40,552 nucleotides of DNA, taken from the IMG/VR virus record IMGVR_UViG_3300040801_006090, positions 1 through 40,552 of that record; one strand, written 5' to 3'. The stretch comes from a virus. Position numbers and translations under genes: made by a program. Each line of letters begins with the position of its first letter. Position 1 is the stretch's first letter. The notes beneath the pieces are model-generated. The model was given only the letters and a program-made list of their open reading frames with translations, did no database searches and was not told where the DNA came from. Below are positions 1 through 40,552 of this stretch, piece after piece.

Positions 1-1236
1 TTATCTTGCGAAAGTACTTTCGTGCTTACAGAGAGAGAAAATAATTCTAATAAGTTTCGTTGATGTGGCTATCACGCTTGCCTTAGTAGATTTTTTCTCT
101 TTTTCTTTTTTATTAGTGTAGTAAACATTAATCGGATGTTCGGGCCAATATTTTCTTTGAGACCTGATGATTCCTATGATTGCTGAGTAAAGAACTTTTC
201 TTGCGAATGGATTTCCTGCTTTGGTGATTCTACCGTTATATAGTGCTTTTCCTGATTGATATACAGAAGGTTCAAGACCGCAAAACGCATTGATTTGTTT
301 GTAGTTTTTAAATCTAGAGATATCACCTAGTTCAGCGATGATTTGTGATGCTGATAACTCGCCTATTCCTGGAATTGAATGGATGAACTCAAATTCTCTT
401 GGTTGTTTACCTAAATGGAGTAATCTTGCTTTTGCGTGTTCATGTTGTTCAAGTAAGGTTTTAAGTAGATAAATCGTTTGTCCTAAGTTTTCAACTTCAT
501 TACTGTGTTTTGATACTCCGGGATATGAATCTTTAGATATACCTTTTAGCTTGATTGCTTCTTTGGTTAATCGTTTTGTGTATTTACGATCAAATGTCAT
601 ATTTAGGATATTCGCGATTCGGTCTACTCTAGTTGTTTGGATATATTCACTATGAGGTAAATACTCAAATAGTGTAATGTACTTGAAACTGTATTTGTTA
701 TTTTTATCAGAGTAGTATTTCTCGTGTTCAGGTACACATATGTCTAATAATCTTGTATATCGATTCTTAATCGCTGTTAAAGCTTTTTCGATACTCAAGT
801 ATTGTCTGTTTGCTGCTTGTAAATCATCATACAATGTTCTATTTTTAATCGCATTACTTTTGATATCTTCTTTGTAATACGCTTCGACAATCTTGACACA
901 ATCCAATTTGTCTGTCTTGGTTCTTCTAAATGTTGTTGAACTTTTGTTGATTAAGTTGGGATTTACTACAATTACTTCGTAACCCTGTTCTAAGAAATAC
1001 CTCATCACTGGATAATGATAAATACTTGTTGATTCCATTACGATTGCTAAGTCGTTCTTATTAATGTTCTCCTCCTTTATAAATTGATCAATTCTTCTAA
1101 AATTACTAAGTGTATGTTCATGCTCAATTGGCTCCAAAAATGAAACACCTGGTATTGATTGAATATAAAACATACTCTTTCCTTTGGCTATATCAATAGC
1201 CATGACATAGAACTTCTTGTTCTTATAATCATACAT
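1..1236 (-). CDS. IS110-family transposase
   Basis: A 411-residue transposase that moves its element by bridge-RNA-guided recombination with a DEDD RuvC-like domain and a C-terminal serine domain. The N-terminal DEDD part shows a first Asp in VMAIDIAKG (D15), a Glu in VMESTSIY and the paired Asp in KTDKLDC. The C-terminal Transposase_20 part carries the helix-hairpin-helix-like signature IPGIGELSASQIIAELGD followed by FCGLEPSVYQSG. A strong ribosome site (GGAAAGGAG) lies just upstream of the start on the minus strand. The gene ends at the first base of the window, so the right end of the element is not seen. The long structured leader upstream fits the IS110 group rather than the IS1111 group. 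Family assignment is confident. Confidence 0.93.
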   Translation of the reverse strand: MYDYKNKKFYVMAIDIAKGKSMFYIQSIPGVSFLEPIEHEHTLSNFRRIDQFIKEENINKNDLAIVMESTSIYHYPVMRYFLEQGYEVIVVNPNLINKSSTTFRRTKTDKLDCVKIVEAYYKEDIKSNAIKNRTLYDDLQAANRQYLSIEKALTAIKNRYTRLLDICVPEHEKYYSDKNNKYSFKYITLFEYLPHSEYIQTTRVDRIANILNMTFDRKYTKRLTKEAIKLKGISKDSYPGVSKHSNEVENLGQTIYLLKTLLEQHEHAKARLLHLGKQPREFEFIHSIPGIGELSASQIIAELGDISRFKNYKQINAFCGLEPSVYQSGKALYNGRITKAGNPFARKVLYSAIIGIIRSQRKYWPEHPINVYYTNKKEKEKKSTKASVIATSTKLIRIIFSLCKHESTFAR

Positions 1237-1253
1237 CTCTTTCTCCTTTCCTC

Positions 1254-1448
1254 GCCTAAGTCTTATACATCTTTCCTCTCCCAGTCATGCCTGTTAAATG
1301 AGTTTCTCTTTGTAAATAGATTACCCAGCTTTCTCTAATTGGAATAAAAGAAAAAGTATAAGTTTGTCTCTCACAAGAGTGGATTCAAAGACCCTTGATA
1401 TAATACGACATAACTTAGACTTGTTTCTTTGATAGGATTGACTCCTAT
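1254..1448 (-). ncRNA. Putative IS110 bridge RNA in the transposase leader
   Basis: The roughly 300 bases between the transposase start and the next gene hold no ORF but do hold nested complementarity on the minus strand. The stretch at 1410-1420 (ATAACTTAGAC) can pair with 1254-1266 (GCCTAAGTCTTAT), closing a domain. A perfect hairpin ATAGGA/TCCTAT lies at 1432-1448 and a small CTC/GAG hairpin near 1364-1379. IS110-group elements are known to express a bridge RNA from this position. Exact ends and the target- and donor-binding loops cannot be fixed without the right end and a target comparison. Confidence 0.5.
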
Positions 1449-1510
1449 ATAAAAAGTATACACTAGAAGATCTCTTATGTTAAAATCTATATGTATACTT
1501 ATATCTTACA

Positions 1511-1519
1511 TGATATAAT
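1511..1519 (+). promoter_or_regulatory. Extended -10 promoter of the serine protease gene
   Basis: TGATATAAT matches the TGnTATAAT extended -10 element. It sits 22 bases before the chosen ATG at 1542 and just before a GGAAGGAG ribosome site at 1526-1533. No good -35 is needed for this promoter class. Confidence 0.6.
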
Positions 1520-1541
1520 ATATTTGGAAGGAGTTGTATAT

Positions 1542-2453
1542 ATGTCAAAATGGAATGATTTAATTACAAAAAGGAATGAATATGAGAGAGATTTTCGAAA
1601 GGAATTTCTAGAGAAAATGAACAATGAAACTGGTAGAGATATAATTGTTCACTATTCTACATGGCAAAGTAAAAGTGCACCTGGGAGTTTGTTATCGATT
1701 TCACAGGATGATAGAATTTCTTTTCAAAGTGCTATTGATGGATTGAATGGGGATTGTGAGGAACTTGATTTAATACTTCATACTCCTGGAGGGGATATTC
1801 AGGCGACAAAGATGATTGTACATGCATTAAGGAAAAGATATAAGCATATTAGAGTGATTGTACCAATAACCGCTATGTCAGCAGGAACAATGATTGCTTT
1901 GTCTGCAGATGAAATAATTCTTACGGATAGTTCAAACTTAGGTCCAATTGATCCGCAAATTTACTTAAAATCTATCGATTCATTTATTCCAGCTAATGAA
2001 ATTGATAATGTAGTAAATAATGCTAAGAAAGAGATTGCATCAAAGAAGAACATCAATTATTGGGGATTTGAATTGAATAAATATCCAGCTGCTATTCATC
2101 AAATGTGTTTGAATACTATTAAGCAATCAAAATTAATGACAAGAGAGTGGTTAAAAAATGGAATGCTTAGAGGAGAAAAAAATGCTGAGCAAAGTGCAAT
2201 TGATATTGAGAAATATTTCTCAAATTATCAGAATCATTTAACACATGGTAATCATTTAACTTATGACGAGTTAACGAGTGCATTACCTAGATTAAAAATA
2301 AGTTTAGCCGATAAAGAATTGTCCGATCTGATATATGGTGTGTTTTATGCGTATGATATTTTCGCTATGAGTGTTCCACAAATGGTAAAAGTTACAGAAA
2401 ATCACAAAATGGTTGGAAGATTGAAGTTGTTTAATGGTTTACCAGTTAAGTAA
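1542..2453 (+). CDS. SDH_sah/SppA-type serine protease
   Basis: A 303-residue protein of the ClpP/crotonase-fold serine proteases (SDH_sah, often called serine dehydrogenase proteinase). The diagnostic block runs from LILHTPGGDI (glycine-rich oxyanion turn) to ITAMSAGTMIALSADEI, where the Ser of MSAGT is the expected nucleophile, and on to SNLGPIDPQI. No signal peptide or membrane helix is evident, so it is probably cytosolic. The start at 1542 is preferred over an in-frame codon 51 bases upstream because GGAAGGAG lies 8 bases before it. It is probably host chromosome next to the prophage end. Its substrate is unknown; such proteases are sometimes phage or membrane-stress associated. Confidence 0.85.
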   Translation: MSKWNDLITKRNEYERDFRKEFLEKMNNETGRDIIVHYSTWQSKSAPGSLLSISQDDRISFQSAIDGLNGDCEELDLILHTPGGDIQATKMIVHALRKRYKHIRVIVPITAMSAGTMIALSADEIILTDSSNLGPIDPQIYLKSIDSFIPANEIDNVVNNAKKEIASKKNINYWGFELNKYPAAIHQMCLNTIKQSKLMTREWLKNGMLRGEKNAEQSAIDIEKYFSNYQNHLTHGNHLTYDELTSALPRLKISLADKELSDLIYGVFYAYDIFAMSVPQMVKVTENHKMVGRLKLFNGLPVK

Positions 2454-2459
2454 AAACAT

Positions 2460-2487
2460 TTGATTAATAATGAATTATGTGTATAAT
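2460..2487 (+). promoter_or_regulatory. Promoter of the 59-residue orphan
   Basis: TTGATT (2460-2465) and TATAAT (2482-2487) are separated by 16 bases and lie 19 bases before the ATG at 2507. Both boxes are close to the sigma-A consensus. Confidence 0.6.
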
Positions 2488-2506
2488 TTAAATATGAGGT
2501 GAAAGT

Positions 2507-2686
2507 ATGGAAAAAAAACAAGACATTATTGAAAAAATTGATTTGAATATTGTTGAGGAAATGCTAAACACTAAGATTACAATTGAAGAGTTTTCTAAAA
2601 ACAGAGAATCTGTTGAACAAGAGCTTAAGAATCAATATGGTGATGGAACTGAACCAAATACAGGTGAAGCTACTTTTTACTTTTAA
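2507..2686 (+). CDS. Small acidic hypothetical protein (59 aa)
   Basis: An unannotated short gene starting MEKKQDIIEKIDLN and ending in an aromatic tail (ATFYF). It has a GAGGTGAAAG ribosome site with good spacing, its own consensus-like promoter and a terminator 10 bases after the stop, so it is very likely expressed as a single-gene unit. The sequence is charged and mostly predicted helical, with no cysteines or membrane segment. I do not recognise a family. It sits between the protease gene and the prophage left end, so it could be host or the outermost phage-side gene. Confidence 0.6.
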   Translation: MEKKQDIIEKIDLNIVEEMLNTKITIEEFSKNRESVEQELKNQYGDGTEPNTGEATFYF

Positions 2687-2695
2687 AAATATGAT

Positions 2696-2728
2696 AAGGC
2701 AACTATATTATTTAGTTGCCTTTTTGTT
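2696..2728 (+). terminator. Rho-independent terminator after the 59-aa gene
   Basis: GGCAACTA (2698-2705) pairs with TAGTTGCC (2713-2720), followed by five T residues. This is a clean 8-bp stem with a 7-base loop. Confidence 0.85.
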
Positions 2729-2829
2729 TGCAAAATAAAAAGACCACCTCTCGGTGGCCTAAGGAAGGGGATGTGTGAATAATAATATATTCACCATGCT
2801 ATGTAAGGGATAAGTTGCGACTATGTCGC
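2729..2829 (-). ncRNA. Candidate small RNA at the prophage left end
   Basis: On the minus strand a promoter-like pair TTGTCA/TATATT (2864-2859 and 2841-2836, spacing 17) is followed by three hairpins. These are TGCGAC-TAT-GTCGCA (2816-2830), GTGAATA/TATTCAC (2775-2794) and an intrinsic terminator GGCCACC/GGTGGTC (2741-2760) with a T-rich tail at 2731-2740. No ORF fits inside. The expected start at about 2829 coincides with the first hairpin. The terminator must also serve the recombinase operon that ends at 2877, so the RNA could equally be a processed 3' end of that transcript. Confidence 0.45.
2735..2760 (-). terminator. Terminator of the minus-strand recombinase operon or small RNA
   Basis: Read on the minus strand, GGCCACC-GAGA-GGTGGTC carries one A-C mismatch and is followed by TTTTTATTTT. 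Confidence 0.75.
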
Positions 2830-2876
2830 ACCTTTAATATAACACTTTTTAAAAGTTTTGACAAACGCTATGAGCA

Positions 2877-4508
2877 TTATTTTAAAATGATTCTTGCTGA
2901 GTTCTTGTGAATGGTTTTTCTTATCATGTAATCTGTTTTAATGTTGAAGAATGTTTTCTTTATTTTGTGGTTGGTTGATTCAAATGGATCAAATATGAAA
3001 TCTATATTATTTCGATTATGGATTACGATTCTATCAAAGTACCTTAGGGTTTCTAAAGGAGTAGTGACATTCTTAAAAATGCTTTTTATTTTTGTGTAAG
3101 CTTGAATTGGTTCATGAGAAGTTAGTGATTTATTGTTATCCTGAACTAATTTTGATTGTAGTCTTTTCTTTTCAGTTATAAGAGATTTCTTTATTTCTAT
3201 GTCTAGTTCGTTATCTGAAATGATAAACTCTGAAATTCTTTGATTATTTTGCTCTAATTTGGCCGTTGTTTGCATGATTTCATCATGTAGGCCTAATACT
3301 TCATTATGTGTTTCTAGTTCCTTAGAAAGGGAATTTAGGAACACTTTTTTATTTTTGACTAAAGTACTTATAACTTTGGAAGAAATTTCATTAAATAGTT
3401 CAACTGGTATTGCATCATTCTTACATGATTTCTTATTTTTATTTGACGAACACACTAGAAGTCTTTTTTCATATGGCTTTCCTTTGTGATTAATTCGATG
3501 TGTATAGTACTTACCACAATCAGGACATATGAGAAGATTAGCATACTCAGTTTTCTGTAGCTTTTTATTAAGTTTTGTACTATCAAGTGTGTTGTTAAAT
3601 TTTAACATTTTATGTTTTTTGATTTTTTGAACCGAATCGAACTGCTCTTGCTTTATGATTCCAGGATGCGAATTAGTTATATAGTATTGTGGTTTTATAC
3701 CATCACTCCGAACTTTAATTTTAGACCCCACTTTTTTAACATGTCTCTTTTGAAGTAGGGCATTACCTGTGTACTTCTCATTATCTAATATTCTAGATAT
3801 TGCCATTTCATAATAATCAACATTTCCTGTTTTAGTTTTATATCCTTGTAGATTTAGGAGTTTTGCTATTTCAGTTAAAGAATAATTGTTTTCATATAGA
3901 TTAAAGATTTCTTTAACGATTAATGACTCTTCAGTATTTATTATTATGTTGTTATCTTCATCTCTTTCATAACCGAGTAACTTTGATGTGTTCATTGGAG
4001 TTACTCCGTTAGTGAATCGCCTTTGATAACTCATTTTAATGTTTTCACTAATGACTCGTGATTCTTCCTGGGCCATTCCTGCAATTACACTTATTACAAA
4101 CTCTATCTTTGGATCCATTGATGATATGTTTTCTGTTTCGAACCATACTTCAGTTCCATATTCTTTTAGTAGTGATATTGATGATAGACAATCCACTGTG
4201 TTTCTTGCGAACCTAGATATCGATTTAGTGATTATCATATCAAGACTTCCAGTTTCAGCTAACTGTAGCATCATTTTAAACTGATCTCGATAATCAATAG
4301 ATGTACCACTTTCACCCTGGTCTATGAAAACACCCATAAAATTATAGTTTTTATTATCGTGTATCAGTTTGGAGTAGTGTTCTATTTGTGATTCAATGGA
4401 TGTTTTTTGCTTTTCTTGTAATGTTGATACTCTAGCATAGGCACATACATTCTTTTTACGATTTACTTTTTCATATGTTTTTAGATCAAGAATTTCAACT
4501 ACATTCAT
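2877..4508 (-). CDS. Large serine recombinase, second of a pair
   Basis: A 543-residue serine integrase-type recombinase. The N-terminal resolvase domain has CAYARVST with nucleophile Ser28 and the SRFARNT block. It is followed by a recombinase domain (about 165-290), a zinc ribbon (CPDCGKYY ... CSSNKNKKSC, about 325-370) and a coiled-coil-rich C terminus. All catalytic landmarks are present, so it should be active. Its start codon overlaps the stop of the upstream recombinase by 4 bases (ATGA), implying translational coupling. It sits at the prophage end on the strand opposite the structural genes, as an integrase usually does. Which member of the pair integrates and which, if either, excises or assists cannot be told from sequence alone. 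Confidence 0.93.
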   Translation of the reverse strand: MNVVEILDLKTYEKVNRKKNVCAYARVSTLQEKQKTSIESQIEHYSKLIHDNKNYNFMGVFIDQGESGTSIDYRDQFKMMLQLAETGSLDMIITKSISRFARNTVDCLSSISLLKEYGTEVWFETENISSMDPKIEFVISVIAGMAQEESRVISENIKMSYQRRFTNGVTPMNTSKLLGYERDEDNNIIINTEESLIVKEIFNLYENNYSLTEIAKLLNLQGYKTKTGNVDYYEMAISRILDNEKYTGNALLQKRHVKKVGSKIKVRSDGIKPQYYITNSHPGIIKQEQFDSVQKIKKHKMLKFNNTLDSTKLNKKLQKTEYANLLICPDCGKYYTHRINHKGKPYEKRLLVCSSNKNKKSCKNDAIPVELFNEISSKVISTLVKNKKVFLNSLSKELETHNEVLGLHDEIMQTTAKLEQNNQRISEFIISDNELDIEIKKSLITEKKRLQSKLVQDNNKSLTSHEPIQAYTKIKSIFKNVTTPLETLRYFDRIVIHNRNNIDFIFDPFESTNHKIKKTFFNIKTDYMIRKTIHKNSARIILK

Positions 4509-6205
4509 ACATTATCACCTAGTTTCACAACTTTATATTTTATGTTTTTATATACTTTATCACTAATTACTTCACTGTTGATTATTTGTGGTAGGTTTGT
4601 GATCTTCTGAATATGCTTACTGATTTCCTTTTTTGACAAAGGTGTATCACTCATTACAAAGATAACTTCTTGTTGGTTAATTGAGATAACAGTTTTATAT
4701 ATTGATGTAAGAACGTTTTTGTTAAGAGAAGAATAGGTGCTTAGAAATTCCTTGATTTTCTCAATTCTATGCTCATTGTGATGATTGTTTGCGATTTGCT
4801 CATTATTTTTATCAAGTTGCTCGTTGAGTTCCTTTAATAGTTCTTTCTTCTGGTTATAAACTTCTCGATAGAAATTTGTGTTCTCTTTCATCGATGCAAC
4901 ATTGATATCGATAATTTCTCTCAAATCACTCTCTGTACTTTGAATTTTCCTTTGAAGTGATTTTACTTCTTTCTGGATATCTGATTTATCAAGGTTCATT
5001 TGAACGAGTTTAATTACATCATTTACAATACTAGGATTATTTAAGTTGAGTTTCTTAATTGAATCTATCACAGCTGATTCAAGTGCACTGTTATCGGTTG
5101 CCTTGTTTTCACATGTACTTGCATCTTTGTATCTGTTTTTACACGATAGAACAACTCTTTGATTATCTTTTCCATAATTATAATAGTGTCTATTCATTAC
5201 CTTTCCACAGTGACTGCAGTATACCATGCCACTTAATGCATATTTATTACCATAATTTGAGCTAGGTCTTTTCTTAGCTCTTTTCTTTTTTAGTTCCTGA
5301 ACTAGCTGAAATGTCTTTCTAGGGATTATAGGTTCATGATTGTTTTTGATGTAATACATTGGTGCATGTCCGTTATTCTTCACTGATTTGTGAGTTAAGT
5401 AATCAACAATTACTCGTTTTTGCAAAACTGCATCACCACAGTATTTCTCATTGGTTATTATGTTATATATTGATGATGGTTTCCAGTATACTACATTCCG
5501 TCCATTCTTAATGTTATTCTCTGTTAGAAATGTTGCGATTGCATTTGCAGACATTCCGGAAATGTACATATCATAAATCTTTTTAACTGTTTCAGCTTGT
5601 TCTGGATTAATGATAATCTTTCCTTCTTCATCTTTGTCGTAACCAAGGAATCTGTTTGTGTTGATTTTGACTTTACCTTCTTTGTATCTTTTTCGAACTC
5701 CCCACTTGACATTCTCGCTAATGTTCCTTGATTCCTCCTGGGCAATTGAAGAGAAGATTGTTAGTAGAAAGTCTACTTTTGTATCGAGAGAAGAGATGTT
5801 TTCTTTTTCGAAGAAGACTTCGACATTGATATTCCTTAACTCTCTTATCACTGTTAACGTATCCACAGTGTTTCTTGCGAATCTTGATAATGACTTAGTT
5901 AAGATTAAATCAATCTTTCCATCTTTAGCATCTTCAATCATCTTTGAAAATTGTGCTCTCTTTTTAATGCTTGTACCTGATATTCCTTCATCTGCATATA
6001 ATCCCACAAAGTCCCATTCCATTTTAGAACGAATCTTTTTCTCGTATTCAGTTTTCTGAACGTTGAATGAGTTTAATTGATCCTCAGTATCTGTTGATAC
6101 CCTAGCGTAAGCACAAACACGTTTGTTCCTTTCGAGTATTGGTATTTTATCTTCTAATAAAAACACCTGGGTTGGTTCAATAACGGTTATTGTTTTTTGA
6201 TTCAT
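4505..6205 (-). CDS. Large serine recombinase, first of a pair
   Basis: A 566-residue serine recombinase with nucleophile Ser37 in CAYARVSTD, the SRFARNTVDTL block, a recombinase domain (about 180-300), a zinc ribbon (CSHCGKVMN ... SCKNRYKDASTC) and a coiled coil (about 400-480). The start has AAGGAGGT at ideal spacing. It heads a two-gene operon with the 543-residue recombinase. The two proteins are clearly homologous but diverged, so they are probably not a recent duplication. The arrangement resembles the ccrA-ccrB pair of staphylococcal cassettes and some phages with double large serine recombinases. It is a likely integrase. Confidence 0.93.
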   Translation of the reverse strand: MNQKTITVIEPTQVFLLEDKIPILERNKRVCAYARVSTDTEDQLNSFNVQKTEYEKKIRSKMEWDFVGLYADEGISGTSIKKRAQFSKMIEDAKDGKIDLILTKSLSRFARNTVDTLTVIRELRNINVEVFFEKENISSLDTKVDFLLTIFSSIAQEESRNISENVKWGVRKRYKEGKVKINTNRFLGYDKDEEGKIIINPEQAETVKKIYDMYISGMSANAIATFLTENNIKNGRNVVYWKPSSIYNIITNEKYCGDAVLQKRVIVDYLTHKSVKNNGHAPMYYIKNNHEPIIPRKTFQLVQELKKKRAKKRPSSNYGNKYALSGMVYCSHCGKVMNRHYYNYGKDNQRVVLSCKNRYKDASTCENKATDNSALESAVIDSIKKLNLNNPSIVNDVIKLVQMNLDKSDIQKEVKSLQRKIQSTESDLREIIDINVASMKENTNFYREVYNQKKELLKELNEQLDKNNEQIANNHHNEHRIEKIKEFLSTYSSLNKNVLTSIYKTVISINQQEVIFVMSDTPLSKKEISKHIQKITNLPQIINSEVISDKVYKNIKYKVVKLGDNV

Positions 6206-6266
6206 GTTTTACCTCCTTATCCTTTCAGTACATATATCACTCAAAAAGCAACTAATAGCAAGGTAA

Positions 6267-6413
6267 TTAGTCGCTGTTTATTTCTTTTTCTAAATCGTAT
6301 TCTTTTAATAAACTAGATAATGATTCATACCATTCTACTCCAGTAATGAATCCGTTTTTGTATAAATCATCTAGTATTTTCTTCTTTTCTTGAAATTCAG
6401 TGTTATTTTCCAT
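6267..6413 (-). CDS. SHOCT-like microprotein (48 aa)
   Basis: A short gene with a GGAG ribosome site six bases before its ATG. The product contains ILDDLYKNGFITGVEWYESL, which fits the SHOCT pattern (helix, Lys/Asn-Gly turn, I-T, acidic helix, LL). SHOCT units are short oligomerisation or partner-binding helices found at protein ends and in tiny phage proteins. It lies between the repressor and the serine recombinases on the same strand. It could modulate either; nothing in the sequence says which. The terminator just upstream (6438-6459) suggests limited read-through from the repressor promoter. Confidence 0.55.
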   Translation of the reverse strand: MENNTEFQEKKKILDDLYKNGFITGVEWYESLSSLLKEYDLEKEINSD

Positions 6414-6430
6414 ATTAGTCTCCAATCAAA

Positions 6431-6466
6431 TAAAAAAGAGTCGCTATAGAAAGCGACTCCTTTTTG
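6431..6466. terminator. Bidirectional terminator downstream of the repressor
   Basis: GAGTCGCT (6438-6445) pairs with AGCGACTC (6452-6459). T-runs flank it on both strands (TTTTT at 6461-6465; A-run at 6432-6437), so it can stop transcription in either direction, most obviously that of the repressor gene. Confidence 0.8.
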
Positions 6467-6536
6467 AAAGGATACTGAATTACACAAAGATTTTTGAACC
6501 ACCGAAAGAGATTATAGCATAGTAAAAATATCTTGT

Positions 6537-7151
6537 CTAATGCTCTGAGTGTGTATTGAAGAAAGTTGGAACTTGCATATGCTTTTTTAACTCTCCCATT
6601 AGTACACCTTTAAATAATAGATTCTCTGCATGAACCTTATTGAAATACTTAGGTACATTATTAATATAGAAATGCCCACCACCAGTATTCTTAAAATACA
6701 CTTTTGAGATATACGTTTTATCATAATAATCAAATAACATTACATGATCATCTGCATTTCTTATTGTTTTCCAAAAAAACTGAATGGTTTTCTCGTCCTT
6801 CTTATAACAGATAACATCATCATGAACAGTAGATAACGTAAAAGGCATAACTTCCTTTACACAGTGTTCATCTTTTTCAAATGAACGAAACATTAAAATG
6901 TTATCATTTCTTAATGAAAATGGATTAGATACTATAACGTCCAGAGATACGTTGTAAAAACCACTGAGAGTAATTAAGTCTTTAATGCTTATTTCTCGTT
7001 CACCACGTTCATAATGAACATAACCTTGTCTTGATTTACCAATAATCTTTGAAATCTCAAGAGGAGTTAATTTTAATGATTCACGAAGTCTTCTTAAATT
7101 TGTACCGATAAATAATTTATTAAAGTTTTCTGGGAAATTAAAGTTTGACAT
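6537..7151 (-). CDS. CI-like phage repressor (XRE HTH)
   Basis: A 204-residue regulator. Residues about 14-68 form an XRE helix-turn-helix (NLRRLRESLKLTPLEISKII ... GYVHYERGERE) with the usual conserved tail SLDVIV. The C-terminal half is beta-rich (FYINNVPKYF, LLFKGVLMGEL) and could be a degenerate S24-like dimerisation domain, but I see no Ser-Lys catalytic pair or cleavage site. Self-cleavage is therefore not supported. The start at 7151 was chosen for the GGAGGT ribosome site; an in-frame upstream start would run into the operator. It is transcribed divergently from the early genes, over a palindromic operator, which is typical of lysogeny control. Confidence 0.85.
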   Translation of the reverse strand: MSNFNFPENFNKLFIGTNLRRLRESLKLTPLEISKIIGKSRQGYVHYERGEREISIKDLITLSGFYNVSLDVIVSNPFSLRNDNILMFRSFEKDEHCVKEVMPFTLSTVHDDVICYKKDEKTIQFFWKTIRNADDHVMLFDYYDKTYISKVYFKNTGGGHFYINNVPKYFNKVHAENLLFKGVLMGELKKHMQVPTFFNTHSEH

Positions 7152-7369
7152 ATATACCTCCAAAATAGTATAAAGTAATGTTGCAACAAATTGTTGCACC
7201 TATTGAGTTATTGTTAACATTAATTCAATATTAGCACGAATAAGTGTGAAAAACAACTCCATTTTGTTGCGAATTGAAAAAAGTAAGGTCAACTTATTTT
7301 CAAGACTTTCATTTTAATATACAATGGATACAGCATGCTAATTACTACGAGAGGAGGTACTGATAAATT
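7152..7369. promoter_or_regulatory. Divergent early control region
   Basis: The 218-base gap between the repressor and the Cro-like gene carries no ORF. It contains the 17-bp operator, a leftward -10 (TATACT), and AT-rich sequence with a possible rightward -10 (TACAAT near 7320) before an AGAGGAGG ribosome site. It is the genetic-switch region of the prophage. Confidence 0.6.
7182..7198. promoter_or_regulatory. Repressor operator palindrome
   Basis: TGCAACAAATTGTTGCA is a perfect 8+1+8 palindrome. It lies just upstream of the repressor's probable -10 box (TATACT on the minus strand, 7169-7174), so binding would block or autoregulate that promoter. A similar half-site, TTGTTGCG, occurs at 7264-7271 nearer the rightward promoter. 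Confidence 0.65.
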
Positions 7370-7630
7370 ATGCCTGATTTACCAAAAAAGAGAACTAACT
7401 TAGTTGTAAGAAAGTATTTAAAGGATCAAAGATCCAAATTAAATCTTACTGCAATGGATGTTTCACTAGAGTGTGAGTTATCACACAACTACTATCAACA
7501 ATTAGAAAATGGAACTCGTGGAGAAAAATTACCTGTCTCCACTCTCATTAAAATATCTGAAGTACTAGGCTTTAATCTATGTGACATTATTAAATATGAA
7601 CGTGATTATATAGAGGAAGCATATGCTTAA
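7370..7630 (+). CDS. Cro-like XRE regulator (86 aa)
   Basis: A single-domain XRE helix-turn-helix protein: RKYLKDQRSKLNLTAMDVSL followed by the recognition-helix stretch ELSHNYYQQLENG and STLIKISEVLGF. It is the first rightward gene opposite the repressor, the usual cro position. GGAGG precedes the ATG at a rather long spacing of 13 bases, so initiation may be weak. Its last 8 bases overlap the start of the tyrosine recombinase gene, so the two are coupled. An alternative role is direct control of that recombinase. Confidence 0.75.
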   Translation: MPDLPKKRTNLVVRKYLKDQRSKLNLTAMDVSLECELSHNYYQQLENGTRGEKLPVSTLIKISEVLGFNLCDIIKYERDYIEEAYA

Positions 7631-8546
7631 TTATGATTCAATTCATGTATTGATTAAAGAATACATAAATTATCTGGATTTAAAACCAATAACAAAAGAA
7701 AGCTACCAAAGGATACTGTTAGAATACGCAAAGTTTGTAGAACGTTTGAATGAACCACCAACTCGTGAAGACGTAAAAACATATCGAGATAATTTATTGC
7801 ATTCAAGACCAAAAAGAAAACCAACAACAGTGCAAAAGTATATTGTTGTTATCCGTAATTTCTATGCATGGCTCTATGCAGAGAAAAAAGGAGATAACAT
7901 TGCAATAGGAATTAAAGGAGCAAAAATTGAAAGCAGTTTTAAACGAGAACCACTGTCATCTTCAATGGCAAAGAAACTAGTTGATTTTGCAAAGAGTGAA
8001 TCTAACAAAGGAATATTACAACTGCGTAATTACCTAATGATTGCACTTATGCTAACAACTGGAATGAGAACTATTGAAGTCTCAAGAGCGGATACTACTG
8101 ATATCCATATTGTAGATGATGATTATGCTTTGTTTGTCCAGGGAAAAGGTAGAGATGGTAAGGATAACTATGTTAAATTAGCTCCCCATGTATATACAAT
8201 CATCATGGAATACTTAGAAGCAAGAGCTGATGAATACGATCCGTTATTTATCAACCATGGACGAAACCAAAAAGAAATAAGAATAAGTACTCGTACTATC
8301 AGTAAGACAATTAAGGAATACTTGAAGGACATAGGAATTGATAGTGAGAAGTATACAGCACATAGTCTAAGACATACCGCAGCTACTATGGCCATGCGAG
8401 AAGGTGCAGGAATCCATAGTACTCAACAATTACTTAGACACAAAAATCCAAATACTACACAAATCTATGTATCTACTATGAATAGAAGAGAAGAATTCTT
8501 TGAGAAAGCGATTAGTGATAGATTGTTTGGTGACTCACACGAATAA
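7623..8546 (+). CDS. XerC/D-like tyrosine recombinase
   Basis: A 307-residue tyrosine recombinase with an N-terminal SAM-like DNA-binding domain (about 5-95) and a full catalytic set: Arg149 (TTGMRTIE), Lys175 (GKGRDGK), His247 and Arg250 (AHSLRHTAA), His273 (LLRHKNPNTT) and Tyr282 (QIYVS). It should be active. It overlaps the Cro-like gene by 8 bases and has GAGGAAGC before its ATG. It is the third recombinase of this prophage and is not at an end, so it is unlikely to be the main integrase. A MerR/Xis-like gene and a 28-bp repeat lie about 1 kb downstream. Acting on the repeat pair is a testable inference. Confidence 0.88.
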   Translation: MLNYDSIHVLIKEYINYLDLKPITKESYQRILLEYAKFVERLNEPPTREDVKTYRDNLLHSRPKRKPTTVQKYIVVIRNFYAWLYAEKKGDNIAIGIKGAKIESSFKREPLSSSMAKKLVDFAKSESNKGILQLRNYLMIALMLTTGMRTIEVSRADTTDIHIVDDDYALFVQGKGRDGKDNYVKLAPHVYTIIMEYLEARADEYDPLFINHGRNQKEIRISTRTISKTIKEYLKDIGIDSEKYTAHSLRHTAATMAMREGAGIHSTQQLLRHKNPNTTQIYVSTMNRREEFFEKAISDRLFGDSHE

Positions 8547-8561
8547 CTGAAAGGATTAAAA

Positions 8562-9296
8562 ATGATTACTGAATTTAAACAAGCATCATATGGGAAAATT
8601 CGGGGAACCATCGTAAATGGAATGCCTTATGTTTGCTTAACTGACTTATCAAAAATGATGGGAGTAACAAACTCTCAAAAATGTAGAACCACAATCCCTG
8701 AAGCAGATGTATTAATAATCGAAGATGATACAACTAAATCAAAGAGAAAATTACTTTTTATAAAAGCTGAACATGTAAGTACATGTATCTTCAAATCAAC
8801 AAAGGAAGAAGCAGAGTTAATAGGTGAATGGATATACAAACAAGTTTTACCAAACCTACTAAACATCTCTGATGAAGTAGATAGATTTAAGGATCCCTAC
8901 TCTGTAATTGAGTTCCTACAGGAGTTTCACCATTTGAAATTAAGAAATACCGTATTAGAAACAGAACAGAAGATTAATAAACCAAAATTGAAATATATTA
9001 ACAAGTTACTTGGTTCAAACCAATGTATCGATCTAGAAATGGTTACTCAGATTATTAAGTATCCTGGATTAAAACCATCAGAATTATTTAAGATGTTACG
9101 AGCATTTTCTGTTATAGATGATAACAACATCCCTTATCAAGAATATTGTGATAAGAAGTATTTTAGAGTCGTTTCAACTACAACTAAATCAAATGGACAG
9201 ATTCTTACCTTAGAAAGAGCATACGTGTATAAAAGTGGAATAGCCTTTATAGAAAGATTACTAAAGGAATATGAGGTTAAACATGATACAAGATGA
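8562..9296 (+). CDS. Phage antirepressor (BRO-N/KilAC type)
   Basis: A 244-residue protein. The N-terminal BRO-like domain (about 1-105) contains YGKIRGTIVNGMPYVCLTDL and the typical EWIYKQVLPN stretch. The C-terminal half (about 135-240) matches KilA-C-type antirepressors: LKPSELFKMLRAF, then NNIPYQEYCDKKYF and a terminal beta-hairpin. Proteins of this kind antagonise phage repressors and promote induction. The ribosome site GAAAGGA precedes the ATG. It lies in the early rightward operon between the tyrosine recombinase and the excisionase-like gene. Confidence 0.8.
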   Translation: MITEFKQASYGKIRGTIVNGMPYVCLTDLSKMMGVTNSQKCRTTIPEADVLIIEDDTTKSKRKLLFIKAEHVSTCIFKSTKEEAELIGEWIYKQVLPNLLNISDEVDRFKDPYSVIEFLQEFHHLKLRNTVLETEQKINKPKLKYINKLLGSNQCIDLEMVTQIIKYPGLKPSELFKMLRAFSVIDDNNIPYQEYCDKKYFRVVSTTTKSNGQILTLERAYVYKSGIAFIERLLKEYEVKHDTR

Positions 9297-9480
9297 AAAA
9301 GAATACTACACAGTACCTGAAGTAAAAAGAATACTAAAGGTATCAACGCAAACAGTACTAAAATATTTAAAGAATAGAGAATTAAAAGGATTTCGTTTAG
9401 GTAATCAATGGAGAGTATCCAAAAAAGGATTAGAAAACTTCATCGATAGAAACTCAAACGAACGAGAAATAATAGACTAG
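9283..9480 (+). CDS. Excisionase-like MerR/HTH_17 protein (65 aa)
   Basis: A small winged-helix protein with YYTVPEVKRILKVSTQTVLK followed by ELKGFRLGNQWRVSKKGLENF, the classic HTH_17 excisionase/MerR-N pattern. ATG 9283 with GAGG six bases upstream is favoured over an in-frame start at 9271 that would consume the ribosome site. It ends three bases before the first 28-bp repeat and follows the tyrosine recombinase by two genes, so a directionality factor for that recombinase is plausible. A plain transcription regulator is the alternative. Confidence 0.75.
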   Translation: MIQDEKEYYTVPEVKRILKVSTQTVLKYLKNRELKGFRLGNQWRVSKKGLENFIDRNSNEREIID

Positions 9481-9482
9481 TA

Positions 9483-9510
9483 TTCCGATAATGCTTGTGA
9501 ACGCTATTAT
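9483..9510 (+). repeat. 28-bp direct repeat, copy 1 (possible recombination site)
   Basis: TTCCGATAAT, then three variable bases (GCT), then TGTGAACGCTATTAT. It matches copy 2 at 14478-14505 at 25 of 28 positions, with all differences in the three central-left bases. The GATAAT/ATTATC pair gives partial inverted arms around a 13-base core, as in tyrosine-recombinase core sites. It lies immediately after the excisionase-like gene. Confidence 0.7.
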
Positions 9511-9582
9511 CAAGTTAAGAATTGACATGAAATAAAGTAAACAAGCATTTTTCGTTATACTCATTTTGAAAGGATAACAAGT

Positions 9583-10464
9583 ATGGCACGCCCAATAAAA
9601 AAAGGACTATCTTACTTTCCTTTGGATGTGCATGCTTTTGAAGACCCTAAACTGGAGTCACTCTCTTATCATTATGGACCTTTTGGTGAATGTGTATATA
9701 TCAGGTTGCTTCAACTTGTCTATGCAAATGGATATTATTTAAAGCTTACTGCAAAACAATTAGCAGCTAAGCTTCATAAACAAATAGGACCACATTGGAT
9801 AAAGGTGGACAAGATCTTGGATATAATTCACGCTTGTGTTGAATTTGGACTCCTTGAAAGAGCGTTCTTTCTACAAGGTGTAATTACATCAGTGTCTATC
9901 CAGAAACAGTTCATTCTCTCTACGAAAAGAAGGAAGAATGTAGATATTGACAAGTATTGGTTGTTAGATTCCGCAACCATGGAACATTTAGGGGTCCTTT
10001 TAAGCATGGACAAAAAAGAGGTTAATGTTAACAATAACTTAGTTAATGTCGACAATAACTCAATTAATGTTAGCAATAATACACAAAGTAAAAAGAAAAG
10101 TAAAAGAGATAAAAATAAGATTAAAAAAGATAAAAGCATTTATGGGTCTCCCAAAATGCATTATTTAACTAAATTGATTGTTGATAGAAAATACATAAAT
10201 GAAGTTGATGAAAAAATAATTAAGTATAATGGCTTGTTTGATAGTGCAATTGAATCATATGGATTTGAGAACGTATTAAGTGGTGTGAGTTACTTAATCA
10301 AGCATTCAAAAAGAACGGAAGTACAAATAAATGATAAGTATAGTTTTATGAAGACTTCATTGTTAAGTAATTTAGAACATTTTAGAAGAAAAGAAGAGCA
10401 AGGAGATGAGAGTTTTGAAGAATGGTTCGAAAGAGTCTTTTCAAGAATGGATAATAAAAGTTAA
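9583..10464 (+). CDS. DUF4373 (Lin1244/Lin1753-type) phage replication initiator
   Basis: A 293-residue protein beginning with the Lin1244/Lin1753 N-terminal domain: KKGLSYFPLDVHAFEDPKL, then YGPFGECVYIRLLQL and GLLERAFFLQG (residues about 5-110). It is a winged-helix-like domain found in phage replication initiators. A low-complexity Asn/Val repeat (about 147-167) and a lysine-rich linker separate it from a helical C-terminal part that may be DnaD/DnaB2-like. The repeat is encoded by three 21-bp DNA repeats that look like iterons, an arrangement known from initiators carrying their origin inside the gene. GAAAGGA precedes the ATG. Confidence 0.75.
   Translation: MARPIKKGLSYFPLDVHAFEDPKLESLSYHYGPFGECVYIRLLQLVYANGYYLKLTAKQLAAKLHKQIGPHWIKVDKILDIIHACVEFGLLERAFFLQGVITSVSIQKQFILSTKRRKNVDIDKYWLLDSATMEHLGVLLSMDKKEVNVNNNLVNVDNNSINVSNNTQSKKKSKRDKNKIKKDKSIYGSPKMHYLTKLIVDRKYINEVDEKIIKYNGLFDSAIESYGFENVLSGVSYLIKHSKRTEVQINDKYSFMKTSLLSNLEHFRRKEEQGDESFEEWFERVFSRMDNKS
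10021..10083 (+). repeat. Three 21-bp iteron-like repeats, possible phage origin
   Basis: Three tandem imperfect units of 21 bp (pattern (G/A)TTAATGT..(A/G)CAATAA) lie in frame inside the initiator gene. They encode V/I-N-V-x-N-N-x three times. They are followed by a purine-rich A/G tract (10084-10135). Iterons plus an AT/purine-rich tract inside the initiator gene is the lambda O-type origin layout. Confidence 0.45.
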
Positions 10465-10471
10465 ATGGGCA

Positions 10472-10843
10472 ATGATAACTCACAATAATCTAAAGGATAA
10501 GCTAAGAATGTATAATCATCAGCTCACAAAATGTAAATCTGCTACCTATGATCAAATTCGTAGTTCAGGTGATTCAGGTAACAAAGAAGAAGAAAGAGTA
10601 TTAATGTTACTAGATAAGATAAACGAGTATGAGAAGAAGATAGAAGCAAACAATATTGTGTTTAAAGAGTTCTATAGTCTTGAAGAGAATATAAGTTCTG
10701 ATTTGGCACAAACGGTCTTATATTATATGGCTAGAACGCAGTTTAGAAAATCCGAAATAGCAAAAATAATGAAAGTTTCTAGAAGTACCTTGTACACTAT
10801 GATAAAAAAAATCGAGGTTAGATACAAAAAATTAATGAGATAG
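10472..10843 (+). CDS. Phage late-regulator-like HTH protein (sigma-70 region 4/ArpU style)
   Basis: An approximately 123-residue protein. The N-terminal two thirds are long helices (KDKLRMYNHQL, LLDKINEYEKKIEANN). The C-terminal third is a helix-turn-helix (TQFRKSEIAKIMKVSRSTLYTMIKKIEVRYKKLM) like those of ArpU/RinA-type phage transcription regulators. The start is uncertain: ATG 10472 matches the usual N terminus, but the reading frame opens at 10406 within the initiator gene. AAGGAG at 10400 could serve a TTG at 10415. It ends the replication module and may switch on late genes. Confidence 0.6.
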   Translation: MITHNNLKDKLRMYNHQLTKCKSATYDQIRSSGDSGNKEEERVLMLLDKINEYEKKIEANNIVFKEFYSLEENISSDLAQTVLYYMARTQFRKSEIAKIMKVSRSTLYTMIKKIEVRYKKLMR

Positions 10844-10884
10844 TCTAACAAATTCTATTATCAAGATAGCATATATAGACTTTA

Positions 10885-10893
10885 TGCTATAAT
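10885..10893 (+). promoter_or_regulatory. Extended -10 promoter of ietA
   Basis: TGCTATAAT is an exact extended -10. It overlaps an inverted repeat ATAGCATA (10866-10873)/TTATGCTAT (10882-10890) that could be an operator or a weak terminator. A second TATAAT lies 12 bases downstream. Confidence 0.6.
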
Positions 10894-10940
10894 GATAGTA
10901 TAATATATTGTTAAGGATCTCAGTTAGAAAGGTGATATGT

Positions 10941-11903
10941 ATGCCTACATCGAAACAATTAAAACTATTAGTCACAGCTTTTTACGAAAATGATAATGAA
11001 AAGTTTCAGACTATAGCCCTGCAAATAGCTGCTCATGAATCTAGAATAGGACACTCAAAATTTGCAAAAGAGCTTAGAGATTTAGTTCAAAATTCAACAA
11101 AAACATTGAATCGTATAAATACTCTAAGCGATGAAAATGTTGATTTTTTTGAGTTTAGTCTGGAAAATATCAAACTTTCACAACTTATAACAGAAAGCGT
11201 TCATAAAGAAAGAATTAATAAGATACTTTTAGAATATCTCCAAAGAGAGAAGTTAAGGGATTATGGATTATCAAATAGACGGAAAATCCTTTTAGAGGGA
11301 GCTCCAGGCACTGGAAAAACAATGACTGCTTCGATAATTGCATCCGAGTTGAAACTTCCTTTATATAAAGTTCAAATGCATAACTTAGTTACCAAATATA
11401 TGGGTGAAACTAGTAGTAAATTGAGGAAAATTTTTGACTCTATTAATAACACTCAAGGTGTGTATTTCTTTGATGAGTTTGACGCAATCGGTACTGAACG
11501 TGGTAATGATTCAGATGTTGGAGAAATGAGACGAGTACTAAATTCATTCCTGCAATTTATTGAACAAGATAATTCTAGTAGTATCATTATCGCTGCTACT
11601 AACAATTCACAACTTCTTGACTACGCTTTGTTTAGAAGGTTCGATGATGTGATTCATTACAGTTTACCAACTAAAACTGAAATAAAATTACTTTACAAAA
11701 ACAGACTAACTGAATTTGTAACGAAGTTGAATGGTGAGATGGAAGAAATAGTAGATGCAAGTATATCATTAAGTCATGCTGAAATTTCAAGGATTTGCGA
11801 TGATGTACTCAAAGACTCATTGCTTGAAAATAGAAATATCAATAAAGAAGTAGTTTTAAGGATAATTGACCAAAGGAAGAAGATATATAAGATTAAAAAA
11901 TAG
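10941..11903 (+). CDS. ietA: IetA-like AAA ATPase of an IetAS defence pair
   Basis: A 320-residue AAA ATPase: Walker A GAPGTGKT (120-127), Walker B VYFFDEFD (174-181), sensor 1 IIIAATNN (215-222) and arginine finger LFRRFD (230-235). The N-terminal approximately 100 residues are helical. ATG 10941 with AAAGGTGAT upstream is chosen over the earlier in-frame codon at 10908. The next gene, 12 bases downstream, encodes an intracellular subtilase. This AAA ATPase/subtilase two-gene order is that of IetAS, first named from Agrobacterium Ti-plasmid maintenance and later listed as an anti-phage system. The ATPase is expected to control the protease or deliver substrate to it. Family evidence is by architecture and context. 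Confidence 0.8.
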   Translation: MPTSKQLKLLVTAFYENDNEKFQTIALQIAAHESRIGHSKFAKELRDLVQNSTKTLNRINTLSDENVDFFEFSLENIKLSQLITESVHKERINKILLEYLQREKLRDYGLSNRRKILLEGAPGTGKTMTASIIASELKLPLYKVQMHNLVTKYMGETSSKLRKIFDSINNTQGVYFFDEFDAIGTERGNDSDVGEMRRVLNSFLQFIEQDNSSSIIIAATNNSQLLDYALFRRFDDVIHYSLPTKTEIKLLYKNRLTEFVTKLNGEMEEIVDASISLSHAEISRICDDVLKDSLLENRNINKEVVLRIIDQRKKIYKIKK

Positions 11904-11915
11904 GAGGAAGGTAGA

Positions 11916-14399
11916 ATGGATAAGTTTAAGAATATTTTGCTAATTAATACAAAGGAGTCAGATAATTATACATCACCCAAAAATGCACCTAAAACTTTTG
12001 TTCCATCAAGGGTTAGAGCTGATCATGGGAACTATATATTTAGTAAGTTAGAGGAGATTTGGAATTCTCAAACCACGGATAAATCCGTAGTTAACTATAA
12101 TACGAAAGACGGTATTTACATGGAGTTCCGAAGTCCTGCTGGAGCTTCGCTAGCATTGAAAAGCATTGAGAGTAGAAGAAAAGGTGTTAGATTACTAAAC
12201 GTAAAAAATATACAAGATGATAATAATGAGGATATAGAACTTGCTACAGTCTACATACCAAAAGAAGCAAGAGGGTTCTTTCTAAATAAAGTTTCTGCAT
12301 ACATTAATGACAATACAAAATTTGACAAACCAAAAAATCAAACTATGGTTAATTTGATTGAGGATATTAAAGAAGCTGTTATTGAATCATTTTGGTTTGG
12401 AGAATTAAAAGATATGCCAACTGGTGATGAGAAACAGTGGTGTGAGATTTGGTTGAGAAACGATAGTATAGATATGGAGATTTATGAAGATGTTCAAACA
12501 TTGTTTGAGAATTTTTGTACTGAAAATCAAATTCAGTATAAGAATGCATATATTCTTTTCCCAGAGAGGGTAGTTTCACTCATAAATGTGGATTATAGTC
12601 AACTAAGACTATTTGTTAATGAGTTTGATGCACTTGCAGAATTTCGTAGAGCCCCGATAGTGTCAAGAGATTTTACTGAAATGACACCTTTCGAGCAGAG
12701 CGAATGGGCGAAAGATTTAATGGATAGAACAGTAATTGCAGAAGATATTGATAGTAGTATATGTGTATTTGATACTGGAGTAAATAATGCAAACCCACTA
12801 TTATCTTCTGTTTGCAAGGATGATGACAGACACACTTATAATAATGCTTGGGGAAAAGGCGATCATGAAGGACACGGAACAAAAATGACAGGTATATGTA
12901 CCTATTTTAATTTAGAGGAACTCTTAGCATCATCTGATGTTTTCCATGTGACACATGTCCAAGAATCTGTAAAAATATTACCTCCTAATGGTGCGAATAA
13001 ACCAGAACTTTATGGACATATAACTAACCGTAGTTTTAGTATAGTTGAGATAGAAGCTCCTCAAAGAAGAAGAGTGTACTGTCTTGCAGTTTCCTCAAAT
13101 ATTTATAACTCATATGATGGTACTCCAACATCTTGGTCTGCTGAAATCGATAATCTGGCGTCAGGAGCTCATGATAGTATAAGAAGGCTTATATTACTAT
13201 CTTCAGGAAACGTAACCTTAAGTGAATTAAATACAGATGGATATTCAAAAGCAAACCTATTGCATTCAATTGAATCTCCAGGACAAGCCTGGAATGCAGT
13301 TACAGTTGGAGCATATAATACGAAAAATGTAATTCATGATAAAAGATTAGCAGGATACAATCCAGTTGCCAGTGTAGGTGAAATGAGTCCATATAATTCA
13401 ACTTCTTTTATGTGGAAAAGTTCATGGCCAATCAAACCTGAAATAGTGTGTGAAGGTGGAAATGTTGCAGTTATGAGTAATTTTCATACAGATTGTGATG
13501 ATCTATCTTTATTGACTACAAACAAGGATCTTCCAAATATCTTTGATACAATAAATGCAACAAGTTCTGCCACTGCACAAGCCTCATATATAGCTGCAAA
13601 ACTTTATTCAAACTACAAAGATTATTGGCCTGAGACCGTAAGAGGTTTATTAGTCCACTCAGCTAATTGGACAGATAAAATGAAGTCTAATATATCCAAC
13701 AATCCAACAAAAAAAGAGTATGAGTTATTGTTGAGAAGCGTAGGATATGGGGTGCCAAGTTTAGAACGTGCATTATGGACAACAAATAATGCAGTTAATA
13801 TGGTTATACAAGATCAGCTTCAACCTTTTAAAAAGGATGATGGATATAAAACCAATGAAATGCATATGCATAAAGTACCATGGCCAAAGGAATTACTTAG
13901 ATCAATTAGTGATCTTGATATCCAAATTAAAGTTAGAATCACATTATCATATTTCATTGAACCAGGACCTGGAGAAATTGGATGGAAAAATAAATATAGA
14001 TACTCTTCATGTGGTTTGCGATTTGACATGAATAATCCTGGAGAATCTAAACAAGAATTCGCTACTAGGATCAATAAAGCACAAAGAGATGATGAATCAG
14101 TAATTTTTCAAAATGATTCTTCAAGATGGATGCTTGGACAAAACAATAGAGATAAAGGTTCTATACATTCTGATACTTGGATAGGTACACCAAGCGATCT
14201 TGTAAACTCAAACTACATCTCCGTCTTTCCAGTTATTGGTTGGTGGAGAGAGAGAAATCATTTAAATAAATTTGATAATAAGGTAAAGTATTCATTGATT
14301 GTATCAATAGAATCGATGGATGCTGAAATAGATTTATATACACCAATAATTACAGAAATTGAATCGGTTGTTCCTGTTCAGGTTTCTATAGAAGTATAA
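11916..14399 (+). CDS. ietS: IetS-like intracellular subtilase (S8 peptidase)
   Basis: An 827-residue serine protease with a subtilisin triad: Asp286 (VFDTGVN), His320 (EGHGTKM) and Ser550 (NATSSATAQAS), plus the oxyanion-hole Asn in LLSSGN. The usual GTSxA is changed to ATSSA. There is no signal peptide or propeptide, so it acts in the cytoplasm. The first approximately 260 residues form a separate regulatory part and the C-terminal approximately 220 a beta-rich extension, both usual for large defence-type subtilases. AGGAGG at good spacing and a 12-base gap place it in an operon with ietA. Activity probably harms the cell or phage once triggered; the trigger is unknown. Confidence 0.82.
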   Translation: MDKFKNILLINTKESDNYTSPKNAPKTFVPSRVRADHGNYIFSKLEEIWNSQTTDKSVVNYNTKDGIYMEFRSPAGASLALKSIESRRKGVRLLNVKNIQDDNNEDIELATVYIPKEARGFFLNKVSAYINDNTKFDKPKNQTMVNLIEDIKEAVIESFWFGELKDMPTGDEKQWCEIWLRNDSIDMEIYEDVQTLFENFCTENQIQYKNAYILFPERVVSLINVDYSQLRLFVNEFDALAEFRRAPIVSRDFTEMTPFEQSEWAKDLMDRTVIAEDIDSSICVFDTGVNNANPLLSSVCKDDDRHTYNNAWGKGDHEGHGTKMTGICTYFNLEELLASSDVFHVTHVQESVKILPPNGANKPELYGHITNRSFSIVEIEAPQRRRVYCLAVSSNIYNSYDGTPTSWSAEIDNLASGAHDSIRRLILLSSGNVTLSELNTDGYSKANLLHSIESPGQAWNAVTVGAYNTKNVIHDKRLAGYNPVASVGEMSPYNSTSFMWKSSWPIKPEIVCEGGNVAVMSNFHTDCDDLSLLTTNKDLPNIFDTINATSSATAQASYIAAKLYSNYKDYWPETVRGLLVHSANWTDKMKSNISNNPTKKEYELLLRSVGYGVPSLERALWTTNNAVNMVIQDQLQPFKKDDGYKTNEMHMHKVPWPKELLRSISDLDIQIKVRITLSYFIEPGPGEIGWKNKYRYSSCGLRFDMNNPGESKQEFATRINKAQRDDESVIFQNDSSRWMLGQNNRDKGSIHSDTWIGTPSDLVNSNYISVFPVIGWWRERNHLNKFDNKVKYSLIVSIESMDAEIDLYTPIITEIESVVPVQVSIEV

Positions 14400-14414
14400 T
14401 TAGTTACAATTTTT

Positions 14415-14460
14415 AGAACACAAAAGGTAGATATACATAATGCTTTTTGTGTTTTTGTTT
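14415..14460 (+). terminator. Terminator of the ietAS operon
   Basis: AACACAAAA pairs with TTTTGTGTT (14446-14454 region), followed by TTTTGTTT. The loop is about 19 bases and there is one bulge, so efficiency may be moderate. Confidence 0.6.
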
Positions 14461-14477
14461 GAATGGAGTATAAATAC

Positions 14478-14505
14478 TTCCGATAATTGATGTGAACGCT
14501 ATTAT
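14478..14505 (+). repeat. 28-bp direct repeat, copy 2 (possible recombination site)
   Basis: TTCCGATAAT, TGA, then TGTGAACGCTATTAT. It is the same orientation as copy 1 at 9483-9510 and lies 18 bases after the ietAS terminator. Direct orientation means recombination between the copies would excise the 4995 bp between them as a circle. Confidence 0.7.
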
Positions 14506-14519
14506 ACGATATGAAATTG

Positions 14520-14702
14520 CAATAGTTTGAAATGAATTAAAATAAAACGTTAAACTCAAATGACCCCTAAAACTGGGGAAATACACGCTGTGAGCGTGTA
14601 GACACTTTTTGACTTTGATGTTAGAATATTAGTATCGTGGAGTACTGGCTAAAAAGCCTAGAAGTTATAGAAACTCATAAAATTGGGTTTCTTTTTCTTT
14701 TG
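14520..14702 (+). ncRNA. Structured non-coding stretch ending in a terminator
   Basis: The 370 bases between ietS and the next gene have no ORF. After the repeat come a short CCCC/GGGG hairpin (14564-14578), a 7-bp TACACGC/GCGTGTA hairpin (14582-14600), GGCT-AAAA-AGCC (14647-14658), and a Rho-independent terminator AGAAACTC/GGGTTTCT (14669-14692, one wobble) with TTTTTCTTTT. A possible -35 TTGACT is at 14609-14614, but no convincing -10 follows. The pattern suggests an untranslated RNA or a leader. I do not recognise a family. Confidence 0.4.
14668..14702 (+). terminator. Rho-independent terminator before the terminase-small-like gene
   Basis: AGAAACTC (14669-14676) and GGGTTTCT (14685-14692) form an 8-bp stem with one G-T pair and an 8-base loop, followed by a long T-rich tract. 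Confidence 0.75.
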
Positions 14703-14778
14703 CAGAAACAAATGTAGTATTTCAACTGGTTAATAAGTACAGTTTTTAAGAAATATAACATCGGTTGGAGTGATAGAA

Positions 14779-15258
14779 ATGGGTAAAAGACTGCTTGATA
14801 CTTACGAAAAGTGGGAACAACAAGGAACTGTAAAAAAGAAACTAGATGATATCAAACATTTAGTCTCTGAGAACATAAGTCAAAAGAAAATATCAGAGCA
14901 TTTAGGTATAACTGAAAAGACGTTGATTAAACTGAAGAAGAAACACAAAAGGTTAGCTGATGCTTTTATTGATGGGAAGGATAAACAGTTAGCTGAGTTG
15001 ATTGATTTAACAATGAAACTGGCACGAGGGTATACTATTGGTTTGAAAGAGAAGTCTTTGGAAGATAATAAAATCAAAAAGAATAATAACAAGAACAAAG
15101 TTGTTATTAAGGAAAAACATTATCCTCCCAATTTACACGCAATTAAATTCATCATGAATATTAAGCATGGTATAAACGAACGAAGAGAAGAGTTGGACCT
15201 TATGAAAGAAAGAATAGAATCAAGAAAGGACGAGTGGCCAGATGCAACTGATAACTAA
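14779..15258 (+). CDS. HTH protein resembling phage terminase small subunits
   Basis: A 159-residue protein. The N-terminal half has an HTH unit (SENISQKKISEHLGITEKTLIKL), followed by helical LAELIDLTMKLARGYT, a layout shared with many phage small-terminase/DNA-binding proteins that end in a helix before a W/P-containing tail (DEWPDATDN). ATG 14779 has GGAG eight bases upstream and is preferred to the GTG at 14770. The better small-terminase candidate lies next to terL at 21953, so this copy may be a second DNA-binding packaging or regulatory protein. It overlaps the methyltransferase gene by 17 bases. Confidence 0.55.
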   Translation: MGKRLLDTYEKWEQQGTVKKKLDDIKHLVSENISQKKISEHLGITEKTLIKLKKKHKRLADAFIDGKDKQLAELIDLTMKLARGYTIGLKEKSLEDNKIKKNNNKNKVVIKEKHYPPNLHAIKFIMNIKHGINERREELDLMKERIESRKDEWPDATDN

Positions 15259-16453
15259 ATCAATAAATGATTTAATCGAATATGATAATAATCCCAGGAA
15301 CAATGATGAAGCAGTTAAGTATGTGGCTAATTCAATCAAAGAGTTTGGATTTAAAGTTCCTATAGTAATTGATTCAAACAATGTTATTATTGCAGGACAT
15401 ACACGCTTAAAAGCCTCTGTGTCGCTTGGTTTAACTGAAGTTCCATGTATTGTAGCAGATGATTTAAATGACGAACAGATCCAAGCATTCAGGCTTGCTG
15501 ATAATAAAACAGCTGAGTTCTCTACTTGGGATACGGATTTACTTGAAATCGAGCTAAAAGAAATTGATATTGATATGATGATGTTTGGTTTCGAAGAGTT
15601 GTTTGATGAATTACCTGACAATGCAACAGACGATGAGTTTGATGAAGATGCAGAACTTCCAGTTATTCCTTACTCTGAACTTGGTGACATCTATGAACTG
15701 AATGGACATAGATTAATGTGTGGTGATTCTACAAAACAAGAAGATGTTAAGAAATTACTTGATGGAAATGAAGTAGATATGGTATTTACTGATCCACCAT
15801 ATAATGTGGATTATGAAGGTTCCGCAGGAAAAATTAAGAATGATAAGATGGAAGACAATAGCTTCTATCTTTTTTTATATGATGCTTTTACAAATATGTA
15901 CGAATCATCAAAACCAGGTGCACCAATCTATGTATGTCATGCTGATACAGAAGGATTAAACTTCAGAAGTGCGTTTAAGAATGCAGGATTTAAACTTGCT
16001 GAATGTTTGATTTGGGTTAAGAATGCTTTAGTACTTGGTAGACAAGATTATCACTGGCGTCATGAACCTATTCTTTATGGATGGAAAGAAGGAGCAGCTC
16101 ATTACTTTGTAGATGATCGTACTCAAGACACAATATGGGAGTACAACAAACCGAAACGTAATGATGTACATCCTACAATGAAACCATTAGAGCTAGTTGG
16201 TAAGGCAATCAGTAACTCATCTAAACCCAGAGATAAAGTATTAGATCTATTTGGTGGTTCAGGTTCAACTATGATGGCATCAGAGCAACTAGGTAGAAAA
16301 TCTTTCTTAATGGAACTTGATGAGAGATTTGTAGACGTTATTGTAAAACGTTACATCAACTTGGTTGAATCAAATAAAAACTGCTATTTGATTAGAAATG
16401 GAAAAAGAGTTCCATTAAACTCTATTGAAGATTTCAAAATAAACTCACTATAG
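15242..16453 (+). CDS. ParB-like domain fused to an N6-adenine/N4-cytosine DNA methyltransferase
   Basis: A 403-residue protein. Residues about 1-115 form a ParB/sulfiredoxin-like domain (EYDNNPRNNDEAV, IIAGHTRLKA, FRLADNKTAE). The rest is an amino-methyltransferase with DPPY at 184-187 and FGGSG at 337-341. Motif IV before motif I makes it beta class, and the SAM-binding phenylalanine motif is intact. No cognate restriction enzyme is nearby, so it is an orphan phage methyltransferase, probably protecting phage DNA from host restriction. SAM synthetase is encoded 1.2 kb downstream in the same direction. It overlaps the upstream HTH gene by 17 bases. Confidence 0.9.
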   Translation: MQLITKSINDLIEYDNNPRNNDEAVKYVANSIKEFGFKVPIVIDSNNVIIAGHTRLKASVSLGLTEVPCIVADDLNDEQIQAFRLADNKTAEFSTWDTDLLEIELKEIDIDMMMFGFEELFDELPDNATDDEFDEDAELPVIPYSELGDIYELNGHRLMCGDSTKQEDVKKLLDGNEVDMVFTDPPYNVDYEGSAGKIKNDKMEDNSFYLFLYDAFTNMYESSKPGAPIYVCHADTEGLNFRSAFKNAGFKLAECLIWVKNALVLGRQDYHWRHEPILYGWKEGAAHYFVDDRTQDTIWEYNKPKRNDVHPTMKPLELVGKAISNSSKPRDKVLDLFGGSGSTMMASEQLGRKSFLMELDERFVDVIVKRYINLVESNKNCYLIRNGKRVPLNSIEDFKINSL

Positions 16454-16462
16454 AGAAAAAAT

Positions 16463-16520
16463 AACTTGCTATTAGTGCTCAAATAAGTGATATATGTAGT
16501 AACAAAAAAAACGCAAAGGA
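16463..16520 (+). promoter_or_regulatory. Promoter/leader element shared with 39282-39337, copy A
   Basis: AACTTGCTA, then TAGTG, then ATGT, TAACAAAAA, ACG and AAGGAG appear in the same order and nearly the same spacing as before the SSB-like gene. TTGCTA (16467-16472 region) can act as a -35, with an AT-rich -10 about 18 bases on. The similarity continues through the untranslated leader to the ribosome site. Confidence 0.5.
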
Positions 16521-16529
16521 GCACTGATT

Positions 16530-16958
16530 ATGGAAATGAAGTTACGAGAATGGATCGAAAGATTCAACAATGGTGGTTTTGAAGGTAGAGATTACAACAC
16601 ACAATGCAATGCAGGTTGGTTCGATTGGTTTTGTAAAGACACAAGCTTAGCCAACAAAACAAAGAGAATGGGAGCAATAGTTAAAAAGATTAATGGTGAA
16701 GGAAAAGTAAACCTTGATACTATGTACGTTTGGTTCAAGAATAACTGTCCACTTGATGGACCATTATATGATGATTTCCGATTCGCTGACATTGAAACTG
16801 GGGATACACTTTTTACAACACAAATTGATTGTTGTTGGAATGATAAAAAGTACACAGTTTACGGTAGAAAGAATGATTTCCAAAAACCGTTATTTGAAAC
16901 AGACTCATCAAGAGAGTTAAGTAAATGGTTTAATGAAGGGTGGCTAGATAATGTATAA
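16530..16958 (+). CDS. Hypothetical phage protein (142 aa)
   Basis: A soluble 142-residue protein, rich in Trp, Cys and Asn/Asp (CNAGWFDWFCKD, NCPLDGPLYDDF, CCWNDKKYTVYG), with no membrane segment or signal peptide. I recognise it only as the kind of small conserved protein found in temperate Firmicutes phages before packaging genes; no function can be assigned. AAGGAG lies nine bases before the ATG, and a promoter-like leader lies upstream, so it heads a transcription unit. Its stop overlaps the start of the next gene by 8 bases. Confidence 0.6.
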   Translation: MEMKLREWIERFNNGGFEGRDYNTQCNAGWFDWFCKDTSLANKTKRMGAIVKKINGEGKVNLDTMYVWFKNNCPLDGPLYDDFRFADIETGDTLFTTQIDCCWNDKKYTVYGRKNDFQKPLFETDSSRELSKWFNEGWLDNV

Positions 16959-17328
16959 AGAATACAACGCACACCCAAAAGGAATCCTAACTAGTGATTG
17001 TGTAGTTAGAGCAATCTCGACTGCAACAAAACAAGATTATATAGAATGTAGAAGAGACTTAAACCGTAAGAAAAGGGAACTTGGGTTCTCAAGTTATAAA
17101 GAGACAAAGTTTTTATATAAGTATTTAGAAAACTACTTAAGACTTATCATAAAAATTGGTCCTGAGAAGAAACGAGTTAAAGGGCACGAGTTCACTGAAA
17201 TTTATCCAAAAGGCACTTACATCCTTAAAATGAGAAAACATTTCACGGTGTGTGTTGATGGAGTGATACTTGATACTTGGGATTGTACACACCTTTCAGT
17301 ATATACAGCATGGAGAATTGAAGAATGA
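16951..17328 (+). CDS. Papain/C39-like fold phage protein (125 aa)
   Basis: A 125-residue protein with Cys in TSDCVVRAI near the N terminus, His in KHFTVCVDG and Asp in LDTWDCTHLS, the Cys...His...Asp/Asn order and local shapes of papain-like cysteine peptidases. The N-terminal N-x-HPKG stretch and VYTAWRIEE end are typical of a small phage family I cannot name. It may be a peptidase or an inactive fold member. It is translationally coupled to its upstream neighbour (8-base overlap) and to the next gene (ATGA overlap). Confidence 0.55.
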   Translation: MYKEYNAHPKGILTSDCVVRAISTATKQDYIECRRDLNRKKRELGFSSYKETKFLYKYLENYLRLIIKIGPEKKRVKGHEFTEIYPKGTYILKMRKHFTVCVDGVILDTWDCTHLSVYTAWRIEE

Positions 17329-17627
17329 AAGTAAACTTAATAAGAAAAGCGACAAACTATGAACTCATTCCACAGGATGAGATAGTTATTGAAAAGATTG
17401 TAACAATCAAACCTAGATTGTTTAATAAATTTATAGATGAACCACTTGATGATTATGATTTTATTGAAGAACATAAAGATTTAATGTGGTGTGATGTTAA
17501 AGACTTGAATCATTGTATATTTGTTACTTCAAATGAACATGACTTCGGTATATTGGTTCAAAGTGAAGGATATAGTTATGCAAGATTTACTGCATATCTA
17601 CCAAAGGTATTAGTTAGGAGCGAATAG
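17325..17627 (+). CDS. Hypothetical phage protein (100 aa)
   Basis: A 100-residue acidic protein starting in a 4-base overlap with the previous gene. It shows a beta-rich pattern around KIVTIKPRLF, MWCDVKDLNHCIFV and SYARFTAYLPKV, with no recognised motif or membrane helix. Its TAG stop lies inside the loop of a terminator hairpin, so it closes the transcription unit that starts near 16463. Confidence 0.6.
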   Translation: MKVNLIRKATNYELIPQDEIVIEKIVTIKPRLFNKFIDEPLDDYDFIEEHKDLMWCDVKDLNHCIFVTSNEHDFGILVQSEGYSYARFTAYLPKVLVRSE

Positions 17628-17638
17628 CTCCTTTTTTG
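17613..17638 (+). terminator. Terminator overlapping the end of the 100-aa gene
   Basis: GGAGC (17617-17621) and GCTCC (17627-17631) with a five-base loop are followed by TTTTTT. The stop codon of the preceding gene is inside the structure. Confidence 0.75.
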
Positions 17639-17665
17639 GTACTTAATAAGAAGGAGAGATTAACT

Positions 17666-18793
17666 ATGAGAGTAATAACGAGTGAATCAGTATTTAGTGG
17701 GCATCCTGATAAGGTATGTGACCAAATTAGTGATGCAATACTAGATGCAATATTAGAACAAGACAAATACTCAAGAGTAGCAGTTGAAACAGCCATTAAA
17801 GATAACTTTGTGTTTATCTTTGGTGAAGTGACATCAACAGCAACTGTTGATTATGAAGATATAGCGATTAAGAAACTAAGAGAGATTGGGTACAATGATG
17901 CATTTGAAGTCTTGACTAATATTTCAACACAATCAGCTGATATCGCACTTGGGGTTGATTCAACAGAATCACATGAACAAGGTGCAGGCGATCAAGGGAT
18001 TATGTTTGGTTATGCTTGTAAAGAAACACAAGAGTTCATGCCATTACCTATCATGTTAGCTAATCATATATCAAAAGAACTAGATTCAATTAGAAAAGCG
18101 AAATATACGCACGTGTTCGGTCCTGATGGTAAATGCCAAGTATCAGTCAACTATGAAGGACAAAAGCCTAAAATCGAAACTATTGTGGTGTCAGCACAAA
18201 CTCAACTAGGAGTGTTTAGAGAACAGGTAGAAGATATTATTATTAATGAAGTTTTAACAAAGGTAATGAGTTATGATGAGATTATCGATGCAGAAATATT
18301 AATCAACCCAACTGGTGAGTTTGTAATCGGTGGACCATATGCTGATTCAGGATTAACTGGTAGAAAGATTATTGTTGATACTTATGGTGGACATGGTAAA
18401 CACGGTGGTGGAGCTTTCTCAGGTAAGGACGTAAGCAAGGTTGATCGCAGTGGTGCTTATTATGCAAGGTATGTTGCTAAAAGCCTTGTAGGGGCGGAAT
18501 TAGCGACACAGTGCGAAGTTCAAGTGAGTTATGCGATTGGAGTAGCTAAACCAGTTAGTATCTTTGTTAATACGTTTGGAACTGGTGTTGTATCAGATGA
18601 AGAACTACAAGCATTAGTGAGTTATGCTTTTGATTTCAAACCTGAGAACATAAGAAAAGAACTTATACTTGATGAAGTTAAGTTCCAAGAGTTAGCGAAG
18701 TATGGACACTTTGGAAGAGAAGACTTAAACGTTGCATGGGAACATGTAGATAATAAGATTACTGAGTTAAGAAAGTTATATGAGAAAGCCTAA
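17666..18793 (+). CDS. metK: S-adenosylmethionine synthetase
   Basis: A 375-residue MetK that makes SAM from ATP and methionine. Conserved blocks are present: SESVFSGHPDKVCDQISDA near the N terminus (ATP/Mg site), GAGDQGIMFGYA, GGPYADSGLTGRKIIVDTYG and GGGAFSGKDVSKVDRSGAY. Length is near the usual 380-400. ATG 17666 with AAGGAG is chosen over the in-frame start at 17636. It lies in phage DNA between small phage proteins and HNH, so it is an auxiliary metabolic gene, likely feeding the orphan methyltransferase(s). It overlaps the HNH gene by 14 bases. Confidence 0.96.
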   Translation: MRVITSESVFSGHPDKVCDQISDAILDAILEQDKYSRVAVETAIKDNFVFIFGEVTSTATVDYEDIAIKKLREIGYNDAFEVLTNISTQSADIALGVDSTESHEQGAGDQGIMFGYACKETQEFMPLPIMLANHISKELDSIRKAKYTHVFGPDGKCQVSVNYEGQKPKIETIVVSAQTQLGVFREQVEDIIINEVLTKVMSYDEIIDAEILINPTGEFVIGGPYADSGLTGRKIIVDTYGGHGKHGGGAFSGKDVSKVDRSGAYYARYVAKSLVGAELATQCEVQVSYAIGVAKPVSIFVNTFGTGVVSDEELQALVSYAFDFKPENIRKELILDEVKFQELAKYGHFGREDLNVAWEHVDNKITELRKLYEKA

Positions 18794-19064
18794 GATTCTT
18801 CATAACTTCTACAAATCTGTTCCTTGGCAGGTAGCAAGGGAAATCAAGATAAGAGAAGCTGAAGGATGGTGTGAACGCTGTGGTGCTTTAGGTGAAGAGG
18901 TACATCATAAAGAACGATTGACAGTTCACAATGTTATGAACTCTGACATCTCTTTGAACCAGAAGAACCTAGAGTTATTATGTAAGAAGTGTCACAACAA
19001 AGAACATAAGCGTTTCTCTAGTGCACAGCAGTTTGATAAAGATGGAAATTTGATAAGAAGTTAG
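18780..19064 (+). CDS. HNH endonuclease
   Basis: A 94-residue HNH nuclease with a zinc-type frame: CERCGALG, then VHHKERL (catalytic His pair), NLELLCKKCHNKEH. It starts inside the metK end. HNH proteins normally sit directly before terS-terL in HK97-type phages and help terminase cut DNA. Here 2.9 kb of accessory genes separate it from terS, which marks that stretch as an insertion. Confidence 0.88.
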   Translation: MRKPKILHNFYKSVPWQVAREIKIREAEGWCERCGALGEEVHHKERLTVHNVMNSDISLNQKNLELLCKKCHNKEHKRFSSAQQFDKDGNLIRS

Positions 19065-19075
19065 ATAACCTTTCA

Positions 19076-19084
19076 TGCTATAAT
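19076..19084 (+). promoter_or_regulatory. Extended -10 promoter of the TIR gene
   Basis: TGCTATAAT, identical to the ietA extended -10, lies 25 bases before the TIR start codon and just after the HNH stop. Confidence 0.6.
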
Positions 19085-19108
19085 ATTTACTGAAAGGTGT
19101 TGATGTGA

Positions 19109-19954
19109 ATGTTAGAAAACCAAGTATTTATAAGTCACTCATCTAGAGATGTTGATTTTGTACTTCAGTTGAATGAGTTTTTATCAGGGTTAGGAATTCC
19201 AAAAGAAAATATTTTTTGTTCATCTATAGAGGGACAAGGAGTTACTCAGGGGAACAGAATTGAAGATTCAGTAAAACAACACTTATCTAATTCAACCATA
19301 ATTATATATGTCTTATCTCAAAACTTCTTAAAAAGTCAAGCATGTATGCAAGAGTTAGGTGTAGGATGGATGAGTAATGATACCAAGAAATGCTTCTTTA
19401 TGAAGTTAGATGATATCAGTATGGAAGACATAAAAGGTTTTCTTAATATGTCGTATAAATTCACTTTTGTAAATGAAGAGTCGTTATCAGAGTTTGTTGA
19501 TGATTTCTGTGACATCACAAATCTACCCAACCTTAAGGCTTCTGTATTAATGAAGTTAATTAGATCTTTAATTAATACTTCATCATCATTTATAGAAGAA
19601 ATAGTAGAAGAAAAAAAACTATCTGATAAAGAAATTGAACAAAAAGTACTAGAAAAGCTAAAAGAACAAATGTATAAACTTAATGTTGGTGAGTTGAAAG
19701 TCTTAGCAAGTATTTACTTTGCCGAAGATCAGTGTGGAGAGTTTGAAGTAAACTCAGGAGTGATTAATTTACTCCAAGACAAAACGATAGTATATAGACT
19801 ATCACAACTTTCTACATTTGGTATGTACTTTCAGTTTACGCTACAACCTTGGGCAAAAGATTTTATTACAAATGATGAAAAGTTCAGAGAAAATTTGAAG
19901 AAGTATTATAACGGACCTTCAAGAAATCCTTTGAGCTATATGAATAGGTTCTAA
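19109..19954 (+). CDS. TIR-domain protein, probable defence effector
   Basis: A 281-residue protein with an N-terminal TIR domain (residues about 4-135): VFISHSSRD (beta-A/BB-loop start), IIYVLSQNFLKSQACMQEL with Glu82 in the position of the NADase catalytic glutamate. The C-terminal half is helical (coiled coil about 165-195) and could be a sensor or oligomerisation part. Bacterial TIR proteins commonly deplete NAD+ or make signal nucleotides upon phage sensing. AAGGTG precedes the ATG, and it has its own promoter. The UDG-like gene begins three bases after its stop, implying one operon. No SLOG/SAVED/Sir2 domain is visible, so the known TIR system to which it belongs is not clear. Confidence 0.82.
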   Translation: MLENQVFISHSSRDVDFVLQLNEFLSGLGIPKENIFCSSIEGQGVTQGNRIEDSVKQHLSNSTIIIYVLSQNFLKSQACMQELGVGWMSNDTKKCFFMKLDDISMEDIKGFLNMSYKFTFVNEESLSEFVDDFCDITNLPNLKASVLMKLIRSLINTSSSFIEEIVEEKKLSDKEIEQKVLEKLKEQMYKLNVGELKVLASIYFAEDQCGEFEVNSGVINLLQDKTIVYRLSQLSTFGMYFQFTLQPWAKDFITNDEKFRENLKKYYNGPSRNPLSYMNRF

Positions 19955-19957
19955 ACT

Positions 19958-20581
19958 ATGGCTTTTAATTTAGTGCAGTTCAATAATTTTATTAATCGAC
20001 TAAAATCACAACCAAATACTAGTTCTGTTGAAAATCAATATTTGAGTACAACACAAATAAGCAATTTGGAATTATATCTAAAAAACCTTGAAGTATTAAG
20101 TCCGGATATTTTATTGATTGGTGAAGCACCTGGATATAATGGCTGTACGTTATCAGGTATACCTTTTACAAGTGAGTTTATAATTAATACTCAAACTCCT
20201 CCAGGAGTTTTAAGTGGGTGTACTACAACTGGAAATCAAAAAGAATCATCTGCTACTGTGGTTTGGAGCAAACTAAATGAACGACAGTCTTTAGGAAAAT
20301 TATCTATACCACCAATCATTTGGAACATATTCCCATTTCATCCTCACGATGTAGGAAACATAAAGAGTAATAGAAAACCTAATGCTTCAGAGTTAAGATT
20401 AGGATTGTCAATTCTAAATGATTTGATAGCTTTGTTTCCAACCGTTACTAGTATCTATGCCATAGGCAATGTTGCAGGTAACAAAATAAATACAATATCA
20501 AATTATGCTGGAAACTTAAGACATCCTTCATATGGAGGGAAAAGTAAGTTTAATTCAGGAATGGATTTAATCTATCCATAA
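19958..20581 (+). CDS. Uracil-DNA glycosylase superfamily protein
   Basis: A 207-residue protein with UDG-fold landmarks: LLIGEAPGYNGCTLSGIPFT (GEAPG 55-59, active-site loop), WNIFPFHPH (123-130) and RHPS (188-191, DNA-intercalation/His motif). It resembles family-4-like enzymes, but the residue after GEAPG is Tyr rather than the usual Gln/Asp, so substrate choice or chemistry may differ. It is directly downstream of the TIR gene (three-base gap). It may excise bases from invading DNA or act as a DNA-lesion/modified-base sensor for the TIR protein; this pairing is inference. Confidence 0.78.
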   Translation: MAFNLVQFNNFINRLKSQPNTSSVENQYLSTTQISNLELYLKNLEVLSPDILLIGEAPGYNGCTLSGIPFTSEFIINTQTPPGVLSGCTTTGNQKESSATVVWSKLNERQSLGKLSIPPIIWNIFPFHPHDVGNIKSNRKPNASELRLGLSILNDLIALFPTVTSIYAIGNVAGNKINTISNYAGNLRHPSYGGKSKFNSGMDLIYP

Positions 20582-20640
20582 CCTCCCCCCATCAATATCG
20601 ATTTATTGATCGAGGGGTACCGTACGGTTGGGCAATTAAG
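20582..20640. repeat. GC-rich inverted repeats between UDG and ApeA-like genes
   Basis: ATCAATA/TATTGAT flanked by C-run and GAGGGG (about 20586-20618) forms a strong hairpin, followed by the palindrome ACCGTACGGT (20619-20628 region). The composition is far richer in GC than the surroundings. There is no T-run, so it is not an ordinary terminator. It could be a boundary scar, a protein site or an RNA element. Confidence 0.5.
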
Positions 20641-20678
20641 AAACACGAGGCATAATTTTTGAAAATCTTAAAAGGGAG

Positions 20679-21941
20679 ATGATTGTTTTGGATGATGAGT
20701 TGAAGTTTTATATAAAATTGTATGTGAATAAAGTAGAAAAAAATTATAATGGAAAAATCGTTGATACTCACAATGGGAAAGTACTTGAACTAGATAGATT
20801 ATCAAGTACACTGTCAACAGAAGAAAGAGAGGCATTTAAGTACGCAAAAATACCACATGTTATTGCAAGTGCTAATAATGGTAAAGAATATGTTTTCTAC
20901 AATTTGTCATGGTTAGGAACAAGAACGCACTATGGCGAATCAAACATAGTTATGCATTTTAGAATGTCCTTTGATACACTAGTTGAAAATCCAACAAAAA
21001 CCAATATGTATAATGAGGTTAGTTTTTCATTTGATTTTATTGAAGATATGTTTGGTAGAACTACTTTTAAAACACAGTTTCCAACCGAAGATAATAATGA
21101 TGAGTTAGTATTATCAGTGACAGTTCCAGAAAATGAGATTTGTGAACTAGCCGATAAAACAGTTATTAAGGTTACAACAGACTTTGATGGTCTAGTATCA
21201 TCACATCATTTGTTCGACATAGATATAAAGCAAAGGAAACGAATTCATGTAAGATTTCCAGATGGGAAATCTTTAGAAGAAATTAGCAATTTAATTGAGA
21301 TCATAAAATTGTATTTCGAGTTTGTATACAACTATAGGTTAGGATTTAATAAAATAAAGTTAATTAATATTGACATACCAAAAGGATATCATTTAGCTGA
21401 ATTACTGATATCTGATTTGTATAACACAATGAAACCTGAATCATTAATTAAATTTAAAAGTAGATACACAGGCACAAACACAGAATTAGTGGCAAGAATC
21501 AAGAATTGGATAGAACTTTATGATTTATATAGTGAAAGTATACAGTTATGGAAGAAGACAATATATAACGACAACATTGATGAGACAGATAGATTTATTT
21601 GGATTTGTCAGGCATTTGAGTCTTTATGTCAGCATGATGAAGAGATATATTCCGTTGCATTAGAACATGCAAAAAGGAAAAGCAAGAAGAAGTCATACCC
21701 AAATTTATCTGATTACTTGTATACTGTTCAAGATATAATTGGATTTTCCTCAACTTCTCAAAACAAGCACTACAGGGATATTGTTAGGGTGAGAGATAAG
21801 TTTATCCACAATAATCCAAAGAAGACAATTTCAGAACTACAGTGTGAAAATAGTTATAAGTTGATAGACTATTTTTACCTATCATTGGTTGTGAAGAAAC
21901 TAGATGATATTAAAGTAGGTAGAATGTTGATGTTAAGATAG
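20679..21941 (+). CDS. ApeA-like HEPN-domain protein, probable defence
   Basis: A 420-residue two-domain protein. The N-terminal approximately 230 residues are beta-rich (FYNLSWLGTRTHYGE, MHFRMSF, EVSFSFDFIED) and resemble ApeA N-terminal domains. The C-terminal approximately 150 residues are helical and carry Arg372-x4-His377 (VRDKFIHNNP), the HEPN ribonuclease signature. ApeA proteins are single-gene abortive-infection systems that cut RNA when triggered by phage. The start is ambiguous: ATG 20679 abuts GGGAG, while TTG 20688 has ideal spacing. It lies between the TIR/UDG pair and terS, with no sign of belonging to packaging. Confidence 0.65.
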   Translation: MIVLDDELKFYIKLYVNKVEKNYNGKIVDTHNGKVLELDRLSSTLSTEEREAFKYAKIPHVIASANNGKEYVFYNLSWLGTRTHYGESNIVMHFRMSFDTLVENPTKTNMYNEVSFSFDFIEDMFGRTTFKTQFPTEDNNDELVLSVTVPENEICELADKTVIKVTTDFDGLVSSHHLFDIDIKQRKRIHVRFPDGKSLEEISNLIEIIKLYFEFVYNYRLGFNKIKLINIDIPKGYHLAELLISDLYNTMKPESLIKFKSRYTGTNTELVARIKNWIELYDLYSESIQLWKKTIYNDNIDETDRFIWICQAFESLCQHDEEIYSVALEHAKRKSKKKSYPNLSDYLYTVQDIIGFSSTSQNKHYRDIVRVRDKFIHNNPKKTISELQCENSYKLIDYFYLSLVVKKLDDIKVGRMLMLR

Positions 21942-21952
21942 TAGGTGGGAAT

Positions 21953-22276
21953 TTGAGTCTTAATAATGAATATAAGCGATTGAAGTCGCTTTTTTCTTTG
22001 GTTGATGAATCAAAGAAAGAGTTAGTAGATAACTTGATTTATCAAGCTGCATTTATGAAAGTGGAACTTGATAAATTACAGATACAGATAAAGAAATACG
22101 GTGCAGTGCAAATATCTAATAAAGGTGCACAAAGACAGACTGAGTCAGCCAAGTATTATACAAAACTTGTAAATTCATATGGAACTGTGATTAAAGCGTT
22201 GAACTCGGTTCTTGGTACACAAGTAGATGATGGTGATGATGCATTTGATGAGTTTTTAAGGAAAGCTCAAGAATGA
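21953..22276 (+). CDS. Terminase small subunit (P27-like)
   Basis: A 107-residue helical protein: YKRLKSLFSLVDESKKELVDNL, AAFMKVELDKLQIQIKKYG, then SAKYYTKLVNSYGTVIKALN. Size, helix pattern and position fit P27-type small terminase subunits, which bind pac/cos DNA. The TTG start at 21953 follows AGGTGGG; no in-frame ATG exists nearby. The stop overlaps the terL start by four bases. Confidence 0.75.
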   Translation: MSLNNEYKRLKSLFSLVDESKKELVDNLIYQAAFMKVELDKLQIQIKKYGAVQISNKGAQRQTESAKYYTKLVNSYGTVIKALNSVLGTQVDDGDDAFDEFLRKAQE

Positions 22277-23916
22277 ATTATCTTATTGAGTACTACAATG
22301 AAATCAAGAATGGAAACATCATTATTGGTGATGAACTAAGAACTCAATTAGATGGATTGATTAACGATCTAGATAATCCTAGATACTTCTTTGACTTGAA
22401 ACCAGGTAATCTTAGAATTGATTTTATTGAGACTTTCTGCAAACACACAAAGTCACCATTTAACGGTATGCCTTTTGAATTAGAAATATGGGAAAAAGCA
22501 CTTCTTCAAACAGCGTATGGATTCAAGATGAGTGAAACAGGACTTAGAAGATTTAACGAGGTAATATTACTAATTGCTCGTAAGAATGGGAAGACAACTT
22601 TTGTTGCTGGTATAGACTTATCTGAGTTCTTTCTTTCAAGTGGTGGTGTTGACATTGTATGTGCATCCAACACAACAGAACAGGCTAACATCCTATTTGA
22701 AGAGATTAATAATATGCGAGAGCAATCACCTGCTTTATCAAAGGACACTAGAAGTAAGAAGAACATCTATCACATTTATTCACCTAAGACTAAAAACAAG
22801 ATAAAGAAGTTATCTGCACAATCAAGAAACAAAGATGGATACAATATAGAGGTAGGTTGTATTGATGAAGTTCACGAAATGACTGATTCAAAAGTATATG
22901 ATGCGATTAAGCAATCACAATCAACTAAAAAAGAACCATTAATATTTATCATAACCACAGAAGGGACAACTGTTGGTGGGTTTTTAGATAACAAACTAGA
23001 TTATGTTAGAAAGATGCTAAAGGGTGATATTGATGATGAACGTGTTCTACCTTGGCTATATACTCAAGATTCAACTAAGGAAATATACGATGATCCAAAA
23101 ACTTGGATGAAATCGAATCCAAGTCTTGGAGTTGTTAAGACAACTAATTATCTTGAAGACATTATGAATAAATCTAAACATGACTTATCCACAAGAGTTA
23201 CAATGCTTTGTAAAGATTTTAATATCAAACAGGCTGATTCAGGTTCATGGTTAAGCTTCGAAGACTTGAACAATGAAGAGACTTATTCGATTGATGATTT
23301 AAGAGATAGTTATGCCGTAGGTGGTGTTGATTTATCTTCAACAACAGACTTAACATCTGCAGTATTGGTTATTCAAAAAAGAGATAATAGTAAAAAATAT
23401 GTTATACCTCATTTCTTTATGCCAAGTGAAGTTCTAGATAAAAGAATCAAAGAGGATAATGTGCCATATGACATTTGGCTAAAGAAAGGTTATATTACAT
23501 TAACAGATGGAAACCAGAATGACTTTAGCCTTGTCACACAATGGTTAATGAAGATGATTCAAACATATGGTATAAGACCTTTATGGGTAGGATATGATCC
23601 CTGGAACTCCCAATACTGGATAAAGGAGATGGAAGATTTAGGATTTAACATGGAAAAGATAAGGCAAGGAGTATATACATTGTCTGAGCCGATGAAGATT
23701 CTAGAAGCTGATTTGAAGAATAATCTAGTGAACTACAACAATAATCCCATTCTTAAGTGGTGCTTGGCTAATACACAAGCTAAGGTAGATTTGAATGGAA
23801 ACATACAGCCATCAAAACTTAATTCTAAATACAAACGAATTGATGGGACAGTGGCACTAATCATTGCATATGTTGTTCTTAATAGATATAAAAATGACTA
23901 TGAGAATATGATATAA
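22273..23916 (+). CDS. terL: Terminase large subunit
   Basis: A 547-residue packaging motor. The ATPase domain has a Walker A-like ARKNGKTT (102-109) and Walker B IEVGCIDEVHE with Asp198-Glu199. The C-terminal RNase H-like nuclease has VGGVDLSSTTDL (Asp353) and VGYDPWNSQYW. It is of the HK97/P27 type (Terminase_1). It starts in an ATGA overlap with terS. Its last codons contain the extended -10 of the next, unrelated gene. Confidence 0.95.
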   Translation: MNYLIEYYNEIKNGNIIIGDELRTQLDGLINDLDNPRYFFDLKPGNLRIDFIETFCKHTKSPFNGMPFELEIWEKALLQTAYGFKMSETGLRRFNEVILLIARKNGKTTFVAGIDLSEFFLSSGGVDIVCASNTTEQANILFEEINNMREQSPALSKDTRSKKNIYHIYSPKTKNKIKKLSAQSRNKDGYNIEVGCIDEVHEMTDSKVYDAIKQSQSTKKEPLIFIITTEGTTVGGFLDNKLDYVRKMLKGDIDDERVLPWLYTQDSTKEIYDDPKTWMKSNPSLGVVKTTNYLEDIMNKSKHDLSTRVTMLCKDFNIKQADSGSWLSFEDLNNEETYSIDDLRDSYAVGGVDLSSTTDLTSAVLVIQKRDNSKKYVIPHFFMPSEVLDKRIKEDNVPYDIWLKKGYITLTDGNQNDFSLVTQWLMKMIQTYGIRPLWVGYDPWNSQYWIKEMEDLGFNMEKIRQGVYTLSEPMKILEADLKNNLVNYNNNPILKWCLANTQAKVDLNGNIQPSKLNSKYKRIDGTVALIIAYVVLNRYKNDYENMI

Positions 23917-23917
23917 T
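23909..23917 (+). promoter_or_regulatory. Extended -10 promoter of the gene inserted after terL
   Basis: TGATATAAT overlaps the terL stop codon and lies 20 bases before the next start codon, with AGGTGG as ribosome site in between. Confidence 0.6.
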
Positions 23918-23936
23918 CTTCATAGGTGGTGATTAT

Positions 23937-24695
23937 ATGTCAGAAGCATTCAGATTCTCAAAAATTTTAAATGATAATAATATGGTGAATTACTACGGTG
24001 AGACTTCAAGGATTCAACTTGAATTATTTTCTAAAAGAATGGAGACTATGAACGTTGCACAATTTGATAGACCTGATATAGTTATTGGAAATGACAAATT
24101 TACATATTTTTTTGAACATTTTATTTTTGATTCTTCAAAGAATACAAAAAAAGGAACTGAGATGAGAAAAGAAGATGCAAAAATCTCACGAGACTTTAAT
24201 TCCTATATAAATGAAAGTTTATCAATAGCACCCAAGGATACAGTAATCAAACGTGATACATATGTTTCTAATAGAAGTGTAAAAGATTATGTAGGTAACT
24301 TTAAACGTAACTTTGTAAGTCATTATAATAAATTAAATGATTACAAAAAACATGCAAAGGTTGAGGATCTAAACATGCCCTTCGAATTTGGCTTTGTTAT
24401 TGAGAATACATCAAACTTACCTGACATTGTATTAAATGATAATGATCAGACTCAATTATTACTTCCAATTCATTTAAAGGAACTTCTTAATTTGATGATG
24501 AATTGTCCTGAGATAAAAAACATATTTTATATTACACATAGCAACATGTCAGAGTATTCAGTTTTTTATTTTAGAAATGAATCATCATTTTATGAGGATA
24601 TAAAAGAGTTGAAAATTGAGGACTATACAAAAAAAGAACTACTTAACTTTAAGGGACATTCTTTCGGATTTGCTATACCAATACCTAAAGAATGA
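23937..24695 (+). CDS. Unknown accessory protein inserted between terL and portal
   Basis: A 252-residue protein I cannot assign to a family. It is soluble and charged. A central-N-terminal block RPDIVIGNDKFTYFFEHFIFD, followed by SSKNTKKGTEMRK, has the acidic/hydrophobic alternation seen around nuclease-like active sites, but no complete PD-(D/E)xK pattern can be defended. Later it has LPIHLKELLNLMMNCPEIKNI and ends in FGFAIPIPKE. It has its own extended -10 promoter and ribosome site, and interrupts the normally adjacent terL-portal order, so it is most likely a moron expressed from the prophage. Superinfection defence or immunity is the leading guess by location only. Confidence 0.65.
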   Translation: MSEAFRFSKILNDNNMVNYYGETSRIQLELFSKRMETMNVAQFDRPDIVIGNDKFTYFFEHFIFDSSKNTKKGTEMRKEDAKISRDFNSYINESLSIAPKDTVIKRDTYVSNRSVKDYVGNFKRNFVSHYNKLNDYKKHAKVEDLNMPFEFGFVIENTSNLPDIVLNDNDQTQLLLPIHLKELLNLMMNCPEIKNIFYITHSNMSEYSVFYFRNESSFYEDIKELKIEDYTKKELLNFKGHSFGFAIPIPKE

Positions 24696-24707
24696 TAGGA
24701 GGTAATA

Positions 24708-25928
24708 ATGGCCTTATTTAAACGAAAAAAGAAAACTGGTTCATTTGATGCATTGCAACTTATAAGCGATCTTAACTCATTCTACACACCGTTTGGAAAT
24801 AACATATCCAAGAGTGATGTAGTTAAGATATGTATTGATAGAGTTGCATCACAATGTGCCAAGTTAAAACCAAGACATATAAAGAATGAAAACGATAAGA
24901 CAGTAACCGATAAGAAAGGTCGACTGTCTTTTCTTTTGAAGTATAAGCCAAATGAGATAATGAGTCCTTATGACTTCATATATAAGACTGTGACATTGTT
25001 ATTACTGAATGACAATGTTTTTATTTATCCAAAGTTTGATAGAAGCACAGGGCAATTAAAAGGGATCTATCCATTGAGACCAATCACAGTTGAAATGATA
25101 GTAGATTCACTTGATAACTATTACATAAAGTTCCTTTTCGATAATGGTGAATCCTATACATTACCATATGAGAATATTATTCATTTGCGTAAACATTATG
25201 GCCAGAACGATATCTTTGGTGGTAGTGGTTCTTCAGGAGACCATGAAGCGATATTAAAGACAATATCGATAAATGATAGTTTGCTTCAGGGAATAGATAA
25301 TGCAATGAAATCATCACTTCAAATAAAAGGTATTCTTAAAATGAATGGTATGCTGTCAGAAACAGATAAAAAGAAACAACGAGATCTGTTTGAAGAAGCA
25401 CTTTCAGAAACAGTTAATGTAAAAGGTAGTTCTATTATTCCAATCGATTTAAAATCAGAATATATACCTATTAAAATAGAACCAAAACTGATTGATAAAG
25501 ATACACTCGAGTTTTTACAGTCAAAGATAATTGATTATTTTGGTGTATCAGTTCCAATCTTTACGAATAAATACACAGAAGATGAGTATAACTCATTTTA
25601 TGAATCAACTATAGAGCCTCTTGCTATTCAATTAAGCGAGGCTTTTTCTATAGGATTACTTACAGATAATCAACTAGAAAAAGGGGAAGAGATAGTCTTT
25701 TATAGTGAAAGACTTCAATATGCATCTTGGAACACAAAAGTAACTGCGATTGAAAAACTAATGAGTCTAGGTATTATGAGTTTGAATGAATCTAGAACTT
25801 TACTGGGACTTGAACCAATAGAAGGTGGAAATAAGAGACTACAATCACTGAACTTTGTTGATGCAGATAAGGCAAACTTATATCAAATAGGAACTAAGGA
25901 GGAAGAAACAAATGAAAATAACAGTTAA
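24708..25928 (+). CDS. HK97-family portal protein
   Basis: A 406-residue portal. Typical features are the short basic N terminus (ALFKRKKKTG), DVVKICIDRVASQCAKL, LLLNDNVFIYPKFD, a Gly-rich loop (NDIFGGSGSSGDHEA), the helix ESTIEPLAIQLSEAF and NESRTLLGLEPIEGGNKR near the C terminus. It forms the dodecameric DNA gateway at one capsid vertex. AGGAGG lies six bases before the ATG. It is followed by a 74-residue protein overlapping by 17 bases. Confidence 0.93.
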   Translation: MALFKRKKKTGSFDALQLISDLNSFYTPFGNNISKSDVVKICIDRVASQCAKLKPRHIKNENDKTVTDKKGRLSFLLKYKPNEIMSPYDFIYKTVTLLLLNDNVFIYPKFDRSTGQLKGIYPLRPITVEMIVDSLDNYYIKFLFDNGESYTLPYENIIHLRKHYGQNDIFGGSGSSGDHEAILKTISINDSLLQGIDNAMKSSLQIKGILKMNGMLSETDKKKQRDLFEEALSETVNVKGSSIIPIDLKSEYIPIKIEPKLIDKDTLEFLQSKIIDYFGVSVPIFTNKYTEDEYNSFYESTIEPLAIQLSEAFSIGLLTDNQLEKGEEIVFYSERLQYASWNTKVTAIEKLMSLGIMSLNESRTLLGLEPIEGGNKRLQSLNFVDADKANLYQIGTKEEETNENNS

Positions 25929-26136
25929 CGGTAAGCTATCAGAAGAAGCATTAAAGAGCATCTTAGAAACTCAGAAAAAGAAAACAATCATTATTGATGA
26001 ATATTGTAAGAAAGAGAAACTTGATTCACTATTCTATAAGGATTCCGAAATTGAATATCAGTATACAAAAGAAGTGAAACAAACTCCACTAAAACCTAAG
26101 AAAGTTGAGACTAGGAAAAATGATAAAGGAAACTAG
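25912..26136 (+). CDS. Small hypothetical protein between portal and protease (74 aa)
   Basis: A 74-residue, very lysine-rich protein (LSEEALKSILETQKKKTIIIDEY ... PLKPKKVETRKNDKGN). GGAGGAAG at good spacing supports translation. Both ends overlap neighbours, as for many small head genes. No family is recognised; a chaperone-like or DNA/capsid-binding accessory role would be a guess. Confidence 0.6.
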   Translation: MKITVNGKLSEEALKSILETQKKKTIIIDEYCKKEKLDSLFYKDSEIEYQYTKEVKQTPLKPKKVETRKNDKGN

Positions 26137-26710
26137 ATTAGCAGATGTGACTCTTCATGAAGAAGAGGAAAAGATGATACTAGAAGGGTATGCTATCACA
26201 TTTAATAGTGAAACGATTATTGGAGATAAAGAGTATGGTTTTATTGAAACCATAGATCCAAATGCTCTACAAGAAACGAAAATGAAGGATGTACCTATGA
26301 AATACAATCATATGGACTCCTTTTTAATTTTAGCTAGAACAAGAAATAAATCGCTTACTTTAACAGTTGATAATAAAGGTTTAAAAGTAAGAGCTGAGTT
26401 ACTAGATACTCATACAAACCAAGATATTTACAAAATGGTAAGAAGTGGATTACTAGATAAAATGAGTTTTGCATTTACGGTTGATGAGCAACTTTGGAAC
26501 CGTGAGGGAGATATTCCAAAAAGAACAATCACCAAAATCAATCGCTTGTATGATGTGTCGGTTGTGGATACACCAGCATATGATTCAACAAGTATATATG
26601 CTCGTTCTTTAGAGTCCATGGAGTTGGAACTAAAGACTATGGATATAGCAGAGCAAGAAGAGCAGTCGAAAATAATTAGAAAACGTATCAAAATTAAAAC
26701 ACAAACATAG
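26120..26710 (+). CDS. HK97-type prohead protease
   Basis: A 196-residue maturation protease. Landmarks are LEGYAITFNSET, MKYNHMDSFLILAR (His), LDKMSFAFTVDEQLWNRE (Ser in MSFAF) and RLYDVSVVDTPAYDSTSIYAR, all typical of the family. It cleaves the capsid delta domain. ATG 26120 with AGGA is preferred to an in-frame TTG at 26105. It overlaps the 74-residue gene by 17 bases. Confidence 0.92.
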   Translation: MIKETRLADVTLHEEEEKMILEGYAITFNSETIIGDKEYGFIETIDPNALQETKMKDVPMKYNHMDSFLILARTRNKSLTLTVDNKGLKVRAELLDTHTNQDIYKMVRSGLLDKMSFAFTVDEQLWNREGDIPKRTITKINRLYDVSVVDTPAYDSTSIYARSLESMELELKTMDIAEQEEQSKIIRKRIKIKTQT

Positions 26711-26718
26711 GAGGAATT

Positions 26719-27852
26719 ATGAACTTAGAATTAAGAAAAAAAGAAATCGAATCAAGATTAACTGAGATAAGAAGTCTTATCGATACTGAAACAGACATTA
26801 CAAAACTTGAAGCATTTGAAACTGAAACAAATGAACTTCAGGAAGAACGAAGTGTAATTGATAAAAAGATGTCAATTGCAAGTAAAACAGATATCAAACC
26901 AATCGTGATAGATAATAGAAATCAAGTAGATAATGAAAAATTAGAACAACGTGCTAAAGATTTGAAAGAGGCTCGTGTTATTCAAGTCTCAAGTACTGAT
27001 ATTTTATTACCAACTCATACATCTACTGGATTAGCACCTGTTCCATTTAAACAAATTTCAACATTAGTTGATAAAGTGAATGTAATTAATCTAAATGGTG
27101 GGGAAACATATAAGAAATCATATGTTAAATCGAATGGTATTGCTGGTACAACAGCTGAAGGTGGAGCTGCTACAACATCTGAACCAGGCTTTGGATATTT
27201 AACAATTTCTAAGGTTAAGTTAACAGTTTATACAGAGATAACTGAAGAATTAGAGAAACTACCTTCAATTCCATATCAAGCTGAAGTGTTAAGAAACATT
27301 AATATCTCACTAAAGAAGAAAATTAGTGAACAAATCTTACGTGGTGCGGGAACTACTAATACATTCACTGGTATCTTTAGTGATAATGCAGTTGCATTAG
27401 CTGATAAAACACCTCTTGAAATAGAGGCTATTACTGATTCAACATTAGATGATATTATTTTCGCTTACGGTGGAGATGAAGAAGTAGAAGGTGGAGCTGT
27501 TTTAATACTTAACAAAGCCGATTTGCGTGCATTCGCTGGACTAAAAACTTCTGATGGTAAAAAAGTGCATACAATTGATACTATAAATAAAACGATTGAT
27601 GGTATCCCATATACAATCAACTCAAATTGTAAAGCTATCTCAGACAGTAATACAAACGCTGGGGAATACGGTATCGCTTATGGTGCATTAACAAACTATG
27701 AAGTTCCAGTTTTCTCTCCAGTTGAAATTAGCAAGTCGACAGATTACAAGTTTAAAGAGGGCATCATTAGCTACAAAGCATCAGTATTTACTGGTGGTAA
27801 CGTTGTAGGGTATAACGGATTCTTACGTATTAAGAAAAAAGCAGCTGCTTAA
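26719..27852 (+). CDS. HK97-family major capsid protein
   Basis: A 377-residue protein. Residues about 1-85 form a charged coiled-coil delta/scaffold region (LRKKEIESRLTEIRSLID). The capsid fold follows with PVPFKQISTLVDKVNVINLNGG, ITEELEKLPSIPYQAEVL, RGAGTTNTFTGIF and EVPVFSPVEISKSTDYKFKEG. The protease just upstream is expected to remove the N-terminal part. AGGAGG precedes the ATG. This should be the most abundant virion protein. Confidence 0.94.
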   Translation: MNLELRKKEIESRLTEIRSLIDTETDITKLEAFETETNELQEERSVIDKKMSIASKTDIKPIVIDNRNQVDNEKLEQRAKDLKEARVIQVSSTDILLPTHTSTGLAPVPFKQISTLVDKVNVINLNGGETYKKSYVKSNGIAGTTAEGGAATTSEPGFGYLTISKVKLTVYTEITEELEKLPSIPYQAEVLRNINISLKKKISEQILRGAGTTNTFTGIFSDNAVALADKTPLEIEAITDSTLDDIIFAYGGDEEVEGGAVLILNKADLRAFAGLKTSDGKKVHTIDTINKTIDGIPYTINSNCKAISDSNTNAGEYGIAYGALTNYEVPVFSPVEISKSTDYKFKEGIISYKASVFTGGNVVGYNGFLRIKKKAAA

Positions 27853-27889
27853 GAGTAGTTTAACTAAAAGTTAAGAAAGGATTGATCTT

Positions 27890-28183
27890 ATGGCAATAAT
27901 AGATATCGTAAAAAAGGCATTACTTATTCCCCTATCTGAATCATTCGCAGACGAGGAATTAAATGTACATATTGCAAGTTGCAAAGTATATCTTGAAAAC
28001 TGTGGGATTGATCCTTCTTACATAAATGATGAATCAAATCCGATGGTTAGTACAGTTATCATAATTTACGTAAAGACATTCTTTGGTTTTAAGAATGATG
28101 GTAGTGCAAAAGAGTTGCCAAAAACATTTGATATGTTGGTGAGTCAGATTGCACTTACAAAAGGGGTACAAGATGTATCCTAA
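27890..28183 (+). CDS. Head-tail connector (gp6-like)
   Basis: A 97-residue helical protein beginning MAIIDIVKKALLIPLSESF, with helices around ELNVHIASCKVYLENCGID and TVIIIYVKTFFGF. This is the pattern of HK97 gp6-type adaptor proteins that follow the capsid gene. AAAGGATTGATCTT precedes the ATG. Its end overlaps the next start by 11 bases. Confidence 0.82.
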   Translation: MAIIDIVKKALLIPLSESFADEELNVHIASCKVYLENCGIDPSYINDESNPMVSTVIIIYVKTFFGFKNDGSAKELPKTFDMLVSQIALTKGVQDVS

Positions 28184-28508
28184 TTCTCCTAATATTTCCA
28201 TGAGACTACTAACCATGGATTTGGTTCCAAACTCAATCGGTGCAATAAAGTATCAGCTGATAACTTCTAAATCAGTAATCGGAATTAATATGAGCATTTC
28301 ATCAAAAGAGTACTATGATAGTAAACGCTCAGATATCACGATTGACATTGCACTTAAACTACAAAGTTTCTTATACGATAAAAGTAAGTATGCAGAAATA
28401 TCAGGAGTCATCTATAAAATAGAAAGAACATATCAGATAGGACAGTTTATAGAGTTATATTTAAGTAAATCTAAACTGAAAGGTAGTGATATCATTGATT
28501 ACTATTGA
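28173..28508 (+). CDS. Head closure/head-tail joining protein
   Basis: A 111-residue beta-rich protein (KYQLITSKSVIGINMSIS, DITIDIALKLQSFLY, EISGVIYKIERTYQIGQFIELYL) in the position of SPP1 gp16/HK97 gp7-type stoppers. ATG 28173 with AAGGGG six bases upstream is chosen over an in-frame start at 28149. It overlaps both neighbours, supporting a coupled head-completion cluster. Confidence 0.75.
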   Translation: MYPNSPNISMRLLTMDLVPNSIGAIKYQLITSKSVIGINMSISSKEYYDSKRSDITIDIALKLQSFLYDKSKYAEISGVIYKIERTYQIGQFIELYLSKSKLKGSDIIDYY

Positions 28509-28878
28509 TCAGATTGGTAGTGCTATAGAAGATATGGTTGATGAATATGCTGAAGAAGTGATTAAGAAACTCGAAGACAGACTTGATAAAACTGCAAATA
28601 ATATTGTGGAATACATATCTAGACACGCACCTAGAAGTGGAAGTACCAAACCATTTGCTGATTCCTTTATTGCTACTCCCCAAGGAGAGGGAATCAATAA
28701 AGTCATATCGATTTATTCAAATACCAAAGGTAAGCTAACACATTTACTTGAGTTTGGATTTACACATAAAAGTGGTAAGTATGTAGGTCCAAGACCATTC
28801 ATGAGACCTGCATTTGATACACTAACACCCAAAATGATAGAAGATATTAAATCTATCATTGAGAAAGGTGGTACTTAA
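28486..28878 (+). CDS. HK97 gp10-like neck/tail-completion protein
   Basis: A protein of about 130 residues with the gp10 pattern: long N-terminal helices (EEVIKKLEDRLDKTANNIVEYI), HAPRSGSTKPFADSF, LTHLLEFGFTHKSGKYVGPRPFMRPAFD. That last block is highly diagnostic. Initiation could be GTG 28486 or TTG 28495; AAAGG upstream is better spaced for the TTG. It joins head and tail. Confidence 0.85.
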   Translation: MISLITIDQIGSAIEDMVDEYAEEVIKKLEDRLDKTANNIVEYISRHAPRSGSTKPFADSFIATPQGEGINKVISIYSNTKGKLTHLLEFGFTHKSGKYVGPRPFMRPAFDTLTPKMIEDIKSIIEKGGT

Positions 28879-29213
28879 TGCAAGAGATAATAGAAAGGTT
28901 GTTTTCAACCTTGGATAATATATTACCTGGGAAAGTATCTTATGGTACAAGAGATGGATTAGAAGACGAATCAGATTATATAATCTATCAGGAGTTAAAC
29001 AACAGAAGCATTGTATATGCAGATGACATAGCCATAGCAAAAGTAAGTACTTTTCAAGTTAGTTTAATTACAGAAAAGAAAGATCTAATCTTAGAGGACC
29101 GATTTGAGTCCTCATTGTATTTTAATAACTATGAATTTGAACTATTATCTGAGTTCATCAACCAAGATGGTTCAGTTAATAGAGTTTATGAGATAAAACA
29201 GGAGGTGTTCTAA
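28878..29213 (+). CDS. Tail terminator/completion protein (gp17-like, DUF3168 style)
   Basis: A 111-residue protein in the tail-terminator slot: an N-terminal helix (IIERLFSTLDNI), then alternating beta and helix (DYIIYQELNN, STFQVSLITEKKDL, RFESSLYF). It begins on the last base of the previous stop (TAATG). Function rests mainly on gene order; sequence support is moderate. Confidence 0.72.
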   Translation: MQEIIERLFSTLDNILPGKVSYGTRDGLEDESDYIIYQELNNRSIVYADDIAIAKVSTFQVSLITEKKDLILEDRFESSLYFNNYEFELLSEFINQDGSVNRVYEIKQEVF

Positions 29214-29780
29214 ATGAACAATAAAGTAACTTTCGGATTAAAGAATGTTCACTATGCATTGGCTACTCAAGCAGAAGATGGAAGTTGGACATTCGCAACA
29301 CCAAAACGATTAGAAGGTGCTCAAGAGATTACAACAGAGGCAATAGCAGGGAGCACACAAGTATATGCAGATGACAAAGTACTAGCAACACTAGTATCTA
29401 ACTCAGGGGCTAATGTATCTCTTAAGTTTACAGAGATTGATGATGAGTTTAAAAAGGATATATTTGGTGTTCTTGAAGATACTAACGGAAACCTAGTAGA
29501 GATTGTTAACAATAAGGCTAAGACATTCGCACTTGGGTATGAAATCCAAGGCGATATTAAAGCAAGACGTATTTGGTATTACTTATGCACAGCAACTCCT
29601 TCAGGAGATGCGAGTAAATCAAAAGCAGATTCAATTGAGGCAAACTCTAATAATCTAAACATTACAGCAAGACCAATTGAATCAGGAAATAACTTAATTA
29701 TTAGAGTGATTGCAAACTTAGGTGATGTAAACTACAATGCATTCTTAACAACTGCACCTGCTCTACCTACATTTATTTAA
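29214..29780 (+). CDS. Major tail (tube) protein, phi13 family
   Basis: A 188-residue protein with the phi13-type tube signature: KVTFGLKNVHYALATQ, ATPKRLEGAQEITTEA, QVYADDKVLATL, ANVSLKFTEIDDEFKKDIFG and KTFALGYEIQG. It polymerises as the tail tube around the tape measure. AGGAGGT precedes the ATG directly after the terminator gene. C-terminal beta extension is short, with no Ig-like decoration. Confidence 0.9.
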   Translation: MNNKVTFGLKNVHYALATQAEDGSWTFATPKRLEGAQEITTEAIAGSTQVYADDKVLATLVSNSGANVSLKFTEIDDEFKKDIFGVLEDTNGNLVEIVNNKAKTFALGYEIQGDIKARRIWYYLCTATPSGDASKSKADSIEANSNNLNITARPIESGNNLIIRVIANLGDVNYNAFLTTAPALPTFI

Positions 29781-29790
29781 GGAGTAAAAT

Positions 29791-30144
29791 ATGGAAAAAA
29801 CATTAAAACTTGGTGAACAAGAACTTAGACTTCATTCGTCATTATTCACAATCATAGATTATCGAAATGTGTTCTCAACAGAATTGTTTAGCGATATAAA
29901 GAAACTAGAAAAGGCAAACCTAAAAAAAGAAGATGATATATCACAAGTGATTGATACCATCTTCAGGATTATTTATGTACTACATCGACCATTTAGTAAA
30001 CAGTCATATAATGATTTCTTAATGTCTCTCGATTTTTCTATTTTGAGTAATCAAGATGAGTTACAGAACTTAACGAACACTATTGGTGAAATGTTGGGTA
30101 CGTTTCAAAAACCGAAAACACCCAGACCAGTCACAAAGAAGTGA
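29791..30144 (+). CDS. Tail assembly chaperone (gpG-like)
   Basis: A 117-residue helical protein (LKLGEQELRLHSSLFTIIDYRNVF, IFRIIYVLHRPFSKQSYNDFL) in the slot between tube and tape measure, where siphoviruses encode the gpG/gpGT chaperones. It ends PRPVTKK, and the downstream frame continues as the frameshifted T domain. GGAG precedes the ATG. Confidence 0.8.
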   Translation: MEKTLKLGEQELRLHSSLFTIIDYRNVFSTELFSDIKKLEKANLKKEDDISQVIDTIFRIIYVLHRPFSKQSYNDFLMSLDFSILSNQDELQNLTNTIGEMLGTFQKPKTPRPVTKK

Positions 30145-30331
30145 TGAAGATATAAATATAACAGCTAACATAATTTTTAACTTAGCTCATTTAGGATTAT
30201 CTATTAAGGATTCTAAATTTTTCGACCTTGAAACATATTTTACAATTGTTGACCTTGAAACAAATGTTATTCAAGGTAAGAGTGGAGTTAGAAAAGCTAC
30301 ACAAAAAGATATAGATGCCTTCCTAGTTTAG
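30083..30331 (+). CDS. Tail chaperone frameshift extension (gpT part of gpGT)
   Basis: An open frame (open from 30074, stop 30331) in the +1 frame relative to gpG, without its own ribosome site. It overlaps the gpG end by about 60 bases and encodes ITANIIFNLAHLGLSIKDSKF and KATQKDIDAFLV, typical of gpGT C-terminal parts. A zero-frame CCC followed by A (30121-30124) is a plausible +1 slip site, because proline tRNA can re-pair with CCA. The fused product would then run from gpG residue about 111 into DQSQRSDEDIN. A shift of -2 is formally possible. Confidence 0.65.
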   Translation: MVKCWVRFKNRKHPDQSQRSDEDINITANIIFNLAHLGLSIKDSKFFDLETYFTIVDLETNVIQGKSGVRKATQKDIDAFLV

Positions 30332-30334
30332 ATG

Positions 30335-30343
30335 TGGTATAAT
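30335..30343 (+). promoter_or_regulatory. Extended -10 promoter of the amidohydrolase gene
   Basis: TGGTATAAT lies 20 bases before the start codon, between the gpGT stop and an AGGAGGG ribosome site. Confidence 0.6.
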
Positions 30344-30363
30344 CAAGACTAGGAGGGATTTAT

Positions 30364-31188
30364 ATGAAATGGAAAGATATTAAAAAAATTGATGCTCACA
30401 TACATTTACTACCAAAAGAGAAATTAGACTCGCTAATTAAATATGAAGGACACCCATATATCAAAGCTTCAGTTGAAAACTACTTATCTTTAATGGAAGA
30501 GTATAACATTGAAAAAGCAGTTTTGATGCCAATGAACGATATGTATTTTTATTATAAGGATCCTGATAAAACAAATATGTTTTTTAGTGGTTTAATAAGT
30601 CAGTATGAAAATAAGTTTTTAGCATTTGCAGACATTGTTAATACAGGAGCTTATTTTATAGATGACTCACCATTTGTTTTGGAAAAAGCTATAAATGAAC
30701 ACAGGTTACATGGCTTGAAAATTCATCCAACAAACTTGCATATGAATGCTGATGATTTGAAACTAGTTCCTGTTTTAAGAAAAGCAGCAGACTTGAAAGT
30801 TCCAGTTATGATACACAGTAATCCATGTAGAACTGGGTTCAATGATAACTGTTCTCCAGATAGAATTAATAGAATGATTAAGGTATTTCCTGATTTAGAT
30901 ATCATTACTGCACATCTTGGTGGTATGAAGTATATGGATGCGATTAGTGGATGTACATATGTAGATATTTCATATATCTTACCAGTTCTTGTCAAAATGT
31001 ATGGTGTAGAGCAAACTAATCGAATCCTAAGAATGTTTGGACCAGATAGAATAATTTTTGGAACAGATTTTCCCGAAGGTAATCTTGAGACATATTGTAA
31101 TATCTTAGATCAAATGGATTTCACAGATGAAGAAATGCATAAAATTGCCCGTCTGAATATATGTAAGTTATTAAACATTGATATTTAA
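30364..31188 (+). CDS. Amidohydrolase_2-family metal hydrolase (cargo gene)
   Basis: A 274-residue TIM-barrel hydrolase with the complete metal set: His12-x-His14 (DAHIH), a Lys in LKIHPT (119), His151 (MIHSNP), His184 (TAHLGG) and Asp235 (FGTDFPEG). Such enzymes hydrolyse or decarboxylate small ring or amide compounds; the substrate is not deducible. There is no signal peptide. It has a private promoter and a private terminator and sits between tail chaperone and tape measure genes, an unusual place for metabolism. It is a moron, possibly changing host physiology or inactivating a small molecule such as a defence signal, which is speculative. Confidence 0.85.
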   Translation: MKWKDIKKIDAHIHLLPKEKLDSLIKYEGHPYIKASVENYLSLMEEYNIEKAVLMPMNDMYFYYKDPDKTNMFFSGLISQYENKFLAFADIVNTGAYFIDDSPFVLEKAINEHRLHGLKIHPTNLHMNADDLKLVPVLRKAADLKVPVMIHSNPCRTGFNDNCSPDRINRMIKVFPDLDIITAHLGGMKYMDAISGCTYVDISYILPVLVKMYGVEQTNRILRMFGPDRIIFGTDFPEGNLETYCNILDQMDFTDEEMHKIARLNICKLLNIDI

Positions 31189-31202
31189 TCTATGAAATAC
31201 AA

Positions 31203-31231
31203 GCACATCTAAATGGTGTGTTTTTCTTTTG
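31203..31231 (+). terminator. Terminator of the amidohydrolase moron
   Basis: CACATC (31204-31209) pairs with GGTGTG (31215-31220), one G-T pair, followed by TTTTTCTTTT. Confidence 0.7.
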
Positions 31232-31249
31232 CATTTAGGAGGTGTATAA

Positions 31250-33259
31250 ATGGCTGAAACAGTAAAAGGACTTAATATCAAATTAAGTCTTGATGGTAAA
31301 GACCTAGAAAATGAACTTAATGGAATAAAGAAGAATCTTAAAGAACAGAATAAGGATCTAAGAGCCATTAATACAAATCTTAGATATGATAGTACTAATC
31401 TTGATTTGTGGAAATCAAAACAAGATACACTTAATAATATATTAGGTGAGACTAAGAAAAAACTTGTGACTCAGAATAAAGAACTAAAACTTGCTAAAAA
31501 AGCAGTAGAAGTTGGTGACTTATCACAAGAAGAATTTAATAAAATGAAACGAAGTGTTCAGTATACTGAATCAAACATTGCAAAGTTAAATGGACAACTC
31601 GAGAAAACTAAAGGAAAAATAACACAACTAGGTAATGCTAACTTTGATAAGATTGGTAAACTTGGATCAACACTAACAAAATCAGTAACGGTTCCTATTT
31701 TAGGAGCCGTTTCTGCTTTAGGTGCATTTACAGTTAAAACTGCATATACAGCTGATGCTGTAGGTGATTCAGCTGAAAAGCTAGGTCTATCAGCTGAACA
31801 ACTCCAGGAATGGAATCATGTCGCAACAATTATGGGTGTTTCTACAGATACTCTATCAAGAGCGTTTATTAAAGTAAATGGTGTACTTGGTGATATTGCC
31901 ACTGGTAATGGAGATAAGTTTGCTGATAGTTTATCTATGATGGGATTATCACTTGATGATTTAGAAGGTAAGAATACTGATGAAGCATTTAATATCATTA
32001 GAGATGCTTTATCTCAAGTAGAAGATGAGGCAATCAGAGTTGGTGTTGCTAATGATTTACTTGGTGAAAAAGTAGCAGCTGAAGTAATACCTGTATTAAG
32101 TAGTGAAGCAGATGCTATCTCAAATTTAAGAAATGAAGCACGAGAGCTTGGAATTGTTACCAATGAACAAGCTGCACAAGCAGGTGAGTTTACTGATGCT
32201 TTAGATCGAACAAAACAATCTCTGACAAGTCTTGGAGTTGATCTTGCATCAACATTAATGCCAGTACTTCAGGAACTTATTATAAAGGTAAGAGATAATA
32301 TTGTACCTACATTAAAAGATTGGATTCAGAAATGGAACAATCTTGATGGAAGTACTAAGAAAATAATTGCAACACTTGTAGCCCTTACAGCCTCCGTGGG
32401 ACCGGTTTTATCAATAATAGGTAAAGTTGGTCCTTTATTAAAAATGGCTTCGTTAGGATTAAAAATGGTGGGTACATCAGGGATGTTTGCTGGAGTAGGT
32501 ATCAATGCAGCTACATTAGGTATTGGTGCTTTAATAGCTATATTAGCGGTAGCCCTATTTCAAAGTGAGGAGTTTAAGGCATTACTTGGAAGACTCATGG
32601 AAACGTTCATGCAGTTACTTCCACCAATATTACTTATAGTAGAAACCTTGATGACAGCACTTCAACCAATACTTGATGTGGTTATAGATTTAGTAGTAAT
32701 GCTTGTTGATATATTAGTTCCGTTACTTGAAATAGCATTAATGCCACTTATTATGAACATTGAGATATTCGCTGAAGTGTTAAATGCATTAGCTCCGTTA
32801 ATCATTCTGATTGGTGATGTACTAAATGCAATCTTGATACCTGCGATTGAGGTGTTACGGTTTGTTTTAGAACCCGTCCTTAAAGTAGTGAAAACTATTG
32901 TAGAGTTTCTACAGAAGATATTCGAATGGATCGGTGAACTTCCTAAGAAGATTGGTGAGTTTGGTGGTAAAGTCAAAGATGTTTTTTCAAATGTGACACA
33001 AGGAATATCAGATATCGCAAACAATGTAACTGATGGTATTAGTGATTTTGCATCAAATGCAAAGGATAGAGTGAGTGACTTCTTTGGTGGAGTTGGTGAT
33101 TTCCTAGGTGACACATTTAACTTGAAAGGAAGTAGTACAGTGAATAATAACAACTCATCATCTTCCAATAAAACAACTAATAACATAACTATTAATACTA
33201 CTTCACCTACGTTTGATATCGATACTATCAATAAAGCATTAGGAGGTAGTGTGATATGA
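31250..33259 (+). CDS. Tail tape measure protein
   Basis: A 669-residue protein. The N-terminal approximately 130 residues are coiled coil (LSLDGKDLENELNGIKKNLKE). Hydrophobic helices follow (SVTVPILGAVSALGAF; IGALIAILAVALF; ILLIVETLMTALQPIL; LVVMLVDILVPLLEIAL) and the C terminus is Asn/Ser-rich. By the usual 0.15 nm per residue it implies a tail of roughly 100 nm. No lysozyme or peptidase domain is embedded, unlike many Gram-positive siphophages. AGGAGGTG precedes the ATG. It overlaps Dit by four bases. Confidence 0.92.
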   Translation: MAETVKGLNIKLSLDGKDLENELNGIKKNLKEQNKDLRAINTNLRYDSTNLDLWKSKQDTLNNILGETKKKLVTQNKELKLAKKAVEVGDLSQEEFNKMKRSVQYTESNIAKLNGQLEKTKGKITQLGNANFDKIGKLGSTLTKSVTVPILGAVSALGAFTVKTAYTADAVGDSAEKLGLSAEQLQEWNHVATIMGVSTDTLSRAFIKVNGVLGDIATGNGDKFADSLSMMGLSLDDLEGKNTDEAFNIIRDALSQVEDEAIRVGVANDLLGEKVAAEVIPVLSSEADAISNLRNEARELGIVTNEQAAQAGEFTDALDRTKQSLTSLGVDLASTLMPVLQELIIKVRDNIVPTLKDWIQKWNNLDGSTKKIIATLVALTASVGPVLSIIGKVGPLLKMASLGLKMVGTSGMFAGVGINAATLGIGALIAILAVALFQSEEFKALLGRLMETFMQLLPPILLIVETLMTALQPILDVVIDLVVMLVDILVPLLEIALMPLIMNIEIFAEVLNALAPLIILIGDVLNAILIPAIEVLRFVLEPVLKVVKTIVEFLQKIFEWIGELPKKIGEFGGKVKDVFSNVTQGISDIANNVTDGISDFASNAKDRVSDFFGGVGDFLGDTFNLKGSSTVNNNNSSSSNKTTNNITINTTSPTFDIDTINKALGGSVI

Positions 33260-34086
33260 TAAGGCAGTTTTATCTAGAAAATGAATATGGTGAGAAATAT
33301 TATTTTAATCATAAAAATCAAACCCTAATTTCACAAGTGAGTGGATTAGGGTTTTCGTTAGATGTGAAATACTTCGAATATAGTCGTTTCTATTCGAGAA
33401 GTGAATACAATATCCCATTATCAGAAATAAATGAGACATTAATATTTTTAAATGGATATATTGGATATAAACACTTTGTTGATTATATAAGTAGAAGTAA
33501 TCAAGAGTTTAAACTCCATTATGTAAATGATGCTTTTAGTGCTTATTGTTATGTTGATATTACTACTCTTTCAAAAGGTGAACTTGTGGCCAATACAATA
33601 CATAGTGAAATAGTATTTAAGAAACTTTCATTGTGGTTAAAGGAAAAGACGTATGAAATTAAGGCTAATGGATCTGTATCAGGGAAATCTTATCCTTATC
33701 AATACCCAATTAGCTACAGTAGTTCTTTTGAAGGTAAGATAAATATAAATAATTCAGGACTAGATAAAGCACCATTAATCATAGAAATTGAAGGTAGTGT
33801 TGTTGATCCTGAAGTGATCGTAAAAAAGAATGGGAACAAGGTTTCTCAACTAAGATTATATTTGGATACAGAAAACAGTGAAATCATTATAAACTCCATC
33901 CCAAGTAAACAAGAAATGGTTCTTACTAAAGATGGATTAATAACTGATATCTATTCAAATCAAGATTTTCAAGAAGATAATTTTATATTTTTGGATCATG
34001 GGGATTATGAAATTGAGTTTAAACCAGGAGTTGCTACAGAGGTTTCATGTAAAATTACTGTTATAGAAGGTTATTTAGGTATATAA
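33256..34086 (+). CDS. Distal tail protein (Dit)
   Basis: A 276-residue tail-tip hub protein: MIRQFYLENEYGEKYYFN, SQVSGLGFSLDVKYFEY, LIFLNGYIGYKHFVDYI are typical of the Sipho_tail N-terminal domain. A beta-sandwich C-terminal half includes PLIIEIEGSVVDPEV. It starts in an ATGA overlap with the tape measure gene, the standard position. Confidence 0.85.
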   Translation: MIRQFYLENEYGEKYYFNHKNQTLISQVSGLGFSLDVKYFEYSRFYSRSEYNIPLSEINETLIFLNGYIGYKHFVDYISRSNQEFKLHYVNDAFSAYCYVDITTLSKGELVANTIHSEIVFKKLSLWLKEKTYEIKANGSVSGKSYPYQYPISYSSSFEGKININNSGLDKAPLIIEIEGSVVDPEVIVKKNGNKVSQLRLYLDTENSEIIINSIPSKQEMVLTKDGLITDIYSNQDFQEDNFIFLDHGDYEIEFKPGVATEVSCKITVIEGYLGI

Positions 34087-34088
34087 GA

Positions 34089-35201
34089 ATGAAACTATTA
34101 TTTCTTGATAGAACCAACCTTCAATACAAAGACAATGCATATGTTAGTAGCTCATATGAAGTTAATCTAGATATGGTAGTAATTCAACGATCAACATTTC
34201 AAGTAAATAAAACAAACATTAACTGTATTATAGGAGACATCGTTATATTTAAGAATGATGTCTTTTCTTACATTGGAATCTTAGAAAGCACTGAAACTAA
34301 AGGTAATAGGACAATTGTTAAGACCCTTGATTTTAGAGAAATCTTTAACATTGGTGTTCCAGTATCAAGTTTTACTGGAGACTTAGCTGATTACTTATTC
34401 CAATTGATAGAAAATAACTTCAAGAGTAACTCAGATAGTAATCAGAACTTACCGTATTTGACTGTGATAAAAGAAGCGAGTGCTAATGGAGTTCTTAGTT
34501 ATGAATCAGATAAGATAGAACAGTTATCAAAAATATTCGAACTTATCTCAAAGGGATATGGTATTAACTATCTAACTGATGTTACTTATCTTAGAGGAAG
34601 AATAACAGGTATTGTGTTTAAGATAGTGAATGTGAATCAAGGATTAGTAATGAAGAGTAACTTTTCATCGATATTGAATGTAGAAACTAATGATTCAACG
34701 AGCCAATTAATAAACAAAGTAGTATTTTATCCAAGAAGTGATAATCAACTTCATTCATCACAAGTTGAGTATTTTCTGTTGAAAGACGGAAACATCACAA
34801 CTAATAAAAATGCTAGTGAAAGGTACTTAAGTGTAATGCTTAAGTCTTTTATTTATTCAGATAATGATTACGATACATTGGAAACTAAAGCTAGAAGTGA
34901 AATGGTGTCATCAAAACTTGATCACAATATCACATTCAGTCTGGATACGAACAATAAAATATTCAAACTATTTGATAACTTAAATCTTGGTGACTATATT
35001 TCATTCATTCATAGTGGAAAAACCTATGAATCAATTGTTACTGGAATTAAGTTTAAAAATTCACTAAAACATGCAGTTATAACACTTGGTGAATATAGAG
35101 TGAAGTTAACTGAAAAAATACAGTTATTGAGTAAGAACAAAGAATCAAGTGTTAGTAATGTCACAATAACTAATACTGATTTAGATGGAGGAGAGTTTTA
35201 A
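34089..35201 (+). CDS. Tail-tip protein (Tal/gp37-like baseplate hub)
   Basis: A 370-residue protein following Dit, in the position of Tal. It contains LFLDRTNLQYKDNAYVSSSYEV, EQLSKIFELISKGYGINYL, LINKVVFYPRSDNQ and FKLFDNLNLGDYISFIHSGK, matching gp37-type siphovirus hub proteins. No peptidase or lysozyme domain is attached, so the protein is short for a Tal. That fits a host without a thick wall, but it is only weak support. Confidence 0.75.
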   Translation: MKLLFLDRTNLQYKDNAYVSSSYEVNLDMVVIQRSTFQVNKTNINCIIGDIVIFKNDVFSYIGILESTETKGNRTIVKTLDFREIFNIGVPVSSFTGDLADYLFQLIENNFKSNSDSNQNLPYLTVIKEASANGVLSYESDKIEQLSKIFELISKGYGINYLTDVTYLRGRITGIVFKIVNVNQGLVMKSNFSSILNVETNDSTSQLINKVVFYPRSDNQLHSSQVEYFLLKDGNITTNKNASERYLSVMLKSFIYSDNDYDTLETKARSEMVSSKLDHNITFSLDTNNKIFKLFDNLNLGDYISFIHSGKTYESIVTGIKFKNSLKHAVITLGEYRVKLTEKIQLLSKNKESSVSNVTITNTDLDGGEF

Positions 35202-35977
35202 TGGGAGTACAAAAGATAACATTTGAAGGTGGAAATGTTACTTCAAAGATTGATGCAGATTTATATCATCATCTGTTCTCAGGTGATACTGGGATATTAA
35301 AAGGACTAAGGAGCGAGTGTAATTTCACACTCGCAAACAATACCATTACTTTTAGTGATGGTTATATTTCTATATATGGAAGAGTAGTATACATTGAAAA
35401 TCAGACAACAATAGGTGTCACTCCTGATTCAGATAAATATGGATATGTTGTTCTTGGAGTTGATACTCAGGCAAATACTGTATCAATCTACTTAAAAGAA
35501 CAGGTTGGAAGTTATCCATCATTAACAATAACTAATCTGGTAAATGGAGATGGGTTATATGAGTTTGTACTTTGTACTTATACAAAAACAACAACATCAG
35601 TTACTCTAAATAACAGCTATCAAAGAAAGTATATTGTTAAAGATGTAACAAGAGTAGATGACTTGAATATTAACTTACATGAAAAATACTTACCTGGAAC
35701 TCAAGGAATTACAAAAGTATCAAATGGTGTATACCAAACTTCTGGAACAAGTTCTGGTGAGTTAATTCAATCAATTATTTATGTTGTTATTAGTAATAAT
35801 ACATTAATCACATTCCCTGGTGATTTATTGTTTATAGGTACTGGATCAAACAAGACTATCTCATATCGACTTGGTAGTTATGACTATTCCTTAGATCTTG
35901 CATATGGTGATGGAATTTTAACACTAACATGTGGAAGTACAATTCATGAAGTAACTAATTTATATTTCAAAAAATAG
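35201..35977 (+). CDS. Tail-tip/receptor-binding region protein (258 aa)
   Basis: A 258-residue beta-rich protein beginning VQKITFEGGNVTSKIDADLY, with YISIYGRVVYIEN and YGYVVLGVDTQANTVSIYLKEQ. This is the usual layout of baseplate upper proteins: an N-terminal attachment part and a beta-sandwich. GGAGGAG precedes the ATG, which overlaps the previous stop by one base. A receptor-binding or fibre-attachment role is inferred from order. Confidence 0.65.
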   Translation: MGVQKITFEGGNVTSKIDADLYHHLFSGDTGILKGLRSECNFTLANNTITFSDGYISIYGRVVYIENQTTIGVTPDSDKYGYVVLGVDTQANTVSIYLKEQVGSYPSLTITNLVNGDGLYEFVLCTYTKTTTSVTLNNSYQRKYIVKDVTRVDDLNINLHEKYLPGTQGITKVSNGVYQTSGTSSGELIQSIIYVVISNNTLITFPGDLLFIGTGSNKTISYRLGSYDYSLDLAYGDGILTLTCGSTIHEVTNLYFKK

Positions 35978-35987
35978 GAGGTAAATT

Positions 35988-36839
35988 ATGGCAACTATTC
36001 AAATAAAAAGAAGAACAACGGCAGGAACAGGTCCATTAACCGGAACAACAGGAACTGTTAAAGCAGGTGAACCACAAGTCGATTTTAATGGTGAACACTT
36101 ATATGTAGCCAAAGCAGATAAAGTAGCAAGTGTATCTGTTCCCTTAGCAGAAGCAGATTACTTAAAGATACCAGGAGTAAATAAAGTAAATGATCAGATT
36201 GATAGTAAAATTACTGCTTTGAACCTTGGTACAGCTTCAACAAAAAATACAGGAACAGGAAATGGTAACATTCCAATTCTTGATTCTAATGGAAAACTAG
36301 CTGATAGTGTTGTACCAAAAATCGCAATGACAAACACATTTGTTGTAGTTAGTCAGACTGCAATGTTAGCTTTGTCAACTGCACAAGAAGGTGATGTTGC
36401 AGTTAGGACTGACTTAAATAAATCATTCATCTTAAAAACTGCAGGATACAATACTTTAGCGAACTGGCAAGAGTTATTGTCACCAACTGATGCAGTAACT
36501 AGTGTTAACGGTTCAACTGGTGCAGTTACTATTTCTCTAGCAGGTTTAGGTGGTGTAGCCCTAACTACATATAACACACATGTTGCCTCAAATGTTCATT
36601 TAACTGCAGACCAGAGAACTATCCTTGGAAATGTTAAAGATGTACAGATATTTGATACTGACGGGATTAGCTTAGCCACATCAAGTACTGATTATGCAAA
36701 CAAAGTAATTGTTGATGGTTTAGTGTTCTTCCCAGTAGTTGACACAAACTATACTCCAACAAGGGTTACTTATAAACTTGGTATCGATGATTCCAAAGTA
36801 CTACAACCATCTTCAGTTATTGATGGTGGAACTTATTAA
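35988..36839 (+). CDS. Tail fibre protein (283 aa)
   Basis: A 283-residue fibre. The first approximately 50 residues (IQIKRRTTAGTGPLTG, VKAGEPQVDFNGEHLYVAKAD) are the N-terminal module common to phage tail/head fibres. A middle part contains LDSNGKLADSVVPKIAM and VSQTAMLALSTAQEGDVAVRTD. A later segment has VTSVNGSTGAVTISLAGLGG, a motif widely shared among phage fibres. Low complexity and Thr/Ser/Asn richness fit an extended trimer. It has an AGGAGG site and shares its N-terminal module with the next gene product. Confidence 0.75.
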   Translation: MATIQIKRRTTAGTGPLTGTTGTVKAGEPQVDFNGEHLYVAKADKVASVSVPLAEADYLKIPGVNKVNDQIDSKITALNLGTASTKNTGTGNGNIPILDSNGKLADSVVPKIAMTNTFVVVSQTAMLALSTAQEGDVAVRTDLNKSFILKTAGYNTLANWQELLSPTDAVTSVNGSTGAVTISLAGLGGVALTTYNTHVASNVHLTADQRTILGNVKDVQIFDTDGISLATSSTDYANKVIVDGLVFFPVVDTNYTPTRVTYKLGIDDSKVLQPSSVIDGGTY

Positions 36840-37519
36840 TGGCAATTATCAGAGTAAAGAGGGGGACAACAACACCAACAACATCTAACCTTACTAATGT
36901 AGGTGAGTTAGCCTTTGATTACAGTAGTAATGCTTTATATGCTCGTAGTTCCTCATCAGTAATCAAAATTGGTGGAGAGCTTGAAAAGGTATATTTCTAT
37001 CAAGGTTATACCTATATTCATACAGTCATTCATGATTTTGATCCTTCATATGTCTATAAAGTTCATATAGTTTCAACAACCAAAGGAACATCTACCGACA
37101 CGTCAGATACATACATATACTATAGGACGTCTGCAGGAAGTAGCTTATATGGTTCATATATTAACCATCATCTAAATACTGAAAATACTACTCACGATAG
37201 ACGAGTTGGTAAAAATATAACTGCTAAATACATAGAAGATAGTTATCAATCAGGACCAGTTATAACGAGTGGTATTACAAAAGTTATTGATTTTGAAATA
37301 TCGCCAACACATCATGCGAATTACTTAGATACACAAGTATGGGTAGCTTATGGAAAAAGCATGACAACATTATCAGCACAAGGCGATGGGTCCATAAAAA
37401 TGGTTGATTTTGTACACACTGCATATGGTGATTTAGGTCAGTTATACATAAATACTGGGATGTCTATTGGTTCACCTGATAGTATGTCTATTACAATATA
37501 TCGAATGAAAAGGAAGTAG
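36839..37519 (+). CDS. Tail fibre/receptor-binding candidate (226 aa)
   Basis: A 226-residue protein whose N-terminal approximately 45 residues (IIRVKRGTTTPTTSNLTNVGELAFD, ALYARSSSS) repeat the module at the start of the 283-residue fibre. The rest is a distinct beta-rich domain with many Tyr/His/Thr residues, a plausible receptor-binding head. It begins on the last base of the preceding stop (TAATG). Confidence 0.6.
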   Translation: MAIIRVKRGTTTPTTSNLTNVGELAFDYSSNALYARSSSSVIKIGGELEKVYFYQGYTYIHTVIHDFDPSYVYKVHIVSTTKGTSTDTSDTYIYYRTSAGSSLYGSYINHHLNTENTTHDRRVGKNITAKYIEDSYQSGPVITSGITKVIDFEISPTHHANYLDTQVWVAYGKSMTTLSAQGDGSIKMVDFVHTAYGDLGQLYINTGMSIGSPDSMSITIYRMKRK

Positions 37520-37524
37520 ATAAT

Positions 37525-37857
37525 ATGGCAATAGTAAAAGAGTTAGATACAAAGTTTGGTGTAGGTGCTTCCTACCATAGAATCACTGCATTTAATATAA
37601 GTTACTTAAGAAAAAAGATCGTCATTTGTGTTGCATCATACCTATCTAAAGAAGCAAGAGCAAATAGAAGCAATCCAATAGAAGAGATTGATATTGATAT
37701 TCCATTTAGTGATTTTACTACATTCTTAAACGTGAATCCGATCGAACAAGCATATACCTGGTTAAAGCAAAATGTTATAGGTTTTGAGGATGCCGTAGAT
37801 GATTTAGATGTAGTTGAACCAATAGTTATAGAAACTGAGGAAGAACCTATTGAATAG
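37525..37857 (+). CDS. Hypothetical tail-module protein (110 aa)
   Basis: A 110-residue protein: VGASYHRITAFNISYLRKKIVICVASYLSKEAR, then an acidic tail ending ETEEEPIE. Small proteins of this shape commonly follow fibre genes in Firmicutes siphophages, but no function is known to me. Its stop overlaps the nucleotidyltransferase start by 8 bases. Confidence 0.6.
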   Translation: MAIVKELDTKFGVGASYHRITAFNISYLRKKIVICVASYLSKEARANRSNPIEEIDIDIPFSDFTTFLNVNPIEQAYTWLKQNVIGFEDAVDDLDVVEPIVIETEEEPIE

Positions 37858-38497
37858 TCTAGTTAATTTAGTAGGTTCTATCTTTCCAGATTCAAAGTTG
37901 CTATTGCTATATTACTCTGGTTCAAAAGGGTATGGATTCGATGATGAGAAAAGTGATGTTGATGTTACTGCGGTATTAGATAACTTCCAGGGAACCTTAC
38001 ATCTACAACTAGGTAAGATCGATATATTTACATTTTCAAAAGAGGAATATATCAAAAGACAGAACTTTGATGAGTCAGTTATTGATTATTACAAAAGTGC
38101 AGCTGATGATGTGTTTATCTTAGAAGACAAAGTAATTTATCTTGATACTTCATTTGAAGAGACATATGAATCATTCAAAAACATCGATGTTAAATCTTTT
38201 ATTGTAAATCAATTAACATCATTACTAAACTATACAAAAATGAGACTAGAAATGGATAATACATTCAAGTCTCATTATCATGTTTTTAGGTATAGAGGAA
38301 TCATAGAATACTTTGAAAAAACTGGAGTATTTGTGTTGGTGACTGATGAACCGTGGTTCAGTGAAATGCTAAGGTATAAGCGAAACTGGAATAACGATAT
38401 AGGTAAATCATATGAAGTAAAAATAAAAGAGCAAATAGAATATCTAGAACGATACAGAGATAGGATGATACAAGATGGACTGGGAGAATCTAATTGA
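37850..38497 (+). CDS. Nucleotidyltransferase-fold protein in the tail module
   Basis: A 215-residue protein with a Pol-beta-type minimal nucleotidyltransferase core: GSKGYGFDDEKSDVDV gives Gly24-Ser25 and Asp36-x-Asp38, with a third acidic residue at Asp58 (KIDIFTFS). All catalytic positions are present. The C-terminal approximately 120 residues are helical. Relatives include MNT antitoxins that AMPylate partners, antibiotic nucleotidyltransferases and RlaP-like phage enzymes. The TTG start follows GAGGAAG. No HEPN partner is adjacent, so a toxin-antitoxin role is not supported locally. Confidence 0.75.
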   Translation: MNSLVNLVGSIFPDSKLLLLYYSGSKGYGFDDEKSDVDVTAVLDNFQGTLHLQLGKIDIFTFSKEEYIKRQNFDESVIDYYKSAADDVFILEDKVIYLDTSFEETYESFKNIDVKSFIVNQLTSLLNYTKMRLEMDNTFKSHYHVFRYRGIIEYFEKTGVFVLVTDEPWFSEMLRYKRNWNNDIGKSYEVKIKEQIEYLERYRDRMIQDGLGESN

Positions 38498-38822
38498 TCT
38501 ATTTAGAATGGAAAATTTAATATATTGGGTGGTGACAATGGTGGTTGTAATCCTAACTACCATAAAACAGTTTAGCAAACAAGAACGGAACTCAAACACA
38601 AAGAACGATGAAATAATCGATAATCTTCAAAAGATCGAGAAACAGAATGGTAAGATGCTAAATCTACTTGAAATGCATGGACAAGATATCAAATCGTTAA
38701 AAAAGGATGTAAACATCCTAGAACATAGAGTATCGAGACTAGAAGACTCACAAGTGAATATCTATAACCGAATTGGAGGAAGTATAAATGACAAATCTGG
38801 AAACAATACTGATAATAAGTAA
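38475..38822 (+). CDS. Membrane protein with coiled coil (115 aa), possible lysis/holin-associated
   Basis: A 115-residue protein with one transmembrane segment (IYWVVTMVVVILTTI, about 16-31), then a long heptad-rich coiled coil (IDNLQKIEKQNGKMLNLLEMHG, LKKDVNILEHRVSRLED). This is the shape of XhlA-like and other tail-adjacent phage membrane proteins. It overlaps both neighbours. A holin-accessory role is inferred from topology and order only. Confidence 0.6.
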   Translation: MDWENLIDLFRMENLIYWVVTMVVVILTTIKQFSKQERNSNTKNDEIIDNLQKIEKQNGKMLNLLEMHGQDIKSLKKDVNILEHRVSRLEDSQVNIYNRIGGSINDKSGNNTDNK

Positions 38823-39279
38823 TATCCTTTTACTTATCTTATATGGAACATCAAAAATCAAGGGTAGTAAGGATTTTAATCAAATACTAAAAGAAGTTAA
38901 GGATGATATTAAAAACTCATCTAAGACAGTATCTCAGCTAGTTATTAAGGCAACTGACATTGTATTTGATGAATCAATACAGAAAACAATCAAAGAGTTT
39001 ATTATGATTGTAGAAGAGAAGAACCAAATCGCTAAATCAAAAGGTGAAATCTTCTTAGCAGGTAATGAGAAGAAACATGCTGTAATTCAAAGATTAAGTC
39101 AATGGGTTTCTAACTTAACAGGATCAACTGAAAAGGCAATAACATTCATTGAAACAAACCAAGGTAAGATTGAATCAATCATTGATGATTATGTTTCATT
39201 CAGTAATAAAATGCATGGTAAATCAACCTTGTCTGAAGCAGAGAAGATCATAACAGATAAACTTAATAATAACGGCTAA
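38788..39279 (+). CDS. Holin-like membrane protein (163 aa, LL-H style)
   Basis: A 163-residue protein with an N-terminal transmembrane segment (ILIISNILLLILYG, about 7-20) and a helical cytoplasmic region (FIMIVEEKNQIAKSKGEIFLAGNEKKH ... IESIIDDYVSFSNKMHGK). LL-H-type phage holins have one N-terminal helix and a long charged tail. GGAGGAAG supports the start inside the preceding gene. No endolysin follows. Confidence 0.55.
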   Translation: MTNLETILIISNILLLILYGTSKIKGSKDFNQILKEVKDDIKNSSKTVSQLVIKATDIVFDESIQKTIKEFIMIVEEKNQIAKSKGEIFLAGNEKKHAVIQRLSQWVSNLTGSTEKAITFIETNQGKIESIIDDYVSFSNKMHGKSTLSEAEKIITDKLNNNG

Positions 39280-39281
39280 AC

Positions 39282-39337
39282 AACTTGCTATAGTGAGTTT
39301 ATTTAGTTAACATGTGTACTAACAAAAACGAAGGAGG
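39282..39337 (+). promoter_or_regulatory. Promoter/leader element shared with 16463-16520, copy B
   Basis: AACTTGCTATAGTG, an AT-rich gap, ATGTGTA, CTAACAAAAACG and AAGGAGG. It aligns with copy A from the -35-like TTGCTA through to the ribosome site with only small gaps. It lies directly upstream of the SSB-like gene. Confidence 0.5.
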
Positions 39338-39348
39338 AAGAAATAATA

Positions 39349-39606
39349 ATGTTAAACCAGGTAATTTTAGTAGGAAGAGTAAAGAAAATTGATAAGGAGG
39401 TTGGAATCGTAACAATCGATGTGAAAAGAAAAGACGAGACATCAGATTTGATTCCAGTAACACTATCAGAAGGATTAACGGAAACTGTAACAAACTATTT
39501 GAAAATAGAATCAACAATTGGAGTAAAAGCATCAATCAACATCGATGCCAACTTTATGAGGATTGTTGGAGAGAAAGTAACATTCATAAATACAAAGAAT
39601 GATTAG
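39349..39606 (+). CDS. Short SSB-like OB-fold protein (85 aa)
   Basis: An 85-residue protein starting MLNQVILVGRVKK, the canonical first strand of single-stranded DNA-binding proteins. It is shorter than a normal SSB OB domain (about 105-110 residues) and lacks the glycine-rich linker and acidic C-terminal tip that recruit replication partners. It may be a reduced or decoy SSB, or an unrelated OB protein. It has its own promoter-like leader, AAGGAGGAAG ribosome site and terminator, at the far end of the late region instead of the replication module. Confidence 0.65.
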   Translation: MLNQVILVGRVKKIDKEVGIVTIDVKRKDETSDLIPVTLSEGLTETVTNYLKIESTIGVKASINIDANFMRIVGEKVTFINTKND

Positions 39607-39630
39607 GTCCCTATAAAGGGACCTTTTTTA
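39602..39630 (+). terminator. Strong terminator closing the late region
   Basis: GGTCCC (39606-39611) and GGGACC (39618-39623) with a six-base loop are followed by TTTTTT. The SSB-like stop codon overlaps the stem. Confidence 0.88.
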
Positions 39631-39653
39631 TTTGCTTGAATCGTCCTAAAATA

Positions 39654-39662
39654 TGATATAAT
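39654..39662 (+). promoter_or_regulatory. Extended -10 promoter of the leader peptide/methyltransferase unit
   Basis: TGATATAAT with a possible TTGAAT -35 at 39636-39641 (spacing 15). It lies 28 bases before the leader ATG. Confidence 0.6.
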
Positions 39663-39690
39663 AGATTTAATGAGAATGGAGGAGATTAAT

Positions 39691-39723
39691 ATGAGAAAAA
39701 CTATGGTGGATACAGCATTATAG
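39691..39723 (+). CDS. Ten-residue leader peptide
   Basis: A mini-ORF encoding MRKTMVDTAL with a near-perfect GGAGGAG ribosome site six bases upstream. It follows the promoter and precedes the methyltransferase by 58 bases. A strong ribosome site on so short an ORF suggests a regulatory leader of the kind seen before resistance methyltransferases; a chance ORF is the alternative. Confidence 0.5.
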   Translation: MRKTMVDTAL

Positions 39724-39781
39724 TGATTAGATATGTGCTGACACCTTATAACTAATCAATAAAAAATGAGGAGGCACATTT
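39724..39781 (+). promoter_or_regulatory. Possible attenuator before the methyltransferase
   Basis: Two mutually exclusive pairings exist. TGATTAG (39724-39730) can pair with CTAATCA (39752-39758). ATGTGC (39733-39738) can pair with GCACAT (39774-39779), which overlaps the end of the GAGGAGG ribosome site (39768-39774) and the spacer. The second pairing would hide the start region. Confidence 0.45.
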
Positions 39782-40552
39782 GTGTTAGGATGGAAAGACG
39801 TGAGTAACTATACGTTTAAAATTGTTACTCAATTTGAAAATGTACAGCTTAAATGGCTGTTAACTTGGAAGAATCATGAGGAGTTAAGTGTGTTGATGAA
39901 ACACTATAAAGATGTTAGTGAACACATGAAATTGAAATCACCCAAGCTAAAAGAGAAGTTTGAAATTATTGAGAATTTAGATACTAATTTAGTTTACTCA
40001 AAAGAACTCGAGATAAACTTTATAAAAGGCTTAGAAGATTGGATTGTTTATGTTGTTGATCCGAATTGCTACGACAGTCAGGAGTTTAATAGGTGGGATA
40101 CACAAGAACTTCTATCTTTGACTAACTTCAAAGGCAAAACAGTTATCGATATTGGTAGTGGTACAGGTTCACAGGTGTTCAGGATGGCTGGATTAGCAGA
40201 TACAGTATTTAGTGTGGAACCAGTAGGTAACTTGAGGGAGTATATAAAAGATAAGGCAAAATCACTGAAATTTGATAATGTCTACGTTGTAGACGGTTTT
40301 ATGACAGAACTTCCTTATCCCAATAACTTCGCAGATATTATTACTTCAGGACATGTGTTTGGTGATTACATGGAAGATGAATATAATGAAATGCACCGAG
40401 TTGTAAAACAAGGTGGTATGATTATATTAATCCCTGGAAATAATGATGAAGATAATGATACCCATAAATTCCTTATATCCAAGGGTTTTAAGTACAAAGC
40501 ATTTTTAGAACCAGGAGATGGAATGAAGAGGAAATATTGGAAAATCAAGTAG
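39782..40552 (+). CDS. Class I SAM-dependent methyltransferase
   Basis: A 256-residue methyltransferase. The SAM-binding motif I is VIDIGSGTGSQVFRMAG (about 120-136), with an acidic residue after the second strand (FSVEPVGNL), motif II/III-like FADIITSGHVFGDY and VKQGGMIILIPG. The N-terminal approximately 110 residues form a separate helical cap. The substrate is unknown; the fold is typical of small-molecule or protein/RNA methylases and has no DPPY-type DNA motif. The GTG start has GAGGAGG at seven bases. It has its own promoter and leader and ends exactly at the window edge, so it may be the last prophage cargo gene or the first host gene. Confidence 0.82.
   Translation: MLGWKDVSNYTFKIVTQFENVQLKWLLTWKNHEELSVLMKHYKDVSEHMKLKSPKLKEKFEIIENLDTNLVYSKELEINFIKGLEDWIVYVVDPNCYDSQEFNRWDTQELLSLTNFKGKTVIDIGSGTGSQVFRMAGLADTVFSVEPVGNLREYIKDKAKSLKFDNVYVVDGFMTELPYPNNFADIITSGHVFGDYMEDEYNEMHRVVKQGGMIILIPGNNDEDNDTHKFLISKGFKYKAFLEPGDGMKRKYWKIK

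Follow-up and report, generated by a model that had tools for sequence, protein, structure and literature searches.

A dif-like site bounds a variable defence slot in prophages that encode an Xer-like recombinase: a possible natural cassette-exchange platform

How defence genes settle at fixed places in prophages and keep changing there is an open question. For the P2/P4 phage and satellite defence hotspots, exchange through cos ends has been speculated (Rousset et al. 2022, PMC9122126). These hotspots resemble the locus described here in combining a fixed slot in related prophages and satellites, ever-changing defence systems and an adjacent conserved DNA site; they differ in that their site is cos and no recombinase is invoked, whereas the boundary here is dif-like and the phage has an Xer-like enzyme of its own. 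Integrons (IntI, attI, attC), which include phage-borne ones (PMC9892861), share with it a tyrosine recombinase near a fixed site, cassettes between repeated sites, arrays and possible defence-type cargo. Unlike in integrons, the recombinase is nearer to XerA/XerD than to IntI4 in the PDB ranking, the sites are double-strand and dif-like, and a cassette holds several genes, in some cases with promoter-like elements of its own; in most phages there is a single cargo block that has no left site. Xer/dif and dif-exploiting elements such as CTXphi have in common with the locus a 28-bp site made of 11-bp arms and a 6-bp spacer, an Xer-family enzyme and a dif-like left arm; here, however, the enzyme is phage-encoded, the sites lie inside the prophage and the right arm is unlike dif. 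In systems of Tn916/CTnDOT-type tyrosine integrases, sites with common arms differ in their spacer (coupling) sequences, as they do here, although this is not an integrating element and integration probably falls to a pair of serine recombinases. Engineered recombinase-mediated cassette exchange with lox/FRT variants likewise relies on identical arms, incompatible spacers and exchangeable cargo in between, but the present arrangement is natural and its exchanged block usually does not start at the left-hand site (s1 below). No description of this arrangement was found in open-access papers. The locus is a variant form of the phage defence hotspot, with a candidate mechanism; because the edge of its slot is defined, a candidate enzyme is encoded in the same operon and the spacer rule can be tested, the exchange mechanism is directly assayable.

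The window analysed is the 40.5-kb IMG/VR record IMGVR_UViG_3300040801_006090 (positions 1 to 40,552), from a virus that resides in soft-walled bacteria. A sequence-only reading had reported two 28-bp direct repeats 4995 bp apart, and both are indeed present, at 9483-9510 and 14478-14505, with all 25 specified bases identical. The chance expectation for such a pair is 0 and none of 100 dinucleotide shuffles matched it; a search of the window allowing up to 3 mismatches found no third copy, the next best site having 8. The unit is better read as an 11-bp arm, a 6-bp spacer and an 11-bp arm, shifted slightly to the left (sites s1 and s2, Table 1), in which case the differing bases, GCT versus TGA, fall within the spacer. 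Dyad symmetry is centred exactly on this spacer: 6.98 of 13 arm positions pair, compared with 3.51 (SD 0.20) in shuffles, and pairing reaches 0.50 at the 6-bp-spacer centre versus 0.17-0.37 at other centres, with a peak there only. With inverted arms around a spacer in the 6-8 bp range, the 28-mers are, by their form, tyrosine-recombinase-like core sites, which agrees with the earlier idea that the XerC/D-like recombinase might use them. A pattern search found the host dif, GTTCCTATAA-TGTATA-TTATGTTAAC or a near variant, in most host genomes. The window left arm shares 8 of 10 bases with the host-type dif arm GTTCCTATAA and the spacer has the same 6-bp length; outside the window, phage left arms agree with the host dif left arm at 4-8 of 10 bases, and the phage right arm does not resemble dif.

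Table 1. Sites, genes and other elements around the defence slot of the window
Feature	Position	Strand	Details
Large serine recombinase 1 of adjacent pair	2877..4508	-	
Large serine recombinase 2 of adjacent pair	4505..6205	-	
Xer-like tyrosine recombinase, 307 aa	7623..8546	+	Phage_integrase 9.5e-27
Bro-N/KilAC antirepressor	8562..9296	+	
HTH_17 small DNA-binding protein, excisionase-like, candidate directionality factor	9271..9480	+	
Site s1	9481..9508	+	left arm TATTCCGATAA 9481-9491, spacer TGCTTG 9492-9497, right arm TGAACGCTATT 9498-9508
Replication initiator, Lin1244 family	9583..10464	+	phrog_2562, 1e-43
Iteron-like repeats within initiator gene	10021..10079	+	2.8 copies of 21-bp unit
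LREG, phage transcription-regulator-like protein, C-terminal HTH	10406..10843	+	
IetA, AAA ATPase, defence cargo	10908..11903	+	PADLOC 6e-71
IetS, subtilase-type protease, defence cargo	11916..14399	+	PADLOC 1e-29
Terminator-like hairpin after ietS	14418..14452	+	ACACAAAA ... TTTTGTGT, then T-rich; read from sequence
Site s2	14476..14503	+	left arm ACTTCCGATAA 14476-14486, spacer TTGATG 14487-14492, right arm TGAACGCTATT 14493-14503
Promoter-like block and leader, conserved, upstream of terS-like gene	14593..14717	+	terminator-like hairpin 14669-14692 at end
terS-like gene, first right of s2	14770..15258	+	phrog_309

The gene content read earlier from the letters holds: an XerC/D-like recombinase to the left of the segment, an excisionase-like gene directly before the first repeat and, within the segment, a replication initiator with genuine iteron-like repeats and an adjacent IetA and IetS pair. 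As an AAA ATPase and subtilase pair this IetAS is an ordinary member of its kind, of interest only for its location. The recombinase aligns end to end with the XerA/XerC-like structure 4a8e (2e-21; XerD 1a0p, 2e-18), has Xer-like length and no arm-binding domain, and its catalytic residues R149, K175, H247, R250, H273 and Y282 are invariant in the recombinase alignment, which by sequence places it in the Xer family of tyrosine recombinases. The two serine recombinases are paralogous; the pair (2877-6205) is kept in all relatives long enough to show it and is probably the prophage integration module. Since this module can handle integration, the Xer-like recombinase is the likely enzyme acting on the repeats. 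A serine integrase was set aside as their user, the sites being internal to the prophage. The best reading of the 28-mers, and one that we consider probable while leaving ample room for doubt, is that they are dif-like sites of the phage's own Xer-like recombinase and that s2 is a recombination site.

Relatives were collected by searches with initiator and recombinase alignments in IMG/VR and in Tenericutes/Bacillota genomes; MAG assemblies could contain chimeras. About 30 related prophage loci were found, each with its own version of the window repeat and a constant gene order: the serine-recombinase pair and CI on the minus strand, then cro, the Xer-like recombinase, usually an antirepressor, the HTH_17 gene, the initiator, a regulator-like gene, cargo, the terS-like gene and a ParB-methylase. 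The usual pair of sites consists of s1, kept in the gap between the HTH_17 and initiator genes, and s2, located 200-325 bp before the terS-like gene and forming the right boundary of the defence cargo. Four distant members (L033, L063, L065 and L066) are without s1 and have s2-type sites only; upstream of the recombinase gene of two of them, L065 (461) and L066 (532), there is a near-perfect dif-like palindrome, ACCGATAATAATAGTTATCGGG. The exact window 28-mer had no match in IMG/VR and relaxed core patterns were used instead. Core matches in L122-L124, in or beside unrelated phage genes, were discarded as chance, and L120, with a core and no recognisable family gene, was set aside. Host genomes carry the recombinase family patchily, both by order (3/90 and 11/160 genomes) and across the class (10/395); its relatives in the phage collection are remote, all below 60% identity and at best ~28% among 20 listed. 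The closest relative of the window has ~71% protein identity in the initiator, which is too distant to reveal the window's own breakpoints.

The earlier suggestion that cargo beside the repeats might vary among related prophages was borne out. Between close relatives, the content located between the regulator-like gene and s2 is replaced wholesale, and it is nearly always a defence system: IetAS in the window, type II restriction with AbiH (L003), type III restriction with PDC-S46 (L004), type I restriction (L005 and L060), type IIG restriction with PDC-S06/S11 (L006), two AbiE pairs (L033), Gabija with a methylase (L053) and PDC-S73 (L063), among others. Non-defence cargo occurs too, as exported proteins in extra cassettes of L003, L102 and L127 and transporter-like genes in L056, and several cassettes belong to no known family; L099 has a TIR-like set among its cargo. 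The extra cassettes by s2 in L003 (16033-17457), L102 (5366-6922) and L127 (14211-15860) encode unrelated exported proteins of ~470-550 aa, two of the three with a weak PPC domain. A cassette of L033 (6978-8222) holds a 342-aa gene without a Pfam or PADLOC match, whose beginning, as far as the start codon, nearly copies the terS-like leader. A palindromic promoter-like element, AGTGCTATAAT...ATATAGCAC, with a T run behind it, stands in similar form at the start of unrelated defence genes in L099 (8380), L004 (13331) and L006 (12359).

In close pairs with different cargo, homology spans the recombinase, s1 and the initiator and ends at the end of the initiator or regulator gene, so that the variable block runs from there to s2. 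The C-terminus of the regulator LREG already differs between close relatives. Of six pairs compared, five (L060/L061, L051/L057, L065/L066, L033/L065 and L003/L004) regain homology at the 5' edge of s2 and the sixth (L053/L058) slightly before the core. Position-by-position identity over 35 pairs of close relatives with different cargo stays at a background of 0.31-0.40 left of s2, is mixed in the left arm, reaches 0.57 at spacer base 2 and is 1.00 at spacer bases 3-6 and at the first 7 right-arm bases, except one at 0.94; at s1, both flanks are conserved in the same comparison. This profile fits the pattern that a crossover in the core would leave, but it would be partly similar if an essential element simply began at s2, and the left edge of the first cargo block, which is without a site, also speaks against recombinase action. 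That a defence slot bounded by s2 exists is firmly supported, and we regard it as close to certain. At s1, a change of parent was seen in two clades: identity between L051 and L057 drops from 92-96% left of s1 to 80-85% in the initiator (L051 versus L100 initiator, 95-98%), and between L053 and L032 it rises from 79-86% to 96-97%. Because s1 coincides with these changes, exchange near it has occurred in two lineages, by site-specific or homologous recombination. At s1 itself, exchange may take place from one phage to another, not by way of an s1-s2 circle.

The two sites obey a spacer rule. Their arms are shared and their spacers differ in 22/22 phages with both sites, and spacer base 2 is G in 24/24 s1 and 0/38 s2-type spacers, counts that come from related phages and not from independent samples. 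This base changes among close relatives in s2 and stays fixed in s1. Spacer heterology blocks canonical tyrosine-recombinase recombination, as established for lox/FRT variants, and recombination of s1 with s2 by a canonical enzyme is therefore disfavoured; we infer that the rule protects the initiator from excision. These observations bear directly on two proposals made for the 9.48-14.5 kb segment. According to the first, s1 and s2 would recombine and release the initiator-ietAS segment as a self-replicating mini-circle; in its favour, two directly repeated sites flank a replicon-like segment beside a recombinase. The ever-differing spacers argue against it, as do the close relatives, which retain their initiators while the cargo changes; core-pattern searches found neither a circle nor an empty s1/s2 joint, and we hold such a release to be highly improbable. 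The second, a swappable cargo between the repeats, survives in part: the defence genes do vary up to s2, but the initiator stays in close relatives. The comparisons favour a one-sided cassette slot over the mini-circle.

Most phages carry one cargo block with the right-hand site only. Sites flank cassettes in L033, L003, L099, L102 and L127, where extra cassettes lie between two or three sites, and cassette-free relatives also exist. The three sites of L033 have identical spacers and right arms, the third with altered outer left-arm bases, and L102 has a same-spacer pair whose left copy is missing inner arm bases. Extra cassettes between two sites are found in L003, L099 and L127 and are absent from L104/L051 (for L099) and L118 (for L127). 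In L099, a three-gene cassette is inserted between two sites, the core plus ~110 bp being duplicated around it; L104 (96.7%) and L051 (92.2%) have L099's upstream cargo and a single site. The extra two-gene cassette of L127 lies between sites that differ in the right arm (TGAACAG versus TGAACGG) and in repeat type; L118, which is 93% identical to L127 on the right, carries only the second of these sites. The multi-site phages are consistent with cassettes having been captured and the left site decaying later. Two details argue against exchange by the recombinase. The last ~120 bp of L127 cargo before the core derive from another parent, which implies that one crossover lay left of the core and that homologous recombination also acts at the slot. 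Moreover, the spacer does not always travel with its cassette, AbiH lying beside TAC in two phages and TCC in L003.

Downstream of each of the two sites, phages of the L051 clade have phased repeats of 11 bp (TCAAGTGGTNN; lag-11 shuffle P <=0.01 in several), an arrangement that a filament of a small HTH protein, for instance an excisionase, could occupy. The repeat type tracks the initiator allele and not the recombinase or HTH_17 alleles, a point against the recombinase as user of the sites; L127 has an alpha-type repeat at one site inside a beta-type phage. The HTH_17 protein was not supported as the cause of the two types, its alleles not splitting with them, and LREG was rejected as the site-binding protein, since L003 and L004 have different C-terminal HTHs in this protein but the same site arms. 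The phased repeats, with array type following initiator type, and the position of both sites ahead of operons are what would be expected of regulator-binding arrays, bound for instance by a Cox-like HTH_17 protein or the initiator and controlling the initiator and terS-like operons, cargo ending where essential regulatory DNA starts. The presence of an HTH_17 gene in every site-bearing element of sufficient length agrees with this. However, the s2 core and the conserved promoter-like block downstream of it are ~100 bp apart; a pair of palindromic half-sites spaced by about two turns around a 6-bp centre is unusual for such an operator and standard for an Xer site; and regulation predicts neither heterospecific spacers in 22/22 phages nor cassettes between duplicated sites. 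We consider this explanation unlikely, though worth keeping in mind.

Two satellite-like defence islands, G134:C55 (L111, L105, L112) and G138:C34 (L113, L108, L114), carry one site each. They contain a serine recombinase pair, an HTH_17 gene, a different Rep-like gene and a defence block, whose sequence reads as BREX-like in G134:C55, and are without the tyrosine recombinase or phage structural genes. A site in an element lacking the recombinase weighs against the Xer-like enzyme, unless satellites use that of a helper phage, which they may. It is also the best argument for s2 as a packaging site, as P4 carries the cos of P2: the dyad core would be cosN and the 11-bp repeats cosB, cargo being swapped by cohesive-end joining and homologous recombination, an exchange proposed by Rousset et al. 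(2022, PMC9122126) for hotspots beside cos, and s2 does lie 200-325 bp upstream of the terS-like gene. Against packaging, a large terminase and a P27-like TerS-type gene (21953-23916) and an HNH nuclease (18780) are found ~4-7 kb from s2, the large terminase (22273) 7.8 kb away, and only the terS-like gene adjoins s2. Most of the family has another conserved copy, s1, next to the initiator; cutting at every site would fragment an array like that of L033; and the satellite spacer, TGTATG, is of s1 type, not s2 type. Streptococcus/Lactobacillus phages with a related methylase module and no such recombinase gave no core match at <3 mismatches. Taken together, a cos function seems distinctly unlikely.

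If s2 is instead a recombination site of the Xer-like enzyme, it would be the working boundary of the defence slot, and cassettes would enter, leave or swap by crossover in its core, with the neighbouring HTH_17 protein as the probable directionality factor. The left arm would come in with the cassette, while the right arm, its downstream repeats and the terS-like operon would stay with the backbone. At its left end the cassette would be joined by homologous recombination in the initiator or regulator genes, or through an older, decayed left site. With common arms and a different spacer, s1 would keep the essential initiator from being excised along with cargo. The locus is possibly a case of natural heterospecific cassette exchange, the spacer rule holding in 22/22 phages and the breakpoint at s2 being sharp, that at s1 seen in two lineages only. 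In its full form, this would be a natural cassette-exchange platform: the prophages would use their own Xer-like recombinase and a pair of dif-like sites with incompatible spacers to trade defence cassettes with co-resident phages while keeping the essential replication genes, and satellites carry the same kind of site. We put this forward tentatively, as somewhat less likely than not. The boundary, with its recombination-like site, suggests how such prophages trade immunity genes and, if it is true, scanning the DNA left of such sites would be a route to new defence systems.

Several further elements were observed around the slot. The promoter-like block, leader and hairpin before the terS-like gene recur in relatives, and the leader may serve attenuation or antitermination control; no RNA element of the window matched Rfam, and a consensus RNA fold of the leader found little support. 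An 18-bp stretch in the CI-cro gap (7206-7223) is the exact reverse complement of the iteron-like repeat at 10022-10039, which hints that one protein binds both. Finally, a second defence-like cluster (19109-21941), with TIR/SieB domains and an ApeA N-terminal domain, is placed between the methylase/SAM-synthetase module and the terminase.
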